NCBI GenBank assembly: GCA_025350055.1
Contig: JANXYK010000041.1
Location: 1 to 64,000, forward strand
Reading direction: 5' to 3'
Source: Gammaproteobacteria bacterium
GTDB lineage: Bacteria > Pseudomonadota > Gammaproteobacteria > Steroidobacterales > Steroidobacteraceae
Length of the DNA: 64,000 bases
Shown: one piece after another, positions 1 through 64,000 of the stretch
Layout: every line of letters begins with the position of its first letter
Numbering within the stretch: position 1 is the stretch's first letter
Notes under the pieces: generated by a model
Told to the model about the DNA's origin: nothing
The model's input: the letters and a program-made list of their open reading frames with translations, nothing else
Database searches by the model: none
Program-made: the position numbers and the translations under genes

Positions 1-1782
1 GCCACGCAGCGCGTCGAGCGCTGGTATGCCTCGCTCATCGCCAATGCCTCCGATGTGATCATGATCGTGGATCCGGGCGGCGTGCTGCGCTTCATCTCGC
101 CGGCCTCGGAGCGGCTGCTGGGTCTGAAGCCGAGCAAGATCGTCGGCAAACGCCTGGCCGAAGTGTGGTCGGGCGAGAGTCAAGAGCGCCTGTCGGCGCT
201 GCTGGCCGAGATCGCCGCAGCACCCACCGGAACGGTGGGTCCGATCGAATTGCAGTACCGCCACGGACACAGCCGCGCGGTGATCGAATGCGTGGGCCAG
301 AATCTCACCGGCGACTCGGCAGTGGAAGGCTATTCGCTCAACCTGCGTGACATCAGTGAGCGCAAGGTGCTCGAAGAGCAGCTGCGCCATCTCGCCTTTC
401 ACGATCCACTGACCCTGCTGGCGAACCGCAGCCTGCTGCGCGATCGCGTGCAACACGCCATCACACTGTCGCAGCGCAGCGGCGGTTCGATTGCGGTGAT
501 GTTCCTGGATCTCGACCACTTCAAGCGCGTCAACGATACGCTCGGGCACGATGCCGGCGACCGCCTGCTGCAGACCGTGTCGCAGCGGCTGGTGGCGGCC
601 GTGCGCTCATCGGACACCGTCGCGCGACTCGGCGGCGATGAATTCGCGGTGCTGGTGGAAGGCTGCAGCTCGCGTCTGCAGGTGGAGCAGCTGGCGGACA
701 AACTGCTCGGCACCCTGAGTGCGCCGATTGTGCTGGACGGCACCGAAGTGCGCGTCGAGGCGAGCATCGGCGTGGCCTGGTTCGAAGCAGAGATCGACGC
801 CGAGACGCTGCTCAGCAATGCGGATATCGCCATGTATCACGCCAAGGCCTCCGATCGCGGCCGCAGCGTGACCTTCCAGCCCTACATGCAGGATGCCCTG
901 CGCGAACGCCTGCGGCTCGAGACCGATATCGATCGCGCGCTGGCGAACCAGGAATTCTTCCTCGAATACCAGCCCATTGTCGATCTGGGCAGCCGCAGTC
1001 TCCTGGGCGTCGAAGCCCTGGTGCGCTGGCGCCATCCCAACGAGGGCATACTGCTGCCGGCGAGCTTCATCCACGTGATCGAAGAGCGCGGCCAGATCTC
1101 GCGACTCGATCGCTGGGTATTGAGCCAGGCTTGTCGCGAGTTGTGCGCCTGGCGCGGTCGCGTTGCCGGCGGCGGCGAGCTGCGACTCGCGGTCAACATT
1201 TCGGGCTTGCACCTGCAGCACGGTGATCTGGTGGCCGAAGTGCGCTCATCGCTGCAGGACAGCGGCCTCGAGCCCGGCAACCTGGTGCTCGAGCTGACCG
1301 AGAGCACCATCATGCACAAGACCGACGCGACGCTGGAGAAATTCCGCGCACTGAAGGCGCTCGGCGTGCGCCTGGCGATCGATGATTTCGGCGTCGGCTA
1401 TTCCTCGTTGTCGTACCTGCACCGCTTTCCGATCGACATCCTGAAGATCGACCGCTCGTTCATCAGCAAGCTGGGTGACGACGACAAGGGGTCGGAACTG
1501 GCCAACGCTGTCATCACGCTGGGCGACTCGATGGGGCTCGATACCATCGCCGAGGGAATCGAATCCGAGGCGCACGTGACGGCGCTCCTGGCCCTGGGGT
1601 GCGTGGCCGGCCAGGGATTCCTGTTCCAGAAGGCCGATTCTCTCGAGCGCCTGGCCGCCAGCAGTTTCGCCACACGCCGCAAGGAGCTCTGGAGCGCACA
1701 GGCCAAGCACGAGGCGCTATCGCCGACCGGCCGCTTCCAGGCACTGAAGGATATCGGCCGCGAACTCGACGGCGCCGCCTGA
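1..1782 (+). CDS. PAS-GGDEF-EAL cyclic-di-GMP signalling protein (5' partial)
   Basis: The frame is open from base 1, so the N-terminus lies outside the window; an internal ATG at 55 is not the true start. The visible part begins inside a PAS fold, followed by a GGDEF domain and an EAL domain. The GGDEF signature is intact (bases 631-645) and is preceded five residues upstream by RSSD, a product-inhibition I-site (RxxD). The EAL domain keeps its Glu-Ala-Leu (1012-1020), the LAVNIS and ELTES segments, DDFGVGYSSL, KIDRSF and AEGIE. Both active sites therefore look intact, so the protein could make or degrade c-di-GMP. The family is usually tethered to a membrane or sensor region, which would be upstream and is not visible here. 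Confidence 0.95.
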   Translation, partial: ATQRVERWYASLIANASDVIMIVDPGGVLRFISPASERLLGLKPSKIVGKRLAEVWSGESQERLSALLAEIAAAPTGTVGPIELQYRHGHSRAVIECVGQNLTGDSAVEGYSLNLRDISERKVLEEQLRHLAFHDPLTLLANRSLLRDRVQHAITLSQRSGGSIAVMFLDLDHFKRVNDTLGHDAGDRLLQTVSQRLVAAVRSSDTVARLGGDEFAVLVEGCSSRLQVEQLADKLLGTLSAPIVLDGTEVRVEASIGVAWFEAEIDAETLLSNADIAMYHAKASDRGRSVTFQPYMQDALRERLRLETDIDRALANQEFFLEYQPIVDLGSRSLLGVEALVRWRHPNEGILLPASFIHVIEERGQISRLDRWVLSQACRELCAWRGRVAGGGELRLAVNISGLHLQHGDLVAEVRSSLQDSGLEPGNLVLELTESTIMHKTDATLEKFRALKALGVRLAIDDFGVGYSSLSYLHRFPIDILKIDRSFISKLGDDDKGSELANAVITLGDSMGLDTIAEGIESEAHVTALLALGCVAGQGFLFQKADSLERLAASSFATRRKELWSAQAKHEALSPTGRFQALKDIGRELDGAA

Positions 1783-1866
1783 AGTGCGCTCCTCTGGCCA
1801 TCGCGCTGGCCTAGGTAATTGAGTCTCCACAGCTCATAATCACCGCCTCGGCAATCGAGGGCGGAT

Positions 1867-3822
1867 GTGACTGCAGCGGTGTATGTCTTCGTCAGCTACG
1901 CGCATGAGGACAGTGCGCGGGCCCGGCAACTCATCCAGGCGCTCACGCAGGCGGGCCTCAAGGTCTGGTGGGACAAGCTCATCGTCGCCGGCAACGAATT
2001 CGCCAGCACCACCGAGCAGGCACTCGAATCCGCCACCGCAGTGATCGTGCTGTGGTCGCAATCCTCGGTCAGTTCACATTGGGTGCGCGATGAGGCCACG
2101 CGCGGCCGCGATCGCGGCTGCCTGGTGCCGGTCTCGCTCGACGGCGTCGAACCGCCGATCGGATTTCGCCAATACCTGGTGATTTCGCTGGCAGGGTGGC
2201 GCGGCAATGCCGATGCCGATGAAATCCGCGCGCTGGTGCATGCTGCGCAGACCGCACAGACCCAGGAGCTGCAGTCCAGGCCGGGTACCACGCGCCCGCT
2301 CGCCGTGCAGCCGGGCGCTGCCGATGCGATGCGACGCCGCGTGTTGCTCGGTGGCGGTGGCCTGGCGGCGCTGGCGCTCGGCGCCGGCTGGCTTGGCTGG
2401 CAGCGCATGCACGGCGCAGCGCGCAACGTGGACGCCAACAGCGTGGCCGTGCTGCCCTTTGCCAATATCAGCGGCCATGCGGATGAAAACTATTTTTCCG
2501 ACGGACTGTCGGCCGAAGTGCGCGCCGCACTGGCCCACAATCCACAACTGCGCGTGATGGCGCAGATTTCCTCGGAGGCCTTTCGCAGTACCGCGGCCAA
2601 CGCGATTACCATTGCCGGCAAGCTGGGCGTGGCCTATCTGCTCGACGGCAACGTGCGCCGCTCGGGCAACACGCTGCGCATCGCCGCCGAGCTGATCGAT
2701 GGCCTCACGGGTTTCAACCTGTGGGCGCAGACCTTCGACCGACCCATCGGCGATGTTTTCGCGGTGCAGAGCGAAATTGCGGGCCTGGTGCTCGCGGCGC
2801 TCAACAACCAGATGCGTCGCGCCGGCCAAAGTGCGGCGCAACCGCTGGCGAACAGCGCATTGCCCGGCGGTACCGCGAACGTGGCGGCTTTCGATGCCTA
2901 CCTGCGCGGGCGCGCCGACTACAACCTGTTCGCGGGCGAAGCCTCCGATCGGCGCGCGCTGGCCGAGTTCGAGAGCGCGCTCGCGGCCGATCCACAATTT
3001 GCCGCAGCCCATGCGGCCCGCTCGCGTGCGCTGATCGTGATCGCCAATCAATACGAAGACAGCGCTCACACCGCAGCTACCTACGATGCGGCGATCCTCG
3101 CCGCGCGCACTGCTACCGAGCTGGCGCCCGATCTGGCCGATGCGCAGTCCACGTTGGGGTTCGCGCTCTTCCAGGGGCGTCTTGATGTGCGTGGCGCGCG
3201 CCAGCCCTACCAGCGCTCCTATGAGCTGGGTGCGGGCGATGCCACGGTGCTTGGCCGCTATGCACTCTATTGCGCGTTGACCGGGCGCGCGGCCGAGGCG
3301 CGTGCTGCGATGAACCGCGCAGTCGAGCTCGATCCGCTCAATCCGCTGGTGCATCGTGCCCAGGGCAGCGTGCTGTACGCTGCGCGACGCTACGATGAAT
3401 CGCTGGCGCCGTTGCAGCGCGCACTCGCGCTGAATCCCAATCTCGCCAACGCGCAGTCGGCGATTGGTCGCGCGCTGTTGCAGCTCGGCCGCGTGCCCGA
3501 GGCGCGCGCCGCATTCACACGCGAACCGCACAAGCTGGTACGCGAGACGGGCCTGGCCATTGCCGAGCAGAGGCTGGGAAACAAGGCGCCGGCAACGCAG
3601 GCGCTCGATCAGCTGCGCAATGACCTCGGTGATAGCGCGCTGTACCAGCAGGCGGAAGTGGCGGCGCAATGGGGCGAGCACGAGCTGGCGCTCAAGCTCC
3701 TGACGCGTGCCTACTCGCTGGGCGATTCAGGCCTGATCTACATCCACACCGATCCGCTGCTCGATCCGCTGCGTAGCCTCCCGGTCTTTGATGCATTGCG
3801 CCGGCAACTTGGTTTCGAGTAG
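1867..3822 (+). CDS. TIR domain - transmembrane - TolB-like - TPR protein
   Basis: GTG start with a GAGGG ribosome-binding site 5-6 nt upstream; 651 residues. Residues 5-110 form a TIR domain: VFVSYAHED opens strand A, and HWVRDEA near residue 76 matches the position of the catalytic Glu of NAD-cleaving TIRs (WVHKE in SARM1). A single hydrophobic helix (about 158-177, preceded by RRR) should span the inner membrane. It is followed by a TolB/FlgO-like domain (about 191-310, starting SVAVLPFANISG) and then TPR-type helical repeats to the C-terminus. Related TIR-TolB-TPR proteins are annotated in proteobacteria as adenylate-cyclase-like or signalling proteins, with no settled role. Topology predicts a cytoplasmic TIR and a periplasmic TPR region. 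Whether it hydrolyses NAD or only scaffolds is not known. Confidence 0.85.
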   Translation: MTAAVYVFVSYAHEDSARARQLIQALTQAGLKVWWDKLIVAGNEFASTTEQALESATAVIVLWSQSSVSSHWVRDEATRGRDRGCLVPVSLDGVEPPIGFRQYLVISLAGWRGNADADEIRALVHAAQTAQTQELQSRPGTTRPLAVQPGAADAMRRRVLLGGGGLAALALGAGWLGWQRMHGAARNVDANSVAVLPFANISGHADENYFSDGLSAEVRAALAHNPQLRVMAQISSEAFRSTAANAITIAGKLGVAYLLDGNVRRSGNTLRIAAELIDGLTGFNLWAQTFDRPIGDVFAVQSEIAGLVLAALNNQMRRAGQSAAQPLANSALPGGTANVAAFDAYLRGRADYNLFAGEASDRRALAEFESALAADPQFAAAHAARSRALIVIANQYEDSAHTAATYDAAILAARTATELAPDLADAQSTLGFALFQGRLDVRGARQPYQRSYELGAGDATVLGRYALYCALTGRAAEARAAMNRAVELDPLNPLVHRAQGSVLYAARRYDESLAPLQRALALNPNLANAQSAIGRALLQLGRVPEARAAFTREPHKLVRETGLAIAEQRLGNKAPATQALDQLRNDLGDSALYQQAEVAAQWGEHELALKLLTRAYSLGDSGLIYIHTDPLLDPLRSLPVFDALRRQLGFE

Positions 3823-3860
3823 GCTCTGGCTGCTGGTTCACAACAAAAGGGATAACGGCA

Positions 3861-4064
3861 ATGAACAAAACCTTCGTGACCACAACGGTTCTGGTGGCAG
3901 CTGCACTGGGCCTCGCTGCTTGCAGCAAGCCTGCTGAGGCTCCGCCGCCACCGGCAGCAGCGCCCGCCGCTGCGCCTGCGGCACCTGCCGATGCAGCGCC
4001 CGCGCCCGCCGCGACGCCTGCCAATGGCGCGCAGGGCGACGGCGAAGTACTCAAGAAGCCCTGA
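3861..4064 (+). CDS. Small Pro/Ala-rich lipoprotein
   Basis: This is a 67-residue protein with a Lys-containing N-terminus, a hydrophobic stretch and the lipobox LAAC at about residue 21. A Pro/Ala-rich low-complexity region and a short charged tail (GEVLKKP) follow. AAGGGA upstream is a good ribosome-binding site. It should be lipidated and anchored in the envelope. Nothing in the mature sequence indicates an enzyme; a spacer or structural role is possible. It lies 38 nt after the TIR gene and may be cotranscribed with it. Confidence 0.75.
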   Translation: MNKTFVTTTVLVAAALGLAACSKPAEAPPPPAAAPAAAPAAPADAAPAPAATPANGAQGDGEVLKKP

Positions 4065-4070
4065 GCTCGC

Positions 4071-4104
4071 GCGCGCACCAGGCGTAGCTGTGCCTGGTGC
4101 GCGC
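4071..4104. terminator. Perfect 13-bp hairpin between convergent genes
   Basis: A perfect inverted repeat (GCGCGCACCAGGC, 8-nt loop, GCCTGGTGCGCGC) lies just after the lipoprotein stop codon and before the 3' end of the minus-strand protease gene. There is no clear T-tract on either side, so it may act as a weak bidirectional terminator or as a 3' end stabiliser. Confidence 0.55.
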
Positions 4105-4122
4105 TCGCGTCCCGCGCAGGCG

Positions 4123-5253
4123 CTAGTCGCGATCAGCCTGTAGTACGTCGTCGATCCAGGCGGCGTAGGCGGCGACGCGCGTGTACACACCGGGCGCTGC
4201 GTCGCCCTTGCAGCTCTGCGCGCCCCAGCTGACGATGCCGACCAGGTAGTAGGGATTTCCCTGCGTCAGCACCACCGGGCCGCCGCTGTCTCCCAGGCAG
4301 GTCTTCTGTGCCGAGGCGCCGGCGCACAGAACCTTGTCGTCCACCTGATCAGCGTTGACCCCGAGCCGCTTCACGCAGTAATCGTTGTCGTGGATCTGCA
4401 GCTCGGTGCGCATCAGCACCGCGTTCGGCTTGGCGCCGGACACGGGTTGGCTCTTGCCCCAGCCGGTGACAGTGACCGGCGTGCCAGTGTCCGGCGCCGA
4501 GCGCACGTGCATCTGGATCTGCTGGATCTTCTTCGGTTCGAGCTTCGCCGGCGATTCATCGGTCGCGAAATGCAGCAAGGCAATGTCGTCGTGATAGAAC
4601 GAAGCCGGGTTCCATCCCGGGTGCACGACCGCGCAGTCGATCCTGTAGCTGAAGCCATCGCCGCGTGAAATATCATCGGCCCCCAGCCGCACCTTGAATA
4701 CCGGATCGATCTGCTGCGCCTTGATGCATTGGGCGAGGCTGGCATGTTGCTGCTTCGACACCGTCATCACCGCATGATCGCAGCTGAAGCCTTCATGCAG
4801 CATGCAGGCATGTTTGCCCGGATCGCCATTGAGCACGCAGTGCGCCGCCGTCAGCACCCAGTCCTTGGCCACCAGCGCCGCGCCGCAGTGATGTTGCAGC
4901 TGCCACTCGGGCCGCTTCTCGTGGGTTGCCTTCACGTGATAGGCCCAGTCTGCGGGCGCAAAGTCGCGATAGATCTCGACCTGCCAGTGACCGAAGCCGC
5001 GTGGTACCCGGTAGCCGCCGTAGATGCGCCCGTCATCCTTGGCCGGAGGTTTGGCGAGAGCGTCTTTGGCGCTTTGCTTCGCGGCTGCAGTCGCGGGTGC
5101 AGGTGTGGGCGCAGGTCGAACCATCAACAGTTTCGAGGGTGAAGTCAGCAGCACGGGATCAGTTCTCGCTGGCGCTGCATCGCCAGCTGCAACGGCCGCG
5201 GCCGGCATTGCGACCAGCAGCACGCGCAGAACCTTGGCAAGTGCGCGTATCAC
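4123..5253 (-). CDS. Exported trypsin-fold serine protease (S1 family)
   Basis: 376 residues with a signal peptide (about 1-23), an Ala/Pro/Lys-rich linker to about 75, then a chymotrypsin fold starting at RIYGGY. The catalytic triad is visible: His138 in TAAHC, Asp223 in DDIALL and Ser323 in GDSGGP. Several Cys pairs and the PGVYTR motif fit a disulfide-bonded periplasmic or secreted enzyme. The residue at the base of the S1 pocket (chymotrypsin position 189, six before Ser323) is Lys317, not Asp, so trypsin-like cleavage after Arg/Lys is not expected. Its ATG overlaps the TGA of the upstream peptidase gene by 4 nt (ATGA), indicating translational coupling. Confidence 0.92.
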   Translation of the reverse strand: MIRALAKVLRVLLVAMPAAAVAAGDAAPARTDPVLLTSPSKLLMVRPAPTPAPATAAAKQSAKDALAKPPAKDDGRIYGGYRVPRGFGHWQVEIYRDFAPADWAYHVKATHEKRPEWQLQHHCGAALVAKDWVLTAAHCVLNGDPGKHACMLHEGFSCDHAVMTVSKQQHASLAQCIKAQQIDPVFKVRLGADDISRGDGFSYRIDCAVVHPGWNPASFYHDDIALLHFATDESPAKLEPKKIQQIQMHVRSAPDTGTPVTVTGWGKSQPVSGAKPNAVLMRTELQIHDNDYCVKRLGVNADQVDDKVLCAGASAQKTCLGDSGGPVVLTQGNPYYLVGIVSWGAQSCKGDAAPGVYTRVAAYAAWIDDVLQADRD

Positions 5254-7313
5254 TCAGTCTCGGGATCCGCGTCCGAATCGTGTTCGTCGGGCGCGCTCTC
5301 GTGTGAGGCGGCTTCAACCTCGATCTCCGTCATCTGCTGGCTCTGCCGTCCAGCCAGGTCGCTGACCACGAAGCCGACCTGATAGCGACCGGCCGGCACT
5401 TCACTGCGACCGACCTTCAGATCATCGACATCGTCATCGATGTGGATGAGATCCTTCGGATCCGATGACACGCTCGGATGCGACTCGCCCTCGGCGTCGA
5501 TCACTTCGTACACCGGCCGCAGGTCATCGCCCGCGTCCAGGTCGATCTCGCGCGGGCCGCGCGGCGTGTATTCGACCGCGTAGATGAAGTCGCCGCTGAC
5601 TTCCTCGTCGTCGAAGTCGAGCATGAAATAGAGCGTGACGTCGAGCCATTCGCGGGTGCCGTCCATGCGCAGCTGCGCGGGCACGCCGGCCCAGTACAGA
5701 TCCTTGTTGCCCGCGCCACTCAGTTCCTCGAACTCGGTGACCGGAGCGATGAAGTCGCCATCGTTGTCACTGATCGTGAACCATTTACCATCCCATTCTT
5801 CCTTCAGGTCGCCGGCGGAATCGAGGTCTATGGGTATGGAGCCGATGACGATGCGTTCCTTGTCTTGCGCCAGCGACACCACGAAGCGCACCTCATCGAT
5901 GTCATCGGCATGCACCTGCGAGGCGATCTTCACCTTGCCGTTGTGACTCAGCATACGGCCACTCGAGGTCAACGGATCGATCGCCGGCTTGGGGCGATTG
6001 CGCTCGGCGGGGCTCGCCGGCACCGCGACGTAACTCTTGAGATAGGGATACCAGGCGCTGCCGGCCGCAAAACTGGTTTCCTTGTATGAGGTCTTGCCGC
6101 GCATCACGAACGCGGTCTGGTTGGGCGGATAGAAAATCGACAGGCCATTGGCCTGCGGGCGCGCCACGCCGCGGATGTTGTAGATGACTGCGCGGCTGGC
6201 GGCGGCGATCACGGCGTCAGCCGCGACGCTGCTCGCCGGGTCCTGCGCACGTGCCTTCAGTTTTTGCGCCGCATCGGCCAGATCATAGACCTCGGATCCT
6301 GGCGGCGACTGCCCTGAAGGCGCAGCGCTGCGGCCATATTCCTCGGTCGCATGGCGTGCCTGCGCCAGGTGCAGCCAGGCCGCATGTCCGCCGCGACCCA
6401 GCAGCGCGCCGGCCTGTGTGCCAAGGCCGATGACGGCCTTGTCCACCGCGGCGATCTGCTCGAGATCGATAACGGCAATCGTCAGTGCCTTGGCCTTCTC
6501 CTTGCGATCATGCTGCGTGGCATTCGCATAGAAATCGCGATAGGTGTCGGCGATGGCGCGGCCGAACTGCGCGCCGTCCATGCCTGGCTGTTGCGTGAGG
6601 CGGCCGAGCAGCGCGGCGTAGTCCCAGCCATCGCTGGGTTCGATTTCCTCGGATGCGACGAGGTAGCGCGCAAACGGCGCGAGCGTTCGCGCCACTTCGA
6701 GACTGGCCATCACGCAGGCGTCGAAGCCGATCAGGTCAAGCTTGCCACCGCCGGGCAACGCCGCCTTGAAGGCGTCGGCGATCTCATCGATCGCCAGGCT
6801 GTTGCCGCCGCCCATCGATTCAGCCACCGCAACGCCGGCCCAGGCCATGCCGTGATCACCGAAGATCAGTGCGTAGCGATCAGCAGGGTAGTCACGCATG
6901 CCGCTCGTGAGGAAGCGTTTGAGTACGCCGGCATCGCCCATGTCGATGCTGCCCCAGTCGGCGAGTTCCTGCAGTTTGCCGGGCAACACGCGCAGCAATT
7001 TGCCATCGGTCCAGTTCGGGAGATTCGCGACCGCGGCGTTGGTGTACTTGCCATCACCCTCGGCGCTGCGCGCCGCCAGCACGATCACGTTGACCTTGTC
7101 GGTGCTGCCGACATGCAGCATCTCCTCGAGGTTCTTCATCAGCGGCCGCTCGAGGTCGTTGTCGGCATCGAGGTAGACCAGCACGGTCCAGGCAGCCTTC
7201 GCGGTAGTCGCGGTGGCTGCGGGCGCGGCAGCGTCGGCAGCAGGCGCTGCGACTGGCGCAGCAAGCGTCGCAACGAGCAGCAGTGCGACGAGAACTTTCA
7301 ACCGGAACGGCAT
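5250..7313 (-). CDS. Clostripain-like (C11) exported cysteine peptidase
   Basis: 687 residues with a signal peptide (about 1-28) and good spacing from a TGGAG ribosome-binding site. The C11 domain opens with WTVLVYLDADNDLE. The presumed catalytic dyad is His154 in IFGDHGMAW and Cys200 in GFDACVMAS. A roughly 200-residue C-terminal region rich in Asp/Glu follows, ending in a very acidic tail (DEHDSDADPETE), perhaps for calcium binding or solubility. C11 peptidases are calcium-dependent and often cleave after Arg. Cotranscription and the 4-nt overlap with the S1 protease gene suggest the two peptidases work together or one activates the other; this last point is inference. Confidence 0.9.
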   Translation of the reverse strand: MPFRLKVLVALLLVATLAAPVAAPAADAAAPAATATTAKAAWTVLVYLDADNDLERPLMKNLEEMLHVGSTDKVNVIVLAARSAEGDGKYTNAAVANLPNWTDGKLLRVLPGKLQELADWGSIDMGDAGVLKRFLTSGMRDYPADRYALIFGDHGMAWAGVAVAESMGGGNSLAIDEIADAFKAALPGGGKLDLIGFDACVMASLEVARTLAPFARYLVASEEIEPSDGWDYAALLGRLTQQPGMDGAQFGRAIADTYRDFYANATQHDRKEKAKALTIAVIDLEQIAAVDKAVIGLGTQAGALLGRGGHAAWLHLAQARHATEEYGRSAAPSGQSPPGSEVYDLADAAQKLKARAQDPASSVAADAVIAAASRAVIYNIRGVARPQANGLSIFYPPNQTAFVMRGKTSYKETSFAAGSAWYPYLKSYVAVPASPAERNRPKPAIDPLTSSGRMLSHNGKVKIASQVHADDIDEVRFVVSLAQDKERIVIGSIPIDLDSAGDLKEEWDGKWFTISDNDGDFIAPVTEFEELSGAGNKDLYWAGVPAQLRMDGTREWLDVTLYFMLDFDDEEVSGDFIYAVEYTPRGPREIDLDAGDDLRPVYEVIDAEGESHPSVSSDPKDLIHIDDDVDDLKVGRSEVPAGRYQVGFVVSDLAGRQSQQMTEIEVEAASHESAPDEHDSDADPETE

Positions 7314-7349
7314 GCGCGAAACTCCAGTTGCCGATGGATTGTTCGCCGC

Positions 7350-8342
7350 TCAGCGGCGCGAGCGACGCGCCGGCCGCGGCCCGGCTGTGCCGGGTGCGGG
7401 GTTCGTCAGCGGGCCGATCACCTGCACGATCCTGTCGATGTCTGGCCGCTCACCGCCCGTGTACTGGTCGAGCGCGGCACGCATCGCCGCGATGTGCGCA
7501 GGCGTCGTGCCGCAGCAGCCACCGACGATGCGCGCACCCGCGTCGACCGCCAGCGTCGCATAGCGCGCCATCAGCTCGGGCGTGCCTGAATACACGCAGG
7601 CCGTGCCTTCGAAGCGCGGTATGCCGCAGTTGCCCTTGCAGACCAGCGTATGCGGCGCGCCTTGCATCGCCAGCAGCGACACCAGCACATCGGCCGCGCC
7701 CACACCGCAATTGGGACCGATCGCCACCGGCGCCACCGGCAGGCCCGTGAGATGTCCGGCCAGTGCACCGGGCAGCATGCCCATCATCGTGCGGCCAGCC
7801 GTATCGAAGGAGCAGGTGACCACATACGGCAGGCCGACCTTGATCGCCGCTTCTGCCGCGGCGTTCACTTCCTCGGCCGAGGACATGGTTTCGATCCACG
7901 CCACATCGGCGCCGCCATCGCTCAGGCCACGCACCTGTTCGGTGAATGATGTCAGCGCGAGCTCGTGCGTGAGTTCACCCATGGGCACGAACAGCTCGCC
8001 GGTAGGGCCGACTGAACCCGCAACGACCACGGGCCTCGCGACCTCATCGGCGGCCTGGCGCGCGAGCGTGGCGGCGAGCCGCGCAATCTCATAGCTGCGT
8101 TCTTCCGCCTTGTGCAGCTTCAGGCGCTGCCGGTTGCAGCCAAAGGTATTGGTGAGAATGATGTCGGCGCCAGCGGCGATGAACTGGCGGTGCAGGCCCA
8201 GCACTTCCTCGGGCTGCTCGATGTTCCAGAATTCAGGCGGCTCGCCCGAGGCGAGGCCGGAGGCAAAGTAATTGGTTCCGGTCGCGCCGTCGGTCAGCAC
8301 AATTCGGCGATTGGCCAGCAGGGCATCAAGGGCAGTTCGCAT
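7350..8342 (-). CDS. Homocysteine S-methyltransferase family protein
   Basis: 330 residues. The (beta/alpha)8 homocysteine-binding fold is shown by LTDGATGTNY near the N-terminus, GADIILTNTFG, VAGSVGPTGE, IGPNCG and GGCCGTTPAH. The NCG and CC cysteines are the zinc ligands of the family. It is a stand-alone domain without the folate- and B12-binding modules of MetH, so it resembles betaine-homocysteine or S-methylmethionine-type methyltransferases; the methyl donor cannot be read from sequence. The start codon has no ribosome-binding site but a TATTAT hexamer sits 6 nt upstream (see the promoter entry). Confidence 0.88.
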   Translation of the reverse strand: MRTALDALLANRRIVLTDGATGTNYFASGLASGEPPEFWNIEQPEEVLGLHRQFIAAGADIILTNTFGCNRQRLKLHKAEERSYEIARLAATLARQAADEVARPVVVAGSVGPTGELFVPMGELTHELALTSFTEQVRGLSDGGADVAWIETMSSAEEVNAAAEAAIKVGLPYVVTCSFDTAGRTMMGMLPGALAGHLTGLPVAPVAIGPNCGVGAADVLVSLLAMQGAPHTLVCKGNCGIPRFEGTACVYSGTPELMARYATLAVDAGARIVGGCCGTTPAHIAAMRAALDQYTGGERPDIDRIVQVIGPLTNPAPGTAGPRPARRSRR

Positions 8343-8348
8343 GGCTAC

Positions 8349-8354
8349 ATAATA
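8349..8354 (-). promoter_or_regulatory. -10-like hexamer for a possible leaderless transcript (methyltransferase)
   Basis: TATTAT on the minus strand ends 6 nt before the ATG at 8342, and no Shine-Dalgarno sequence lies between them. Initiation would fall on or next to the start codon. No convincing -35 element is seen. Confidence 0.5.
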
Positions 8355-8399
8355 ACGCCCTGCGTGGCGGGGCGCCCGACGCCTTGTGCAGCCGGGCTT

Positions 8400-9380
8400 T
8401 CAGCCCCACAACTCCTGCCTCGGCGTGCCCACGGTGCCGTCGCGGTACTCGAGCGCGTGCGCCACATCGCGCGATTGCAGCAGCGGCCCGTCGAGATCCA
8501 CGAAATCACACAGCTGCGCGACCACGACGCCTGGCGCCATCGACAGCGAGCTGCCCACCATGCAGCCGACCATCAGGCGATAACCCTGCTCGAGCCCGGC
8601 GCGCGCGCTGGCCAGTGCTTCGGTCAGACCACCGGTCTTGTCCAGCTTGATGTTGAGTACCTGGTACTTGCCGGCAAGCCCGGGGATCGAACTGCGATCG
8701 GTGAAAGCCTCATCGGCTGCCACCGGCACCGGCAGACGCAGGCCGCGCAGCAGCTCGTCATCCTGCGGAGCGACCGGCTGTTCCAGCAGCGCGACGTTGA
8801 GCCGCTCGAGGTCTGGGGCAAAACGACGCAGCTCATCCGCACCCCAGGAAGTATTCGCATCGAGTATCAGGCGCGCGTTGGGCGCCTCGGCATGCACGAT
8901 GCGCACCGGGTCCAGCCCCTGGTGGCGATCGGTCTTCACCTTGAGCAGTGGAAAGTGCGCGTACTGGCGCGCGAGCGGACGCAGCAGCTGCTCGTCCATC
9001 ATGCCGAAGGTGAAGGAAGTCGGTCGCGGCTTGAAGCTGCTCAAGCCCGCTGCCTGCCAGGCGCGCACGCCGCTGCGCTTGGCATTCAGATCCCAGAGCG
9101 CGCAGTCGAGCGCATTGCGCGCACCACCGTGCGGCAGCAGCTGCTGCAGCGAGGCGCAGCTAAGGGTGTCATCGAGCTGCGCGCGCACCGCCTCGATCTG
9201 TGCACACATCGTGGCCGTGGTCTCGCCCGCGTAGTCGACGCCCACCGCTTCGCCACGCCCTTGCCGCCCTTGCGCATCGGTGAGCGTGACCTGGATGCAC
9301 TCGATCGAGGTGAAGGTCTCGCGTGAGATCGTGAAGGCCTGCCGCAGCGGCCAGTCGATGATTTTGATGACGATTTGCAT
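8400..9380 (-). CDS. Enolase-superfamily dipeptide epimerase / N-acyl-glutamate racemase (DgcA- or YcjG-like)
   Basis: 326 residues, standard length for muconate-lactonizing-subgroup epimerases. Visible catalytic features are LLKVKTD (the KxK acid/base lysine), the metal ligands in LILDANTSW, LLEQPV and VAADEA, and the second lysine in NIKLDKTGGLTEA. Family members interconvert L-Ala-D-Glu and L-Ala-L-Glu in murein recycling. A marine relative, DgcA, racemises N-acetyl-D-glutamate made by a DUF1611 enzyme (DgcN). A DUF1611 gene lies 3 kb away in this cluster, which makes the DgcA role attractive; the dipeptide epimerase role remains possible. It lies 17 nt downstream of the D-aminoacylase-like gene, so the two probably form one operon. 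Confidence 0.88.
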   Translation of the reverse strand: MQIVIKIIDWPLRQAFTISRETFTSIECIQVTLTDAQGRQGRGEAVGVDYAGETTATMCAQIEAVRAQLDDTLSCASLQQLLPHGGARNALDCALWDLNAKRSGVRAWQAAGLSSFKPRPTSFTFGMMDEQLLRPLARQYAHFPLLKVKTDRHQGLDPVRIVHAEAPNARLILDANTSWGADELRRFAPDLERLNVALLEQPVAPQDDELLRGLRLPVPVAADEAFTDRSSIPGLAGKYQVLNIKLDKTGGLTEALASARAGLEQGYRLMVGCMVGSSLSMAPGVVVAQLCDFVDLDGPLLQSRDVAHALEYRDGTVGTPRQELWG

Positions 9381-9397
9381 GCCGACGCTGCCAGGCC

Positions 9398-11101
9398 TCA
9401 GTGCGCTTTCTTCCAGCCGCTCCAGCCCGGACCGCGCACCACTTGCCCCGACTGCGCGCCGGTGGCCATGCCATTGCGCAGCGCCGCCGTGCCGTTGACG
9501 ATCACGTCGGACACGCCGACCGCGTACTGCATCGGCTTGGCATAGGTGGAGGTATCGGCAATGGTCGCAGGATCGAACACCACGATGTCGGCATAGTAGC
9601 CGGGCTTGAGCATCCCGCGCTGGCGCAGCTTGAGATTCTTCGCCGGCAGCGCGCTCATACGACGGATGGCTTCCGGCAGCGACAGCACCTTCTCATCGCG
9701 CACGTAGTGTCCGAGCACGCGCGCAAAAGTGCCGTAGGCGCGCGGATGCGTGCTGGTCGTGAGGAACACGCCTTCGGGCGCCGCAGCTTCGGCATCCGAC
9801 CCAAACGCCACGTAGGGCAGCTGCAGCGTGCGGCGTACGTTTTCCTCGGACATCAGGAAGTACATGGTATCCACCCGGCTGTCGTCCTCGATCACCAGAT
9901 CGATCGCGGTCTCGGCCGGCGACTTGCCGCGTAGGGTCGCGACCTCGGTCAGCGTCTTGCCGGTCAGATCGCGCAGCTTCGGGTTCTTGAAGCCCACCAG
10001 CATGATGTTGTCGGCGCTGCCCGCCGCGTAGAACAGGTTTTCCCAACCTTCGCCCGGTTTCTGCATCTCGACGAGCACGCGCTCACGCGTCGCCGGGTCT
10101 TTCAGCCGCCCGATCCAGGCCTCGAGCCCGCCTTCCTGCACCCAGGAGGGCATCGAGGCATCGAGGCCCGTGGCGCCCGCGGTGTAGGGATACATGTTGC
10201 CGGTAACGTCGAGCCCGGCCTGCTGCGCATCGGCAATGCGCTTGGTGACCGCATCGAACTTGCCCCAGTTGTCCTTGCCGCCCAGCTTCATGTGGTACAT
10301 CTCGGCGCCGATGCCGGCTTCGCGCGCGATGCGGATCAGCTCGTCGATGGCAGCCTCGACGTGATCGCCTTCCGAGCGCATGTGCGAGATGTAGCGGCCA
10401 TGGTATTCGGCGGCCGCGCGCGCCAGCGCGATCAGCTCATCGGTGTCCGCAAAGGTGCCCGGCGCGTAGATCAGCGCGGAGCCCACGCCCAGTGCGCCTT
10501 CGCGCATGCCGACGCGCACCAGCTCCTGCATGCGCGCCAGCTCCTCGGCCGTCGGCTTGCGATTGGCGTAGGCCAGTTCGTGCACGCGCACCGTCTCGGC
10601 GCCGACGAAGGAGGCGATATTCAGGGATATGCCTTTATCGGCCATGAAATCGAGGTACTCGCCGAGTGTGGTCCAGGGAATCTTGAATTTGAAATCAGCC
10701 TGCTGCCTGATCATCTCGGCCTTCATTGCGGGGGTCAGCGGGCCCATCGAGTTGCCCTCGCCAAAGACCTCCAGCGTGACGCCCTGCTTGAGGTCCGACA
10801 TGCCGCGTCCGTCGACCATCAGCGATTCGACGGCCCAGCTCAGCATATTGATGAAGCCGGGGGATACGACCTTGCCACGCGCATCGATATTCGTCGTGGC
10901 CTGGCGCGGATCGATGTGGCCGATCTTCACGATATGCTGGCCGACGATGCCCAAATCGGTCTGGACGCCGGGGCTGCCGGTACCGTCGATCACCGTGCCG
11001 CCGCTGATCACGATGTCATAGTGCTGGGCCGGGACAGCGGGCGCCGCGCAGATCGCCGTACTGAACAGGCTGAGCAGTAGTGCTCGCAAGAATGAACGCA
11101 T
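9398..11101 (-). CDS. Exported N-acyl-D-amino-acid deacylase-like amidohydrolase with altered metal site
   Basis: The start is placed at the ATG at 11101, which has AGGGAG upstream and begins a signal peptide (MRSFLRALLLSLF); 567 residues. The fold is D-aminoacylase (COG3653): DIVISGGTVIDGTGSPG, SPGFIN, SHMRSEGD, YHMKLGG, FGSDAEA and a C-terminal beta domain. The usual HxH after GFID is replaced by Leu87 and Trp89, and the usual GNCG cysteine position reads GEGN (114-117). The two later histidines and the Asp of GSDA remain. It may use one metal or have a different chemistry. The gene sits at the head of a minus-strand operon with the epimerase, divergent from the permease. Confidence 0.82.
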   Translation of the reverse strand: MRSFLRALLLSLFSTAICAAPAVPAQHYDIVISGGTVIDGTGSPGVQTDLGIVGQHIVKIGHIDPRQATTNIDARGKVVSPGFINMLSWAVESLMVDGRGMSDLKQGVTLEVFGEGNSMGPLTPAMKAEMIRQQADFKFKIPWTTLGEYLDFMADKGISLNIASFVGAETVRVHELAYANRKPTAEELARMQELVRVGMREGALGVGSALIYAPGTFADTDELIALARAAAEYHGRYISHMRSEGDHVEAAIDELIRIAREAGIGAEMYHMKLGGKDNWGKFDAVTKRIADAQQAGLDVTGNMYPYTAGATGLDASMPSWVQEGGLEAWIGRLKDPATRERVLVEMQKPGEGWENLFYAAGSADNIMLVGFKNPKLRDLTGKTLTEVATLRGKSPAETAIDLVIEDDSRVDTMYFLMSEENVRRTLQLPYVAFGSDAEAAAPEGVFLTTSTHPRAYGTFARVLGHYVRDEKVLSLPEAIRRMSALPAKNLKLRQRGMLKPGYYADIVVFDPATIADTSTYAKPMQYAVGVSDVIVNGTAALRNGMATGAQSGQVVRGPGWSGWKKAH

Positions 11102-11159
11102 GGTGTGCTCCCTGAAGCGCCGTAGCGCGGCAATGGCGGGATTGAGGCTGGGATCAGTA

Positions 11160-11165
11160 TATAAT
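11160..11165 (+). promoter_or_regulatory. Consensus -10 (TATAAT) of a probable leaderless permease transcript
   Basis: A perfect TATAAT lies in the 71-bp gap between the divergent D-aminoacylase-like and permease genes. It ends 7 nt before the GTG at 11173 and there is no ribosome-binding site in between. The -35 is not obvious (a TTGAGG at 11142 is too close). Confidence 0.6.
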
Positions 11166-11172
11166 TTGCGCG

Positions 11173-12522
11173 GTGACTGCACACTCCAACGAATTGCGCC
11201 GCTCACTTGGGGTGCGCGACGTCGCCCTGCTGACGATCGGCGCCACCATCGGCTCGGGCATTTTCTTCGTGCCGGGCAAGGTGATCAATTCCGCCGGCGG
11301 CTCGCTGCTGCTCTCGCATGCCGCGTGGATCCTGGGCGGCGTGATGGCGCTCTCGGGCGCGCTCACCTTCGCCGAGCTGGGCGCGCGCCGGCCCGATGCC
11401 GGCGGCATGTACGTCTACATCCGCGATGCCTTCGGGCGCGCACCGGCGTTCCTGTTTGGCTGGGTGATCCTGCTGGCCATTGGCGGCGGTACCGTGGCTA
11501 CGCTGGCCGTGGCATTTGGTGATACGGCGCAGCGCCTGTTCGCACTGGGCCCCGTGGCATCCAAGGCTTTGGCCGTCGGCGCCATCGTGCTGCTGACGCT
11601 GCTCAACCTGGGCAGCGCGCGCGCCACGGCTTTCCTGCAGGGGCTGACCGGTGCAGCCAAGGGCGGCGTGTTGCTGACCTTGGCCGTCATCATCGCGATC
11701 TCGGCCTCGCACCTTTCGGGTGCGGCGCAGCCCGGCGCTGCTGCAGCGCTGCCCGTCGTCGCGTCATCAGTGCCTGGTTTCAGCGCGATCGTGGCTTCGC
11801 TGGTCGCCGTGCTGTGGGCCTATGAGGGTTGGCAGACCATCACCTATTGTTCCGGCGAGATGCTTGATCCCGGCTACGTGATGCCGCGCGGCTTCGTGCT
11901 GGGCGTCATCGGCCTGGTGGTGATCTACGTGACGGTGAACGCGGCCTGTGCCTACGGGCTGGGGGCGAGTGGTCTCTCGGTCAGCAAACAACCGGTGGCC
12001 GATGCGCTCGCGGCCGTGGGGCACGAGAACCTCGCCAGTTTCGTGCGCGTGTTCGTCGCCTTCTCGATACTCGGCGCCGCGCATGCCTCGCTGTTCACCG
12101 ATTCGCGCGTGATCTATGCGATGGCGCTCGATGGGTTGTTCTTCGCAGCCTTTGCCAAGGTGTCTGACAAAGCGCGCATTCCTCAGCGCGCGGTGCTGGC
12201 CATTGCCGCATGCGCGGTGGTGCTGGCACTGTTCAATGCCTTCGATGCGCTGCTGTCACTGGTCGTGGTGGCGAGCTGGTTCTTCGTCGCACTGGCAGGG
12301 GCGGCGATCTTCGTGTTCCGGCGGCGCGAGCCAGAGGCCAACGGGCTGTTTCGCGTGCCCGGGTATCCGGTGGTGCCGGCCATTTTCGTGCTCTCCAGCG
12401 GCGGCGTGGTGGTGTCCTCGTGGTTCACGGGGCCGCCCACTGCGCGTTACGGTCTGATCGTGATGATCCTGGGTTGGGCAGTCTTCAGTATCTGGACGCG
12501 GAGTCGCTCTTCACATGGCTGA
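11173..12522 (+). CDS. APC-superfamily amino acid permease
   Basis: 449 residues with about 12 hydrophobic helices. The first helix carries the APC substrate-binding motif GATIGSGIFFVPG. A GTG start gives an N-terminus of normal length (about 17 residues before the first helix). Resembles the LAT/YfnA-type amino acid exchangers. It is divergent from the D-aminoacylase/epimerase operon and overlaps the DUF1611 gene by 8 nt, so it probably imports the amino acid or small peptide substrate of this cluster; the substrate is not readable from sequence. Confidence 0.9.
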   Translation: MTAHSNELRRSLGVRDVALLTIGATIGSGIFFVPGKVINSAGGSLLLSHAAWILGGVMALSGALTFAELGARRPDAGGMYVYIRDAFGRAPAFLFGWVILLAIGGGTVATLAVAFGDTAQRLFALGPVASKALAVGAIVLLTLLNLGSARATAFLQGLTGAAKGGVLLTLAVIIAISASHLSGAAQPGAAAALPVVASSVPGFSAIVASLVAVLWAYEGWQTITYCSGEMLDPGYVMPRGFVLGVIGLVVIYVTVNAACAYGLGASGLSVSKQPVADALAAVGHENLASFVRVFVAFSILGAAHASLFTDSRVIYAMALDGLFFAAFAKVSDKARIPQRAVLAIAACAVVLALFNAFDALLSLVVVASWFFVALAGAAIFVFRRREPEANGLFRVPGYPVVPAIFVLSSGGVVVSSWFTGPPTARYGLIVMILGWAVFSIWTRSRSSHG

Positions 12523-13522
12523 AATCCAGCTGCCTTATTTGTTGTTCGTCGGTGACGAACACCAGGAGTCGAATGCCAAGACTGCCTTTGGTGTGCGCCA
12601 GTGGCGGCCCGAAGCCTGCACCGGGCAATGGAACCTGCCGGGCGGCACCGTCGATACCGGTTTGCCGAAACTCACGCCCGCTGAAGCCGTGGCGCGCGGC
12701 GCGCGATCGCTCCTGATCGGCGTTGCGCCCGTCGGCGGCCAGATCGCCCAGCACTGGATACCCGCCATCTGCGAAGCGCTGGAAGCGGGGCTCGATATCG
12801 TCAGCGGCATGCACACGCGTCTGGGCAGTGTCGAGGTGATCCGCGACACCGCGGCGCGTTGCGGTCGGGCACTGCACGATGTACGCCACGGCATGCGGCA
12901 ATTTCCGGTGGCGAGCGGTGTGCCGCGCGCCGGCAAGCGGCTGCTGACCGTGGGCACTGATTGCGCGCTCGGCAAGAAATACACGGCATTGGCGCTCACC
13001 CGCGCGTTCCAGGCCGAGGGACTGGCGGCCACATTTCGCGCCACCGGCCAGACCGGCATCATGATCAGCGGTGCCGGTGTGGCGATCGACGCCGTGGTCG
13101 CCGACTTCGTCGCCGGAGCGGCCGAGTGGCTCTCGCCCGCCAACGAGCCGCAGCACTGGGACCTGATCGAGGGGCAGGGCTCGATCCTGCATCCGGGCTA
13201 CGCCGCGGTGTCGCTGGGCCTGCTGCACGGCTCGCAGCCTGACGCCATGGTGTTGTGCCACGATCCGCGCCGCACGCACATCGACGGCTACGAAGGCTTT
13301 GCGATTCCGCCGCTCGATGAAGTGATGCACCTGCATCTGCTGCTCGCGCGCCGCACCAACCCCGCGGCGCGCTTCGTGGGCATCGCGTTGAACACCTCGA
13401 AGCTCGAGCCGCGTGCCGCCGAGGCATTGCTGGCTACCACTACCGAGCGCCATTCGCTCCCGGCCTTCGATCCCTTGCGCTCGCAGCTCAAGCCCGTGGT
13501 GCAGCGCGCGCTGGCACTCTGA
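12515..13522 (+). CDS. DUF1611 family protein, DgcN-like (putative D-glutamate N-acetyltransferase)
   Basis: 335 residues; its ATG lies 8 nt inside the permease gene. An N-terminal Rossmann-like part (to about 140) is followed by a P-loop domain with GTDCALGKKYTA near residue 149 and later HDPRRTHIDGYE, matching the two-part DUF1611 architecture. Long annotated only as DUF1611 or NAD-dependent epimerase, one member (DgcN) has been described as acetylating D-glutamate so that the racemase DgcA can convert it to N-acetyl-L-glutamate. Both partners are present here (DgcA-like at 8400-9380). Function is assigned by family and context, and substrate range could include other D-amino acids. Confidence 0.8.
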   Translation: MAEIQLPYLLFVGDEHQESNAKTAFGVRQWRPEACTGQWNLPGGTVDTGLPKLTPAEAVARGARSLLIGVAPVGGQIAQHWIPAICEALEAGLDIVSGMHTRLGSVEVIRDTAARCGRALHDVRHGMRQFPVASGVPRAGKRLLTVGTDCALGKKYTALALTRAFQAEGLAATFRATGQTGIMISGAGVAIDAVVADFVAGAAEWLSPANEPQHWDLIEGQGSILHPGYAAVSLGLLHGSQPDAMVLCHDPRRTHIDGYEGFAIPPLDEVMHLHLLLARRTNPAARFVGIALNTSKLEPRAAEALLATTTERHSLPAFDPLRSQLKPVVQRALAL

Positions 13523-13544
13523 ACTTTCTGACCAGGAGAGACCG

Positions 13545-14825
13545 ATGCGATTCGCAATGCTGCTGGGTGTGACATTGCTGGGCGCCGCCATGCCCGGCTG
13601 GAGCGCGGATGCGATCGATGCCGCGACCTCGCAGCGCATCGCGCGTGTGCTGGGCGAAACGCCATTGATCGACGGTCACAACGACTTCGCCGAGCAGCTG
13701 CGCGAGAAATTCGGCGAAAATCTCTGGACCACTGATTTCAACGGTGCGCCCGGAACGCCAGTCACTCAACTGCAGACCGATATCAAGCGCCTGCACCAGG
13801 GTCATCTGGGCGGCCAGTTCTGGTCGGTCTGGATCCCGGTCTCGACCACCGGCGCCGAAGCGGTGCGCGCCACGCTGGCGCAGATCGACATCATCCGCGG
13901 CATGGTCGAGCGCTACCCGGAGACTTTTGCGATGGCCAGCACGGCCGATGACATCGTGCGCATCCACAAGAGCGGTCGCATCGCCTCGATGATGGGCGTC
14001 GAAGGTGGCCATCAGATCGGCGACAGCATCGCGACCCTGCGCCAGTACTACGCGCTGGGCGTGCGCTACATGACGCTCACGCACACCACCAACAATGCAC
14101 TCGCCGATTCAGCGACCGACAACCCCTTGCACCACGGCCTCTCGCCCTTCGGGCGCGCGGCGGTCACCGAGATGAACCGGCTCGGCATGCTGGTGGATGT
14201 CTCGCATGTGTCGCCCGAGGTGATGCGCCAGGCGATCGCGCTGAGCCGCGCGCCGGTGATGTTCTCGCACAGCAGTGCGCGCGCGCTCACCGATCATCCG
14301 CGCAATGTGCCCGACGACGTGCTGGCGCTGCTGGTGGAGCACGACGGCGTGGTGATGGTCAATTTCTATCCACCCTATGTGAGCGATGCGGTGAACCAAT
14401 GGGTCGCGGATCAATCGGCCGAAACCGCGCGCTACAATTCGCCGCCCTATGCGGGTCTCTACATCGGCCAGCCCGAGCGCGCTGCGGCGGCCATGGCGGC
14501 CTGGGAAAAGGCGCATCCCAGCCCGGTGGCCACGGTGAAGGATGTGGCCGATCACATCGAGCACATCGTCAAGGTGGCCGGTATCGACCATGTCGGCATC
14601 GGCAGTGATTTCGACGGCATAGAAACCACACCCAACGGGCTCAAGGACGTCTCCGAATACCCCAACCTGTTCGCCGAGCTGATACGGCGCGGGTGGAGCG
14701 ATGTCAACCTGGCCAAGCTGGCGGGCAGCAACCTGCTGCGCGTGATGCGCAAGGCCGAAGCGGTGTCGATCTCGATGAAGGGCTTTCCGCTCGGTGATCC
14801 GACGATTGCCGACCTGAACCACTGA
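13545..14825 (+). CDS. Exported membrane dipeptidase (renal dipeptidase family, M19)
   Basis: 426 residues from the ATG at 13545, chosen for its strong AGGAG ribosome-binding site and the signal peptide that follows (MRFAMLLGVTLLGAAMPG). Zinc-site motifs of M19 are present: DGHNDFAEQL near residue 45, MGVEGGHQIGD, DVSHVS, FSHSSARAL and GIGSDFDG. The family hydrolyses dipeptides, commonly with a D-residue at the C-terminal position. It follows the DUF1611 gene by 22 nt. Acting in the periplasm, it could feed amino acids from wall-derived dipeptides to the neighbouring permease and epimerase. Confidence 0.92.
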   Translation: MRFAMLLGVTLLGAAMPGWSADAIDAATSQRIARVLGETPLIDGHNDFAEQLREKFGENLWTTDFNGAPGTPVTQLQTDIKRLHQGHLGGQFWSVWIPVSTTGAEAVRATLAQIDIIRGMVERYPETFAMASTADDIVRIHKSGRIASMMGVEGGHQIGDSIATLRQYYALGVRYMTLTHTTNNALADSATDNPLHHGLSPFGRAAVTEMNRLGMLVDVSHVSPEVMRQAIALSRAPVMFSHSSARALTDHPRNVPDDVLALLVEHDGVVMVNFYPPYVSDAVNQWVADQSAETARYNSPPYAGLYIGQPERAAAAMAAWEKAHPSPVATVKDVADHIEHIVKVAGIDHVGIGSDFDGIETTPNGLKDVSEYPNLFAELIRRGWSDVNLAKLAGSNLLRVMRKAEAVSISMKGFPLGDPTIADLNH

Positions 14826-14838
14826 CCGGGGCCAGAAC

Positions 14839-16899
14839 ATGAAACGACTATGGCCTGAAAGAGCGGCGCTGCTGCTGGCTGCGCTGCTCAGCGGATTCGC
14901 GGCTGACGCCGCTGCGACTGGAACCATTGCAACCGCATCCACCGCCGAACGTCCCGCGCCCGCGGATCTCGTGCTGACCAACGCCCGCATCTACACATCC
15001 GACGCCACCCGATCGATGGCCCGTGCGCTCGCCGTGCGCGCGGGCAAGATCGTGTACGTGGGCGAGGCCAGTGGCGCGCGCGCCTATATCGGCCCGGCCA
15101 CTCAGCAGCGCAATGCCGCCGGTCGCCTGGTGCTGCCCGGCCTCTACGACTCGCATCTGCACCCGACTTCAATCGTCGACCTGGATGTCTGCGATCTGCA
15201 CAGCGCCGAGAAATCCCTGGCGGAGATGACCGCCTTCGTGCGGGCCTGCATAGACCACTACCACGTACCTGCCGGCGAATGGCTGCGGGTGCGCCAATGG
15301 AATTTTTCCTCGGGTAACCAACCTGATGCCACGCATCCGAACCTGCGTGTGGCGCTCGACCTGGCCTCGACGAAACACCCGATCGAGCTGCGCGGCAACG
15401 ACGGCCACCACGGCGCCTACAACAGTCTGGCGCTGTCGATGGCGACCAATGCCAGTGGCCAGCGCGTCGGCTACTCGCGGGCCACGTTGCAGACTGACTT
15501 CAAGTCCTGGCGGGTGCTGATCGGCGTGGACCAGGCCGGTGAGCCCAACGGCACCGCGAACGAGCAGGCGCGCAAGGTGATGGGCACCTTGACCTTGTTC
15601 GGCGACGACCTGCGCGAATTGATGAAGGCGCCCGAGCGCATCACGGCAAAGCTCAACAGCGTCGGCATCACCGGCATGCTGAACGCGTCGACCGCCGTGG
15701 ATTCGCTGCCGCTGTACGATGCGCTGGATCGCAGCGGCAAACTCACTGTCCGCACCACGCTGGCGCTGCTGCTGGATCCCGATGAAATCCGGACTGCCGA
15801 TGGCCAGCCCGATTGGGATCGCATGGTGAGCACTGCCAAGGCGATCCGCGAGAAATACGCCAACAATCCGCTGCTGCGCGTCGACCGGGTCAAGCTGTTT
15901 GCAGACGGCATCCTGGAAGGCGACCCGCAGGCGATTCCGCCGACGCTGCCCGAAGTCGCGAGCCTCAAGCCCTACCTGCAGCCGATCTTCGCGCGCGACG
16001 CCGCCGGCAGGCTCAAGGTGCGGGGCTATGTCGACAGCGCCGCACCCTGGTGCGTCGAGGCGCGCGCGCACCCCGACAAATACGCGGATCCGGCCACAAC
16101 TGGCGCGTTCCTGCGCGAGCATGGTTACCATCCTGGCCAGTGCCAGATCTCCTCTGGCCAGCTACAACACGAGCGCGCCGTGATCATGGAATTCGTGCGC
16201 CGTTTCCATCTGGCAGATTTCGCCGTGCACATCCACACGATCGGCGACGTGGCGGTACGCACCGCGCTCGATGCGATCGAAGCGGCGCGCGCGGCCGATG
16301 GCATCAGTGCGCAGCACGATGCGCTGGCGCACGTGCAGCTCGCACACCCCGACGACGTAGCACGCATCGGCCGCGATCACCTGTACGTCGCCTACACCTA
16401 CGCCTGGATGAATACTGACCCCGAATACGACCTGTCGGTGATTCCATTCGTCGATCGCATCAGCGGCAGCGACAGCAACGCGCTGCATCCGCCCGACGGT
16501 TACTATGAACGCAATGCGTATCCGGTGCTGGCCACGAAGCAGGCGGGCGCCACACTGCTCGGCGGCTCGGATGCGCCCGTAGAGACCAGCGATCCGCGGC
16601 CCTTCGTCAACATGGAACGCGCGGTGACGCGCAGCATCCACGGCCTGCCGCCGCTGAATCCCTCGCAGCGCATCGGCATCCGCGATGTGATCGATGCCTA
16701 CACGATCAATGGTGCGCGCTACCTGGGACGCGATGCAGAGGCCGGTTCGATCGAAGTGGGCAAGTCCGCCGACTTCATCGTGCTCGATCACGACATCGTG
16801 GCGCTCGCCGACAACGGTAAGCCTGAGCAGATTGGCGATACGCGCGTGCTGGAAACCTGGTTCACGGGCAAACGCGTGTATCGCTCAACAATGCGCTGA
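14839..16899 (+). CDS. Exported YtcJ-like metal-dependent amidohydrolase
   Basis: 686 residues with a signal peptide (about 1-26). Amidohydrolase_3 family (COG1574): TNARIYTSD at the start of the beta domain, the metal motif LPGLYDSHLHP, VDRVKLFADG, HIHTIGD, and GGSDAPVETSDP, then the C-terminal beta domain ending at FTGKRVY. Metal ligands appear complete, unlike the D-aminoacylase homologue upstream. It is 13 nt after the dipeptidase gene, so it is probably the last gene of the permease operon. Members act on diverse amides or formyl groups; the substrate is unknown. Confidence 0.88.
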   Translation: MKRLWPERAALLLAALLSGFAADAAATGTIATASTAERPAPADLVLTNARIYTSDATRSMARALAVRAGKIVYVGEASGARAYIGPATQQRNAAGRLVLPGLYDSHLHPTSIVDLDVCDLHSAEKSLAEMTAFVRACIDHYHVPAGEWLRVRQWNFSSGNQPDATHPNLRVALDLASTKHPIELRGNDGHHGAYNSLALSMATNASGQRVGYSRATLQTDFKSWRVLIGVDQAGEPNGTANEQARKVMGTLTLFGDDLRELMKAPERITAKLNSVGITGMLNASTAVDSLPLYDALDRSGKLTVRTTLALLLDPDEIRTADGQPDWDRMVSTAKAIREKYANNPLLRVDRVKLFADGILEGDPQAIPPTLPEVASLKPYLQPIFARDAAGRLKVRGYVDSAAPWCVEARAHPDKYADPATTGAFLREHGYHPGQCQISSGQLQHERAVIMEFVRRFHLADFAVHIHTIGDVAVRTALDAIEAARAADGISAQHDALAHVQLAHPDDVARIGRDHLYVAYTYAWMNTDPEYDLSVIPFVDRISGSDSNALHPPDGYYERNAYPVLATKQAGATLLGGSDAPVETSDPRPFVNMERAVTRSIHGLPPLNPSQRIGIRDVIDAYTINGARYLGRDAEAGSIEVGKSADFIVLDHDIVALADNGKPEQIGDTRVLETWFTGKRVYRSTMR

Positions 16900-16967
16900 G
16901 GCGTCAGCGTGCCCCTGCACGATGCGAGCTGTCAGCCCGGCCAAGCGCCAGGCCCGCAACCGCGCGA

Positions 16968-17087
16968 TCAGGTGGGGATAAATGTGCCGCGGTCGGCTTT
17001 CTTCGCACGCTTGGCGGCGCGCTTCTCTTCCAGCGACTTGGCGGGCTTCTTCTTGCCCTCTTTCTTGCGGTCCATGCCTTTGCTCAT
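16968..17087 (-). CDS. Small highly basic conserved protein (39 residues)
   Basis: A 39-residue frame starts at an ATG with AGGAG 8 nt upstream. Nearly half the residues are Lys or Arg (MSKGMDRKKEGKKKPAKSL at the start, AAKRAKKADRGTFIPT at the end). I recall similar short Lys-rich proteins in gammaproteobacterial genomes, annotated as hypothetical. The composition suggests RNA or DNA contact, but no function is known. It lies between the amidohydrolase gene and the 3' end of the DUF5916 gene. Confidence 0.65.
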   Translation of the reverse strand: MSKGMDRKKEGKKKPAKSLEEKRAAKRAKKADRGTFIPT

Positions 17088-17131
17088 GGCGTCTGCTCCT
17101 TGCAGTTTCGTGACTGCGACAGTCTAGCCGT

Positions 17132-19423
17132 TCAGATGCGGTAACGCAGCTTGAAGAAGAACAGGCTGGTGTTGGTCTGGTCGATCGCGCGATGCAACTG
17201 CCAGTGCAGTGATTCATCGCGATCATCCAGCGAGCCATCGCCACCACGGCTGTAGACCGCGTAGAAATCCGACTGCGGCCGGAACTCGAAGCGGTAGCGC
17301 AGCTGCAGGCCTAGCGTGCTGACGGTGAAATCGCTGGGGAGCGTGGCGATCGGCACCGCCGTGCCATCCGCCGCCACCTCGAAGGCCTGGTGCGCCTCCG
17401 CCCCCACACCCAGCCACTGGATCTTCATGCGCAACTCCTGGCGCGAAGAAACGTACCAGCTGGTGTTGAGGCCCAGATGCAGCTCGTGGCGCCGGTAGCT
17501 CGCGAGCTGCGTGCCGCCCGTCCACAGCAGCCAGCTCTCGCCGTCTGCGACGGTAACTGGCACTTCAATCGTCAGGTTCTCGGTCAGGAACCACTTGGGC
17601 TGGAAGCTCAGCTCGCGCACGTAGTCGGTGAAACCCTGCTCGTGCAGCAGCGCCTTGATCGAGTATCGGAAGCGCCCGCTGATCGGGCTCACGTATTCCG
17701 TGATCCAGTTGTGGCGCGTCGGCATGCGCACGCTCCCGTTGCCGCGCAGGATCAGATCGTCGTAACCCGGCAGCTCATGGATGTACGCAAAGGTGCTCTC
17801 GCCGCCGTTGCGCCACAGGAACTCGTGCTCGAGATCCAGGTCGGTCTGCAGGCGCTGGCCGCGCGTGTTATAGGGAATCTCGGTATGCAGCAGCCAGGAG
17901 CCGCTCTGCGCCGGCGACGAATCGCGATACTGGCGCGTGAAATAGCTGCTCTCGCTGCTGAACAGCGCCACGTCATTGCGTTGCTGGTAGCCGAGGTCAT
18001 TGAAATCGAGGTGCCGGTCGAACCAGCTGCCGCGCAGTGAATGCACCCAGCGCGTGCCGGGCTGGTAATCGAAGCGCGCCCATACGCCATAGCCGCGTGT
18101 GATACCCGGCGGCACGGTGGTGTTCATGCCATCGGTGCTGTTGGCGGCATTGCCGTTGGTCGCGCCGTCGGCGCCCACATGGATATCCGACATCAGCGCC
18201 TGCGCCGACAAGGACATGCCCGTGCCCAGGCGCTGGTTGTAATCGATGGCATGCACGTAGGCATCGCGCGCCAGCGTCGGATGGAGCGTGGCCGTGCCCA
18301 GGTACCCCAGGCTGTAACCATCGTGTGCATAGCGCCAGCGGCCACTGAGGAAGCGCCGGCCCTGGGACTCGGAGGAGTGATCCTCCACCGCGGCGAAAAT
18401 GCCATATTCACTGTCGGCGTGCAGGCCGGTGTATTTGGCGGCCGCGAGCACATCGCTGTTGGTCTCGCCCCCGACATCGGGCGCCGCGCCGATGCGACGC
18501 GTATTCACCAATCGGCCTTCCTGCGTGGTGCGCAGGTCAAAGAGCTGCAGGCCCTGAGTGAAGAACGGGCGCTTCTCCTCGAAGAAGGTCTCGATCGCGG
18601 AGAAGTTCACTACCAGATCATCGCTCTCCACCTGCCCGAAATCAGGATTCAGCGAGGCCGAGAGCTGGTTGCGGCCGTTGGGTTTCCAGATCATATCGAC
18701 GCCGGCACGGCCACGCGTGGCCCCGCTGAGCGTGTCGTTGGTCACCGATACATAGGGCGAGAGCGCCAGCGACGCGGTGGCATAGCGCGGCACCTCGATG
18801 CGCCGGAAATTGCGCACGAAGTTGGGGCTCAGCATCTCGATCGAGGGATAGGCATAGCGGCGCACGGTGCGCTTCACGAAGCGTGCCGCATAGAAGCCGA
18901 TCGTGCGCTTGTCGCCGTTGACGGCGCCCTCGGGCGCTATCGACCAGGGAATGCGAAACTCCGCCACCCAGCCGGTGGCGTCTTCATGCGCGGCCGCCTG
19001 CCAGTCGCCATCCCAGTCGCGCGACAGATCGGTCTGGTTGAGGATGATGCTGTCGCGCTTGGTGCCGCTCAGGCTGTAGGAGAACTCATAGGCGGTTTTG
19101 CCCAGGCCCTCGAAATCGATAATCAGTATCGCGGGGTCGGCATCGAAGATCGGCGTGTCGCGCGGCGAATGGCCACGCGTGCGCATCGCTGGCGGCAGTT
19201 CCGAGCGCATGCTGATATAGAGCGCATCGGGGAGCGGCAGTATCCTGAGCTCGGTGGCCAGCGGCGGCACCGCCTGCGTGAAGGGCTCGGTCTCGTGGAA
19301 GTCGGTGAATACCTGGGCCTGGGCCCATTCGGGTTCATCGAGCTTGCCATCGACAGTCATCGCCTGCAGTGGGCAGGCAAAAACCATGAGCAGCAACGGA
19401 GCAATGCGGGTCAGTGAAATCAT
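17132..19423 (-). CDS. DUF5916 / CBM9-like exported outer-membrane protein
   Basis: The start is set at 19423, where a signal peptide begins (MISLTRIAPLLLMVFACPLQA); a longer frame from 19492 would bury it. 763 residues. The N-terminal part (TVDGKLDEPEWAQA onward) is a CBM9-like beta-sandwich. The remainder resembles DUF5916: NPDFGQVESDD and FFEEKRPFF are typical, then many alternating aromatic/polar strands ending in a C-terminal FKLRYRI, as expected for a beta-barrel that ends in an aromatic or hydrophobic residue. Likely an outer-membrane protein; ligand unknown. It is divergent from hemF. Confidence 0.8.
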   Translation of the reverse strand: MISLTRIAPLLLMVFACPLQAMTVDGKLDEPEWAQAQVFTDFHETEPFTQAVPPLATELRILPLPDALYISMRSELPPAMRTRGHSPRDTPIFDADPAILIIDFEGLGKTAYEFSYSLSGTKRDSIILNQTDLSRDWDGDWQAAAHEDATGWVAEFRIPWSIAPEGAVNGDKRTIGFYAARFVKRTVRRYAYPSIEMLSPNFVRNFRRIEVPRYATASLALSPYVSVTNDTLSGATRGRAGVDMIWKPNGRNQLSASLNPDFGQVESDDLVVNFSAIETFFEEKRPFFTQGLQLFDLRTTQEGRLVNTRRIGAAPDVGGETNSDVLAAAKYTGLHADSEYGIFAAVEDHSSESQGRRFLSGRWRYAHDGYSLGYLGTATLHPTLARDAYVHAIDYNQRLGTGMSLSAQALMSDIHVGADGATNGNAANSTDGMNTTVPPGITRGYGVWARFDYQPGTRWVHSLRGSWFDRHLDFNDLGYQQRNDVALFSSESSYFTRQYRDSSPAQSGSWLLHTEIPYNTRGQRLQTDLDLEHEFLWRNGGESTFAYIHELPGYDDLILRGNGSVRMPTRHNWITEYVSPISGRFRYSIKALLHEQGFTDYVRELSFQPKWFLTENLTIEVPVTVADGESWLLWTGGTQLASYRRHELHLGLNTSWYVSSRQELRMKIQWLGVGAEAHQAFEVAADGTAVPIATLPSDFTVSTLGLQLRYRFEFRPQSDFYAVYSRGGDGSLDDRDESLHWQLHRAIDQTNTSLFFFKLRYRI

Positions 19424-19490
19424 GTGCAATTCCGGACTGTGAGCCTTAGAGTCTAAATTGTCCGTGGACGTTTGATTGCAGGATTTCATC

Positions 19491-20432
19491 ATGGCCGAGG
19501 ATCGCGGCAGCGCCGTGCGCGCTTACCTGGGTGAATTGCAGCGCTCACTGTGCGCAAGCTTCGAGCAGCTCGATGGCGAGCGTCAGTTCCAGCTCGATCA
19601 GTGGCAACGGCCCGCGGCCGCGGAAGCGCTGGGGGGCGAAGGCATCACCGCGGTACTCGAGGAAGGCGCGCTGTTCGAGCGCGGCGGCGTGGCGCTCTCC
19701 GACGTGCACGGTTCCAAGCTCCCGCCGGCGGCCACTGCGCGCAACCCGGGCCTGGTGGGCCGCGCCTACCGCGCGATGGGTGTTTCGGTGGTGATGCATC
19801 CGCGCAATCCCTGCGTGCCCACCAGCCACATGAATGTGCGCTTTTTCAGCGCTGGGGATATCTGGTGGTTCGGTGGCGGCTTCGATCTCACGCCCTACAT
19901 TGTCCACGAAGAAGATGCGCTGCTCTGGCATCGCGCCGCGTCCGCGGCCTGCGCGCCCTTTCACGGGCAGCTGTATGCGCATGCCCGCAAGACCTGCGAT
20001 GATTATTTCTTCCTGCGCCATCGCGGCGAAGCGCGCGGACTCGGCGGCATCTTCTACGATGACCTGAATGCGCAGGCGCCGCAATTCGGCATGCCCTGGG
20101 AACGCTGCTTCGAATTCATGCGCGCGGTGGGCAATGGCTTCCGGCGCGCCTACTGCGAGATCGTTGCGCGCCGCCACGCGGAGCCCTATGGCGAGCGCGA
20201 ACGGCGCTACCAGCTCTATCGCCGCGGCCGCTACGTGGAATTCAACCTGGTGTTCGATCGCGGCACGCTCTTCGGCCTGCAATCGGGCGGCCGCACCGAT
20301 GCGATCCTGATGTCGATGCCGCCGCTGGCGCAGTGGGCCTATCGCTCACCCGATGCCGAGCTCGACGCGCGCCTGTTGCCCTATCTCACCAGCCAGCGCG
20401 GCCGCGACTGGCTGCAAGCCACCGGACCCTGA
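19491..20432 (+). CDS. hemF: Oxygen-dependent coproporphyrinogen III oxidase
   Basis: 313 residues from the ATG at 19491 (AGGA 8 nt upstream; a TTG at 19476 is in frame but less likely). Signature stretches include GVALSDVHGSKLP, MNVRFF, WWFGGGFDLTPY, FYDDLN and YVEFNLVFDRGTLFGLQSGGR. Converts coproporphyrinogen III to protoporphyrinogen IX with O2 in haem synthesis, so the organism can make haem aerobically. The downstream gene begins 1 nt after its stop codon, indicating one transcript. Confidence 0.96.
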   Translation: MAEDRGSAVRAYLGELQRSLCASFEQLDGERQFQLDQWQRPAAAEALGGEGITAVLEEGALFERGGVALSDVHGSKLPPAATARNPGLVGRAYRAMGVSVVMHPRNPCVPTSHMNVRFFSAGDIWWFGGGFDLTPYIVHEEDALLWHRAASAACAPFHGQLYAHARKTCDDYFFLRHRGEARGLGGIFYDDLNAQAPQFGMPWERCFEFMRAVGNGFRRAYCEIVARRHAEPYGERERRYQLYRRGRYVEFNLVFDRGTLFGLQSGGRTDAILMSMPPLAQWAYRSPDAELDARLLPYLTSQRGRDWLQATGP

Positions 20433-20433
20433 T

Positions 20434-21606
20434 ATGCCCGCGAAACTGACCAAGCGCGCAACCACCTCAACGGCGGCCGCCGCCAGGCGCGTCGCAGTCG
20501 TCGCCATCGCCGCTGCTGTGCTCGCCGGCGTCAGCCTGTTCGCAGCGGGCGGCGCCCGCGCTGCCGACCTGCCGCTACCGCCCAGCACCGAAGGCGATTT
20601 TGTGCTGCACGATTTCAAGTTCGCCTCGGGCGAGTCGCTGCCCGAGCTGCGCCTGCACTACACCACCTTCGGCACGCCGCAGCGCGACGCCGCCGGCCAC
20701 GTGACCAACGCGGTGATGATCCTGCACGGCACGGGTGGTGACGGGCACCAGTTCTTCCGGCCGCAGTTCTCGCAGCTGCTGTTCGTTGCCGGTGGACTGC
20801 TCGATGCCAGTCGCTACTACATCGTGCTGCCCGATGGTATCGGCCACGGCAAGTCCTCGAAGCCCAGCGACGGCCTGCGCGCGCATTTTCCGCACTATGC
20901 CTACACCGATATGGTGGCCGCGCAGTACCGCCTGCTCACCGAAGGATTGAAAGTCGATCACTTGCGCCTGGTGCTCGGCACTTCGATGGGCTGCATGCAC
21001 AGTTTCATGTGGGGCGAGGCGCACAGTGAGTTCGTCGATGCACTGATGCCGCTCGCCTGCCTGCCGGTGCAGATCGCTGGCCGCAATCGCATGTGGCGCA
21101 AGATGGTGATCGATGCGATCAGCAGCGATCCGGCCTGGCAGCGCGGTGAGTACACGGTGCAGCCGCTGGCGGGCCTGCGCACCGCCGCCGACCTGCTGAT
21201 GATCGCGGGCAGCGCGCCGGTCTTGTGGCAGTCGCAATTTCCCGATCGTGAGGCGGCCGACCGGCGCGTCACCGAGTACGTCAATGATGAATTGCGCGAT
21301 CTTGATGCCAATGATCTGATGTACCAGGTGGCCGCGTCACGTGACTACGATCCTTCCGCGCAGCTCGCGAACATCAGTGCGCCACTGATGTGGATCAACA
21401 GCGCCGATGATTTCATCAATCCGCCCGAGCTCGGCATTGCCGAGCGCGAAGTGAAAAAAATTCCGCGCGGCAAATTCCTGCTGTTGCCGGTGAGTGAACA
21501 CACGCACGGACACGGCACGCACACCTGGGCCGAGCTCTGGCAGGATCAGCTGCGTGAGTTGCTGGCCGAATCTTCGGCCGATAAAAAAGCCGCCGCAAAA
21601 AAATAG
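20434..21606 (+). CDS. Exported MetX-like alpha/beta hydrolase
   Basis: 390 residues from the ATG directly after the hemF stop. A basic N-terminus (MPAKLTKRATT) and a hydrophobic stretch ending near GARA form a signal peptide or anchor. The fold is alpha/beta hydrolase of the homoserine O-acetyltransferase group: LHGTGGDGHQFF, nucleophile in GTSMGCMH, Asp in SADDF and His in SEHTHGHGTH. True MetX enzymes are cytoplasmic, so an exported relative probably has a different acyl transfer or hydrolysis reaction. The 3' end is Lys-rich and its A-run doubles as the T-tract of a terminator on the other strand. Confidence 0.82.
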   Translation: MPAKLTKRATTSTAAAARRVAVVAIAAAVLAGVSLFAAGGARAADLPLPPSTEGDFVLHDFKFASGESLPELRLHYTTFGTPQRDAAGHVTNAVMILHGTGGDGHQFFRPQFSQLLFVAGGLLDASRYYIVLPDGIGHGKSSKPSDGLRAHFPHYAYTDMVAAQYRLLTEGLKVDHLRLVLGTSMGCMHSFMWGEAHSEFVDALMPLACLPVQIAGRNRMWRKMVIDAISSDPAWQRGEYTVQPLAGLRTAADLLMIAGSAPVLWQSQFPDREAADRRVTEYVNDELRDLDANDLMYQVAASRDYDPSAQLANISAPLMWINSADDFINPPELGIAEREVKKIPRGKFLLLPVSEHTHGHGTHTWAELWQDQLRELLAESSADKKAAAKK

Positions 21607-21623
21607 CCCCGCATTGCGGGGCT
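21597..21623 (-). terminator. Rho-independent terminator reading on the minus strand
   Basis: On the minus strand AGCCCCGC-AAT-GCGGGGCT is followed directly by A and seven T. The stem includes the stop codon of the plus-strand hydrolase gene. The long T-tract is on the minus side, so it ends a transcript coming from the rpoH direction; plus-strand termination would be weaker. Confidence 0.8.
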
Positions 21624-21859
21624 GTTAATTACGCAAACGATCCGGTCTGCCGCGGGTAGACATCTATTCGTTCGGACCGGCGCAACTGGCAATTTGCCAC
21701 CCCCGAAAATGCGGGGGGCGATGCGTCAATTCGCATCTTCAGGTCGCGCCCGGAGCCAAAAAACCTTCGGCTACCTTATCCGTGCCTACCCGGACAGCCA
21801 GATTTCTGCAAATCCTGGGCTGTCCCTTTTGTGCATCGCCCTTCCAGCGACGCCACACG
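21597..21859 (-). ncRNA. Candidate structured RNA downstream of rpoH
   Basis: The 370-nt gap between the hydrolase and rpoH holds no credible gene but has dense secondary structure on the minus strand. A TATGCT hexamer (21866-21871) could start a transcript near 21859, and a strong terminator ends it at 21597. Helices seen: GGACAGCC/GGCTGTCC with an inner GATTT/AAATC; AGCC/GGCT; GATGCG/CGCATC; CCCCCGC/CGGGGG; and CCGGTC/GACCGG. A 9-bp pairing of GGGCGATGC with GCATCGCCC is mutually exclusive with the GATGCG hairpin, so two folds are possible. It does not match my recollection of 6S, tmRNA, RNase P, SRP RNA or common riboswitches. It could instead be the 3' UTR of rpoH. Confidence 0.5.
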
Positions 21860-21977
21860 GGAGCTAGCATAGGTTTTTTAAGAAGAAAAATCCACAGAAA
21901 ATCATTGGTTTGAGGGCGACATTATGTCGCCTTTCGACGACTTTTCAGGATTCGCCCGAGCCGAACTGTGGTGACAA

Positions 21978-22859
21978 TCAGACCGCGGCGGGCAGCAGCC
22001 GGCGCAGCCGGGTGAAGGCGGCCGCCTCGATCTGGCGGATGCGCTCGGCCGAAATACCGTACTCCGCGGCCAGTTCCTGCAACGTCGCCTTCGGCTCCAC
22101 CAGCCAGCGGCGCTTGAGGATGCTGCGGCTGCGATCGTCCAGCGTTTCCAGGCCCTGCACGAGCTGGGAGTGGGAATCTTCGGTCTGTTCGTCATCCAGC
22201 ACGGTAACGGCCGGATCGGCGCCAGGGGCAGCCAGGTACGCGGCCGGTCCGTAGGAATCTTCCTCATCGCCCACCGGCACCGGATCAAAGCTGGCATCGC
22301 GCGCCGCGAGGCGCTGCTCCATGTCGGTGACTTCCGCGGGCGTGACACCCAGGTCTTTGGCCACGGCGCGCGTTTCGGCGGCACTCAGCCACCCCAGGTT
22401 GGGCTTCACGCGGCGCAGATTGAAGAACAGCTTGCGCTGCGCCTTGGTGGTGGCGATGCGCACCAGGCGCCAGTTGCGCAGCACGTATTCGTGGATCTCG
22501 GCGCGGATCCAGTGCACCGCGAACGACACCAGGCGCACGCCGACTGTCGGGTCAAAGCGCTTCACGGCCTTCATCAGGCCCACATTGCCTTCCTGCACCA
22601 GGTCGCTCACCGGCAGGCCATAGCCCGAGTAGCCGCGGGCGATGTGCAGCACGAAGCGCAGGTGCGAGAGCACCAGTTCGCGCGCGGCGTCGAGATCCTC
22701 GCTGTCGCGGAAGCGCCGGGCGAGCTCCTGCTCCTGTTCACGGCTCAGCACCGGGATGCGTCGCACCCGCTCGACATAGGCGTCAAAGCTGCCGACTGGG
22801 CCGATGAGGCCGAAGTCGCCGGGCTTGGCAATCAGTGCAGTGGTAGAGCTCAAGGTCAT
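21978..22859 (-). CDS. rpoH: Heat-shock sigma factor RpoH (sigma-32)
   Basis: About 293 residues from the ATG at 22859; an in-frame ATG at 22883 would add eight residues but abuts the CIRCE operator. Region 2 is complete (GLPVSDLVQEGNVGLMKAVKRFDP, read as consecutive short motifs DLVQEGN and AVKRFDP) and the RpoH-specific box QRKLFFNLR is present. Region 4 ends with the helix-turn-helix containing ISAERIRQIE. Directs RNA polymerase to chaperone and protease promoters. AGGGAG is only 1 nt from the 22859 ATG, so the start is somewhat uncertain. Upstream are a sigma-E-like promoter and CIRCE, implying control by HrcA and envelope stress. Confidence 0.95.
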   Translation of the reverse strand: MTLSSTTALIAKPGDFGLIGPVGSFDAYVERVRRIPVLSREQEQELARRFRDSEDLDAARELVLSHLRFVLHIARGYSGYGLPVSDLVQEGNVGLMKAVKRFDPTVGVRLVSFAVHWIRAEIHEYVLRNWRLVRIATTKAQRKLFFNLRRVKPNLGWLSAAETRAVAKDLGVTPAEVTDMEQRLAARDASFDPVPVGDEEDSYGPAAYLAAPGADPAVTVLDDEQTEDSHSQLVQGLETLDDRSRSILKRRWLVEPKATLQELAAEYGISAERIRQIEAAAFTRLRRLLPAAV

Positions 22860-22884
22860 TCTCCCTAACGTCCGTCGGGCCATT

Positions 22885-22911
22885 TTAGCACTCGAAATCT
22901 TCGAGTGCTAA
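22885..22911. promoter_or_regulatory. CIRCE operator (HrcA binding site) at rpoH
   Basis: TTAGCACTC, nine bases, GAGTGCTAA: an exact match to the CIRCE consensus recognised by the heat-shock repressor HrcA. It lies 25 bp upstream of the chosen rpoH start. The spacer is itself nearly palindromic (GAAATCTTC). CIRCE normally guards groESL or hrcA-dnaK, so its position at rpoH would place the sigma factor under HrcA repression. Confidence 0.92.
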
Positions 22912-22926
22912 GGCCTACGGAAGTTC
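22900..22926 (-). promoter_or_regulatory. Sigma-E-like promoter of rpoH overlapping CIRCE
   Basis: On the minus strand GAACTT (22926-22921), 16 bases, then TCGAA (22904-22900) resembles the RpoE promoter pattern GAACTT-N16-TCTGA, the type that drives one promoter of E. coli rpoH. The -10 falls inside CIRCE, so HrcA bound there would block it. Confidence 0.55.
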
Positions 22927-22966
22927 CCCCAGCCCTGGGTGGGCTGGCTGGAAAATCAATGAGTTA

Positions 22967-23881
22967 TCAGGTCCCGGGCTCGATCCGGGCCAGGTGCCGG
23001 CCGGCGGCCAGCCAGGCGCCGACCCAGCCGAGCAGCGTGCCAGCGCCCAGCAGGATGCCGAGGTCGCGCAGCGCCGGGCCCTGCAGCGCGAAGGAGCTGC
23101 CATAGGTCTGCGCCAGACGCTGCGCAAAGGGCGCCAGCAGCCACAGCGCTACCGCCACGACCACGAAGGCGCACAGGCCGCCGAGCAGCCCATAGAGCGC
23201 ACCGGTGTACAGGAACGGCCGCCGCACGAAAGCATTGGTGCCACCGACCAGCTTGGTGACCTCGATCTCCGCGCGCCGGTTCTGGATCTCGAGGCGGATG
23301 GTATTGCCGACCACCGCGACCACGCCCAGCCCCAGCAGCCCCGCGGCCAGCAGCAGGAGCCGGCGCAGCAACGCCAGGATCGCGTTGAAGCGCGCCACCC
23401 AGTCGCCATCGAGCTGCACGGTCTCCACTTCGGGCCAGGATTGCAGGTAGCGGCGCAGGTTCTCGATCGCCGCCGGATCGGAGCTGCCCGCTGCGGGCGT
23501 GATCGCCAGTACGTGCGGCAGCGGGTTGTCCTCGAGCGCATCGAGCGCCGCACCGAAGCCCGACTGCTTGCGAAATTGCGCCAGCGCTGCAGTGGCCGTG
23601 ATCAGCGTGGCGCTGCGCACGCCGTTGCGCTCGCGGGTATTTTTCAGCAACTGCTGTGCGCGTGACTCGGGCACATTGGTTTTCAGGTACACGGAGATGC
23701 CGATCGCACCGCTGAAATCGCCAGTGGCGTTGCGGACATTGCGCACCAGCACGTCGAGCCCCAGCGGCAGCGCGAGTGCCATGCCCATCACAACAACCGT
23801 GAAGAGGGTCGCGATCGGTGCGCGTGCCAGGTGCCCGGCGGACGAGAGGAGCGATTGCACATGGCGCAGCAGCCAGCTCAT
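22967..23881 (-). CDS. ftsX: Cell-division ABC transporter-like permease FtsX
   Basis: 304 residues with four hydrophobic helices: one near residue 30 and three in the C-terminal half. The periplasmic domain between helices 1 and 2 and the conserved cytoplasmic stretch NRRAEIEVTKLVGGTNAFVRRPF are typical. With FtsE it regulates murein hydrolases at the septum. It overlaps ftsE by 4 nt. Confidence 0.94.
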   Translation of the reverse strand: MSWLLRHVQSLLSSAGHLARAPIATLFTVVVMGMALALPLGLDVLVRNVRNATGDFSGAIGISVYLKTNVPESRAQQLLKNTRERNGVRSATLITATAALAQFRKQSGFGAALDALEDNPLPHVLAITPAAGSSDPAAIENLRRYLQSWPEVETVQLDGDWVARFNAILALLRRLLLLAAGLLGLGVVAVVGNTIRLEIQNRRAEIEVTKLVGGTNAFVRRPFLYTGALYGLLGGLCAFVVVAVALWLLAPFAQRLAQTYGSSFALQGPALRDLGILLGAGTLLGWVGAWLAAGRHLARIEPGT

Positions 23882-24573
23882 CGCCGCGCCTCGATGATCG
23901 GCAACACCAGGCTCCCCTCATCGCCAGCGACGCGCCCGTTCTCAATCACGATCTCGCGCAGGCCCGACTCGCGCACCAGGTGCAGGTCGTGCGTCGCCAC
24001 CAGGATCGTCACGCCCACTTCATTGAGGCGCCTGAACAGGCCCATGACTTCACTGGCCAGTTGCGGATCGAGGTTGCCAGTGGGTTCGTCTGCAATCAGC
24101 ACCGGCGGACGACTGACGATCGCGCGCGCGATGCCCACGCGCTGTTGCTCGCCCACCGAAAGTTCCGCCGGCAACTGACGTTCGCTGCCGAGCAACCCCA
24201 CCTGATCGAGTGCCGCGCGCACGCGCTTGTCGATTTCCTTGAGCGCACTGCCGGCCACGATCAGCGGCAGTGCGACGTTGTCGAACACCGGGCGATCGGC
24301 CAGCAGCCGATGGTCCTGGAACACCACGCCGACCTTGCGGCGAAACGCCGGAATGCGCCGCGCAGCCAGTTTTCCGGTGTTTTCGCCACCCACCAGCACC
24401 TGGCCGCGCGTCGGTCGCTCGAGTAGCGCGATCAGTTTGAGCACCGTGCTCTTGCCGGCGCCCGAGCGACCGGTCAGAAACACCATTTCGCCCGGCGGGA
24501 TATGCAGGCTCACATTGCCGAGCGCTTCGCGCCCGTTGCGATAGCGTTTCGCCACTGCGCTGAAGGTGATCAC
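23878..24573 (-). CDS. ftsE: Cell-division ATP-binding protein FtsE
   Basis: 231 residues, standard for FtsE. Walker A is GRSGAGKST, the signature is LSVGEQQRVGIARAI, Walker B is VLIADEPTGNLD and the H-loop is in VATHDLHLV. Partner ATPase of FtsX. It overlaps both ftsY and ftsX by 4 nt (ATGA type), so the three are translationally coupled. Confidence 0.96.
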   Translation of the reverse strand: MITFSAVAKRYRNGREALGNVSLHIPPGEMVFLTGRSGAGKSTVLKLIALLERPTRGQVLVGGENTGKLAARRIPAFRRKVGVVFQDHRLLADRPVFDNVALPLIVAGSALKEIDKRVRAALDQVGLLGSERQLPAELSVGEQQRVGIARAIVSRPPVLIADEPTGNLDPQLASEVMGLFRRLNEVGVTILVATHDLHLVRESGLREIVIENGRVAGDEGSLVLPIIEARR

Positions 24574-25565
24574 TGGTCACCTTCCAGTTCGCCGCCGTCG
24601 ACCAATGCCGCAGCAAAGGCGGCGGCGTCGAAGGGTCCGAAATCACCCGCCTGTTCGCCGAGCCCGAGGAAGCGGATCGGCAAACCGAGCTTGCGTGCGA
24701 TCGCAACCACGATGCCGCCGCGCGCCGTGCCGTCGAGCTTGGTGATCACGAGTCCGGTGACGCCGACCGCGGCGTGGAATTGTTCGGCCTGCGCGAGCGC
24801 GTTCTGTCCCTGGTTGGCATCGAGCACCAGCAGCACTTCGTGCGGCGCGGTCGCGTCAACGCGCGCCAGCACGCGTCGCAGCTTGCGCAGTTCGTCCATC
24901 AGGTGTGACTGGCTGTGCAGCCGCCCGGCGGTGTCGGCCAGCAGCACATCGATCTTGCGCGCGCGCGCGGCCTGCAGCGCGTCGAACAACACCGCGCCAG
25001 GATCGGCGCCCGTCTGCTGCGCGGAGAATTGCGCGCCGCTGCGCTGTGCCCACACGTCAAGCTGTTCGATGGCCGCGGCGCGAAAGGTGTCGCCCGCAGC
25101 CAGCATCACCGAGAGCCCCTGGCCGTGCAGTTGCGTCGCCAGCTTGCCGATGCTCGTGGTCTTGCCCGAGCCGTTCACGCCGACGATCAGTACCACGTAA
25201 GGTTGATGGCTGCGGTCAATCTTGAGCGGCTGCTCGCAGCGGCTGAGCAGTTCGCGCAGCTGCGTGCGCAGTGCGGCGAGCAATGACTCCGCGTCGTCCA
25301 GTTCGTGGCGCGCCACGCGCTGTTTCAACTGCTCCAGTATTTCGCTGGTGGCGGTGATACCGACATCAGCGCTGAGCAGGCGTTCCTCGAGCTGCTCGAG
25401 CAGTGCCGCATCGATGGCCCGGCCGCGCACGAGCGTGCGCAGGTCGCGGGCCAGTGAGGCCGTGCCGCGATTGAGGCGCGCGCGCAGCCTGCCGAAGAAG
25501 CCCTGCGGCGCCTGCGCGGACGCATCGATCGGATTGCTCTCGTGCGTGTTCTCGCGTGTGCTCAT
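24570..25565 (-). CDS. ftsY: Signal recognition particle receptor FtsY
   Basis: 331 residues: a short charged N-terminal A region, then the four-helix N domain and GTPase G domain. G motifs are GVNGSGKTTSIGKLA, DTAGRLHSQ, TKLDGTARGG and GLGEQAGDFGPF at the C-terminus. Docks ribosome-SRP complexes at the membrane for cotranslational insertion. First gene of ftsY-ftsE-ftsX, divergent from rsmD across 96 bp. Confidence 0.96.
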   Translation of the reverse strand: MSTRENTHESNPIDASAQAPQGFFGRLRARLNRGTASLARDLRTLVRGRAIDAALLEQLEERLLSADVGITATSEILEQLKQRVARHELDDAESLLAALRTQLRELLSRCEQPLKIDRSHQPYVVLIVGVNGSGKTTSIGKLATQLHGQGLSVMLAAGDTFRAAAIEQLDVWAQRSGAQFSAQQTGADPGAVLFDALQAARARKIDVLLADTAGRLHSQSHLMDELRKLRRVLARVDATAPHEVLLVLDANQGQNALAQAEQFHAAVGVTGLVITKLDGTARGGIVVAIARKLGLPIRFLGLGEQAGDFGPFDAAAFAAALVDGGELEGDQ

Positions 25566-25661
25566 CGTCCGCGGGTCCTGGCCTGTGCAGGTGATTCGGG
25601 CCGTAATTGTAGCCTCGGGCGGCTTGCCGTGTGGCGCCCTTGAGGTAGGCTGCGGGACACC

Positions 25662-26252
25662 ATGAAGCAGCCCGTATCCGAAGGCGCGCGCGGCGCGCGC
25701 TCGCGCCAGTTACGCATCATCGCCGGTCAGTGGCGCGGCCGGCGCTGGCGTTTTCCGCCCGGTGAGATCCGCCCCACGGGTGATCGGGTGCGCGAGACGC
25801 TGTTCAACTGGCTGCAGGGGCGCATCAGCGGCCGCCGCTGCCTCGACCTGTACGCCGGCGCCGGCGCCCTCGGCCTCGAGGCGCTCTCGCGCGGCGCCGC
25901 GCACTGCGTGTTCGTCGATCGTGACCGGCAGGCCATCGACAATCTGCGCAAGCTCCTGCTCGAGTGGCAGGCGCCCGCGGCAGCGGCGCAGTGCCTGCAG
26001 AGCGAGGCTGCGCGCTTCCTGGCCGGATCCGCGCAGCCGTTCGACCTGGTGTTCCTCGATCCGCCCTTCATGGCGGGCGCGCTCGAGGCCGCCATCGCGC
26101 AGCTCGAGTCGCGCGGCTGGCTGCACAGCGGCAGCCTTGTCTATATCGAGCGCCCCCGCAACGCGCCGCTGCCGCCATTGCCGGCCAGTTGGAAGCCGCT
26201 ATGCAACGGCACGGCCGGCGCGGTCGGTTATGATCTGCTCGAACGCCTGTAA
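25662..26252 (+). CDS. rsmD: 16S rRNA (guanine-966 N2)-methyltransferase RsmD
   Basis: 196 residues. Motif I is LDLYAGAGALGLEALSRGA, the catalytic motif IV is FLDPPF, and the N-terminal RIIAGQWRGRR and RPTGDRVRETLFNWL are characteristic. Methylates G966 of 16S rRNA. It is followed 11 nt later by coaD, a classic bacterial neighbour. TTGCCG-N16-TAGGCT (25624-25651) is a possible promoter ending 10 nt before the ATG. Confidence 0.95.
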   Translation: MKQPVSEGARGARSRQLRIIAGQWRGRRWRFPPGEIRPTGDRVRETLFNWLQGRISGRRCLDLYAGAGALGLEALSRGAAHCVFVDRDRQAIDNLRKLLLEWQAPAAAAQCLQSEAARFLAGSAQPFDLVFLDPPFMAGALEAAIAQLESRGWLHSGSLVYIERPRNAPLPPLPASWKPLCNGTAGAVGYDLLERL

Positions 26253-26263
26253 AGGAGCGCCTC

Positions 26264-26752
26264 GTGCCCACACATCGCAATGCCGTCTATCCCGGCACCT
26301 TTGACCCGATCACGCGCGGCCATGAAGACCTGGTGCGCCGGGCCGCCGGCGTCTTCGATCGCGTGGTGCTGGCCATTGCCGCCAGTCCCAGCAAGGCGCC
26401 GATGTTCACAATCGACGAGCGCGTGGAACTGGCGCGTGGCGTGCTGGCCGACATCAGCAATGTCGAGGTTGTGGGCTACAGGGGCCTCACGGTCGAGTTC
26501 GCGGCCAGCAACGGCATCGGTGTGATCGTGCGCGGCCTGCGCGCCGTAGCCGATTTTGAATTCGAGTTCCAGCTCGCGAACATGGGCCGTCACCTGAATC
26601 CCGATATCGAGACGGTGTATCTCACGCCCAAGGAGCAGTACACCTTCATCTCTTCGTCGATGGTGCGCGAGATCGCCACGCTGGGCGGCAACGTCACGGA
26701 GTTCGTGCATCCGCTGGTGAAGGCGGCCTTCGAGCGGCGGCTGCGAAAATGA
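26264..26752 (+). CDS. coaD: Phosphopantetheine adenylyltransferase
   Basis: 162 residues from a GTG with AAAGGAG upstream. The nucleotidyltransferase motif is YPGTFDPITRGHEDL, and the C-terminal ISSSMVREIA is the conserved substrate-binding stretch. Makes dephospho-CoA, the penultimate step of CoA synthesis. Its TGA overlaps the ATG of ggt by 4 nt. Confidence 0.96.
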   Translation: MPTHRNAVYPGTFDPITRGHEDLVRRAAGVFDRVVLAIAASPSKAPMFTIDERVELARGVLADISNVEVVGYRGLTVEFAASNGIGVIVRGLRAVADFEFEFQLANMGRHLNPDIETVYLTPKEQYTFISSSMVREIATLGGNVTEFVHPLVKAAFERRLRK

Positions 26753-28497
26753 GTCGCTGGCGCACGAGCGCTGAGCGCGCATCGTCGATCGTTGTGCGGA
26801 TGATGTCGCTGGCAGCATTGCTGGCGGCGCAACTGCTCGCACTGCCCGTCGCGCGGGCGGCCGACGTTGCCGCGGCACCCACTGCAGCCGCCGCGCCTGC
26901 GCATGCAGCGATTGCCAGCGCGCATCCGCTGGCGAGCGCTGCCGGCATGGAAATCCTGCACGCCGGCGGCAACGCCTTCGATGCCGCGGTGGCCGTGAGC
27001 GCCGCGCTGGCAGTGGTCGAGCCCACGGGTTCCGGTCTCACCGGTGGCGGTTTCTATCTGCTGCATCGCGGCTCGGATGGCATGGAGAGCGCCGTCGATG
27101 CACGCGAGTACGCGCCCGCGGCCGCAACGCGCGACATGTTCCTCGACGCGAAGGGCGAGCCGGTGCCGGGCCTGTCGATGGAAAGCGCGCTGGCGGCCGG
27201 CATTCCGGGTGAGCCCGCGGGCATGGCGCTGCTCGCGAAACGATACGGACGCTTGTCGGTCGCGCAGAGCCTGGCGCCTGCCATCAAGCTGGCGCGCGAG
27301 GGATTTCCGCTCTCGGCGCGCCTGCACGATGCGCTCCAGCGTTCGCAGAAGCAGTTCGCCGCCGATCCGGAAGTGGCGCGCAATTTCCTGCGCAACGGCG
27401 CGGTGCCGGCTGTGGGCACGATTATCCGTCAGCCGGAACTCGCCGCCACGCTTGAGCATCTGGCGCGCAATGGCCTGGAGTCTTTCTATCACGGCGAACT
27501 CGCCGAGCGCCTGGTCGCCGGTGTGCGTGAGCAGGGCGGCATCTGGAGCGTCGCGGATCTCGCCGAGTATCGCGCGCTCGAGCGCGCACCGCTGGTCGGG
27601 CACTACCGCGGCGCGCGCGTGGTCTCTGCGCCGCCGCCCAGCTCTGGCGGCGTAGCGCTGATCGAGGCGTTGAATGTGCTGGAGCAGTTGCCGCTCGCCA
27701 ATATCGATGCCGTGACGCGCAAGCACTTCATCATCGAGGCGATGCGTCGCGCGCACCGCGATCGCGCGGTGTACCTGGGCGATCCTGATTTCGTCAGCGT
27801 GCCGGGCGCAATGCTGACGAGCAGCGATTACGCGGCGGGCCTGGCAGCTTCGATCCGCAGCGATCGCGCCACGCCGAGCAACTCGTTGCCGGGCGTGGGT
27901 GCGGGTGCGTCCGCGGGCCCACAGACCACGCACTTCTCGGTGCTCGATCGCGAAGGCAATCGCGTCGCCGCGACCATTACCCTCAATTTCGGTTTTGGTT
28001 CCGGCCGCATGATCAAGGGCACCGGTTTGTTCCTGAACAACGAGATGGATGATTTCTCGATCAAGGCCGGCGTGCCCAATGGCTATGGCCTGGTAGGCGC
28101 CGAGGCCAATGCCATCGCTCCGCACAAGCGCATGCTCTCCTCGGTGACGCCTGCTTTCGTTGAGAAAGGCGATCGCACGATGATCACCGGCTCACCCGGC
28201 GGCAGTCTCATCATCGGCCTGGTGTTGCTCGCGACGCTTGATTTCGTGGACGGCCACAGCGCGGCGCAGATCGCGGCCGCGCCGCGCTTCCACCACCAGT
28301 ATCTGCCTGATGTGGTGCGCTACGAACCTGATGCGCTGAGCAGCGATGAGATTGCCGCGCTCAAGGCGCGCGGCGATACCGTGGAGCCGGGCGGTCGGCG
28401 CTGGGGCAACCTGCAGACCATCGTCTGGGATCGCGCCAGCGGCACGGTCGAAGCCGCGGCGGATCCGCGCGGCGAGGGCGAAGGCCTGGTCGACTGA
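26749..28497 (+). CDS. ggt: Exported gamma-glutamyltransferase
   Basis: 582 residues, normal for the uncleaved proenzyme. After a basic N-terminus and signal peptide (to about 37) comes the large subunit (MEILHAGGNAFDAAVAVSAAL). The autocleavage nucleophile is the first Thr of TTHFSVLD near residue 392, and the small subunit contains NNEMDDF and TGSPGG. It hydrolyses or transfers gamma-glutamyl groups, for example from glutathione, in the periplasm. The ATGA overlap with coaD shows translational coupling. The glutamate released could join the amino acid pools used by the cluster upstream. Confidence 0.94.
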   Translation: MSRWRTSAERASSIVVRMMSLAALLAAQLLALPVARAADVAAAPTAAAAPAHAAIASAHPLASAAGMEILHAGGNAFDAAVAVSAALAVVEPTGSGLTGGGFYLLHRGSDGMESAVDAREYAPAAATRDMFLDAKGEPVPGLSMESALAAGIPGEPAGMALLAKRYGRLSVAQSLAPAIKLAREGFPLSARLHDALQRSQKQFAADPEVARNFLRNGAVPAVGTIIRQPELAATLEHLARNGLESFYHGELAERLVAGVREQGGIWSVADLAEYRALERAPLVGHYRGARVVSAPPPSSGGVALIEALNVLEQLPLANIDAVTRKHFIIEAMRRAHRDRAVYLGDPDFVSVPGAMLTSSDYAAGLAASIRSDRATPSNSLPGVGAGASAGPQTTHFSVLDREGNRVAATITLNFGFGSGRMIKGTGLFLNNEMDDFSIKAGVPNGYGLVGAEANAIAPHKRMLSSVTPAFVEKGDRTMITGSPGGSLIIGLVLLATLDFVDGHSAAQIAAAPRFHHQYLPDVVRYEPDALSSDEIAALKARGDTVEPGGRRWGNLQTIVWDRASGTVEAAADPRGEGEGLVD

Positions 28498-28519
28498 GCC
28501 CGCAGCAGTACTGCGGGCT
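28497..28519. terminator. Hairpin between convergent ggt and methyltransferase-like genes
   Basis: AGCCCGCAG, 5-nt loop, CTGCGGGCT: a perfect 9-bp stem starting in the ggt stop codon. It has no long T-tract, so termination strength is uncertain. Confidence 0.55.
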
Positions 28520-28543
28520 GCAGTGACGCACTACGTTTTGCGG

Positions 28544-29317
28544 CTAGTGCTTGGGCTTGCGGAACTTCAGCACGAACTGATCCGTCTTGCCACGAATCCC
28601 CGCATCGAACACCGCCGCGGTGCGCGGGTCCGCGCTGTTACGCAGCAGCGGGCTTTCCGCTTCCAGCACGAAACCCGCCGCGATCACCTCGCGTTTGACG
28701 AGCTCCGAGTCGATGCGATGCAGCGTGGAGGTCACATCGGCCGGCGCATCCGCCGCCGCTGAGTGATCGATCACGAAATACTCACCGCCCGGCTTCAGCG
28801 CGTCGAAGATCGATTTGTTGAACGCCTGCAGATCGAGCCCCGTGACATTGTGCACGTCATGGTAGTTCTGCGAAGTCCATACCACATCGGCCTTCTCGGG
28901 CAGTGACAGGCTCGCGATGGGCTGTACCAGGACGGTGACGTTGGCGTAGTGCGGATCCGCGGCGATGGCCTTCACCGGTGCGGTGCGGTCGGGCTCACCC
29001 GGTTCCGGCGCGGTGCGCGGTGCCGGCGCGATTGCAAAGAGCTTGCCGTGCTTGCCGACCACGTGGCTCAAGAGGCGCGTGTAGTAGCCACCTCCAGGCA
29101 CCAGCTCGACCACCTGCTCGCCCGGCCGGATATTGGCGAACAACAAGGTCTCGGCCGGCTTGCGATCGGCATCGCGCTTCCGGTCGGCTTCCGGGCGGGC
29201 CGTATCGGCCACAGCTGCGGCGATATAGGCGGGCGTAGCCGCCGGTGCGGGCAGCGCAATTGACAGCGCGCCGCTGGCCGCCAGGGCAATTGCGCAAAGA
29301 TTTGTGGAGATCTTCAT
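28544..29317 (-). CDS. Methyltransferase-like protein with signal peptide (COG4798 type)
   Basis: 257 residues; GGAG lies 8 nt upstream of the ATG. A signal peptide is clear (MKISTNLCAIALAASGALSI, cleavage near APA). The rest is a class I methyltransferase fold: VVELVPGGGYYTRLL in place of motif I, then DVVWTSQNYHD and ALKPGGEYFVIDH. The VPGGGYYT form of the SAM loop is shared by a group of exported homologues. Because SAM is not expected in the periplasm, the protein may bind another ligand. It is convergent with ggt. Confidence 0.78.
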   Translation of the reverse strand: MKISTNLCAIALAASGALSIALPAPAATPAYIAAAVADTARPEADRKRDADRKPAETLLFANIRPGEQVVELVPGGGYYTRLLSHVVGKHGKLFAIAPAPRTAPEPGEPDRTAPVKAIAADPHYANVTVLVQPIASLSLPEKADVVWTSQNYHDVHNVTGLDLQAFNKSIFDALKPGGEYFVIDHSAAADAPADVTSTLHRIDSELVKREVIAAGFVLEAESPLLRNSADPRTAAVFDAGIRGKTDQFVLKFRKPKH

Positions 29318-29512
29318 GGTGTAACTCCGTGGGCTGCGAGAATGGGCCGAGATTTACTAGCGACCCGGCGCGCGGCCATTGGTTCCGTGCGCCGCGCGAC
29401 CCGCACACTACAGCCTGTCGATTGACTGGCGCAATGGTGCTGCGGACAGGCGGGAATCGCGGCACAATGGCCGCACAGCGCTCTGGCACTACAAAAAACG
29501 AAGGGGACAGAC

Positions 29513-31045
29513 ATGGCTGATTCATCCGACCAGGCTTTTGGCCGCCGCGAATTCGTGCAGGGTGCGGCCTCGGCGGCATTGCTGGCCTCCGCTTCGGGCA
29601 CTGTGATCGCCGCTGCCTCTGGCAAGAATTCCGACAAGGCGCTGGTGCTGGCGAAGATTCCGTCGATGCATGCCGAGAACCTGCGGCGCCTGCAGGAGTG
29701 GATCGCGCTGCCCTCCATCGCCGCTGAGAACCTGAATTATCCCGCTGGTGCCGAGCACATGGCCGAACTCGCGCGCCAGGCGGGCTTTACCGGCGTGCGG
29801 CTCGTCCCCACTTCTGGCAAGCCGGGCGTCTACGGCAAGCTCGATGCCGGCGCGCGCACCACGCTAGCGGTGTACTTCATGTACGACGTGAAGCAGTTCG
29901 TACCGTCGGAATGGACTTCGCCGCCGCTCGCCGCTGCGCTGGTGCAGAAGGAAGGGCTGGGCACCGTGTGCATGGGCCGCGGCGCCGTGAACCAGAAGGG
30001 TCCGCAGAATTCCTTCCTCGGTGCGCTCGCCGCGTTCAAGGCCGCAGGCAAGAAGCTGCCGGTGAACCTGGTGCTGGTCAGCGAGGGCGAAGAGGAAATT
30101 GCCTCGCCGCACTTCGGTGAGATCGTGGCCGATCCTGAAGTGTTCGCGCAGCTCAAGGGTTGTGCCGGCGTGATGTTGCCCTCCGCAGACCAGGAGCGCG
30201 ACGGGAGCCTGGAAGTCACCATGGGTGCCAAGGGCGTGGTCGAGCTCGAGCTGGTCTCGAGCGGCGAGAAGTGGGGGCGCGGCCCGCGCAAGGACGTGCA
30301 CTCCAGCCTCGAGGCGCAGGTCGATTCACCTTCGTGGCACCTGATCCAGGCGCTCAACACGCTGGTCGACAAGGACGGCCACACGCCGGTGGTCGAAGGC
30401 TTCTTCGAACACGCGAAGCCGCTCTCGCCCGCGCAGCTGCAGATGGTCGAGAGCTACGCCGCCACGGTGCCGGAAAAGGTGGTCAAGGAATCACTCGGCG
30501 TCGATAAATGGGTGCACGACCTGAGTTGGCGCGATTCGCTGGTGCGCTTGTACTCGCAGCCGACGATCAACATCGAGGGACTGGTTGGCGGTTACACCGG
30601 TCCCGGCGGCAAGACCGTGCTGCCGCACCGCGCGGTCGCCAAGATCGACATGCGGCTGGTGCCTGACATGACCGCTGCCGACACGCTTGCAAAACTCAAG
30701 GCGCATCTTGCGAAGCACGGCTTCGGCGACATCGAAGTGAACATGAGCGGCGGCTACGATCCGACGCAGACCGATCCCGACAGCGCCTTCATGAAGGCGA
30801 TTCTGGCCACCTATCGCAAGCTCGGCAGTAATCCGCAAGTGCTGCCGCGCAGCCCGGGCTCCTGGCCCGGCTATCGCTTCACCAATGCACCGCTGAGCCT
30901 GCCCGCCGGCGGCTTCGGCCTCGGCCACGGTACCGGCGCGCATGCGCCAGATGAGTACTACCTGATCGATTCCACCAACCCGAAGGTGCAGGGGCTGGAT
31001 GGCGCGGTGGGCTCGTTCGTGGAATGCCTGTACGCACTCGCCTGA
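29513..31045 (+). CDS. Tat-exported M20-family peptidase homologue with altered zinc ligands
   Basis: 510 residues; AAGGGGACAG precedes the ATG. A twin-arginine signal is present (GRREFVQGAASAALLA, residues 10-25). The fold is M20 dipeptidase-like with RGAVNQKGP, SEGEEEIASP, an intervening dimerisation domain and HGTGAHAPDEY near the C-terminus. Two expected zinc ligands are changed: the GHxDVQ His is Met123 (YFMYDVKQF) and the GAxDxKG Asp is Asn160. The Glu pair and the last His remain. Activity with one metal, or a binding role, are both possible. Confidence 0.85.
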   Translation: MADSSDQAFGRREFVQGAASAALLASASGTVIAAASGKNSDKALVLAKIPSMHAENLRRLQEWIALPSIAAENLNYPAGAEHMAELARQAGFTGVRLVPTSGKPGVYGKLDAGARTTLAVYFMYDVKQFVPSEWTSPPLAAALVQKEGLGTVCMGRGAVNQKGPQNSFLGALAAFKAAGKKLPVNLVLVSEGEEEIASPHFGEIVADPEVFAQLKGCAGVMLPSADQERDGSLEVTMGAKGVVELELVSSGEKWGRGPRKDVHSSLEAQVDSPSWHLIQALNTLVDKDGHTPVVEGFFEHAKPLSPAQLQMVESYAATVPEKVVKESLGVDKWVHDLSWRDSLVRLYSQPTINIEGLVGGYTGPGGKTVLPHRAVAKIDMRLVPDMTAADTLAKLKAHLAKHGFGDIEVNMSGGYDPTQTDPDSAFMKAILATYRKLGSNPQVLPRSPGSWPGYRFTNAPLSLPAGGFGLGHGTGAHAPDEYYLIDSTNPKVQGLDGAVGSFVECLYALA

Positions 31046-31047
31046 AG

Positions 31048-31362
31048 ATGAGCAAGCCCTCTTCGTCTGAGTGGGAGCTGGCGATCGATCTGCCATTGGG
31101 CGTCGTCGCCAGCCAGCTCATGCGCATCGAGGAACAGTTGCGGTTGTTGAACATGAAAGCCGCCGACTTCGTGCGCGAGCGCGATAGCGATCGGCGCAGT
31201 GGCGCCATTTCGATCCGGCTCGAGCGCATCAACCGTGCGCTCGATTCGATCCGCACGCTGATGGCGGATATCGAGACTGATATCGATGGCGCGAACGGGA
31301 GTTCGGATGCGGTGTATTCGCGCGCGGCGGATCGCAAGCCGGCGCCGGAGCGCGATGACTAG
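31048..31362 (+). CDS. Hypothetical protein, charged helical (104 residues)
   Basis: The frame starts 2 nt after the peptidase stop codon; the ribosome-binding site is weak. Codon use (third positions rich in G/C) looks like real coding sequence. The middle is predicted helical with heptad-like leucines (MRIEEQLRLLN, RINRALDSIRTLMADIE), suggesting a small coiled coil, and the tail is polar. No recognised domain. Confidence 0.5.
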   Translation: MSKPSSSEWELAIDLPLGVVASQLMRIEEQLRLLNMKAADFVRERDSDRRSGAISIRLERINRALDSIRTLMADIETDIDGANGSSDAVYSRAADRKPAPERDD

Positions 31363-31370
31363 CAAGCGCG

Positions 31371-31777
31371 TTACTTGAATCGCGAGGCTACGGTAGACGC
31401 ATAGGCCGAGGCTATCACCATGCCCGTCAGTATATTTGCCAACATGCAAAGCGCGAATTTGGCGCCCGACACGAGGTAGTAGCTGTTGAGAAGATAAAAG
31501 GCCCCTTGCAAGAATATTGAGACAACGGTTAGTAGACGGGCCCATCTTCTGAACACTAGCAGCCCGACTGTGCTGACCACAGAAGCTGCCACATCAGCTA
31601 CGCCAAATATGGCATGGCAAAAACGAAACCTTTGTCGCCAGATACGGCAACAGTCGATGAGATGCCGCGGGGTAGATCTGCATTGACTCCACCCAGGAAA
31701 TCAACAAAGTTGGCGGCCAACGAGACGGCTACCGCAACCAATATCAGTGCCCGAAATGCGGGTGCAGTTATTGGCAT
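31371..31777 (-). pseudogene. Frameshifted small membrane protein gene
   Basis: Two minus-strand frames join into one plausible multi-helix membrane protein. The first (31777 to a stop at 31598) encodes MPITAPAFRALILVAVAV and about 40 further residues. The second (to 31371) encodes FGVADVAASVVSTVGLLVFR followed by two more helices. Adding one T in the T-run at 31617-31621 joins them into about 135 residues with four helices. The region has a visibly lower GC content than its neighbours. It could be a genuine inactivating deletion, a sequencing error or, less likely, programmed slippage. Confidence 0.6.
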
Positions 31778-31789
31778 GGCACCTGACTA

Positions 31790-32644
31790 CTACTTGCGCG
31801 CCGTTCGCGACGCAGTGCGTGCACGCTGCTTGCGGACCGGCGACTTCGCAGCCTGCCGCCGCGGTTTTGCAGCTCGCTTCGCTTTCGCGACGCGCTTTGG
31901 TTTCGCGCCACGCTTCGGTTTTGCGGCAACGCGCTGCTTCTGTATCGCCACCCGCGGCGGCCGCGAGGCCTTCGGCAACTTGCCCTCGCGCGCCAGATCC
32001 ACCGCGCGCCACAGGTACCACGCCGCGATCGAGCAGTGTGGGTGCCAGCGCTCTCCAAACTCGCGCAGCGCGCGCGGCGTCGGCAGTCCCTTGAGCCCAT
32101 ACGCTAGACGGAAGCCGTTGCGCACGCCGTAGTCATCGATTGGCAGCACGTTGGGGCGGCCCAACTGGAACATCAGCATCATGTGCACAGTCCACGGGCC
32201 GATTCCGCGTACCTGCGTCAGGCGCTCGATGATGTGATCGTCCTCGAGTTCGACGAGTTCGTGCGAGGCGGGTACCACGCCGGCCATCGTCTTGTCGGCA
32301 AGATCGTGCAGAGCGCGTATCTTCGCGAATGAAAATCCCACTGCACGCAGCTTGGTCTCATCAGTCGCCCGCAGCGCCGCAGGCTCGGGAAAGGCTGCCG
32401 GCGCATACAGCGCCACGAAACGCTGCAGTATTTTCTGGGCCACGGCGCCATTGAGTTGCTGGTGCGCAATGCTCGAGGCCAGCGATTCGTAGGGCGTGGT
32501 CTCGATCCGTGCGTGCATCGTGCAGGGCCCGGCGCTGTCGATGATGCGTGCCATCACCGGGTCGAGCGCTGCGAGTTCGCGTTCGCGCTTGCGCATGGCC
32601 TTGTGCGCGGCGGGGGAGGGCTCGGGCCTGGCTGCTTCATTCAT
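31790..32644 (-). CDS. AlkA-like DNA-3-methyladenine glycosylase with basic C-terminal tail
   Basis: 284 residues from the ATG at 32644, which overlaps the mutM stop codon by 4 nt. The HhH-GPD fold is evident: SLASSIAHQQLNG, the helix-hairpin-helix LTQVRGIGPWTVHM and the catalytic Asp in LPIDDYGVRNG. It removes alkylated bases. After about residue 215 there is a 60-residue tail made almost only of Lys, Arg, Ala, Pro and Val, similar to histone H1 or bacterial H1-like proteins; ordinary members of this family end near residue 210. Coupled to mutM, giving a two-glycosylase repair operon. Confidence 0.88.
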   Translation of the reverse strand: MNEAARPEPSPAAHKAMRKRERELAALDPVMARIIDSAGPCTMHARIETTPYESLASSIAHQQLNGAVAQKILQRFVALYAPAAFPEPAALRATDETKLRAVGFSFAKIRALHDLADKTMAGVVPASHELVELEDDHIIERLTQVRGIGPWTVHMMLMFQLGRPNVLPIDDYGVRNGFRLAYGLKGLPTPRALREFGERWHPHCSIAAWYLWRAVDLAREGKLPKASRPPRVAIQKQRVAAKPKRGAKPKRVAKAKRAAKPRRQAAKSPVRKQRARTASRTARK

Positions 32645-33456
32645 CGCTGGCACTCCGGGCAAAAATAGGTGGAACGCTGTCCCTGCGTGATGTGCCGTAT
32701 CGGCGTGCGGCAGCGCCGGCAGGGCTTGCCGTCGCGCTCGTACACGTACAGCTTCACGCCAAATTCGCCAGGCAACCCCGCGGCGTTCACGTAGTCGCGC
32801 AGTGTGGTGCCGCCGGCGCGGATCGAAGCCGCCAGCACGCGACGGATTGCCGCCGCGAGGCGCTTCGACTCATCCGGCTTGAGCGAACGCGCGGCGCGAC
32901 GTGGCGCAATGCGCGCATGGAACAGCGCCTCGCTGGCGTAGATGTTGCCCACGCCCGTGATCAGACGCCCATTGAGCAGCAGTGTCTTGATCGCAACGCG
33001 ACGCCGGCGCGTGACGCGATGCAGGTACTCGCCATCGAACTCGTCCTGCAGCGGCTCGGGCGCGAGCCCGGCCAGGAGCTTGTGCGCATGCGGATCATCA
33101 GTGGTGTACAGGCAGCTGCCAAAGCGGCGCGGATCATTGAAGCGCAGCGCCTGGCCCGAATCGAGCCACAGGTCCAGGTGATCGTGCGTCTTGCGCGCAA
33201 TGTCCTGCGCCAGCACGCGCAACGACCCCGACATGCCCAGATGCATGATCAGCGTGCCGCGCGTGAGGCGGATCAACAGGTACTTCGCGCGCCGCTCGAC
33301 GCGATCAATGCGTTGGCCACGCAGCAGGCGGGGCAACTTGGGATCCACTGGCCAGCGCAAGCGCGCGTCGTGCACGTGCAGCGCGTGCACGGTGCGGCCT
33401 TTGAGATGCGGCTCGATGCCGCGGCGGGTGGTCTCGACTTCGGGCAACTCTGGCAC
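32641..33456 (-). CDS. mutM: Formamidopyrimidine-DNA glycosylase
   Basis: 271 residues. N-terminal PELPEVET with the catalytic Pro2/Glu3, MHLGMSG, NDPRRFG, GVGNIYASEALF and a C-terminal zinc finger with four Cys (CRRCRTPI ... YFCPECQR). Removes 8-oxoguanine and formamidopyrimidines and nicks the abasic site. It is upstream of the AlkA-like gene and close to rpmG-rpmB, as in many gammaproteobacteria. Confidence 0.97.
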   Translation of the reverse strand: MPELPEVETTRRGIEPHLKGRTVHALHVHDARLRWPVDPKLPRLLRGQRIDRVERRAKYLLIRLTRGTLIMHLGMSGSLRVLAQDIARKTHDHLDLWLDSGQALRFNDPRRFGSCLYTTDDPHAHKLLAGLAPEPLQDEFDGEYLHRVTRRRRVAIKTLLLNGRLITGVGNIYASEALFHARIAPRRAARSLKPDESKRLAAAIRRVLAASIRAGGTTLRDYVNAAGLPGEFGVKLYVYERDGKPCRRCRTPIRHITQGQRSTYFCPECQR

Positions 33457-33494
33457 GGTGCCCGTCTATGAAACTCTGATCGAACCCGGGCGGG

Positions 33495-33650
33495 TTACTT
33501 GATCTTGGTCTCTTTGTAGCTCACGTGCTTGCGCACGCGCGGATCGTATTTCTGCACTTCCATCTTTTCAGGATGCAGGCGCTTGTTCTTCATCGCCACG
33601 TAGAAATGGCCGGTGCCGGCCGTGGAGAGCAGTTTTACTTTTTCGCGCAT
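33495..33650 (-). CDS. rpmG: 50S ribosomal protein L33
   Basis: 51 residues starting [17 protein letters not shown] and ending VSYKETKIK. It has no CxxC pairs, so it is the zinc-free form. It lies 28 nt downstream of rpmB, the usual pair. Confidence 0.95.
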
Positions 33651-33678
33651 GGCAGCAGGCCCTTGATCGCAGGATGGG

Positions 33679-33915
33679 TTACAGGTTTTCGCCGCGGCTG
33701 CGAAGATCGGCCACGACCGCCTCGATGCCGTTCTTGTCGATGGTGCGCAGGCCATTGCCCGACACGCGCAGCGTGATCCAGCGCTTCTCGCCCTCGAGCC
33801 AGAAACGCTGCGTGTGCAGATTGGGCAGAAAGCGACGCCGCTTGCGATTGTTGGCGTGCGAGACGGTGTTGCCCGTGACAGGCCTCTTGCCTGTGATCTG
33901 ACAGACGCGCGACAT
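33679..33915 (-). CDS. rpmB: 50S ribosomal protein L28
   Basis: 78 residues beginning [16 protein letters not shown], with [13 protein letters not shown] and [18 protein letters not shown] precedes the ATG. First gene of the rpmB-rpmG pair. Confidence 0.96.
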
Positions 33916-33986
33916 GACAGTAATCCTTATAAATCAGCAGCTTGAGTATTTTCTCCGACCGCAGAGCATGCGGGCGAAGGGCGGGC

Positions 33987-33992
33987 TTTATA
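33987..33992 (-). promoter_or_regulatory. Extended -10 (TGGTATAAA) upstream of rpmB
   Basis: On the minus strand TATAAA is preceded by TGG, the extended -10 form. It would give an rpmB leader of about 65 nt. A -35 is not obvious. Confidence 0.4.
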
Positions 33993-34100
33993 CCAGCCCG
34001 GAGGCCGTCAGTCCATAGGAGGGCCGAATTGGGCCTTCGGCGGCTGGCAATCGTGCCAGGTTGCGGACGCCGCAACCAACAAACCGACGTTTGCCGCCTT

Positions 34101-34250
34101 CTAACGACGAATGCGTTCCAGGGTTTCGCGCACCTTCTCGGCCGTAAGCTTAGACAGAGGTGTTCGAGGCACCGCTACCACGCCCGTGCCACGCTTTTGC
34201 AGCTTGAGCGGAGGGGCAGCGCGGCCGGGGGAATCCTTAGTGGATTTCAT
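34101..34250 (-). CDS. Small basic hypothetical protein (49 residues)
   Basis: The frame follows radC on the same strand. From the ATG at 34250 it encodes 49 residues, about a quarter of them Lys or Arg, with GVVAVPRTPLSKLTAEKV and a helical RETLERIRR end. An in-frame ATG at 34277, 1 nt after the radC stop, would add nine residues and allow translational coupling. No ribosome-binding site is clear for either. No domain recognised. Confidence 0.4.
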   Translation of the reverse strand: MKSTKDSPGRAAPPLKLQKRGTGVVAVPRTPLSKLTAEKVRETLERIRR

Positions 34251-34278
34251 GGCACAAAATTGCCATGGATACCGCATT

Positions 34279-34956
34279 TCAGATAAGCCCGCGCTCGGCA
34301 AAGGACAGGCAGCCATTGTCGGCCACGATGCAGTGGTCGAGCACCCGGATATCCACCAGTGCCAGGGCCTCGCACAGCCGCCGGGTGATGAGCTCATCCG
34401 CCTGGCTGGGCTCGGCCACGCCGGAGGGGTGGTTGTGAGCCAGAATCACGGCGGCGGCGTTGCGGCCCAGCGCCTGTTTGACCACCTCGCGCGGGTGCAC
34501 GCTGGCCCCATCGATGGTGCCGCGAAACAGCTCGTCGAAAGCGATCAGGCGATGGCGATTGTCGAGGTGCAGGCAGCAGAACAGCTCGTGCGGTTGATCG
34601 CGTAGCCGCGCGATCAGGAAGCGGTGCGTGGCCGCGGGCGAATCGAGCAAGGGGCCGGTGCGCAGGGCTTCTGCATAGTGGCGGCGCGCCAGCTCGAGCG
34701 CAGCCTGCAGGCGGCAATAGCTGGCGGTGCCGAGGCCGGGGCTCTTCAGCAGGGTGGCGCGATCGGCCATCAACAGCTCGCGCAGCGAGTGATGCGTACC
34801 CAGCAGCATGCGCGCCAGATCGACCACATTGCTGCCGCGCACGCTGGAGCTGCCGATCAGCACAGCCAGCAGCTCGGCATCGGAAAGTGCGCTTGCTCCG
34901 CTCGTAAGCAATTTTTCACGCGGGCGCTCGGTCGCCGGCCAATCGCGCAGATTCAT
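34279..34956 (-). CDS. radC: RadC family JAMM/MPN protein
   Basis: 225 residues. An N-terminal helix-hairpin-helix part ([28 protein letters not shown]) precedes the MPN domain with the metalloprotease motif [14 protein letters not shown]. Named RadC for historical reasons; a repair role is not established and the biochemical activity is unknown. It is divergent from coaBC. Confidence 0.93.
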
Positions 34957-35066
34957 GTGAGGTAATTCACAACCAGCCGTTGTAGAGGCCTCAAATACTC
35001 GCCGACATGGCCTCCGCGTGCGATGGACATATCAGGCGGGCATGGCATGAAACAGGCCTGCTGCCC

Positions 35067-35072
35067 GATAAT
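35067..35072 (+). promoter_or_regulatory. -10-like hexamer for a possible leaderless coaBC transcript
   Basis: GATAAT ends 6 nt before the ATG at 35079 and no ribosome-binding site is present. It deviates from TATAAT only in the first base. Confidence 0.45.
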
Positions 35073-35078
35073 GTGGCT

Positions 35079-36275
35079 ATGCGTGGCAAACACGTCATTC
35101 TGGGTGTTACCGGCGGCATCGCCGCTTACAAGAGCGCCGAACTCGTGCGCCGGCTCACCGAGCGCGGCGCCGAAGTGCAGGTCGTGATGACCGCCGCTGC
35201 ACGCGAATTCATCACCGCCACCACTTTCCAGGCTCTCTCGGGTCGCACCGTGCGCGAGAGCCTCTGGGATCCGGCGGCCGAAGGCGCGATGGGTCATATC
35301 GAACTCGCGCGCTGGGCCGACTTGGTATTGGTGGCGCCGGCTAGCGCCGATTTCCTCGCGCGACTCACGCACGGCCGCGCCGATGATCTGCTCGCCACGC
35401 TGTGTCTCGCCACTGCCGCACCGATCGTGTTGGCGCCGGCGATGAACCAGCAGATGTGGCAGAACGCCGCAACCCAAGCCAACGTCGCCATGCTCAAGAG
35501 CCGCGGCGTACGTCTGCTTGGCCCTGCCAGCGGCGATCAGGCCTGTGGTGAGGTGGGTCCGGGCCGCATGCTCGAGGCCGTGGAAATTGCCGACCTCGTC
35601 GAGCCGATGCTCGCAGTGCCCGGGCCGCTCACTGGCAAACGCGTGCTGATCACCGCCGGCCCGACGCGCGAGTGCATCGATCCGGTGCGCTTCATCAGCA
35701 ATCGCAGCTCCGGCAAGATGGGCTACGCCGTGGCGCAGGCGATGCGCGCGGCCGGTGCCGAAGTCGTGCTGGTGAGCGGGCCAGTCTCGCTGTGTGCGCC
35801 CACCGGCGTGCAACGCATCAGCGTGGAGAGCGCCGCGCAGATGTTTGAAGTCGTGCAGCAGCAGTTGCCGGGCACCGATGTTTTCGTCGCCACCGCTGCG
35901 GTGGCCGACTATCGGCCGCTGGAGATCGCGCCCGTCAAGATCAAGAAGCGCAACGAACAACTTACGGTCGAGATGACACGCACCACCGATATCCTGGCGA
36001 GCGTGGCGGCTCGCACCGACCGGCCCTTCGTGGTGGGCTTCGCCGCCGAGACCAACAACGTCGAGCAGCACGCGCTCGAGAAGCTGCTACGCAAAAATCT
36101 CGACATGATCGCCGCCAATGAAGTGAGTACCTGCAAGGCCTTCGATTGCGAAGACAACGCGCTGCTGGTGCTCTCGCGTGGCGGCGCGCGCGTCGAATTG
36201 CCGCAGGCACCCAAGCGCGAACTCGCCACCGCGCTGGTGGCATTGATCGCCGATCGCCTCAAATCCAAGGTCTGA
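35079..36275 (+). CDS. coaBC: Bifunctional phosphopantothenoylcysteine decarboxylase / phosphopantothenate-cysteine ligase
   Basis: 398 residues from the ATG at 35079, where [17 protein letters not shown] starts the flavoprotein domain (a longer frame from 35007 would add an unrelated leader). The CoaC half has the active-site His in [10 protein letters not shown] and PAMNQQMW. The CoaB half starts at [22 protein letters not shown] with SSGKMGYA and ATAAVADY. Two consecutive steps of CoA synthesis. It precedes dut by 7 nt. Confidence 0.96.
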
Positions 36276-36282
36276 AGTACTC

Positions 36283-36753
36283 ATGAATTCGCCGTTGCCC
36301 CGCGCACTGCAGGTGCGCATACTCGATGCGCGCGTTGGCCAGGAATTTCCGCTGCCGGCCTATGGAACCAGCGGATCGGCGGGCCTGGATCTGCGCGCCT
36401 GCATCGCGGCCCCGCTGACATTGCAGCCTGGCCAGGCCGAACTGATCTCCACCGGCATGGCCATTCACGTCGACGATCCGGCGCTCGCGGCGGTGATCCT
36501 GCCACGCTCGGGCCTCGGCCATAAACATGGCCTGGTGCTGGGGAATCTGGTCGGCCTGATCGATTCCGACTATCAGGGGCCGCTGATGGTCTCGTGTTGG
36601 AATCGCAGCGCCAATGCCTACACCGTGCAACCGGGCGAGCGCATCGCACAGCTGGTGATCATCAGCGTGACGCAGGTGCAGTTGCAGGTGGTGGAGCAGT
36701 TTACTGCGACGGAACGCGGCGCCGGTGGTTTCGGCCACACCGGCAAATCGTAG
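36283..36753 (+). CDS. dut: Deoxyuridine 5'-triphosphate nucleotidohydrolase
   Basis: 156 residues with the five trimeric dUTPase motifs: [34 protein letters not shown] and a C-terminal [10 protein letters not shown]. Removes dUTP and supplies dUMP for dTMP synthesis. Cotranscribed with coaBC. Confidence 0.97.
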
Positions 36754-36800
36754 TGGGATAAGTGCAGCGCGCGCGGCCTTGCGGTCGCTGGCGCCGCCGC

Positions 36801-37433
36801 TCAACTGCTGGTATTGCTGGTCAGCTCGCGATAGCGCGAGATATCCGACTCGAACTGCGTGCGTACTGTCAGCAGTTCCTTGGAGCGATTGTCGAGCGCG
36901 CGCTTCTGCGTGCGCACATCGTTCGAGGCGCGCACCAGTTCTTCAGTGAGATCATCGGGCATGCGCCGCGCATCGGGCTTGGTGTTGTAGGGTTTGAATC
37001 GCATCGCGCGATCCTGCAGGGCTTTCAGCCGCGTCTGCAGCAGGTCGATGTAGGCGTTGGTGGCCTTGATCTGCCCGTTGATCTGATCGAGCCGCTCGTC
37101 GCGCAGCCGCTCGATGTCCTTGGCGGACGTGTAGGTGGTCAGCAGGAAGCGATCGTGCTGCGCCCGCTGCGCGATTTCCTGTTCGTGCTTGCGCTGCTCG
37201 GCCAGCTGCTGCGCAGTCTTCAGCGCCTCGACGTGCTGCACTTCGATGCCCTGGTTGTTGAGCACCCGCCGCTCGGACTGCGCGTATTCGGGCGGTACCG
37301 CATCGCCGTAGTGGCGCTCCCCGTTCTTGTCGACCCAGCTGTAGTTGCGGTTGTTGGCTTCCGCGGCCCACACGGCTGCGGCGCTGGCCACCCAGAGCAG
37401 TGCCATCCCTGCAATGCGAATCGGCATCTTCAT
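36801..37433 (-). CDS. Exported DUF4124 protein with coiled coil
   Basis: 210 residues from the ATG at 37433 (GGAG 11 nt upstream; a GTG four codons earlier is possible). A signal peptide ends near VWA. The DUF4124 part is YSWVDKNGERHYGDAVPPE, a short beta motif common in gammaproteobacterial envelope proteins. A long charged helical region (about 75-205) follows and probably forms a coiled coil. Function unknown. Confidence 0.8.
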   Translation of the reverse strand: MKMPIRIAGMALLWVASAAAVWAAEANNRNYSWVDKNGERHYGDAVPPEYAQSERRVLNNQGIEVQHVEALKTAQQLAEQRKHEQEIAQRAQHDRFLLTTYTSAKDIERLRDERLDQINGQIKATNAYIDLLQTRLKALQDRAMRFKPYNTKPDARRMPDDLTEELVRASNDVRTQKRALDNRSKELLTVRTQFESDISRYRELTSNTSS

Positions 37434-37512
37434 TATGTCAGCCACTCCACCGGTTACCCGGCCAAGGCCAATTGTCCACGCGGCGCGCCTGAGAGCAAGC
37501 GCGCTGCTGCGC

Positions 37513-38175
37513 TCAAGGAGACTCGCTCACACCATACTGCTCGCGATAGGCGCGCAGACTGGCCAGCTGCTCGGGGCTGATTCTGGCACCAGACCCGTTC
37601 GCAAGTGCCTCGATCAGCCCGCCCAGCGTGAGGATACTCACGCAGCGCAGTCCAAACTGTGAAGTTACTTCCTGTACGGCCGATTGACTACCCTGGCCGC
37701 GCTCCTGGCGGTCCAGGGCGAGAGCCACCGCTACCGGTTGGGCGCCCTGGGCGCGGATCAGTTCAATGGATTCGCGCACTGCGGTGCCGGCCGTGATCAC
37801 GTCATCGACAATGACCACGCGCCCGTGCAGCGCGCTGCCGACAATCAGCCCGGCCTCGCCGTGGTCCTTGGCTTCCTTGCGGTTGAAGGCCCAGGGGATA
37901 TTGCGACCCTGCGCCTCGGCGTAGGCGATCGCGCAGGCGGACACCAGCGGGATGCCCTTGTAGGCCGGGCCGAACAGCTGATCGAAACCCAATCCCGAGG
38001 CCGCCAGGGCCGCGGCATAGCAGCGTCCAAGCCGCGCCAGTGAACGACCGTCATTGAACAGGCCGGCATTGAAGAAGTAGGGGCTGATGCGCCCCGACTT
38101 GAGCTTGAACTCTCCGAAGCGCAAGGCCTGGCGCTCGAGCGCCAGTTCGAGAAAATCCCGCTGGTAATCCTGCAT
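37513..38175 (-). CDS. pyrE: Orotate phosphoribosyltransferase
   Basis: 220 residues. Conserved stretches are [35 protein letters not shown] (catalytic loop) and the PRPP-binding [16 protein letters not shown]. Makes OMP in pyrimidine synthesis. Its start codon lies only 23 bp from that of the divergent xthA. Confidence 0.96.
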
Positions 38176-38186
38176 GCGCGGCAGGC

Positions 38187-38192
38187 TATCAT
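38187..38192 (+). promoter_or_regulatory. -10-like hexamer for a possible leaderless xthA transcript
   Basis: TATCAT ends 6 nt before the xthA ATG and there is no ribosome-binding site. Any -35 would lie within the pyrE coding region. Confidence 0.5.
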
Positions 38193-38198
38193 GTCGCC

Positions 38199-38966
38199 AT
38201 GCGTGTGATCACTCTGAACGTCAACGGCATCCGCTCCGCTGCCGCCAAAGGACTATTCCCCTGGCTTGCGCGCCAGGATGCAGACGTGATCTGCCTGCAG
38301 GAAGTGCGCGCCCGCGAAGAGCAGTTCGAGGGCCACGACATCGGGCTGGCCGGTTACCACGCGGCCTACTATCCGGCGGAACGGCCGGGCTATGCGGGCG
38401 TAGCGCTCTATTCGCGCCAGAAACCCGAGCGCGTGGTGCGCGGTTTCGGTGTCGATGAGTTCGACAACGAGGGTCGTTACCTCGAGGCGCAGTTTCCCGG
38501 CCTGTCGGTGATTTCGCTCTACCTGCCTTCGGGCTCTTCGGGGCCGGAACGTCAGGCTTCGAAGAACCGTTTCCTCGATGCCTTCATGCCGCACCTCAAG
38601 AGTCTGCGTCGCCGTCGCCGCCAGGCGATCCTGTGTGGCGACTGGAACATCGCCCACAAGCAGATCGATCTGAAGAACTGGAAGTCGAACCAGAAGAACT
38701 CGGGCTTCCTGCCCGAAGAGCGCGCCTGGCTGGACACGCTGTTCGATGACGCGGGCTACGTGGATGCCTTTCGCAGCGTGAATGGCGAGCCGGATCAATA
38801 CACCTGGTGGTCGAATCGCGGCGCTGCGTTTGCCAAGAATGTCGGTTGGCGCATCGACTATCAGATCACGACGCCTGGCCTCAAAGGCGCGGCGCGCGCG
38901 GCGCAGATCTACAAGACCAAGCGATTCTCGGACCACGCGCCGCTGATCATGGACTACGAGTTGTAG
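38199..38966 (+). CDS. xthA: Exodeoxyribonuclease III family AP endonuclease
   Basis: 255 residues. Signature motifs are [44 protein letters not shown], and [21 protein letters not shown] with a C-terminal [11 protein letters not shown]. Acts on abasic sites and 3' blocks in base excision repair. First of a tight plus-strand run with the AmpG-like gene (4-nt gap). Confidence 0.95.
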
Positions 38967-38970
38967 AGCG

Positions 38971-40215
38971 ATGTCCGCTGCCAAGCCGAGCCTGCGGGAC
39001 ATTTTCTCGAGCCCCAAACTGCTGATCATCATGGGGCTGGGTGCGGCCTCGGGCTTTCCGAACCAGATCACCGAGAGCGCGCTGCAGGCCTGGCTCAAGG
39101 ACGCTGGCACCAGCAATACCACCATCGGCGTCCTCACTTACGTGGCGATTCCCTATCTGCTCAAGTTCCTGTGGGCGCCATTGCTCGATCGCTATCCGTT
39201 GCCGTTCCTAGGCCGGCGGCGCGGCTGGATGTTTGTGTTCCAGATGTGCCTCGCGGTCGCCATCGCGACTTTCGCGATGCAGGACCCAAAGCTGTCACTG
39301 ACGGCAGTCGCTGTGACGGCGCTGGTCATCGTGTTCTTTTCCGCTTCCCAGGACATCGTTATCGATGCCTACCGCACCGATATTTCGCTGCCACACGAGC
39401 GCGGCGCGACGGCTGCTGCCAACAACCTGGGTTATCGCGCCTGCGCCTGGCTGGCTTTTGCCGCGGCTTTGGTGATGGCCGATCAGATGGGTTGGCGCCT
39501 GGCCTTCCTCGTGCTGGCGGCGGTGATGGTCGGCTTTGCGCTGATTACCTGGGCCGCGCCTGAAGCCGAGTACCTCGCGCCGCCACCCACGTCGCTGAAG
39601 GAGTCGGTGCTGGCACCTCTGCGTGAGCTGTTGGGTTCGCCCGGCGCGCTCGGCCTGATCACGGTGATCATTACCTTCAAGATCGGCAATGCACTTGCGC
39701 TGAAGTTCTACACGCCCTTCCTGATGGACATCGGCTTCACCAAGACCGAGATCGGTCTGGTCGCCAAGGCTGTGCTCACAACCAGTGCCATTGTCGGCGG
39801 TGTACTGGGCGGCCTGTGGATGATTCGCCTGGGTCTGCTGCGGGCGATGCTGTTGTTCGGCGTACTGCAGACCGTGACTACACTCGCCTTCTATTTTCTC
39901 GCCCTGGCTGGCAAGAATTTCCCGCTGATGATCGCTGCGACGGCCATCGAGAATCTCTCGGCGGCCATGGGCAACATCGCCGAAGTGGCCTTGATCATGG
40001 CAATGTGCAACCGGCGCTTCAGCGCGTTCCAGTATGCCTTGCTGTCGGTGCTGGCGCTGTTGCCGCGCTATCTGATCGGCGGCCCGGCCGGCATGCTGGC
40101 CGACTTCGGCGGTTGGCCGCATTACTTCGTGGTGGCCTTTATCGTGGGCATCCCTGGCGTGGTGAACGTGTGGTTCATGCGCGATCGCATCGCGGCGCTC
40201 GATGTCCAGCGATGA
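38971..40215 (+). CDS. AmpG-like muropeptide permease (PAT family MFS)
   Basis: 414 residues with about 12 hydrophobic helices. ASGFPNQITESALQAWL near the N-terminus, the loop FLGRRRGWM and ASQDIVIDAYRTD are typical of the AmpG/PAT group, which imports GlcNAc-anhydroMurNAc peptides for murein recycling. Together with the epimerase and dipeptidase genes elsewhere in the window it supports active wall recycling. It overlaps the Rieske gene by 14 nt. Confidence 0.85.
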   Translation: MSAAKPSLRDIFSSPKLLIIMGLGAASGFPNQITESALQAWLKDAGTSNTTIGVLTYVAIPYLLKFLWAPLLDRYPLPFLGRRRGWMFVFQMCLAVAIATFAMQDPKLSLTAVAVTALVIVFFSASQDIVIDAYRTDISLPHERGATAAANNLGYRACAWLAFAAALVMADQMGWRLAFLVLAAVMVGFALITWAAPEAEYLAPPPTSLKESVLAPLRELLGSPGALGLITVIITFKIGNALALKFYTPFLMDIGFTKTEIGLVAKAVLTTSAIVGGVLGGLWMIRLGLLRAMLLFGVLQTVTTLAFYFLALAGKNFPLMIAATAIENLSAAMGNIAEVALIMAMCNRRFSAFQYALLSVLALLPRYLIGGPAGMLADFGGWPHYFVVAFIVGIPGVVNVWFMRDRIAALDVQR

Positions 40216-40594
40216 GATCGATCTGGAGCGCGTGCTGTGTCGGGTGGCAGAGCTCGAGGCTACCGGGTGCCGCGAGTTCCGCCTCGGCGGCGGCGACTGG
40301 CCGCTCAAGGGTTTCATCGTGCGCGCGGGCGGCGAGGTGCGCGCCTACATCAATCGCTGCCCGCACCAGTCGCTGTCGCTGAACCTGATGCCCGATCGAT
40401 TCCTCAGCGCCGATAACTCGGTGATCGTCTGCAGCATGCACGGCGCGATCTTCGAGAAGGCCACCGGGCTGTGCGTGGCCGGGCCTTGCGCGGGTCGCGC
40501 ACTGGCAATTGTGTCCGTAGTGGTCGTGGCAGGCCTGGTGATGTTGGCCGAAGGTGTGGACGCCGCCGCGCTGATCAGGCGATTCGCAGGCTGA
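40202..40594 (+). CDS. Small Rieske [2Fe-2S] protein
   Basis: 130 residues. The two cluster-binding motifs are CPHQSL and CSMHGAIFEKATGLC, giving the Cys-His pairs of a ferredoxin-like Rieske domain, followed by a short hydrophobic C-terminal helix. Probably an electron carrier for an unidentified oxygenase or reductase. Starts inside the end of the AmpG-like gene, so expression is coupled. Confidence 0.88.
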   Translation: MSSDEIDLERVLCRVAELEATGCREFRLGGGDWPLKGFIVRAGGEVRAYINRCPHQSLSLNLMPDRFLSADNSVIVCSMHGAIFEKATGLCVAGPCAGRALAIVSVVVVAGLVMLAEGVDAAALIRRFAG

Positions 40595-40601
40595 CCACCC
40601 C

Positions 40602-40815
40602 GTGCGGGCGCGCAAGCTCATCGACCGTGCCCTCGGCGACGACGAGCCCGTGCTGGTATCGCTGCTGGTACTGGTGGAGTGCGAATGGGTGCTTCGCAGC
40701 CGCTATGGGTTCAGCAAGGAGGTGCTGCGGAGCATCTTCAGCGCACTGCTTGAGTCGCGCGACGGCGAGCTTCGACGCCAAAGCGGCCCGTTTCCCTGGT
40801 GTAGTGCCGGCCTGA
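40602..40815 (+). pseudogene. Decayed vapC-like PIN toxin remnant
   Basis: One frame reads KLIDRALGDDEPVLVSLLV and ECEWVLRSRYGFSKEVLRSIF with SALLESRDG, the middle of a VapC-type PIN domain. It lacks the N-terminal DTNVL strand with the first catalytic Asp. Immediately after, a different frame reads ASFDAKAARFPG, the usual C-terminal end of these toxins. The intervening segment with the second acidic cluster is deleted. No antitoxin gene is adjacent. A dead remnant. Confidence 0.65.
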
Positions 40816-40874
40816 CAGCCAGTGCGCTGCGCAATCTCCGGATTGCCAGTCAGCGAATGAGCTGTCACCCCGGT

Positions 40875-40880
40875 TAGTAT
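40875..40880 (+). promoter_or_regulatory. -10-like hexamer for a possible leaderless uup transcript
   Basis: TAGTAT ends 6 nt before the ATG at 40887 and no ribosome-binding site intervenes. Confidence 0.5.
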
Positions 40881-40886
40881 CCGCGC

Positions 40887-42698
40887 ATGTCAATCCTTTC
40901 CCTGCTCGCCGGCGAACTCGCCTACGGCCTCACGCCGCTGCTCGATGCGGCTTCCTGCACCATCAATGAAGGCGAGCGCATCGGCCTGATCGGCCGCAAC
41001 GGCACCGGCAAATCAACCTTGCTCAGTGTAATCACTGGCCGCACCCTGCTCGACAGCGGCCTGGTGCAGCGACGCGAAAACCTGCGCATCGCCACGGTGG
41101 AGCAGGAGCCCGAGTTGCCGCCGGCCGAGTCGCTGCTCGAGAGTCTGCGGTTGCGTGGTCATTTTGAAGCCATGGACGATGATCGCTATCGCTGGAACAC
41201 CGAGAGGCGACTCGCCGAATACGCCACGCGCCTCGGCCTCGATACAACCGTGAACCCCACAATGGCCTCGGGCGGAGAGCGCAAGCGCGCCGCACTGGCG
41301 CTGGCCTTCGCGCTCGATCCGGATCTGCTGCTGCTCGATGAGCCCACCAACCATCTGGATCTCGAGGCCATCAGCCAGCTCGAGGAGCTGCTGAACAAAG
41401 GTCCGACGCTGGTGTTCGTCACCCACGATCGCTGGTTCCTCGATCGGGTCGCGACGCGCATCTTCGAGCTCGATCGCGGGTGGTTGCGCAGCTACCCGGG
41501 CAACTACAGCGCTTACGAAGAGCAGAAGGCGGCGCAGCTGGCCGCCGAGGCAGTGGGTGCGCGCAAGTTCGACAAGTTCTGGGCGCAGGAGGAAGTGTGG
41601 ATACGCCGCGGCATCGAGGCCCGACGTACGCGCAACGAAGGCCGCGTGCGTCGCCTCGAACAACTGCGCGTGGCGCGTGTCGAGCGGCGTGAGCGCATCG
41701 GCAACCTCAAGCTCAGCATCGATGCCAGTGAGCGTTCCGGCAAACTGGTGGCCGAGCTCGAGGGTGTGAGCAAATCCTTTGGCGGCCGCGCGATCGTCAA
41801 GGATCTGGACCTGCGCTTGATGCGCGGCGATCGCCTGGGTCTGCTGGGACCCAACGGTGCTGGCAAAACGACACTGCTGCGCCTGATCCTGGGCGAAGGC
41901 GCGCCCGACAGCGGCCGCGTGCGCCTGGGCAGCAACCTGCAGGTCGCGTACTTCGACCAGTTGCGCGCGCAGCTCGATCTGGACCAGACCGTAGCAGCGA
42001 CCGTCAGCTCGAATTCCGACTGGGTGGACGTGGGCGGCGAGCGCCGCCACATCACCAGCTACCTCAGTGATTTCCTGTTCTCGTCCAAGCGTGCCGCGAC
42101 GCCGGTGCGGGCGCTCTCGGGCGGTGAACGCAATCGACTGTTGCTGGCGCGGCTGTTCGCGCGGCCTGCCAACGTACTGGTGCTCGATGAGCCCACCAAC
42201 GATCTGGATATCGAATCGCTGGAGCTGCTCGAAGCCGCGCTGCAATCCTTCGCGGGCACCTTGCTGCTGGTCAGCCACGATCGCGTGTTCGTTGACAACG
42301 TGGTCACGCAGACGCTGGTGGCGGAAGGCGACGGGCGCTGGCAGGAATACGTGGGCGGCTACAGCGACTGGCTGGCGCAGCGCGCACAGCGGGGGCAGCG
42401 CTCCGTTGCGGCATCGGCGCCGGCGCCCGCAGCGGCCAAGCCAAGCAAGGCGGCGCGCGCCAAAATGTCATACAAGGACGTGCGCGAACTCGCGGCCCTG
42501 CCCGACGAGCTCGCTGCACTGGACACCGAGCAGCGCGCGCTGGTCGAGCGCATGAGCGCCGCCGACTATCATCGCGTCAATGCCGCGCTCATGCGCGCCG
42601 ACGCCGAGCGTGCGGCGGCGATCGAACAATTGCTGGCAGAGAAATTTACGCGCTGGGAGCTGCTCGAGCAGCAGGCCGCAGGCACTTCCGGCGGTTGA
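40887..42698 (+). CDS. uup: ABC-F family ATPase, Uup-like
   Basis: 603 residues, two ABC domains in one chain and no membrane segments. Domain 1: GRNGTGKSTLL, ASGGERKRAALA, LLLLDEPTNHLDLEA. Domain 2: GPNGAGKTTLLRL, LSGGERNRLLLA, VLVLDEPTNDLDIES. A linker rich in Arg and a C-terminal coiled-coil extension (from about 510) fit Uup rather than EttA or RbbA. ABC-F proteins act on ribosomes, and Uup also affects transposon excision and branched DNA. Confidence 0.92.
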   Translation: MSILSLLAGELAYGLTPLLDAASCTINEGERIGLIGRNGTGKSTLLSVITGRTLLDSGLVQRRENLRIATVEQEPELPPAESLLESLRLRGHFEAMDDDRYRWNTERRLAEYATRLGLDTTVNPTMASGGERKRAALALAFALDPDLLLLDEPTNHLDLEAISQLEELLNKGPTLVFVTHDRWFLDRVATRIFELDRGWLRSYPGNYSAYEEQKAAQLAAEAVGARKFDKFWAQEEVWIRRGIEARRTRNEGRVRRLEQLRVARVERRERIGNLKLSIDASERSGKLVAELEGVSKSFGGRAIVKDLDLRLMRGDRLGLLGPNGAGKTTLLRLILGEGAPDSGRVRLGSNLQVAYFDQLRAQLDLDQTVAATVSSNSDWVDVGGERRHITSYLSDFLFSSKRAATPVRALSGGERNRLLLARLFARPANVLVLDEPTNDLDIESLELLEAALQSFAGTLLLVSHDRVFVDNVVTQTLVAEGDGRWQEYVGGYSDWLAQRAQRGQRSVAASAPAPAAAKPSKAARAKMSYKDVRELAALPDELAALDTEQRALVERMSAADYHRVNAALMRADAERAAAIEQLLAEKFTRWELLEQQAAGTSGG

Positions 42699-42731
42699 AT
42701 TGCCGGGCGTGTGCTGGCTGAATTGCGCGCT

Positions 42732-43049
42732 TCAGAGATTCTCGAACAGATCGAGCCCGCCGGTGCTGCTGGCGTTGAGTGCGCGATCGTCCTGGGTGGG
42801 ATCGCGGCCGCCGCGATCGTCTTCGGCATCGACATCAACTGAACCGTGCCAGTCTTCCGGTGGTTCGGCCTCGCGAATGGCGCCGCTGGCGCACTGCGTG
42901 TGCCAATCTGCGAGATCGAATTCCTCGAGCGTGCCGTCGAAGAACTGCACTTCCACAGTACTTTCCGCCTCGTCGATGGCGACTACCTCGAACAGCTCAA
43001 TGCCTCGCAGTCGGTACCAATCGCCTATGCCCGGTTGTTGCACAGTCAT
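42732..43049 (-). CDS. DUF6763 family small acidic protein
   Basis: 105 residues with GGAGGT upstream. Contains IGDWYRLRGIELFEVVAID, VEVQFFDGTLEEFD and AEPPEDWHGSVD; strongly acidic overall. The motif pattern fits a family seen across gammaproteobacteria with no known function. The beta-rich start resembles a small barrel. It is downstream of trmB on the same strand. Confidence 0.72.
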   Translation of the reverse strand: MTVQQPGIGDWYRLRGIELFEVVAIDEAESTVEVQFFDGTLEEFDLADWHTQCASGAIREAEPPEDWHGSVDVDAEDDRGGRDPTQDDRALNASSTGGLDLFENL

Positions 43050-43152
43050 TGCGGCACCTCCACACGGGCCATGGTGCGCCCGCCATCGACGCGGTACAAG
43101 TGCGAAATGTGTCGCCGAAGCACGAATTGCGAAACCTGTCGTGCAATCGCCT

Positions 43153-43881
43153 TCAGGTGGGGCGGCGGAAGCAGAACTCGCTCACCGCGTGACCGAGTCG
43201 AAGGCCACGACGCTCGAAACGTGTCTGCGCGCGCGCCGTGGCGGGCGGCCGCGCTGCAGCGTCGCGTGCAGCCGCCGTGCCAGCAGCGTCATCGCGCGCC
43301 AACGATTCAAATTGCTCGCAGCCATCGAGCACCAGCTGGATATGCTCGGCGTATGGCAGCCAATCTGTGGCGAGTAACAGACGACCACCCACGGCGAGGC
43401 GCGAGGCCACCAGGTCCACGAACGCGGGCTGTATCAGGCGGCGTTTGTGGTGGCGCGACTTGGGCCAGGGATCAGGAAACAGGATCTGCACTTCATCCAG
43501 CGCCTGCGGCGCAATCTGCACTTGCAGCACTTCGATCGCATCATGACTGGCGATACGCAGATTGTGGATGCCGGCTGCGGCGGCCGCGTTCAGTAGTTGG
43601 CCGACGCCGGCGCGATGCACTTCCACGCCCAGGAAGTTGCGTTGCGGTTCGGCCACGGCGCGCGCCAGCAAGTGCTCGCCATTGCCAAAGCCGATTTCCA
43701 TGGTGCATGGCGCCATGCGACCGAACAGCGCATCCAGGTGCACCGGTTGTGGACGGAAATCCAGTCCATAGTCGGGCCAGCAGTCCGTCAGCGCACGTTG
43801 TTGCGCCACGGTGACGCGCCCGTTGCGCCGCACGAAAGATCTTACGGTGCGGATGTGTGGCGGGGTGGGGGCATCTGGCAT
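43153..43881 (-). CDS. trmB: tRNA (guanine-N7-)-methyltransferase
   Basis: 242 residues from the ATG at 43881 (a longer frame extends into the kinase gene). N-terminal IRTVRSFVRRNGRVT and the core MEIGFGNGEHLL, FPDPWPKSRHHKRRLIQP, and LLLATDWLPYAEH are characteristic. Methylates G46 of tRNAs. It lies 19 nt after the sensor kinase stop and may be read through from that operon. Confidence 0.94.
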   Translation of the reverse strand: MPDAPTPPHIRTVRSFVRRNGRVTVAQQRALTDCWPDYGLDFRPQPVHLDALFGRMAPCTMEIGFGNGEHLLARAVAEPQRNFLGVEVHRAGVGQLLNAAAAAGIHNLRIASHDAIEVLQVQIAPQALDEVQILFPDPWPKSRHHKRRLIQPAFVDLVASRLAVGGRLLLATDWLPYAEHIQLVLDGCEQFESLARDDAAGTAAARDAAARPPATARAQTRFERRGLRLGHAVSEFCFRRPT

Positions 43882-43900
43882 GCCCCATGGTCGGGGTTTT

Positions 43901-45295
43901 CTAGCCGGCGGTAAAGTCGGCGCCATCGACCGCGGGAAAGCGCAGCACGATGGCGAGTCCCTTGCCATCGGTGCCGTTGCCCACCTCGATCTGCGCCCCA
44001 TGCAACTCGGCAATGCGCTGCACGATCGAGAGTCCGAGCCCGCTGCCGTAGTCCTGGCTGCCGCTCACGCGATAGAAGCGTTCAAAGATCCGGCTGCGCT
44101 CGGCCGGCACCACACCCACACCCGAGTCGCTGACGATCAGTTCGACGATGTTGCCGCGCTGATTGCATTCGACGCGCACGCGCGAGCCGGAAGGCGAGTA
44201 GCGGATGGCGTTGTCGATCAGGTTGCGCAGCAGGATGCCGAGCAGGTCGCGATCGCCAAGCAACATCGCCGTGGAGGCGCTCGAATCCAGCTGTATCAGC
44301 CGGCGCGCCGCGAATTGCAGCTGCTCTTCCACCTGCGCGCACACCAGCGTCGCGAGGTCGGTGCGCGCAAAGCGGCTCTTGTTGTAGGTGCCCGTGTCCA
44401 GGCGCGCCAGCGCCAGCAGCTGTTCGATCAGGCGCCCGCTGCGATCGACACTGGTGAGCAGATCGTCCGAGGCGCTGGAAAATTCCTCGGGCGTGCGTGC
44501 CCCCTGCATCACCTGTGCGTTGGCGCGGATCGCCGCCAGCGGCGTGCGCAACTCGTGGGCCGCATCAGCGGTGAAATGCCGCTCCAGATCGAGCGCGACC
44601 CGCATGCGCTCGAGCAGGCGGTTTAGCGCTGCCAGCAGTGGCGCCACTTCCTGTGGCACATACGGCGCATCAATCGGCCGCAGGTCATTGGCCGAACGCT
44701 CGGCCACCAGCTGCGCCGAGGTGCGCACGGTACGGAAGCTGTAGGCGATGATCCACCAGATCAGTGCGCCCCCGAGGATCAGAATTACCGCCAGCGTCGA
44801 GACCAGGGTCCAGAAGAATTCGGTGGGCAGTTCGCGATGGGATTCCACCGGTTCGGCGATCTGCAGCTGCAGACTGTGGGCCTGGTTCCAGAGCGAGAAA
44901 CTGCGCCAGCGCTGCCCGTCGATCACTGTCCAGCCGAAGCCGGTGTAGTTCAACGGCATCATCGGCGTGCGCGGCGCGTTGGCGGTGCGATACGAGGCGC
45001 GCAGGTCCTCGGTCCACACCTGGTAACGGAACGCGAAGGGGCCGGGCAGCGTTTCAGCGCGCAGCAGCGCTTCGCCGAGCGAGGGGCCGTGTTCCTCCAG
45101 CTCGTGTTGCGCCAATTGCAGCAGCAATTCGCCGGTCTGGCGCATGGACTCGTCATACATGCGCTGGCTGGTGGCGCGCGCTTCGAGGAAGGTGATGGCG
45201 GTGCCCGCTGCCATCAGCAGGCACATCAGCGAGATCAGCAGTGCAACCAGTCGCCCGCGCAGCGACCAGGTGGATCGGCTCTCAAGCAGTGGCAT
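43901..45295 (-). CDS. Sensor histidine kinase (QseC/PmrB type)
   Basis: 464 residues from the ATG at 45295; an in-frame ATG at 45322 adds nine residues. Two transmembrane helices (about 15-38 and 170-192) enclose a periplasmic sensor of about 130 residues. A HAMP-like segment, the H-box TADAAHELRTPLAAIRA, N-box LIDNAIRYSPSG and G-boxes SDSGVGV and GSGLGLSIV follow. The start lies inside the regulator gene, so the pair is translationally coupled. The signal sensed is unknown; the homologous systems respond to metals, cationic peptides or catecholamines. Confidence 0.92.
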   Translation of the reverse strand: MPLLESRSTWSLRGRLVALLISLMCLLMAAGTAITFLEARATSQRMYDESMRQTGELLLQLAQHELEEHGPSLGEALLRAETLPGPFAFRYQVWTEDLRASYRTANAPRTPMMPLNYTGFGWTVIDGQRWRSFSLWNQAHSLQLQIAEPVESHRELPTEFFWTLVSTLAVILILGGALIWWIIAYSFRTVRTSAQLVAERSANDLRPIDAPYVPQEVAPLLAALNRLLERMRVALDLERHFTADAAHELRTPLAAIRANAQVMQGARTPEEFSSASDDLLTSVDRSGRLIEQLLALARLDTGTYNKSRFARTDLATLVCAQVEEQLQFAARRLIQLDSSASTAMLLGDRDLLGILLRNLIDNAIRYSPSGSRVRVECNQRGNIVELIVSDSGVGVVPAERSRIFERFYRVSGSQDYGSGLGLSIVQRIAELHGAQIEVGNGTDGKGLAIVLRFPAVDGADFTAG

Positions 45296-45971
45296 GCGCG
45301 GGGCCGAGCGACTCCGACTCATCGATCATGTAGCCCTGGCTATGCACGGTGCGGATCAGTTCGCGCCCGAGCTTGCGACGCAGGTGATGCACGTGCACTT
45401 CCACGGCATTGCTATCGATGTCGTTGCTCCAGCTATAGAGCGCATCCTGCAATTGCGTACGGCTCTGCACACGGCCGCGGTTCTCCAGCAGCTGCAGCAG
45501 CAGCGCGAATTCCCTGGCGGTCAATTGCACTTCACTACCGGCCTGTGTGACCTTGCGGGCCGCAGGGTTCACGGTCAGCGTGCCGTGGCTGATCAGCGTC
45601 TGCGCGCGTCCTGCGGCACGGCGCGATGCGGCGCGCAATCGTGCACCCAGTTCCAGCAGGTCGAATGGCTTGACGAGGAAATCATCCGCACCGGCGTCGA
45701 GGCCGAGGATGCGTTCGGGCACCTCATCACGCGAAGTGATGATCAGCACCGGCTGCTGGTTTCCGGCAGCACGCAATTTTTGCAGCAGCGACATGCCGCC
45801 CTGGTGCGGCAATCCGAGATCGAGCAGCACTGCGCCGTATTCACCCGACAGCGCCGCGCTTTCGCCGGCGACGCCATCACGTACCCAGTCGACAGCATGT
45901 CCCTGCTGTTGCAGCCCGGTCTGTACCGCCTTGCCGAGCTGCGCGTCGTCTTCGACGAGTAAAACCCGCAT
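45282..45971 (-). CDS. OmpR-family response regulator (QseB/PmrA type)
   Basis: 229 residues. Receiver: VEDD acidic pocket, phospho-Asp in LLDLGLP near residue 51, and the Lys of LVKPFD. DNA-binding winged helix with LTAREFALLLQLLENRGRV and VHHLRRKLG. Upstream is a tandem CTTAAG/CTTAAT box of the kind bound by PmrA/QseB regulators, implying autoregulation. Confidence 0.94.
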   Translation of the reverse strand: MRVLLVEDDAQLGKAVQTGLQQQGHAVDWVRDGVAGESAALSGEYGAVLLDLGLPHQGGMSLLQKLRAAGNQQPVLIITSRDEVPERILGLDAGADDFLVKPFDLLELGARLRAASRRAAGRAQTLISHGTLTVNPAARKVTQAGSEVQLTAREFALLLQLLENRGRVQSRTQLQDALYSWSNDIDSNAVEVHVHHLRRKLGRELIRTVHSQGYMIDESESLGPAHATA

Positions 45972-46021
45972 GGGCTCACCTGCACCACTGTTTTGCCAGC
46001 GAAAGAGCGTAGTGCAGGGGC

Positions 46022-46038
46022 ATTAAGCACATCTTAAG
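46022..46038 (-). promoter_or_regulatory. PmrA/QseB-type tandem box upstream of the two-component operon
   Basis: On the minus strand CTTAAG, five bases, CTTAAT: the tandem direct repeat recognised by PmrA/BasR and QseB. Its near edge is 50 bp upstream of the regulator ATG. A TACGCT hexamer 10 nt further down could be the -10. Another half-site-like TTAA occurs near 46070. The remainder of the 378-nt gap to the EAL gene shows no gene I can support. Confidence 0.7.
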
Positions 46039-46364
46039 GATTCTGGTCCAAGTCCGCAGCGAGTGCATTAAGAAGACGAAACTCGAGGTTGCGGCGACTA
46101 TCAGCATGGCGAGCGTGAGATTGGCGCCGTGCAGGCCCATGCCGTGGTCATCCGGCGGTTTGACATATCCCTGTGGAAACAAGGCTCTCCGGGCTGTGCG
46201 GCCGCTGTTGTGACCTATATCCCGAATCGCACTGACGGTCGATGACAGCGCTGTAAAACCGGAACTGCGCCATGCCCTTCAGTCTCCGCTAGGCGACAGA
46301 ATCTCCGTCAATGTGACATTACCCAGCCGAGCGGCTGGCGAGGCGCGACATGGAGAGTTCAGGA

Positions 46365-48044
46365 ATGCCTAAGCTTGATAGCCGAACAGCCGCCCGTTGT
46401 TGCGGCCTGGTGCTGGCGATGGCGCTGCCCGTGCTGGCGCTGGCCGGAGCGCTGCTGCTCGATGAGGGCTCGCGCAACAATCAATTAATGTTTGCTGTCG
46501 TGGCGAGTGTCACCATCATCCTCGCTGGCGCGGCCGCAGTGAATCTGCGCCGGCGTCACGCGCAGCAGCTCGACGGACTGGTTGCCGCCACGCGCCGGCT
46601 CGGCCGACGCGAGTTCGCGCAAGTGCCGGGTAATGCGATGCAGGAGTTCGATGAAGCCAGCGCCTGGCGACTCGGCCAGGTGTACGCGGATACGGCTTCG
46701 CGCCTGCGTCGGCAGTTTGGCCGATTGCAATCGCTGCTCGAAATAGATCGCTGGCTGCTCTCTGTGGGCACCGTAGATGAAACACTGCGCGGCGTGCTGC
46801 CGCTGATCGCCGAGGTCCTGCAGTGCCGCGCCGTCTCGGTGGTGCTGCTCGACAACCTGGATCGCGACCGCGCCCGCAGCTTCGATTTCCTGCCCGAGAC
46901 GCACCAACCGGTCGGTGCGGCGCGCATGATCGCCATCGACGCTGAGCGGCTGCGTGCAGTGAGCACCCATGAGCCGAGCCTGGAAGTGAGCGCCATCGGC
47001 GTGAATTCCGAGGAATTCCTCGCGCCGCTGGCCGCTTCGGGCGCGCAGGCCTTCCGCGTCTGCCCGCTGGAGTTTCGCGAGCAGGTGCGTGGGTTCCTCT
47101 GCATAGGTTATCGCGTCGATGCGCATGCGCAGGAAGACGCGGACTTCGGTCCCAACGATATTGCCGAGCGCCTCGGTCTGGCGCTGACCGGCCGCGTGGC
47201 TCCGGGTACCCGCAGCGCCTCATCGCTGGCTGCGGAAGCCGCTGCGCCGCGCAAGCGCTCGCCGCTGGAAACCGGCATGCAGCGCGCGCTGCAGCGCGAG
47301 GAATTCGCGCTCGCCTATCAGCCCATCGTCGCGGCGCATTCGCGCCACGTGAACGCCGTCGAAGCGCTGGTGCGCTGGCCGAACGGTACGGATGGCGTCA
47401 GCCGCAATGCGGCCGATTTCATTCCGGTGGCCGAGGACAGTGGCCTGATCGTCGATCTGGGCGATTGGGTGTTGCGCACCGCCTGCACGCAGTTCGACAG
47501 CTGGCGCCGTGCCGGCCTGACGCTCGACTACGTCGCCGTGAACGTCTCGGCGCGCCAGTTGCAGCATTCGGGCCTGTACGCCACGGTGCTGGCTTGCCTG
47601 CAGCGTTCCAACATGGAACCCTCGCAGCTGCAGCTCGAGATCACCGAAGACATGCTGCGCGAAGGCCCCGATGCGCTCGCGATGCTGCGCGAGCTGGCCG
47701 AGCGTGGCGTACGCCTGGCGCTCGATGATTTTGGTGACGGCAATTCCTCGCTGAGCGCGGTGCGCGACCTGCCGATTACGGCCCTTAAGATAGACCGCTC
47801 CTGCGTCGCCGGTCTCGGCGTGAACGAGTCGGTGCAGTCGCTGGTGCGCGCGGTGATCGGCATGGGCGCCGCCACCAGCAAGATCGTGATTGCCGAAGGC
47901 GTGGAAGATCGCTCGCAGCTCGAGTTCCTCGAGGCGGCGGGTTGCGATTCGCTACAGGGTTTCCTGTTCGCCCCGGCGCTGCCGGCGGCGGAGATTCCGG
48001 CCTTCGTGACGGCCTACAGCGGCGAAACCAGCATGGTGGCCTGA
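46365..48044 (+). CDS. Membrane GAF-EAL cyclic-di-GMP phosphodiesterase
   Basis: The start is set at 46365, with GGAGAG 8 nt upstream; 559 residues. Two N-terminal transmembrane helices (about 10-55) precede a HAMP-like helix, a GAF-like domain (about 110-285) and an EAL domain. EAL residues are complete: VEALVRW, NVSARQLQ, LEITEDML, LDDFGDGNSSL, KIDRS and AEGVED. There is no GGDEF domain, so it should only degrade c-di-GMP. It is divergent from the two-component operon. Confidence 0.88.
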   Translation: MPKLDSRTAARCCGLVLAMALPVLALAGALLLDEGSRNNQLMFAVVASVTIILAGAAAVNLRRRHAQQLDGLVAATRRLGRREFAQVPGNAMQEFDEASAWRLGQVYADTASRLRRQFGRLQSLLEIDRWLLSVGTVDETLRGVLPLIAEVLQCRAVSVVLLDNLDRDRARSFDFLPETHQPVGAARMIAIDAERLRAVSTHEPSLEVSAIGVNSEEFLAPLAASGAQAFRVCPLEFREQVRGFLCIGYRVDAHAQEDADFGPNDIAERLGLALTGRVAPGTRSASSLAAEAAAPRKRSPLETGMQRALQREEFALAYQPIVAAHSRHVNAVEALVRWPNGTDGVSRNAADFIPVAEDSGLIVDLGDWVLRTACTQFDSWRRAGLTLDYVAVNVSARQLQHSGLYATVLACLQRSNMEPSQLQLEITEDMLREGPDALAMLRELAERGVRLALDDFGDGNSSLSAVRDLPITALKIDRSCVAGLGVNESVQSLVRAVIGMGAATSKIVIAEGVEDRSQLEFLEAAGCDSLQGFLFAPALPAAEIPAFVTAYSGETSMVA

Positions 48045-48166
48045 GGCCAGCACTCTGAAGCGGGCATAATCAGCCGGAGTGTCGGCGGTGTCTGACAATT
48101 GTGTGGGTGCAATCCGCACACTAAGATCAGCCGTCGTCTCAAGGTCACTACACCCGGGGTATTTCC

Positions 48167-49747
48167 ATGCGAATCCTGACCACTGCCTCGCTGGTTGCGC
48201 TTTCACTGGCCGCCTGCGGCGGCGGCGGTGGTGGCAGCAGCCCGCAGCTCACCGCCGGCTGGCAAATGGGTGTCTTCCAGGCCGCCTCGAACTACGCCAA
48301 CAAGTGCGCCGCGCCGCGCATGGGCACCGACCCGATCACCCATGTGGCCTACCCCGATCGCGCCGGCTCACTGCTCGATGAGAACAACTTCCTGCGCTCC
48401 TGGAGCAACGACCTGTATCTCTGGTACAGCGAGATCGCAGATCAAGACCCGGCCAACTTCAGCACCGCGTTGTCATATTTCAATGTGCTGAAGACCACGG
48501 CGCTCACCGCCACAGGCTCGAAGAAGGACAAATTCCACTTCACCTATTTGACCAGCGACTGGGAAGCCATGGCGCTCACCGGTTTGTCGGCGGGGTATGG
48601 CGCGCAATGGGTCATACTGAGCAGCGCGCCACCGCGCAGCCTGGTGATCGCCTACACCGACCCGAATACGCCGGCCACCGCGGTCGGCGCCAACCTGGTA
48701 CGCGGCGAGTACGTGCTCATGGTGGATGGAGTGGATCTCGTGAATTCGACCACCCAGGCCCAGGTCGACGCGCTGAACGCGGGCCTGTTTCCTTCGGCCG
48801 TCGGGCAATCGCATACCTTCGTGATCCAGGATCGGCAGGGCGGGCAGCGCACGATCAACATGGTGTCGGCCGACGTCACCAGCACGCCGGTGCAGAACGT
48901 GCACACGATCGCCACTGCGAGCGGCAACGTGGGCTACATGCTCTTCAACGATCACCTCGCCACTTCGGAGAGGGGCCTGTACGACGCCTTCACCGCGCTG
49001 GCGGGGCAGAACGTGACTGATCTGGTGATCGATATCCGCTACAACGGCGGCGGGTATCTCGATATCGCCAGCGAAGTGGGTTACATGGTGGCCGGCCCCA
49101 CCGCCACCGGCGGCAAGACATTTGAGCTCGCGCAGTTCAACAGCAAGCATCCGAGCACCGATCCGGTGACCGGGAGTGCCATTGCGCCGACGCTGTTCCT
49201 GACCGCCTCGCAGGGCTTCAATGCCAGCCTGCTGGCAGGCGGCCAGGCGCTGCCGCATCTCGACCTGGCGCGCGTGTTCGTGCTCACGGGGGCCGACACC
49301 TGTTCGGCCAGCGAGGCGGTGATCAACGGCCTGCGTGGCGCGGGCGTCAACGTGATACAGATCGGCTCGACCACCTGTGGCAAGCCCTACGGTTTCTATC
49401 CCCAGGACAACTGTGGCACCACGTATTTCTCGATCGAGTTCCGCGGTGTGAACCACCTGAACTTTGGCGACTACACCGACGGCTTCTCGCCGCAGAACAC
49501 GCAAGCCAGCAGCACGCCGACCGGGGTGCTGCTGCCTGGTTGCTCGATTGCGGATGATTTCTCGCACCAGCTCGGCGATGCGGCCGAAGGGCGGCTGGCA
49601 GAAGCGCTCAGTTACCGCGTAAGCGGCGCTTGTGCCTCGCCGGCCAGTGGCTTTGGCAAGGCCCTGCATGCGCAGGTGCGCAGCGCGGGCGATGGCCTGA
49701 TGCCAGCCTCGGCGCTCCGCGCGCTGATGATTCCAACGCGGCACTGA
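48167..49747 (+). CDS. S41-family peptidase lipoprotein
   Basis: 526 residues. Lipobox LAAC at about residue 17, then a Gly/Ser run. A PDZ-like region (GANLVRGEYVLMVDGVDL) precedes the tail-specific protease domain: DIRYNGGGYL, catalytic Ser in TCSASEAVINGL, and the Lys in TTCGKPYGF, giving the Ser-Lys dyad. Anchored in the envelope, probably facing the periplasm. It is convergent with the DUF885 gene, and the 63-nt gap contains only short GC-rich inverted repeats. Confidence 0.88.
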   Translation: MRILTTASLVALSLAACGGGGGGSSPQLTAGWQMGVFQAASNYANKCAAPRMGTDPITHVAYPDRAGSLLDENNFLRSWSNDLYLWYSEIADQDPANFSTALSYFNVLKTTALTATGSKKDKFHFTYLTSDWEAMALTGLSAGYGAQWVILSSAPPRSLVIAYTDPNTPATAVGANLVRGEYVLMVDGVDLVNSTTQAQVDALNAGLFPSAVGQSHTFVIQDRQGGQRTINMVSADVTSTPVQNVHTIATASGNVGYMLFNDHLATSERGLYDAFTALAGQNVTDLVIDIRYNGGGYLDIASEVGYMVAGPTATGGKTFELAQFNSKHPSTDPVTGSAIAPTLFLTASQGFNASLLAGGQALPHLDLARVFVLTGADTCSASEAVINGLRGAGVNVIQIGSTTCGKPYGFYPQDNCGTTYFSIEFRGVNHLNFGDYTDGFSPQNTQASSTPTGVLLPGCSIADDFSHQLGDAAEGRLAEALSYRVSGACASPASGFGKALHAQVRSAGDGLMPASALRALMIPTRH

Positions 49748-49810
49748 GCGCGGCGCGTTACGCGACGCCGCGAACGCACGAGCGCTCGCTCGCGTCAGTC
49801 GCTGCGCGCG

Positions 49811-51583
49811 TCAGAGCGTCGGCGAATCGTCGTGCAGCATCGCGCGACGCACGATCTTCAGCGGCGGAAAGCCTTCGCGCATGAAGGCGTCATGGAAAGC
49901 CTTGAGGTCGAAGCTCGCGCCCTGGAGTTTTTTCAGGTCGGCGCGCAGTTGCAGGACCTGCAGCTTGCCCAGCGTGTAATAGAGATAGGTCGCATCGCTG
50001 GTGCCGCGCTTGGTCTCGGCCTCGGCCACCTTGCGTGACTGGAAGCCTTCCTTCACGAAATAGTCCACGGCCTGATCGAAGCTCATCGAGCCGGTGTGCA
50101 TTCCGATGGCGACCATGTAGCGGGCGTTGCGCAGCAGCGCATCCTGCAGCTGGGCGAGCTTCAGCCACTGCGCCTCGCGCCGCTGTTGCCCGGTGGCATT
50201 CGCTGGCGGCGCACCCAGGCCTTCCTCCAGCATCATCTGCTCGCAGTAGTGTGCCCAACCCTCGGCGTTGGAATTGGCACCCACGAGCTTGCGCACGCGA
50301 TCGGGCACCTGGTGCATCCACAGGAACTGGATGTAGTGGCCGGGATAGGCCTCGTGCACCGCCACGTTGCTGATCAGCGGATAGTTCCACTGCGTCATGA
50401 AATTCTCGGTGGTGGCCTGGTCCCAGGAAGGATCGGGTAGCGTCACATTGAAATAGGCTTCAGTGGCCGTGGTCTCGAAGGGTCCGGGCGTATCCATCGA
50501 GGCCGAGGTGGTGGCGCGCATGAATGCCGGGGTCTCCTCGACCGTGGGCGGAGCCGCATCGGGCACCGTGATGATCGAGTGCTTGGCGAGGAATTGCCGC
50601 AGGCCCTCGAACTGATCGCGCACGCTCTGCAACAGGTTGGCGGGCGCCGGATGATTGCTGGTGAGCTGCTCCAGCACCTGGCGCGGAGTCTTGCCCGGCT
50701 CGAGATCGTGCGCGATGCGCGCAAACTCACGCTGGTTGAGACGCAGGTTCGCAAGCCCGATCTGCCGCAGCTTCGCGAGCGGCATATCCACCATTTCGTC
50801 GAGCTGCACTTTGCGGCTGAACACCGCTGCGCCCAACCGATAGTCACCATGCGAGCGCGGTTGCAGGTCGGCCTTCAGCCATTGCTGGTAGCTCTCGAGC
50901 GCCGCGATCACCGCGGCATTGCTGGCGGCGAACTCGCTGCTGATGCGCGCATCGTCGGCATCGCTGAAGGCCGTGGGCACATCGTTCTTGAAGAAGGCAA
51001 TGATGTCAGGCAACTGCTGCAGGGCGATCTGCGTGTAGATCGGCGGCGGGTTGACCAGGTTGGCGCGCGCTGCCATCAGCTGAGCCGGCATCAGCTTCTC
51101 GCGCTCGACCATGCGTCGCAGCCGCTCGTTGGTGGGCGCGTAACGGCGCGCCATGCTGATGAAGGCGCTGCTGGCCAGGCCCGAGGAATACAGATCCGGA
51201 TTCTTCTCCCAGGGGCGGATCTTCTCCAGCGTCAGCAGCTGGCTGCGCACGCTGTTCAACAGCAGCTGCAGGTTGGCGGCGTAGTGCTCGGAGAGCGCGC
51301 TGGAGGAGTGTGCGGCAAAGCGCCGCTCGTAGGCATGGAGCGAGGCGATGTGCGCGTCGACGGCGGCGCGCGAGTAATCCTCCAGCTGCATGTCGAAATC
51401 GTGTATGCCCACCTGGGTCGCTTCGCTCGGATGCGTGGGGAAGTACCACTTGTCGAGGTACTCCTCGCTCAGCTGCAGCAGCGCGGTGTCGGCAGCGCCA
51501 GCCGCTGGCGCGGCACTGGCCTGAGGGGTGAATGACAAGCTGGCGAGCGCAGCGATCCATAGGGGCAGGTATCTGGTGTTCAT
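49811..51583 (-). CDS. Exported DUF885 metallopeptidase-like protein
   Basis: 590 residues with a signal peptide ending near ASA. All-helical DUF885 architecture with the zinc motif VHEAYPGHYIQ, and EGWAHYCEQMM with a further Glu. Members are thought to be peptidases related to M32; substrates are mostly unknown. No ribosome-binding site lies before the ATG, but a -10-like TAGACT is 6 nt upstream. Confidence 0.88.
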   Translation of the reverse strand: MNTRYLPLWIAALASLSFTPQASAAPAAGAADTALLQLSEEYLDKWYFPTHPSEATQVGIHDFDMQLEDYSRAAVDAHIASLHAYERRFAAHSSSALSEHYAANLQLLLNSVRSQLLTLEKIRPWEKNPDLYSSGLASSAFISMARRYAPTNERLRRMVEREKLMPAQLMAARANLVNPPPIYTQIALQQLPDIIAFFKNDVPTAFSDADDARISSEFAASNAAVIAALESYQQWLKADLQPRSHGDYRLGAAVFSRKVQLDEMVDMPLAKLRQIGLANLRLNQREFARIAHDLEPGKTPRQVLEQLTSNHPAPANLLQSVRDQFEGLRQFLAKHSIITVPDAAPPTVEETPAFMRATTSASMDTPGPFETTATEAYFNVTLPDPSWDQATTENFMTQWNYPLISNVAVHEAYPGHYIQFLWMHQVPDRVRKLVGANSNAEGWAHYCEQMMLEEGLGAPPANATGQQRREAQWLKLAQLQDALLRNARYMVAIGMHTGSMSFDQAVDYFVKEGFQSRKVAEAETKRGTSDATYLYYTLGKLQVLQLRADLKKLQGASFDLKAFHDAFMREGFPPLKIVRRAMLHDDSPTL

Positions 51584-51589
51584 TCGGCC

Positions 51590-51595
51590 AGTCTA
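51590..51595 (-). promoter_or_regulatory. -10-like hexamer for a possible leaderless DUF885 transcript
   Basis: On the minus strand TAGACT ends 6 nt before the ATG at 51583, with no ribosome-binding site in between. The gap to the divergent DUF3667 gene is only 43 bp. Confidence 0.45.
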
Positions 51596-51626
51596 CGCCA
51601 CCAGCGTATGATTGCGCCCCTGAGCC

Positions 51627-52490
51627 ATGAGTGAACCTGATTCCAAAGCCCTGGTCCCGGCGCCCACAGTGGTTTGCGCCAACTGCCAAACGCCTAGCGC
51701 CGACATCTATTGCAGCCACTGCGGGCAGCGACTCGATACCCGTATCAACTCGGTGTGGCATTTCGCCAGCGAGGCCACCGAAGTACTCACGCACGCGGAT
51801 TCGCGGGTATGGAACACGCTGCGCCCCTTGCTGTTGCAACCGGGCTTCCTGAGCAAGGAATTCTTTGCCGGCCGGCGCGCGCGCTACCTGCAGCCGTTCC
51901 GCCTGTACCTGATATTGAGCGTCGTGTTCCTGTTGCTGGCGAGCTGGCTGGGCGAGGAGTCGGGCACCGAGATCGTCAAGATTGATGAGTCTGACAAGGT
52001 GGAATGCAGCAACCTGAAGTCCGATCTGCCCGGCAGCCAATGGTTGCGGCCGCGACTGATCGCGAGCTGCGAGAAGCTCAAAGCCGAGGGCGGCAACGAG
52101 TTGGGTCAAAGCGTGGTGCACAACCTGGGTCGTGCCATGTTCGTGTTCCTGCCGCTGATGGCGCTGCTCATGAAGCTGCTCTACTGGCATCCGCGCCGCT
52201 ACTACCTCGAGCACCTGCTGCTCTTGCTCCATAACCATGCCTTCGTGTTCCTGTGGATGTCGATCTACCTGCTCGCCATGCACTGGCTGGGCAGCTCGGG
52301 CTGGAAGGCGCTGGTGAGCCTGCTGCTGCTGGCCTACTTCGTGCGTTACCTCTATCGCTCGATGAAGGTGTTCTACGGGCAGGGGCACTGGCTCACGAGC
52401 CTGAAGTTCTCGGCGCTGGCACTCATCTATATGGTTTGCGCCGGACTCATGTTGCTGGCTACCACGATCGTCAGTGCGGTAGCGCTCTAA
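51627..52490 (+). CDS. DUF3667 family membrane protein with zinc ribbon
   Basis: 287 residues. An N-terminal zinc ribbon (CANCQTP ... CSHCGQR) is followed by a cytoplasmic stretch, then about five transmembrane helices (one near 93-113, the others from 170 to the end). Matches the DUF3667 layout. Function unknown. A TATGAT hexamer (51607-51612) lies 14 nt before the ATG. Confidence 0.8.
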   Translation: MSEPDSKALVPAPTVVCANCQTPSADIYCSHCGQRLDTRINSVWHFASEATEVLTHADSRVWNTLRPLLLQPGFLSKEFFAGRRARYLQPFRLYLILSVVFLLLASWLGEESGTEIVKIDESDKVECSNLKSDLPGSQWLRPRLIASCEKLKAEGGNELGQSVVHNLGRAMFVFLPLMALLMKLLYWHPRRYYLEHLLLLLHNHAFVFLWMSIYLLAMHWLGSSGWKALVSLLLLAYFVRYLYRSMKVFYGQGHWLTSLKFSALALIYMVCAGLMLLATTIVSAVAL

Positions 52491-52519
52491 GTCAATAACG
52501 CTTTGCAGTGATGCCGGGT

Positions 52520-52548
52520 TTGCCGTGCGCCGGGCAATTCCCTAAAAT
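52520..52548 (+). promoter_or_regulatory. Sigma-70 promoter of tRNA-Gly
   Basis: TTGCCG, 17 bases, TAAAAT; the tRNA begins 13 nt after the -10. The GC-rich stretch after the -10 (CACCGGGCC) is typical of stringently controlled stable-RNA promoters. Confidence 0.75.
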
Positions 52549-52560
52549 CACCGGGCCAAT

Positions 52561-52634
52561 GCGGGTGTAGTTCAATGGTAGAACTGTAGCTTCCCAAGCT
52601 ACTAACGTGGGTTCGATTCCCATCACCCGCTCCA
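52561..52634 (+). tRNA. tRNA-Gly (anticodon CCC)
   Basis: 74 nt including an encoded CCA end. Acceptor stem GCGGGTG/CACCCGC pairs fully. The anticodon loop TTCCCAA gives anticodon CCC at 52593-52595, and the T-loop GGTTCGATTCC is standard. Closely resembles the E. coli glyU product. Confidence 0.97.
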
Positions 52635-52651
52635 CTTCATGGGAGACACCG

Positions 52652-53092
52652 GTGCTGGAATTGCGCAATGTCGATCTGCGCGCCGATCCGGCGGCACGCG
52701 GCTACCAGAAGCAGGAAATCGTCAGCGTGGAATTCGCCGCGCAGCCGGGCAGCCTCACCTCGAGCGTGGGCACCAACACCTACAACGCGGGCGACGCGCT
52801 GCTCGCCGGGGCGGATGGCGATCTCTGGTGCGTGACGCGCGATCGATTCGATGCCGGCTATCTGCCACTGCCGCCGACGCAGCATGGCGAGCCGGGCCGA
52901 TATCGCAATCGACCAAGACCCGTGCTGGCCAAGCAGATGGTGGAAGCGTTCCGCTGCGAGCGTCGATCCGGCGGCGACTGGTTGCACGGCAAGGCCGGGG
53001 ACTGGCTGCTGCAGTACGCGCCAGGCGATCACGGCATCGCCACGCATGCGCGCTTCACGCTTGTGTATCGAGCAATGGAGGAAGATCGCTAA
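52652..53092 (+). CDS. PGDYG-domain-like hypothetical protein
   Basis: 146 residues from a GTG with GGGAG 6 nt upstream, starting 17 nt after the tRNA. Contains GDLWCVTRDRFDAGY, VLAKQMVEAFRC and DWLLQYAPGDHGIA, where PGDHG is the family-type motif. No signal peptide or membrane segment. The function is unknown, and the role of the small beta-rich domain can only be guessed. Confidence 0.6.
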   Translation: MLELRNVDLRADPAARGYQKQEIVSVEFAAQPGSLTSSVGTNTYNAGDALLAGADGDLWCVTRDRFDAGYLPLPPTQHGEPGRYRNRPRPVLAKQMVEAFRCERRSGGDWLHGKAGDWLLQYAPGDHGIATHARFTLVYRAMEEDR

Positions 53093-53182
53093 GTCGAGGT
53101 GCGAGAAATCGGCAGGCGTCCACAGATTTGTATTGGGTTGCTGATATTGGCGACTCAACCAACATCTACCGAGGACACCTTT

Positions 53183-53599
53183 ATGAAATTGTTTCTTGCC
53201 ACTACGGTTGCCGCCCTGATTGCCGGAAGCACGGGCGCACTGGCCAACGACATCGTCATCTCCGGCAACGCCAACAAGTCCGGCGCCAGCCCCGAGGACA
53301 AGGCCACCACGGCCTGCTTCGACGCCTTCGTCAAGAAGGTGCTGCCCGACGCTGCGGTGCGTGTGCGCGTGATCGACCAGTCAGGCGGCGCGCAGATCTT
53401 CAACAACAACCCCTACGGCCTGCAGATGAACGTCTATATGACGGCCACGCTGGCCAGCACTCACGAGAAGCTCGCGAGCGGCTACTGCACTGTGAACAAG
53501 GACGCCAAGGTGAGCCGGTTGAGCTATCGCGCCAACAATCCGGCCAAGCTGGCCAGCCTGAGCCTGAAGGACCTCAAGCTCGCGCTGGTGACCCGCTAG
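53183..53599 (+). CDS. Small exported protein of unknown function
   Basis: 138 residues; GAGGA precedes the ATG. A signal peptide (MKLFLATTVAALIAGSTGALA) is followed by about 117 residues with two Cys (CFDAFVKKVLP, GYCTVN) that could form a disulfide. No recognised domain. Followed by a strong terminator, so it ends its own transcript. Confidence 0.7.
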   Translation: MKLFLATTVAALIAGSTGALANDIVISGNANKSGASPEDKATTACFDAFVKKVLPDAAVRVRVIDQSGGAQIFNNNPYGLQMNVYMTATLASTHEKLASGYCTVNKDAKVSRLSYRANNPAKLASLSLKDLKLALVTR

Positions 53600-53638
53600 T
53601 TTCGCGCACGACCAATCCGGGATGATTGTCACTCGAGT

Positions 53639-53672
53639 GGCGATGGTCAGGGATGACCATCGCCATTTTTTT
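53639..53672 (+). terminator. Strong Rho-independent terminator
   Basis: GGCGATGGTCA, GGGA loop, TGACCATCGCC, then A and seven T. A perfect 11-bp stem with a full T-tract, 40 nt after the small exported protein gene. Confidence 0.92.
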
Positions 53673-53760
53673 CGCCGCGCTGGCGCTGCGATAAATGCAC
53701 CACTCAACACAGAACTCTACATGGCCGGGTGCTACCCGGTATCGATTGCAGGGGACGGAT

Positions 53761-53877
53761 ATGAGCACTCTTTGCCTGTGTGCAGCCCGAGGCGCGCTGG
53801 CGCTGCTGGCACTGGCAGTCACCAGCCTGCTGTTTGCCGGCGCGTACTGCCTGGAAGGCCGTGCCCATGCGCCCTGA
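53761..53877 (+). CDS. Possible 38-residue membrane microprotein
   Basis: An ATG with GGGGA 5 nt upstream opens 38 codons: a short polar start, one hydrophobic helix (GALALLALAVTSLLFAGAY) and a short basic tail. It lies in the 355-nt space between a terminator and the CHAT gene, where nothing else is visible. Size and composition fit a single-pass microprotein, but support is only the frame and the ribosome-binding site. Confidence 0.35.
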   Translation: MSTLCLCAARGALALLALAVTSLLFAGAYCLEGRAHAP

Positions 53878-54027
53878 AACGGTTCGCAGCCCAGGTCCCG
53901 CCGCGCCATGCCATCTGGCCCCGCGGCGGGACCTTTCATCCGCCTGCACGGCTACAGCAAATCATCGGTATCGCACTGGCGGCACCGGATGTAAGATCGG
54001 CTCGAAATAACAAACGGACGGCGCAGG

Positions 54028-57000
54028 ATGTTTCCCTTCAGCGCACGTTTTCGACCGCTACTCGTGACTGCTCGCCTGGGCGGCGTGCTTGCAGTTTGCG
54101 TGTGCTTGTCGACCCGCACCTCGACCGGCGCCGCGATGTCCCCGGCGGCCACTGCAAGTGCTGCATCGGTGTGCGATCCGTTGATGAGCCAATCCCGCGC
54201 CGAGCTGGATCGTCGTGTCATGGTGCGCGGCGGTGAGCATCAAACGCTGAGCGTGCACTTGCCGGCCGCGTCATTGGCGTTGGTGATCGCGGGCGAGCAG
54301 GGCGTAGACGTCACGCTGGAGGTGACGGACACCGCACAGCGCGTGGTCGGCCACGGCGACAGCCCGGTGCCGCGCTCCGGCGTGCAAGCGGTTGCGTTGA
54401 AGAGCGCGAGCGCCGCGGACTACAGCATCGTGCTGACATCAAAGGACGGTGCCGGCGTCAGTGGTCAGGTGCAGCTCAGAGTGGTGACGGTGCCATTGTC
54501 CGTGGTTGCAGGGTCCTGTGCCGAACTGCAACAGCAGATCGCGGATGCTGACGGCCTCTATGTCAGCGGGCTGGTGGCGAGTCGAAAAAACGGCTCCTCG
54601 CCTCGCGATGCCGCAAAGCCCGGACCCAACGCTGCGCAGAACAGCAAGGCATCGGCCTCTGCCTATGCCGCAGTAGCCGCGCGTTTGAGTGCCAGTCAGC
54701 CTGGATCCCGCTTGTTGGCGCAGGTAGAGCATGCGGCCGCCGCGGTGTACTACACCGACCTCTCCGAATGGTCCGTCGCTCGCAGGTACGCTGATCGCGC
54801 TGCAACGGACTACGCGGCTAACCACGACGCTTACGACAACGCACGTGCCCAGGCCCTCAGTGCAGCAGCGCAAATGGAAATCGCTGTGTCGTTGCCTGCC
54901 TCCCAGGGTTCTGCCACTGATGCGCGCCCATCGAGCGTGGCGCTGGGCGCCGCCAGGGAGCAGCTGTCCAGGGTGGCGACTTATCACGCCGGGCGCGGCG
55001 AATCCTATGACCAGGCGCAGGCGATCAATAACCGGGGGCTGGCGTACTACTACGAAGGTCGAAACGAGGATGCGATCGTCGATTTTCAGCGCGCGCTGCA
55101 GTTGTACCAGCAGCTGGCCGACAAGGTGCGCATCTCGCAGGTGTCGAACAACATCGCGCTGGCTGAATACACGCTCGGGCATTCGGCCACGGCCGCGCTG
55201 CGCTACAGCGACGCGCTGAGAAACCTCTCGGCTGCCGAGACTCCCCAGCCGTATGCCTTCATACTCAATAACCTCGGGTTGGCGCATTTCGAGCTCGGCA
55301 ACTACGACGCCGCGCTGCGCGAATTGTCGCAGGCACTCGAGCTGTGGCGCGCCGCGCAGAATCAACGCGAGCAGGCCCGCAGCCTGCAGTGGATCGGCAG
55401 CGTCTATGACGCGGTTGGCGACCAGGACCAGGCGCTGGACTACTATCGTGCGGCGCTGGCGCTGCGCGCCGGCAATGTTGACCCGCGAGGTCGTGTGACT
55501 ACGCTTCGCGCTACTGCAAACCTGACCAGGAATCGCGGTGATGCTGTCGGCGCGCTCAAGCTGCATGAAGAGGCATTGGCGCTCGCGGCGACGCCGGCGA
55601 TTCGCTCACGCCTGATCGTCCAGATCGCCATGGACCTGCAAGCCCAGGGTCGCAAGGACGATGCGCTGCAGCGCCTGCAGGGCGAGCTGGCACTGCCGGG
55701 CCGCGACCCCGTGACTCACGCCATGCTGTTGCTGCAGCGGGCACGACTTGTGGCCCGCGTGGATCAGCAGCGCGAGGTGCAGCGCGACCTGCGCGAGGCA
55801 CTGCAAATCTTCGAGGACTACGAGCTGACCAGCCTGGAGTTCGATGCCTGGATGGCATTGGCCCGCTCGCAGCGCAGTTCCGGTGATGCCAGCGCGGCGC
55901 TGGCGTCGACTGATCGGGCGCTGGCACGTGCGGAGTTGCTGCGCGTACAGAGCGCCAATCCGGAGCTCAGGGCGACACTGCTGCAACCCTTGCGCCCAGC
56001 CTACGACCTGAAAATCTCGTTGCTCGCCGAGCAGTACTTCGCGCGCCACGATGCCGATGCCCGCGATCTCATGATGGCGGCACTCGCCACTGCGGAGCTG
56101 TCGCGCTCACGCGCACTCGATGACCTGGAATCGCTGGATATGAGCGCCGGCCGCATACCACCGTCATTGCTTGCCAGGCGCGCGGACGTGCTGCACTCCC
56201 TGGCCACGGAGCGCAATCAGCTGGAAGTGAGACTCGAGCATGCCACCGTGGACGATGCGCGTGTCACTGCGCTGCGTGCGGGCATTGCCGAGGGGCGGCG
56301 GCAACTCACGCTACTGGATGCGCAACTCGCGGCACTGGCCGGAGTGCGCCGCGGCGAAAGCCAGCGATCGCCGTTGATGCTCTCCGCGGCAGCGAATCAG
56401 TTGCCCACCGACGTTGCGCTGGTCGAATACTGGGTCGGCGCGGAACAGTCGTTTGCCTGGGTGCTGACCCGCAGCGGCGTGACGATGACGGCGCTGCCCC
56501 CGGGCGCACGCATCAACCAGGCGGCAGTGTCTTTCCACGCCAGCCTGAGCGACATCGCCACCCGCACGCAGTCCGATCGACTGAAGCTTGGTGCCGAACT
56601 CTACGACTTGATCGTAAAGCCCATTGCCCCCCAGCTGGTGAATGCACACAGGATCGTATTGGCGCCCGACGACGCGCTGCACTACGTGAGTTTCGCGGCG
56701 CTGCGCTCAACAGCCGCCAGTGGCGACAGATTCCTGGTGCAGGATCACGATGTCAGCGTGATTCCCTCGATTGCCGCGTACAGCCGCCAGGGTCGGCCAG
56801 TGGTCCGCTCGGTGTCGGATCGTCAGTTGCTGGTGGTCGCTGATCCCGTGTACCAAGCCTCGGATAGCAGGGTTGCAATGCACGCGGCCGTCGCTCAGCC
56901 GTTGTCGGCAAGCCTGAACCAAGCGCGCGATCCGCTGCGCGCGGCAACCACGGATCGTGATCTGCAACGGCTGCCAGGTACGGCTTCCGAAGCACGCGCG

Positions 57001-57543
57001 ATCGCAGCACTGCTGCCGCCGAATACCGTGGACGTACTCGATGGACTCGACGCCACGCGCGCCAACTTCCTGGCTGCATCGTTGGAACGGTATCGATTGA
57101 TACACGTGGCTACCCACGGCCTAGTTGATACCCAGATCCCGCAGCTCTCCTCTTTGATGCTGAGCACGCGTGACCGGCAGGGCCGACCCATCGACGGGCG
57201 GGTGATGGCCGCGGATTTCATGACGCTGCGACTTTCCGCCGATGTAGTCGTGCTCAGCGCCTGCGACACGGCTTTGGGCAAGAACATCGTTGGTGAGGGG
57301 CTGGTAGGACTGCGCTATGTGATTCTCGCCAGGGGCGCGCGCGCCGTGGTGGCTTCCCTGTGGGCGGTGCCCGATCAGATCGGCGCGCGGCTGATGACCG
57401 CCTTCTACCAGGCGATGATTCGGGATCACGCGCAGCCGAGCCATGCCCTGTGTTCGGCGATGCGTGAGTTATTGGCGGCACAAGTGGTTGATCCGGCACT
57501 GTGGGCGGCGTTTGACCTGACGCTCAGGGATGCCAGCGTTTGA
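54028..57543 (+). CDS. Exported TPR-CHAT caspase-like peptidase
   Basis: 1171 residues; AGGA lies just upstream of the ATG. N-terminal basic residues and a hydrophobic stretch (GGVLAVCVCL) form a signal or anchor. A beta-rich region (about 60-150) precedes a long TPR solenoid (about 310-560, e.g. NNRGLAYYYEGRNEDAIVDF) and further helices to about 750. The C-terminal CHAT domain carries the catalytic dyad: His1030 in HVATHG and Cys1079 in LSACDTALG. CHAT enzymes are caspase-like proteases usually triggered through the repeat region. It is followed by a lipoprotein, a subtilase and sigma/anti-sigma genes on the same strand. Confidence 0.9.
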   Translation: MFPFSARFRPLLVTARLGGVLAVCVCLSTRTSTGAAMSPAATASAASVCDPLMSQSRAELDRRVMVRGGEHQTLSVHLPAASLALVIAGEQGVDVTLEVTDTAQRVVGHGDSPVPRSGVQAVALKSASAADYSIVLTSKDGAGVSGQVQLRVVTVPLSVVAGSCAELQQQIADADGLYVSGLVASRKNGSSPRDAAKPGPNAAQNSKASASAYAAVAARLSASQPGSRLLAQVEHAAAAVYYTDLSEWSVARRYADRAATDYAANHDAYDNARAQALSAAAQMEIAVSLPASQGSATDARPSSVALGAAREQLSRVATYHAGRGESYDQAQAINNRGLAYYYEGRNEDAIVDFQRALQLYQQLADKVRISQVSNNIALAEYTLGHSATAALRYSDALRNLSAAETPQPYAFILNNLGLAHFELGNYDAALRELSQALELWRAAQNQREQARSLQWIGSVYDAVGDQDQALDYYRAALALRAGNVDPRGRVTTLRATANLTRNRGDAVGALKLHEEALALAATPAIRSRLIVQIAMDLQAQGRKDDALQRLQGELALPGRDPVTHAMLLLQRARLVARVDQQREVQRDLREALQIFEDYELTSLEFDAWMALARSQRSSGDASAALASTDRALARAELLRVQSANPELRATLLQPLRPAYDLKISLLAEQYFARHDADARDLMMAALATAELSRSRALDDLESLDMSAGRIPPSLLARRADVLHSLATERNQLEVRLEHATVDDARVTALRAGIAEGRRQLTLLDAQLAALAGVRRGESQRSPLMLSAAANQLPTDVALVEYWVGAEQSFAWVLTRSGVTMTALPPGARINQAAVSFHASLSDIATRTQSDRLKLGAELYDLIVKPIAPQLVNAHRIVLAPDDALHYVSFAALRSTAASGDRFLVQDHDVSVIPSIAAYSRQGRPVVRSVSDRQLLVVADPVYQASDSRVAMHAAVAQPLSASLNQARDPLRAATTDRDLQRLPGTASEARAIAALLPPNTVDVLDGLDATRANFLAASLERYRLIHVATHGLVDTQIPQLSSLMLSTRDRQGRPIDGRVMAADFMTLRLSADVVVLSACDTALGKNIVGEGLVGLRYVILARGARAVVASLWAVPDQIGARLMTAFYQAMIRDHAQPSHALCSAMRELLAAQVVDPALWAAFDLTLRDASV

Positions 57544-57575
57544 AAATCAAGCCGCAATGGCGGCAGGAGTAGAAC

Positions 57576-58361
57576 ATGACGACTATTCAGGATCTGGCAG
57601 GAAGCACAAACGGCGCAGAGCGGCGCTCGCGATTGCCGCGCCCGATGATGATGGCAGTGCTGGTCGCGGTACTCGCCGTGGCAGGATGTTCCCAAAATGC
57701 CGGCAGTACGCAAGGTCCGACGGCCGCAACACCGAGTGCGCCAGCCGCGGCGGCAGCATCGGAGGCAGCCTCACCAGCGGCGGCGCCCGCTGCGACGGCT
57801 GCCACAACAGACGCGGTCAGCTGGGCGGGCACCTACGAAATCAACTTCGCCAATGATGACGGCCCCACCAGGGGTGGCGCAGACGTCATCTGGAATTCCG
57901 CCGCGGGCGCCAGCAATGTCGTGGTTCTCGAACCCACCAAATCCCAGGTGGAATCTTGGGACACATACAAGTGTACGTCGGATACCAATGCGACTCCCGC
58001 GTGGAAAGACTGCATGTTCTTCCGCGTAGGCACGCGGACGCTTGAGTGGCCCACGCTGCCAGGCAAGAAGTTGCCGGTGAGGCCGTGGGACAAGGCCAAT
58101 TTCGCAGCGTCGAAAGCGGCTGTCGAAGGCCTTGGGCGCAAGGCGCTGAACGGCCTGGTTCAGCCTGATACCGAAAGGCTGGTCGGTTCATTCGTAATGG
58201 GCGACCACGTTGAATACCTGATGCTCTATCGCCTCGTCGGCGGCATTGAGGACGAAAGGAAAAACAAGAACGATCTGCTTCTGATCCGCCTGAGGGACCC
58301 GCACCTGGTCGCCGGGCCCAATGAAGACGGTTGGGGCACTGGTGGCAAGAAAGCGAAATAG
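57576..58361 (+). CDS. Lipoprotein of unknown function in the CHAT module
   Basis: 261 residues. A 23-residue polar N-region, a hydrophobic helix and lipobox AVAGC near residue 38, then an Ala/Pro/Ser-rich linker to about 80. The mature domain (WAGTYEINFANDDG, VVVLEPTKSQVESWDTY, two Cys) is beta-rich and slightly reminiscent of NlpE-type lipoproteins, but I do not recognise a family. It lies 32 nt after the CHAT gene. It could be an envelope sensor, inhibitor or substrate; this is inference. Confidence 0.72.
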   Translation: MTTIQDLAGSTNGAERRSRLPRPMMMAVLVAVLAVAGCSQNAGSTQGPTAATPSAPAAAAASEAASPAAAPAATAATTDAVSWAGTYEINFANDDGPTRGGADVIWNSAAGASNVVVLEPTKSQVESWDTYKCTSDTNATPAWKDCMFFRVGTRTLEWPTLPGKKLPVRPWDKANFAASKAAVEGLGRKALNGLVQPDTERLVGSFVMGDHVEYLMLYRLVGGIEDERKNKNDLLLIRLRDPHLVAGPNEDGWGTGGKKAK

Positions 58362-58368
58362 CCGCGTC

Positions 58369-60372
58369 ATGCGTCCGACCAAATCCTGGTTCGCGTCGCG
58401 GATTGCCGCGATGTCGGCTGTCATGGCAGCGACGTTCGCAGTAGCCTCCGGCATTGCGGGCGTCGCTGTTGCCGGTGACGTGGTGCCCTACACCTGCCCG
58501 GCGAATGTCAGTCTCGAAACTTCGCCGCTGTGTGGCGATGGCAGCTCTATCGCCGTGATCCGCCAGCCGGGCGGCGTCGTCCAGTTCCTGCACTTCCTCC
58601 AGAAGAAAATATTGGCGGCGCAGGAGCAGGACGGGACCTTGCGCGCGCCAATCGCTGCGCCCGAGCGAATGGTGGGGCGGCTGTCCGAACTCGATGCGGT
58701 AGTGCGCCCCATGCGTTCGTTCCGCAATGTCTTCGTGCTGCGATTCAGGCGCGGGCTCGCCACACAACGGCGCCTGGACCGCCTGACCTTCGAGTTGTGC
58801 GATCTGCTGCGCAACGCGCATCTGGAAGGCGGCGGTGGATGCAAGGAGAGCAGGTCGACGGTCCACCTCGAACCGGCCTTCAAGCTGCACGCCGACGCCG
58901 CGCCGCCAAACGATCCGAATTTCCTGAACAGTGAACCGAGCCAGTGGAATCTCCAGGACGATGAGGGCATCAAGGCTCACGCCGCCTGGGATCGAGCCGG
59001 AACAGTGCCAGGCCTGCAAGCTGTCAGGGTTGCGGTCCTGGATACCGGCACCAAGGAGATCGCCAACGAACTCGATAACGGCTTGCTGGTCGACGGCGCA
59101 GACTTTACGCAACAAACGCCGGTAATTGGAAATCCACCGGCCGGCAAAGACCACGGTACCGAAGTGGCCAGCGTCATTGCGGCCAGGGCCAACAACAACA
59201 ATGCGATGGCGGGAGTTGCCTGGTCGGGCTCGGGCCAGGGAAGCGTCGCGACGCTGGTGCCAATCAAGATCATGAGCTCTGCAAGTCCCTCGGAGTTTGA
59301 ACAATGCACCAACAACCTGCTGGATGCGTTGCCGTATGCCGTTGATCCCGACGGCGAGGCGGATGCAGGCAATAGTGGAGGTACTTCATTCTGGGATCTG
59401 AGCGCGCCGCCGGATCCGCATACCAATCCAATAAGGCCGGCGAGGGGCGCCAGGGTCGTCAACTTGAGCGTGTCGTATGACAACTGCTCGGCGGCGTTGG
59501 GTGAGACCTTCAGTCGAATTTCGCGGTTCTTTCCCGATGTGCTGTTCGTGGTTTCGGTGCCCAATACCAATGGCGTCGTGGTCACTGCGAACATAGACGA
59601 TACGCCGCCGAATCCCAGCTTCCCGACCAGTTACCGGATCAACAATATCCTGAGCGTGACAGGTACTGACCTGGATCGCTGTGTCACGGGGAAGTTTGGC
59701 AAAACCAGCGTCAATATCGCTGCACCGGGAGAAGGCGTAGTCGTTCTCCAGCAAAGCCACGCGGGTGCACAGACCGACTCCGGCACCTCGTTTGCAGCTC
59801 CGCAGGTCAGCGGTGCCGCCGCGCTGTTGAAAGCGCTGGCCCCATCCACTTGGCAGTACGCGCAAGTGCGCCGCTACCTGATGGATTCCGCCGACCACAG
59901 CATGTGCGACAACTCGGGTCCGATCCTGGGCTGCCTGGATGCACCCAACTACGCCACCATCTGCCACGGTGTCGCCAGCGGCCTGCTGGACCTGGACGCC
60001 GCAACTGCACCGCCCGTCATGCAGATCTCGGCGTTCGACAACAGCGATGCGGCCAATACCTGGAGTACCGCCAAGGCCGCGATGGTGAACTGGGAGTGGA
60101 AATTCGATTCGACCCTGTGCCAGCAGGTGGATATCGACCTGGTCATCGACCAGAACGACCACCCCACGACCACCAAGGCCGCGAAACTCAGCGCAACCCC
60201 GGTGGACGTCACCGTGCACGCGGTACAGTTCGACGCCACCACCATCGCCGCTGCCGCCACGGCCGCCATGCCGCCCGCGACCGAATCCGCCACGGCCCGC
60301 GTGCGACTGCAATGCGTCGGCAGCCACATGTTCCGCACCTCCCAGGATTTCACGATCAGGAGGTCCGACTAG
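58369..60372 (+). CDS. Exported subtilisin-like serine protease (S8)
   Basis: 667 residues from the ATG at 58369, which begins a signal peptide (MRPTKSWFASRIAAMSAVMA); a frame from 58321 overlaps the lipoprotein gene. An N-terminal region of about 190 residues, probably a propeptide, precedes the catalytic domain. Triad: Asp225 in VAVLDTGTK, His262 in KDHGTEVASVIAA, Ser474 in GTSFAAPQVSGAA. A C-terminal domain of about 130 residues (Thr/Ala-rich, possibly beta-sandwich) follows. Secreted or periplasmic protease of the CHAT module. Confidence 0.9.
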   Translation: MRPTKSWFASRIAAMSAVMAATFAVASGIAGVAVAGDVVPYTCPANVSLETSPLCGDGSSIAVIRQPGGVVQFLHFLQKKILAAQEQDGTLRAPIAAPERMVGRLSELDAVVRPMRSFRNVFVLRFRRGLATQRRLDRLTFELCDLLRNAHLEGGGGCKESRSTVHLEPAFKLHADAAPPNDPNFLNSEPSQWNLQDDEGIKAHAAWDRAGTVPGLQAVRVAVLDTGTKEIANELDNGLLVDGADFTQQTPVIGNPPAGKDHGTEVASVIAARANNNNAMAGVAWSGSGQGSVATLVPIKIMSSASPSEFEQCTNNLLDALPYAVDPDGEADAGNSGGTSFWDLSAPPDPHTNPIRPARGARVVNLSVSYDNCSAALGETFSRISRFFPDVLFVVSVPNTNGVVVTANIDDTPPNPSFPTSYRINNILSVTGTDLDRCVTGKFGKTSVNIAAPGEGVVVLQQSHAGAQTDSGTSFAAPQVSGAAALLKALAPSTWQYAQVRRYLMDSADHSMCDNSGPILGCLDAPNYATICHGVASGLLDLDAATAPPVMQISAFDNSDAANTWSTAKAAMVNWEWKFDSTLCQQVDIDLVIDQNDHPTTTKAAKLSATPVDVTVHAVQFDATTIAAAATAAMPPATESATARVRLQCVGSHMFRTSQDFTIRRSD

Positions 60373-60435
60373 CGCTGCTTGCGCACTGCGTCGAAATTCC
60401 GGGTAGATTAGTGGTGAGCCAACAGGTCGCCCCAA

Positions 60436-61023
60436 GTGCCGGATTCCGAATCCAACAAGCCTGCGCAGTCCGCCATCGACCAGAAGTCGATCGAGGCACT
60501 GATCGTGCGCGACTATCCGGGCCTGCGCCGCCTGCTCGCGCGCCACACGCACGACCAGGCGCTGGCGGCTGACCTGCTGAACGATGCCATCTGCACCACG
60601 CTCGAGAAATGGCGTGCGGGCCAGATCGCAAAGCCTGAGCAGATCTGCGGCTATGTGTTCCAGGTGGCGCTCAACCTGCTGCGCAATCACCGTCGTAGCA
60701 TCGCCGAGCGACCCGATCGCCGGGCCGACAGCGAGGTGCTCGAGCGCACCGCGGGGAATGTGGCCTCGATGGACGAGCTGGCCGAGACCGGCATGGCGCA
60801 GCGGGTGCGCATCCTGCTGCAGGGCATGGGGAGCGCGCGTGATCGCACCGTCCTCAAGCGCTTCTACCTCGACGAGGAGAGCAAGGAGACCATTTGCAGC
60901 GAACTAGGGCTGCTGGCGGACCAGTTCGACAAGGTGTTGCACCGCGCCAGAGCCCGCCTGCGCGAGCTCCTGGAAGCCAGCGGATTGAGACGTACTGACC
61001 TTTTTTCATTTGTCATGGCCTGA
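60436..61023 (+). CDS. ECF-type RNA polymerase sigma factor
   Basis: 195 residues from a GTG at 60436. Sigma-2-like region: YPGLRRLLARHTHDQALAAD and LLNDAICTTLEKW, with YVFQVALNLLRNHRR. Sigma-4-like region: RDRTVLKRFYLDEESKETIC and LADQFDKVLHRARARLRELL. Lacks sigma regions 1 and 3, as in ECF factors. It is 63 nt downstream of the subtilase and 66 nt upstream of the putative anti-sigma gene. Probably drives the CHAT-protease module; TAGATT at 60404 is a possible -10. Confidence 0.85.
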   Translation: MPDSESNKPAQSAIDQKSIEALIVRDYPGLRRLLARHTHDQALAADLLNDAICTTLEKWRAGQIAKPEQICGYVFQVALNLLRNHRRSIAERPDRRADSEVLERTAGNVASMDELAETGMAQRVRILLQGMGSARDRTVLKRFYLDEESKETICSELGLLADQFDKVLHRARARLRELLEASGLRRTDLFSFVMA

Positions 61024-61089
61024 AGAGCGCGATAAGGCGATGCGTGCTTACAGATATCAGGTAAGGCATCAGCCAGTGGTACACAGGTG

Positions 61090-61842
61090 ATGGAAAGCAG
61101 ATTCTTGGTTCCCGATCCGACGATGGTCAACCGCTACCTGGCGGGGCAATTGAGCTCGGCGGAACAGGCCGAATATGAGGCCCTGCTGCTCGAGCACCCG
61201 GAAGCGCTGCGTGAGCTCGAAGCGGTGGCGCGACTCAAGGTGGGCCTGGCGAAATTGCGGGAGCAGGGCAGGCTCGATGAGCTGATCGGTGCGCCCGCGA
61301 GTGCTGGCCGATTCGGTCTTTTGCGCCATCCGGGGCTGGTGGCACTCGCGGCTTCGCTGGCGCTCGCGGTCGTGGGTGCACTGTTCTGGAACAACACGCA
61401 GTCGCGCGCGGTCGCGCTCTATGCTTCGCTCAACGAGCTGCAGTCACACGGAGCTCGCTCGCTGGTCGCGCAATACACGCTGGTGCGTACGCGGGCCGCA
61501 AATCCCGATGTGCAGCTCGCCGCGCCGCCGGCTAGTCAGGCGCTGGAGCTGCGGATCCTGCCCGACGTGGCCGCCGGCAGCAGCGGCTATCGCGTCGAAC
61601 TCTATCGCGCGCATGGAGATGGTTCAGCGGCAGGGAAGCCGCTAGCCATCAGCATGGAGAGCCAGCTAGGGGCGGACAGCTTCGTCACGCTGTATGCAAA
61701 CTCCGAGCTGCTGGGCGAGGGCAGCTACCTGCTGAAGATCGCACCCGCCGGCACTCTGGCTGCCGGCCTCGTTGCCGAGCCCGAAGACTTCCGGATCATC
61801 GTAACGAAGCCGCTCACCACACCCGGCAGCGTTTCGCACTGA
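61090..61842 (+). CDS. Putative membrane anti-sigma factor
   Basis: 250 residues from the ATG at 61090 (a GTG directly before it is also possible). The N-terminal cytoplasmic part (VNRYLAGQLSSAEQAEYEAL) follows the shape of zinc-finger anti-sigma domains (YLxGELxxxExxxFExHL) but lacks the His and Cys ligands. One transmembrane helix (about 80-98) leads to a periplasmic domain of about 150 residues, beta-rich (LELRILPDVAAG, FVTLYANSELLGEG). The gene order sigma then anti-sigma is standard. Its last 29 nt overlap the convergent M13 gene. Confidence 0.72.
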   Translation: MESRFLVPDPTMVNRYLAGQLSSAEQAEYEALLLEHPEALRELEAVARLKVGLAKLREQGRLDELIGAPASAGRFGLLRHPGLVALAASLALAVVGALFWNNTQSRAVALYASLNELQSHGARSLVAQYTLVRTRAANPDVQLAAPPASQALELRILPDVAAGSSGYRVELYRAHGDGSAAGKPLAISMESQLGADSFVTLYANSELLGEGSYLLKIAPAGTLAAGLVAEPEDFRIIVTKPLTTPGSVSH

Positions 61843-63889
61843 CCATCGGCTGCGGTGCTTTGCAGGCGAAGGCGCGCTCGAACTCCGGCATGTTGACCAT
61901 GAGGCCGTTCACGCGATAGCGCCCTGGCGAGTGCGGATCGGTCTTGGCGTGCAGGCGCTGGTCCTCCGGGCGATCGTTCTCGCAGGCCCACTGCGCATAA
62001 CCGACCAGGAAGCGCTGCTCCGGCGTGAGGCCGTCGCGGGTCTCGAGCGTCTGGTTGGCGGTCTGCGCCTGCCAGGCCATGTGCGCGAGGATCAGGCCAC
62101 CGAGGTCGGCGGCATCTTCGCCTACCGTGAGCTTGCTGTTGATGTGGATGTCGTCCACCACCACGTATTGCGCGTACTGGTCAATGATGCACTGGGTGCG
62201 CTCCTTGAACTGCTCCGCATCTGCCGGCGTCCACCAGTCCTTGAGATTGCCCATGGAATCGAACTGGCGGCCCTCGTCATCGAAGCCATGCGTCAGCTCG
62301 TGGCCGATGGTGCCGCCGGTATTGCCGTAGTTGGGTGCGTCATCGAGCTTCGCATCGTAGAGGGGCGGCTGTAGTACGCCGGCCGGAAAGTTGATGTCGT
62401 TCATCTGCGGGTTGTAATAGGCGTTCACGGTCGGCGGCGTCATGCCCCACTCGCTGCGATCGAGCGGCTTGCCGATCTTGGCGAGCTGGCGACGGGTCTC
62501 GAAGCTGTTGGCGCGCTGCACGTTGCCGAAATAGTCGTCACGACGGATGTTGATTGCGCTGTAGTCGCGCCAGCGATCGGGATAGCCGATCTTGTTCACC
62601 ATGGTGTCGAGCTTCGCGAGCGCCTGCTGTTTGGTGGCATCGCTCATCCACTCGAGCTGCTGGATGTCCTGGCGCATCGCCTGCTGGATCTGCGTGGTCA
62701 TCTTGAGCGTGGCGGCCTTGAGCTCTGGCCCGAAGGTGCGGCTCACGAACTCGCGACCCAGCGCTTCACCCAGCAATGCATCCACCTGCGCCACGCAGCG
62801 CTTCCAGCGCGGCTTCTGCAGCGGCACGCCGCGCAGTGTGTGATCGAAGAACGCAAAGCGCTGGTCCTCGAAGTCGCGCGACAGGAACGGTGCAGCACTG
62901 TGCACCGCGTGCCAGCGCAGATACGTTTTCAGGTCGGCGAGGGTCTCGGTGGCGAGAATCGCATCCACCGCCGAGTAGAATTTCGGCTCGGTTACGTTGA
63001 TCGCGCTGATGTCCGTGAGTTCGAGCGCTCGCAGGTAGGCGCTCCAGTCGAAGTGCGGTGTGACTTGCTCGACCGCCGCACGATCGAGCTTGTGATACAG
63101 CTTGTAGGGGTCGCGGCGATCGACCAGTTTGAGCGAAGCCTGCGCGAGCTGGGTTTCCAGGCGCAATACGGTGGCGGCATTGTGGGCCGCCGTCGCAGGC
63201 TCTTCGCCCAATCGCCGGAACACGCGCGCCACGTGCTGGCGGTATTGCGTACGCAATTGCTGCGCATGTGCGTCGGTGTCGGTGTAATAGTCGCGATCGG
63301 GCAGGCCCAGGCCGCCGGCGTCTGCGAATGCGATCACCTGCGAAGAGTTGCCAAAATCCTGGTTCGATCCGAAGCTGAACAGGAACCCGTTGGCACCCGT
63401 CTCCAGTTGCAGCTGCGCCAGCAGTGCGGGCAGGGCTTCCTTGTTGCGCAGCGCCTTGATGCTGCCCAGCATGGCGTTGAGCGGACGCCCATCGGCCTGC
63501 TCGATCGCGCCCTCATCCATGCAGGCGGCGAAGTAGTCGCCGATCTTCTGCTGGTTGTCATTGCGGCCAGGCTGCGCTCGCGCCAGGTCATCGAGTATGC
63601 CCCACAGGAAGCGCTGGTTGTCCTGGTAGAGCTTGCCGTACACGCTCCAGCTCGCCTGGTCGCTGGGTATCGGGTTCAGCTTCATCCAGCCGCCGCAGGT
63701 GTATTGATAGAAGTCGACGCAGGGATCGGCGCTGGGATCCATCGCCGTCACGTCGAGGCTGGGTGTGTAGGGGAAGGCCGTCAGCGGTTGCTCGCCGGTA
63801 GGCGTGGCTGCGGCAGTCGCGGGCGCAGCGGCTGCCAGCGTGGTGGCAGTGCAGATCAGGGTAGCCAGCAATGGTCTGAACACGCGCAT
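61814..63889 (-). CDS. Exported M13-family (neprilysin-like) zinc metallopeptidase
   Basis: 691 residues from the ATG at 63889 with AAGGGGA upstream and a signal peptide after it. DPCVDFYQYTCGGW near the N-terminus, VNAYYNPQMNDINFPAG, the zinc motif IGHELTHGFDD, GEDAADLGG with the third ligand Glu, and a C-terminal CRVW ending are family hallmarks. Probably a periplasmic oligopeptidase like PepO. TATATT at 63923-63928 could be its -10. The 3' end overlaps the anti-sigma gene. Confidence 0.94.
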   Translation of the reverse strand: MRVFRPLLATLICTATTLAAAAPATAAATPTGEQPLTAFPYTPSLDVTAMDPSADPCVDFYQYTCGGWMKLNPIPSDQASWSVYGKLYQDNQRFLWGILDDLARAQPGRNDNQQKIGDYFAACMDEGAIEQADGRPLNAMLGSIKALRNKEALPALLAQLQLETGANGFLFSFGSNQDFGNSSQVIAFADAGGLGLPDRDYYTDTDAHAQQLRTQYRQHVARVFRRLGEEPATAAHNAATVLRLETQLAQASLKLVDRRDPYKLYHKLDRAAVEQVTPHFDWSAYLRALELTDISAINVTEPKFYSAVDAILATETLADLKTYLRWHAVHSAAPFLSRDFEDQRFAFFDHTLRGVPLQKPRWKRCVAQVDALLGEALGREFVSRTFGPELKAATLKMTTQIQQAMRQDIQQLEWMSDATKQQALAKLDTMVNKIGYPDRWRDYSAINIRRDDYFGNVQRANSFETRRQLAKIGKPLDRSEWGMTPPTVNAYYNPQMNDINFPAGVLQPPLYDAKLDDAPNYGNTGGTIGHELTHGFDDEGRQFDSMGNLKDWWTPADAEQFKERTQCIIDQYAQYVVVDDIHINSKLTVGEDAADLGGLILAHMAWQAQTANQTLETRDGLTPEQRFLVGYAQWACENDRPEDQRLHAKTDPHSPGRYRVNGLMVNMPEFERAFACKAPQPMVSAKRCRVW

Positions 63890-63972
63890 GATCGGGTCCC
63901 CTTGGAATTGTTGGTCGTCGAAAATATACGGCGTTAAACGGGTCGGGCGCCGAGGCGACCGACTCACAGGCG

Positions 63973-64000
63973 CTAGCGAATCGCCTCCAGGTCGTGGATG
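63973..64000 (-). CDS. 3' end of an unidentified minus-strand gene (partial)
   Basis: A minus-strand frame open from the window edge reads IHDLEAIR and then TAG. The distance to the M13 gene (84 bp) suits a separate upstream gene. Too short to identify. Confidence 0.3.

Follow-up and report, generated by a model that had tools for sequence, protein, structure and literature searches.

The window, by which we mean the whole 64,000-nucleotide stretch of DNA that was analysed, carries a single forward-strand cluster of five genes that encode an exported TPR-CHAT protease, a lipoprotein, an exported S8 protease, an ECF-type sigma factor and a putative single-pass anti-sigma factor (Table 1). The intergenic gaps along the cluster are 32, about 7, 63 and 63 nt. 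The gene upstream of the CHAT gene stops about 430 nt short of its start, and an M13 peptidase gene lies downstream of the cluster on the opposite strand. A first-pass annotation of the DNA had reported five same-strand genes of these types with short gaps, and the open reading frames, Pfam and NCBIfam agree with it. Pfam contains no match for the lipoprotein and none for the anti-sigma factor. The export signals of the CHAT protein, the lipoprotein and the S8 protease were called from hydropathy and motif. A generic promoter scan over the window gave a result at chance level.

Table 1. Positions of the genes and residues of the cluster in the window, with the basis of each assignment
Feature	Position	Strand	Basis
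Exported TPR-CHAT protein, 1171 aa	54028..57543	+	ORF, Pfam CHAT/TPR, AlphaFold2, fold match
CHAT catalytic His1030	57115..57117	+	motif; invariant in 20 homologues
CHAT catalytic Cys1079	57262..57264	+	motif; invariant in 20 homologues
Small lipoprotein, 261 aa, lipobox VAGC	57576..58361	+	sequence
Exported S8 subtilase	58321..60372, likely start ATG 58369	+	Pfam Peptidase_S8 E 3e-24, motifs
ECF-type sigma factor, 195 aa	60436..61023	+	NCBIfam TIGR02937; homologues
Putative anti-sigma factor, 251 aa	61087..61842	+	AlphaFold2; conserved family adjoining sigma
Anti-sigma Arg136	61492..61494	+	kept in 50/51 homologues; predicted loop, strands 1-2

The product of the first gene matches Pfam CHAT with an E value of 9e-59 and has TPRs besides, and its N-terminal export signal is MFPFSARFRPLLVTARLGGVLAVCVCLS. 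In the AlphaFold2 model (mean pLDDT 83.9, pTM 0.81) the signal (residues 1-47) is followed by a beta-sandwich (58-156), a TPR superhelix (164-771) and a caspase-like CHAT domain (782-1166). The top match in a fold search was Csx29/TPR-CHAT, with separase also among the best matches; a single-sequence search of the PDB with the CHAT domain alone returned no match. It is the only CHAT protein of the whole source genome. A CHAT protein with an apparent export signal and intact His1030 and Cys1079 had been described from the outset, and both residues are present, with export resting on hydropathy and motif. By the same approach, most full-length CHAT homologues possess an N-terminus that is hydrophobic with a basic lead, or a lipobox, a few starts being ambiguous, and therefore the CHAT protein and the outer domain of the anti-sigma factor should share a compartment. 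Export of a CHAT protein is not special in itself, because exported CHAT proteins are also found outside the present family. The CHAT protein of locus L054 is a different protein, with TIR and SLOG domains.

The sigma factor exhibits regions 2 and 4 at about 195 aa, with a score of 43.0 bits against NCBIfam TIGR02937 (sigma70-ECF) that is barely above the cut-off of 42.9, and an E value of 2e-4 against Pfam Sigma70_r2 that falls narrowly below the cut-off. For the product of the adjacent gene, NCBIfam gives a weak anti-sigma match, and a fold search found generic beta-sandwich matches only. Its AlphaFold2 model (mean pLDDT 83.9) predicts cytoplasmic helices (residues 11-67), a transmembrane helix (82-102) and a periplasmic beta-sandwich (126-240), so that the protein encoded next to the sigma gene is a putative single-pass anti-sigma factor with a cytoplasmic helical domain. 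Arg136, residue 135 in the numbering of the homologue alignment, is the most conserved residue in the periplasmic half. It is also kept in anti-sigma factors without an adjoining CHAT gene, and the genomes of this kind that were checked, G464 and G000, carry CHAT elsewhere. From its conservation and predicted position, the Arg136 loop is proposed to be a cleavage or docking site; alternatively, Arg136 could be a structural or docking residue. The first-pass annotation had suggested that the sigma factor may induce the gene set, for which promoter evidence was not found upstream of sigma: dyad counts and inspection recovered no conserved ECF promoter motif there, and positive feedback is therefore unproven. 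The sole signal from promoter inspection was a sigma70-like TATACT just ahead of the start codon of many sigma genes.

The lipoprotein fills a small-protein slot between the CHAT gene and that of a second enzyme, and its C-terminal tail, EDGWGTGGKKAK, is rich in Gly and Asp. Small proteins of different loci are barely alignable; a Gly-rich C-terminal tail tends to recur, with a mean Gly fraction of 0.22 vs 0.08 (permutation p 5e-5, in a post hoc test). The second enzyme of the window, the S8 subtilase, has the export signal MRPTKSWFASRIAAMSAVMAATFAVASGIAGVAVAG, and the intact triad previously ascribed to it is present by motif as Asp241, His278 and Ser490 (numbering from 58321).

Close homologues of the S8 protease are almost absent from the family and class samples, and sigma was therefore chosen as the genomic marker. 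In an order-level sample of 246 genomes, sigma (E<=1e-12) was found in 26, CHAT (E<=1e-25) in 26 and both in 22, a co-occurrence with a Fisher p of about 1e-22 when genomes are counted regardless of shared ancestry. The sigma/anti-sigma pair occurring regularly without the protease genes had been named as one observation that would overturn the initial interpretation; the 22 of 26 sigma-positive genomes with CHAT point the other way. Four genomes without CHAT at the best sigma locus each encode one CHAT homologue elsewhere, and in one of them, G094, the unlinked CHAT is accompanied by its own anti-sigma factor. When about 85,000 species were scanned, 44 sigma loci emerged, mostly in Steroidobacteraceae, and also in one Alteromonas, one member of the Oceanospirillales and a deltaproteobacterial MAG. 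Six of the 44 matches, from Lachnospiraceae/Clostridiales, look like generic ECF matches; with these six left out, CHAT is present in 31 of 38 loci. After removal of duplicates, the pooled sigma loci number 60, including some truncated contigs and one distant, uncertain match (L038). About 54 of the 60 encode an anti-sigma factor, and about 46-47 have an exported TPR-CHAT gene near sigma, at a median distance of about 2.4 kb. We disregarded a FecR-type protein (L158) and matches to only part of the anti-sigma factor (G901, G962, G977). Sigma, anti-sigma and CHAT show correlated pairwise distances (r 0.80-0.88), and permutations reached at most 0.38.

A search for the five-gene order, suggested in the first-pass annotation, found CHAT-small-S8-sigma-anti-sigma in loci L044, L051 (where CHAT is duplicated) and L056 besides the window; in G464 the CHAT-small-S8 part recurs apart from sigma loci. 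Outside the Pseudomonadota, a plasmid of Granulicella (Acidobacteriota) encodes an exported CHAT protein, then a possible sigma factor, weakly matched (hhalign probability 7.7%), then a clear anti-sigma homologue (hhalign probability 98%, E 8e-14) in which the Arg position is also aligned. A plasmid search with sigma returned no homologue, and one with CHAT gave mostly distant matches. Genome comparison shows co-inheritance of the predicted exported TPR-CHAT protein, the ECF-type sigma factor and the putative single-pass anti-sigma factor, beside a small protein and a second enzyme that both vary.

The second enzyme differs between loci. An S8 protease is near only about 16 of the 60 sigma loci, and elsewhere its slot is occupied by S41, M28, trypsin, C14 or C13 caspase-like enzymes or an animal-type haem peroxidase, the last a non-protease found in several relatives. 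Some of the listed neighbours lie several hundred bases from CHAT, for example M28 in L053, and are more weakly linked. As far as gene content indicates, the S8 protease is outside the module core, its place being taken by other enzymes. The original view of the locus as an envelope system survives in a conserved module of sigma, anti-sigma and exported CHAT; the S8 protease as an essential partner is not supported.

We tentatively favor, at somewhat short of an even chance, a protease-gated envelope signalling module in which CHAT cuts the anti-sigma factor to free sigma. In resting cells, sigma would be held at the inner membrane by the anti-sigma factor. A periplasmic signal, sensed by the beta-sandwich/TPR part of the CHAT protein or by the small protein, would activate CHAT, which we infer makes the first cut, a site-1 cleavage of the periplasmic domain of the anti-sigma factor, within the loop that contains the near-invariant Arg136. 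The release of sigma would then fall to housekeeping proteases of the RseP/ClpXP type, and the released sigma would transcribe targets that may include its own operon. Being replaceable, the S8 protease and lipoprotein are most readily understood as output ('cargo') or as an amplifier, and would stand outside the core switch. Site-1 cleavage by CHAT is suggested because the anti-sigma factor is single-pass and has a near-invariant loop residue, and because the exported protease adjoins it and is co-inherited with it. The role of CHAT as the switch is supported by the conserved order, the CHAT-sigma linkage, the distance correlations, the export-type N-termini, the loop Arg136, the variable slot and the Csx29 precedent. 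We know of no established CHAT cleavage after Arg, nor of an Arg at the Csx30 cut. In many relatives neither the small protein nor the second enzyme has a signal peptide, and such proteins, judged by their predicted N-termini, would fit a purely periplasmic pathway poorly.

More tentatively still, the exported caspase-like protease may be the dedicated site-1 protease of a transmembrane anti-sigma family, forming an envelope counterpart of the Craspase switch with an exchangeable enzyme slot. In such an arrangement the subtilase, trypsin, caspase-like protease or haem peroxidase would be the deployed enzyme. If true, caspase-like control of transcription would extend from the cytoplasm, where Craspase acts, to the bacterial envelope, and the first-cut protease would be supplied for a class of anti-sigma factors. 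It would also amount to a compact switch with interchangeable outputs, and would explain the recurrence of CHAT and subtilase genes beside ECF sigma genes.

Somewhat unlikely, and still the strongest competitor, is a scheme in which CHAT, the small protein and the S8 protease are outputs only, and the anti-sigma factor either detects a signal on its own or is cleaved through a general DegS/RseP-type pathway. The freed sigma would then express exported enzymes that act on the envelope, a competitor or an environmental protein. The second-enzyme slot is open to unrelated hydrolases and a peroxidase, as would be expected for effectors, and the predicted periplasmic beta-sandwich of the anti-sigma factor could itself bind a ligand; however, CHAT is not swapped in this way and tracks sigma and anti-sigma tightly, and where unlinked it is nonetheless present in genomes with the pair. 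A two-protease cascade, in which one of S8 and CHAT activates the other or the lipoprotein, is improbable. Both proteases are exported, have intact catalytic residues and belong to the same gene cluster, and CHAT-small-S8 recurs even apart from sigma, but most relatives have no S8 and several have a non-protease in its slot. Activation of one of the two proteases by the other, offered as a possibility in the first-pass annotation, cannot be the general mechanism because S8 is mostly replaced by other enzymes.

It is very improbable that the set is simply group ECF54, with the neighboring proteases acting directly on sigma. The passage on ECF54 in PMC8999054, which cites Huang 2015 and Casas-Pastor 2021 for its description, gives a context of carboxypeptidase, subtilase and CHAT genes and a proposed proteolytic control without an anti-sigma factor. 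Against this identity, the great majority of the pooled sigma loci encode an anti-sigma factor, and a cytoplasmic sigma would be out of reach for exported proteases. That the five genes are unrelated neighbors has next to no probability and is already contradicted by the data: the distribution is patchy and the cluster was not found in sampled same-genus genomes, but linkage and co-inheritance, repeated across families and in Acidobacteriota and far above chance, rule out chance adjacency. In a same-genus empty-site comparison, the flanking genes either matched several paralogues or lacked a close match, and they were not syntenic.

Regulated intramembrane proteolysis of anti-sigma factors is familiar from the RseA/DegS/RseP and RsiW-type systems. 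The present module resembles them in two respects: its putative single-pass anti-sigma factor has a periplasmic domain, and its exported protease could make the first cut. Unlike in RseA/DegS, the proposed first protease is caspase-like and is encoded alongside the pair. An exported TPR-CHAT protein is also encoded beside two-partner secretion genes (ShlB/FHA), for example in Caballeronia, but those are linked to ShlB and filamentous haemagglutinin, with no sigma/anti-sigma pair annotated there. Foldseek matched the CHAT protein to the transmembrane anti-sigma factor DdvA (8rot, 8rw5) over about 1030 columns, a match that most likely arises through helical repeats; unlike the CHAT protein, DdvA is itself an anti-sigma factor, and it is absent from the CHAT-profile matches.

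The nearest description to surface is ECF54, and no literature was found on the exact five-part composition. The first-pass annotation knew of no described system of this kind, which holds for the exact set and not for an ECF sigma gene beside CHAT and subtilase genes, a context that the ECF54 passage reports. The likeness lies in that gene context; the difference is a conserved membrane anti-sigma factor here, where the same passage speaks of none. Given the conserved anti-sigma factor, the present module is at least a variant relative to ECF54 as described there.

The second precedent is the type III-E Craspase, where a TPR-CHAT protease is likewise encoded with an ECF sigma and a sigma inhibitor. 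Csx29 (TPR-CHAT) cuts Csx30 at residues 427-429, which relieves the ECF sigma CASP-sigma of its inhibition (PMC10028731). Similarity to Csx29 in the CHAT domain is marginal at the sequence level (profile E 7e-4 at best), and the genes examined, both at the locus and in its relatives, included no CRISPR parts (Cas7-11, array, Csx30). Csx29 is cytoplasmic and is activated by the RNA-guided Cas7-11 complex, whereas the present CHAT protein is exported; Craspase also differs in lacking the N-terminal beta-sandwich on its CHAT protein and a transmembrane anti-sigma factor as inhibitor. With the ECF54 gene context, as far as that passage describes it, and the CHAT-cut sigma inhibitor of Craspase as two precedents, the novelty of the module is reduced: the cluster is real, conserved and partly anticipated.

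The genome from which the window derives encodes a second anti-sigma of the window type, beside which no sigma or CHAT gene lies among the called genes. Judging by its PSRTAP segment, this protein seems to have retained the arginine equivalent to Arg136 of the window anti-sigma. The S8-associated pair at L160 is found without CHAT; on visual inspection, the outer part of its anti-sigma resembles an S8 propeptide. At L073, L084, and other loci, products of 66-101 aa are encoded beside S8 genes lacking a signal peptide; judged by eye they look like I9 inhibitors, and a Pfam search of them gave zero matches.

Features outside the window (locus handle:coordinates)
Feature	Location	Remark
Second family anti-sigma	L152:8910-9638 (G000:C65)	E 5e-24
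Sigma/anti-sigma pair with adjoining S8 peptidase	L160:4913-6808	another class, same phylum
Small gene adjoining S8 gene	L073:6553-6789	I9 inhibitor-like by eye
Small gene adjoining S8 gene	L084:11198-11503	I9 inhibitor-like by eye
Exported TPR-CHAT gene and neighbors	L137:4648-12960	Caballeronia plasmid
Distantly related sigma and neighbors	L054:6740-15475	

The window lipoprotein (57576-58361) and the small proteins encoded between CHAT and the second enzyme at L044, L047, L049, L051, and L173 have in common a C-terminal tail rich in Gly and Asp, which may be a signal for processing or sorting, and are otherwise unalignable. Many divergent sigma loci (L034-L040, L070-L090) carry TATACT or a similar element 6-10 nt 5' of the sigma start codon, which suggests a sigma70 promoter and leaderless mRNA.

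On the Caballeronia plasmid, the CHAT gene is flanked by type VI secretion genes on one side and by a ShlB/FHA two-partner secretion pair on the other. Near the L054 sigma are one TIR/TPR gene and one TIR-SLOG-CHAT gene, a set reminiscent of defence islands.
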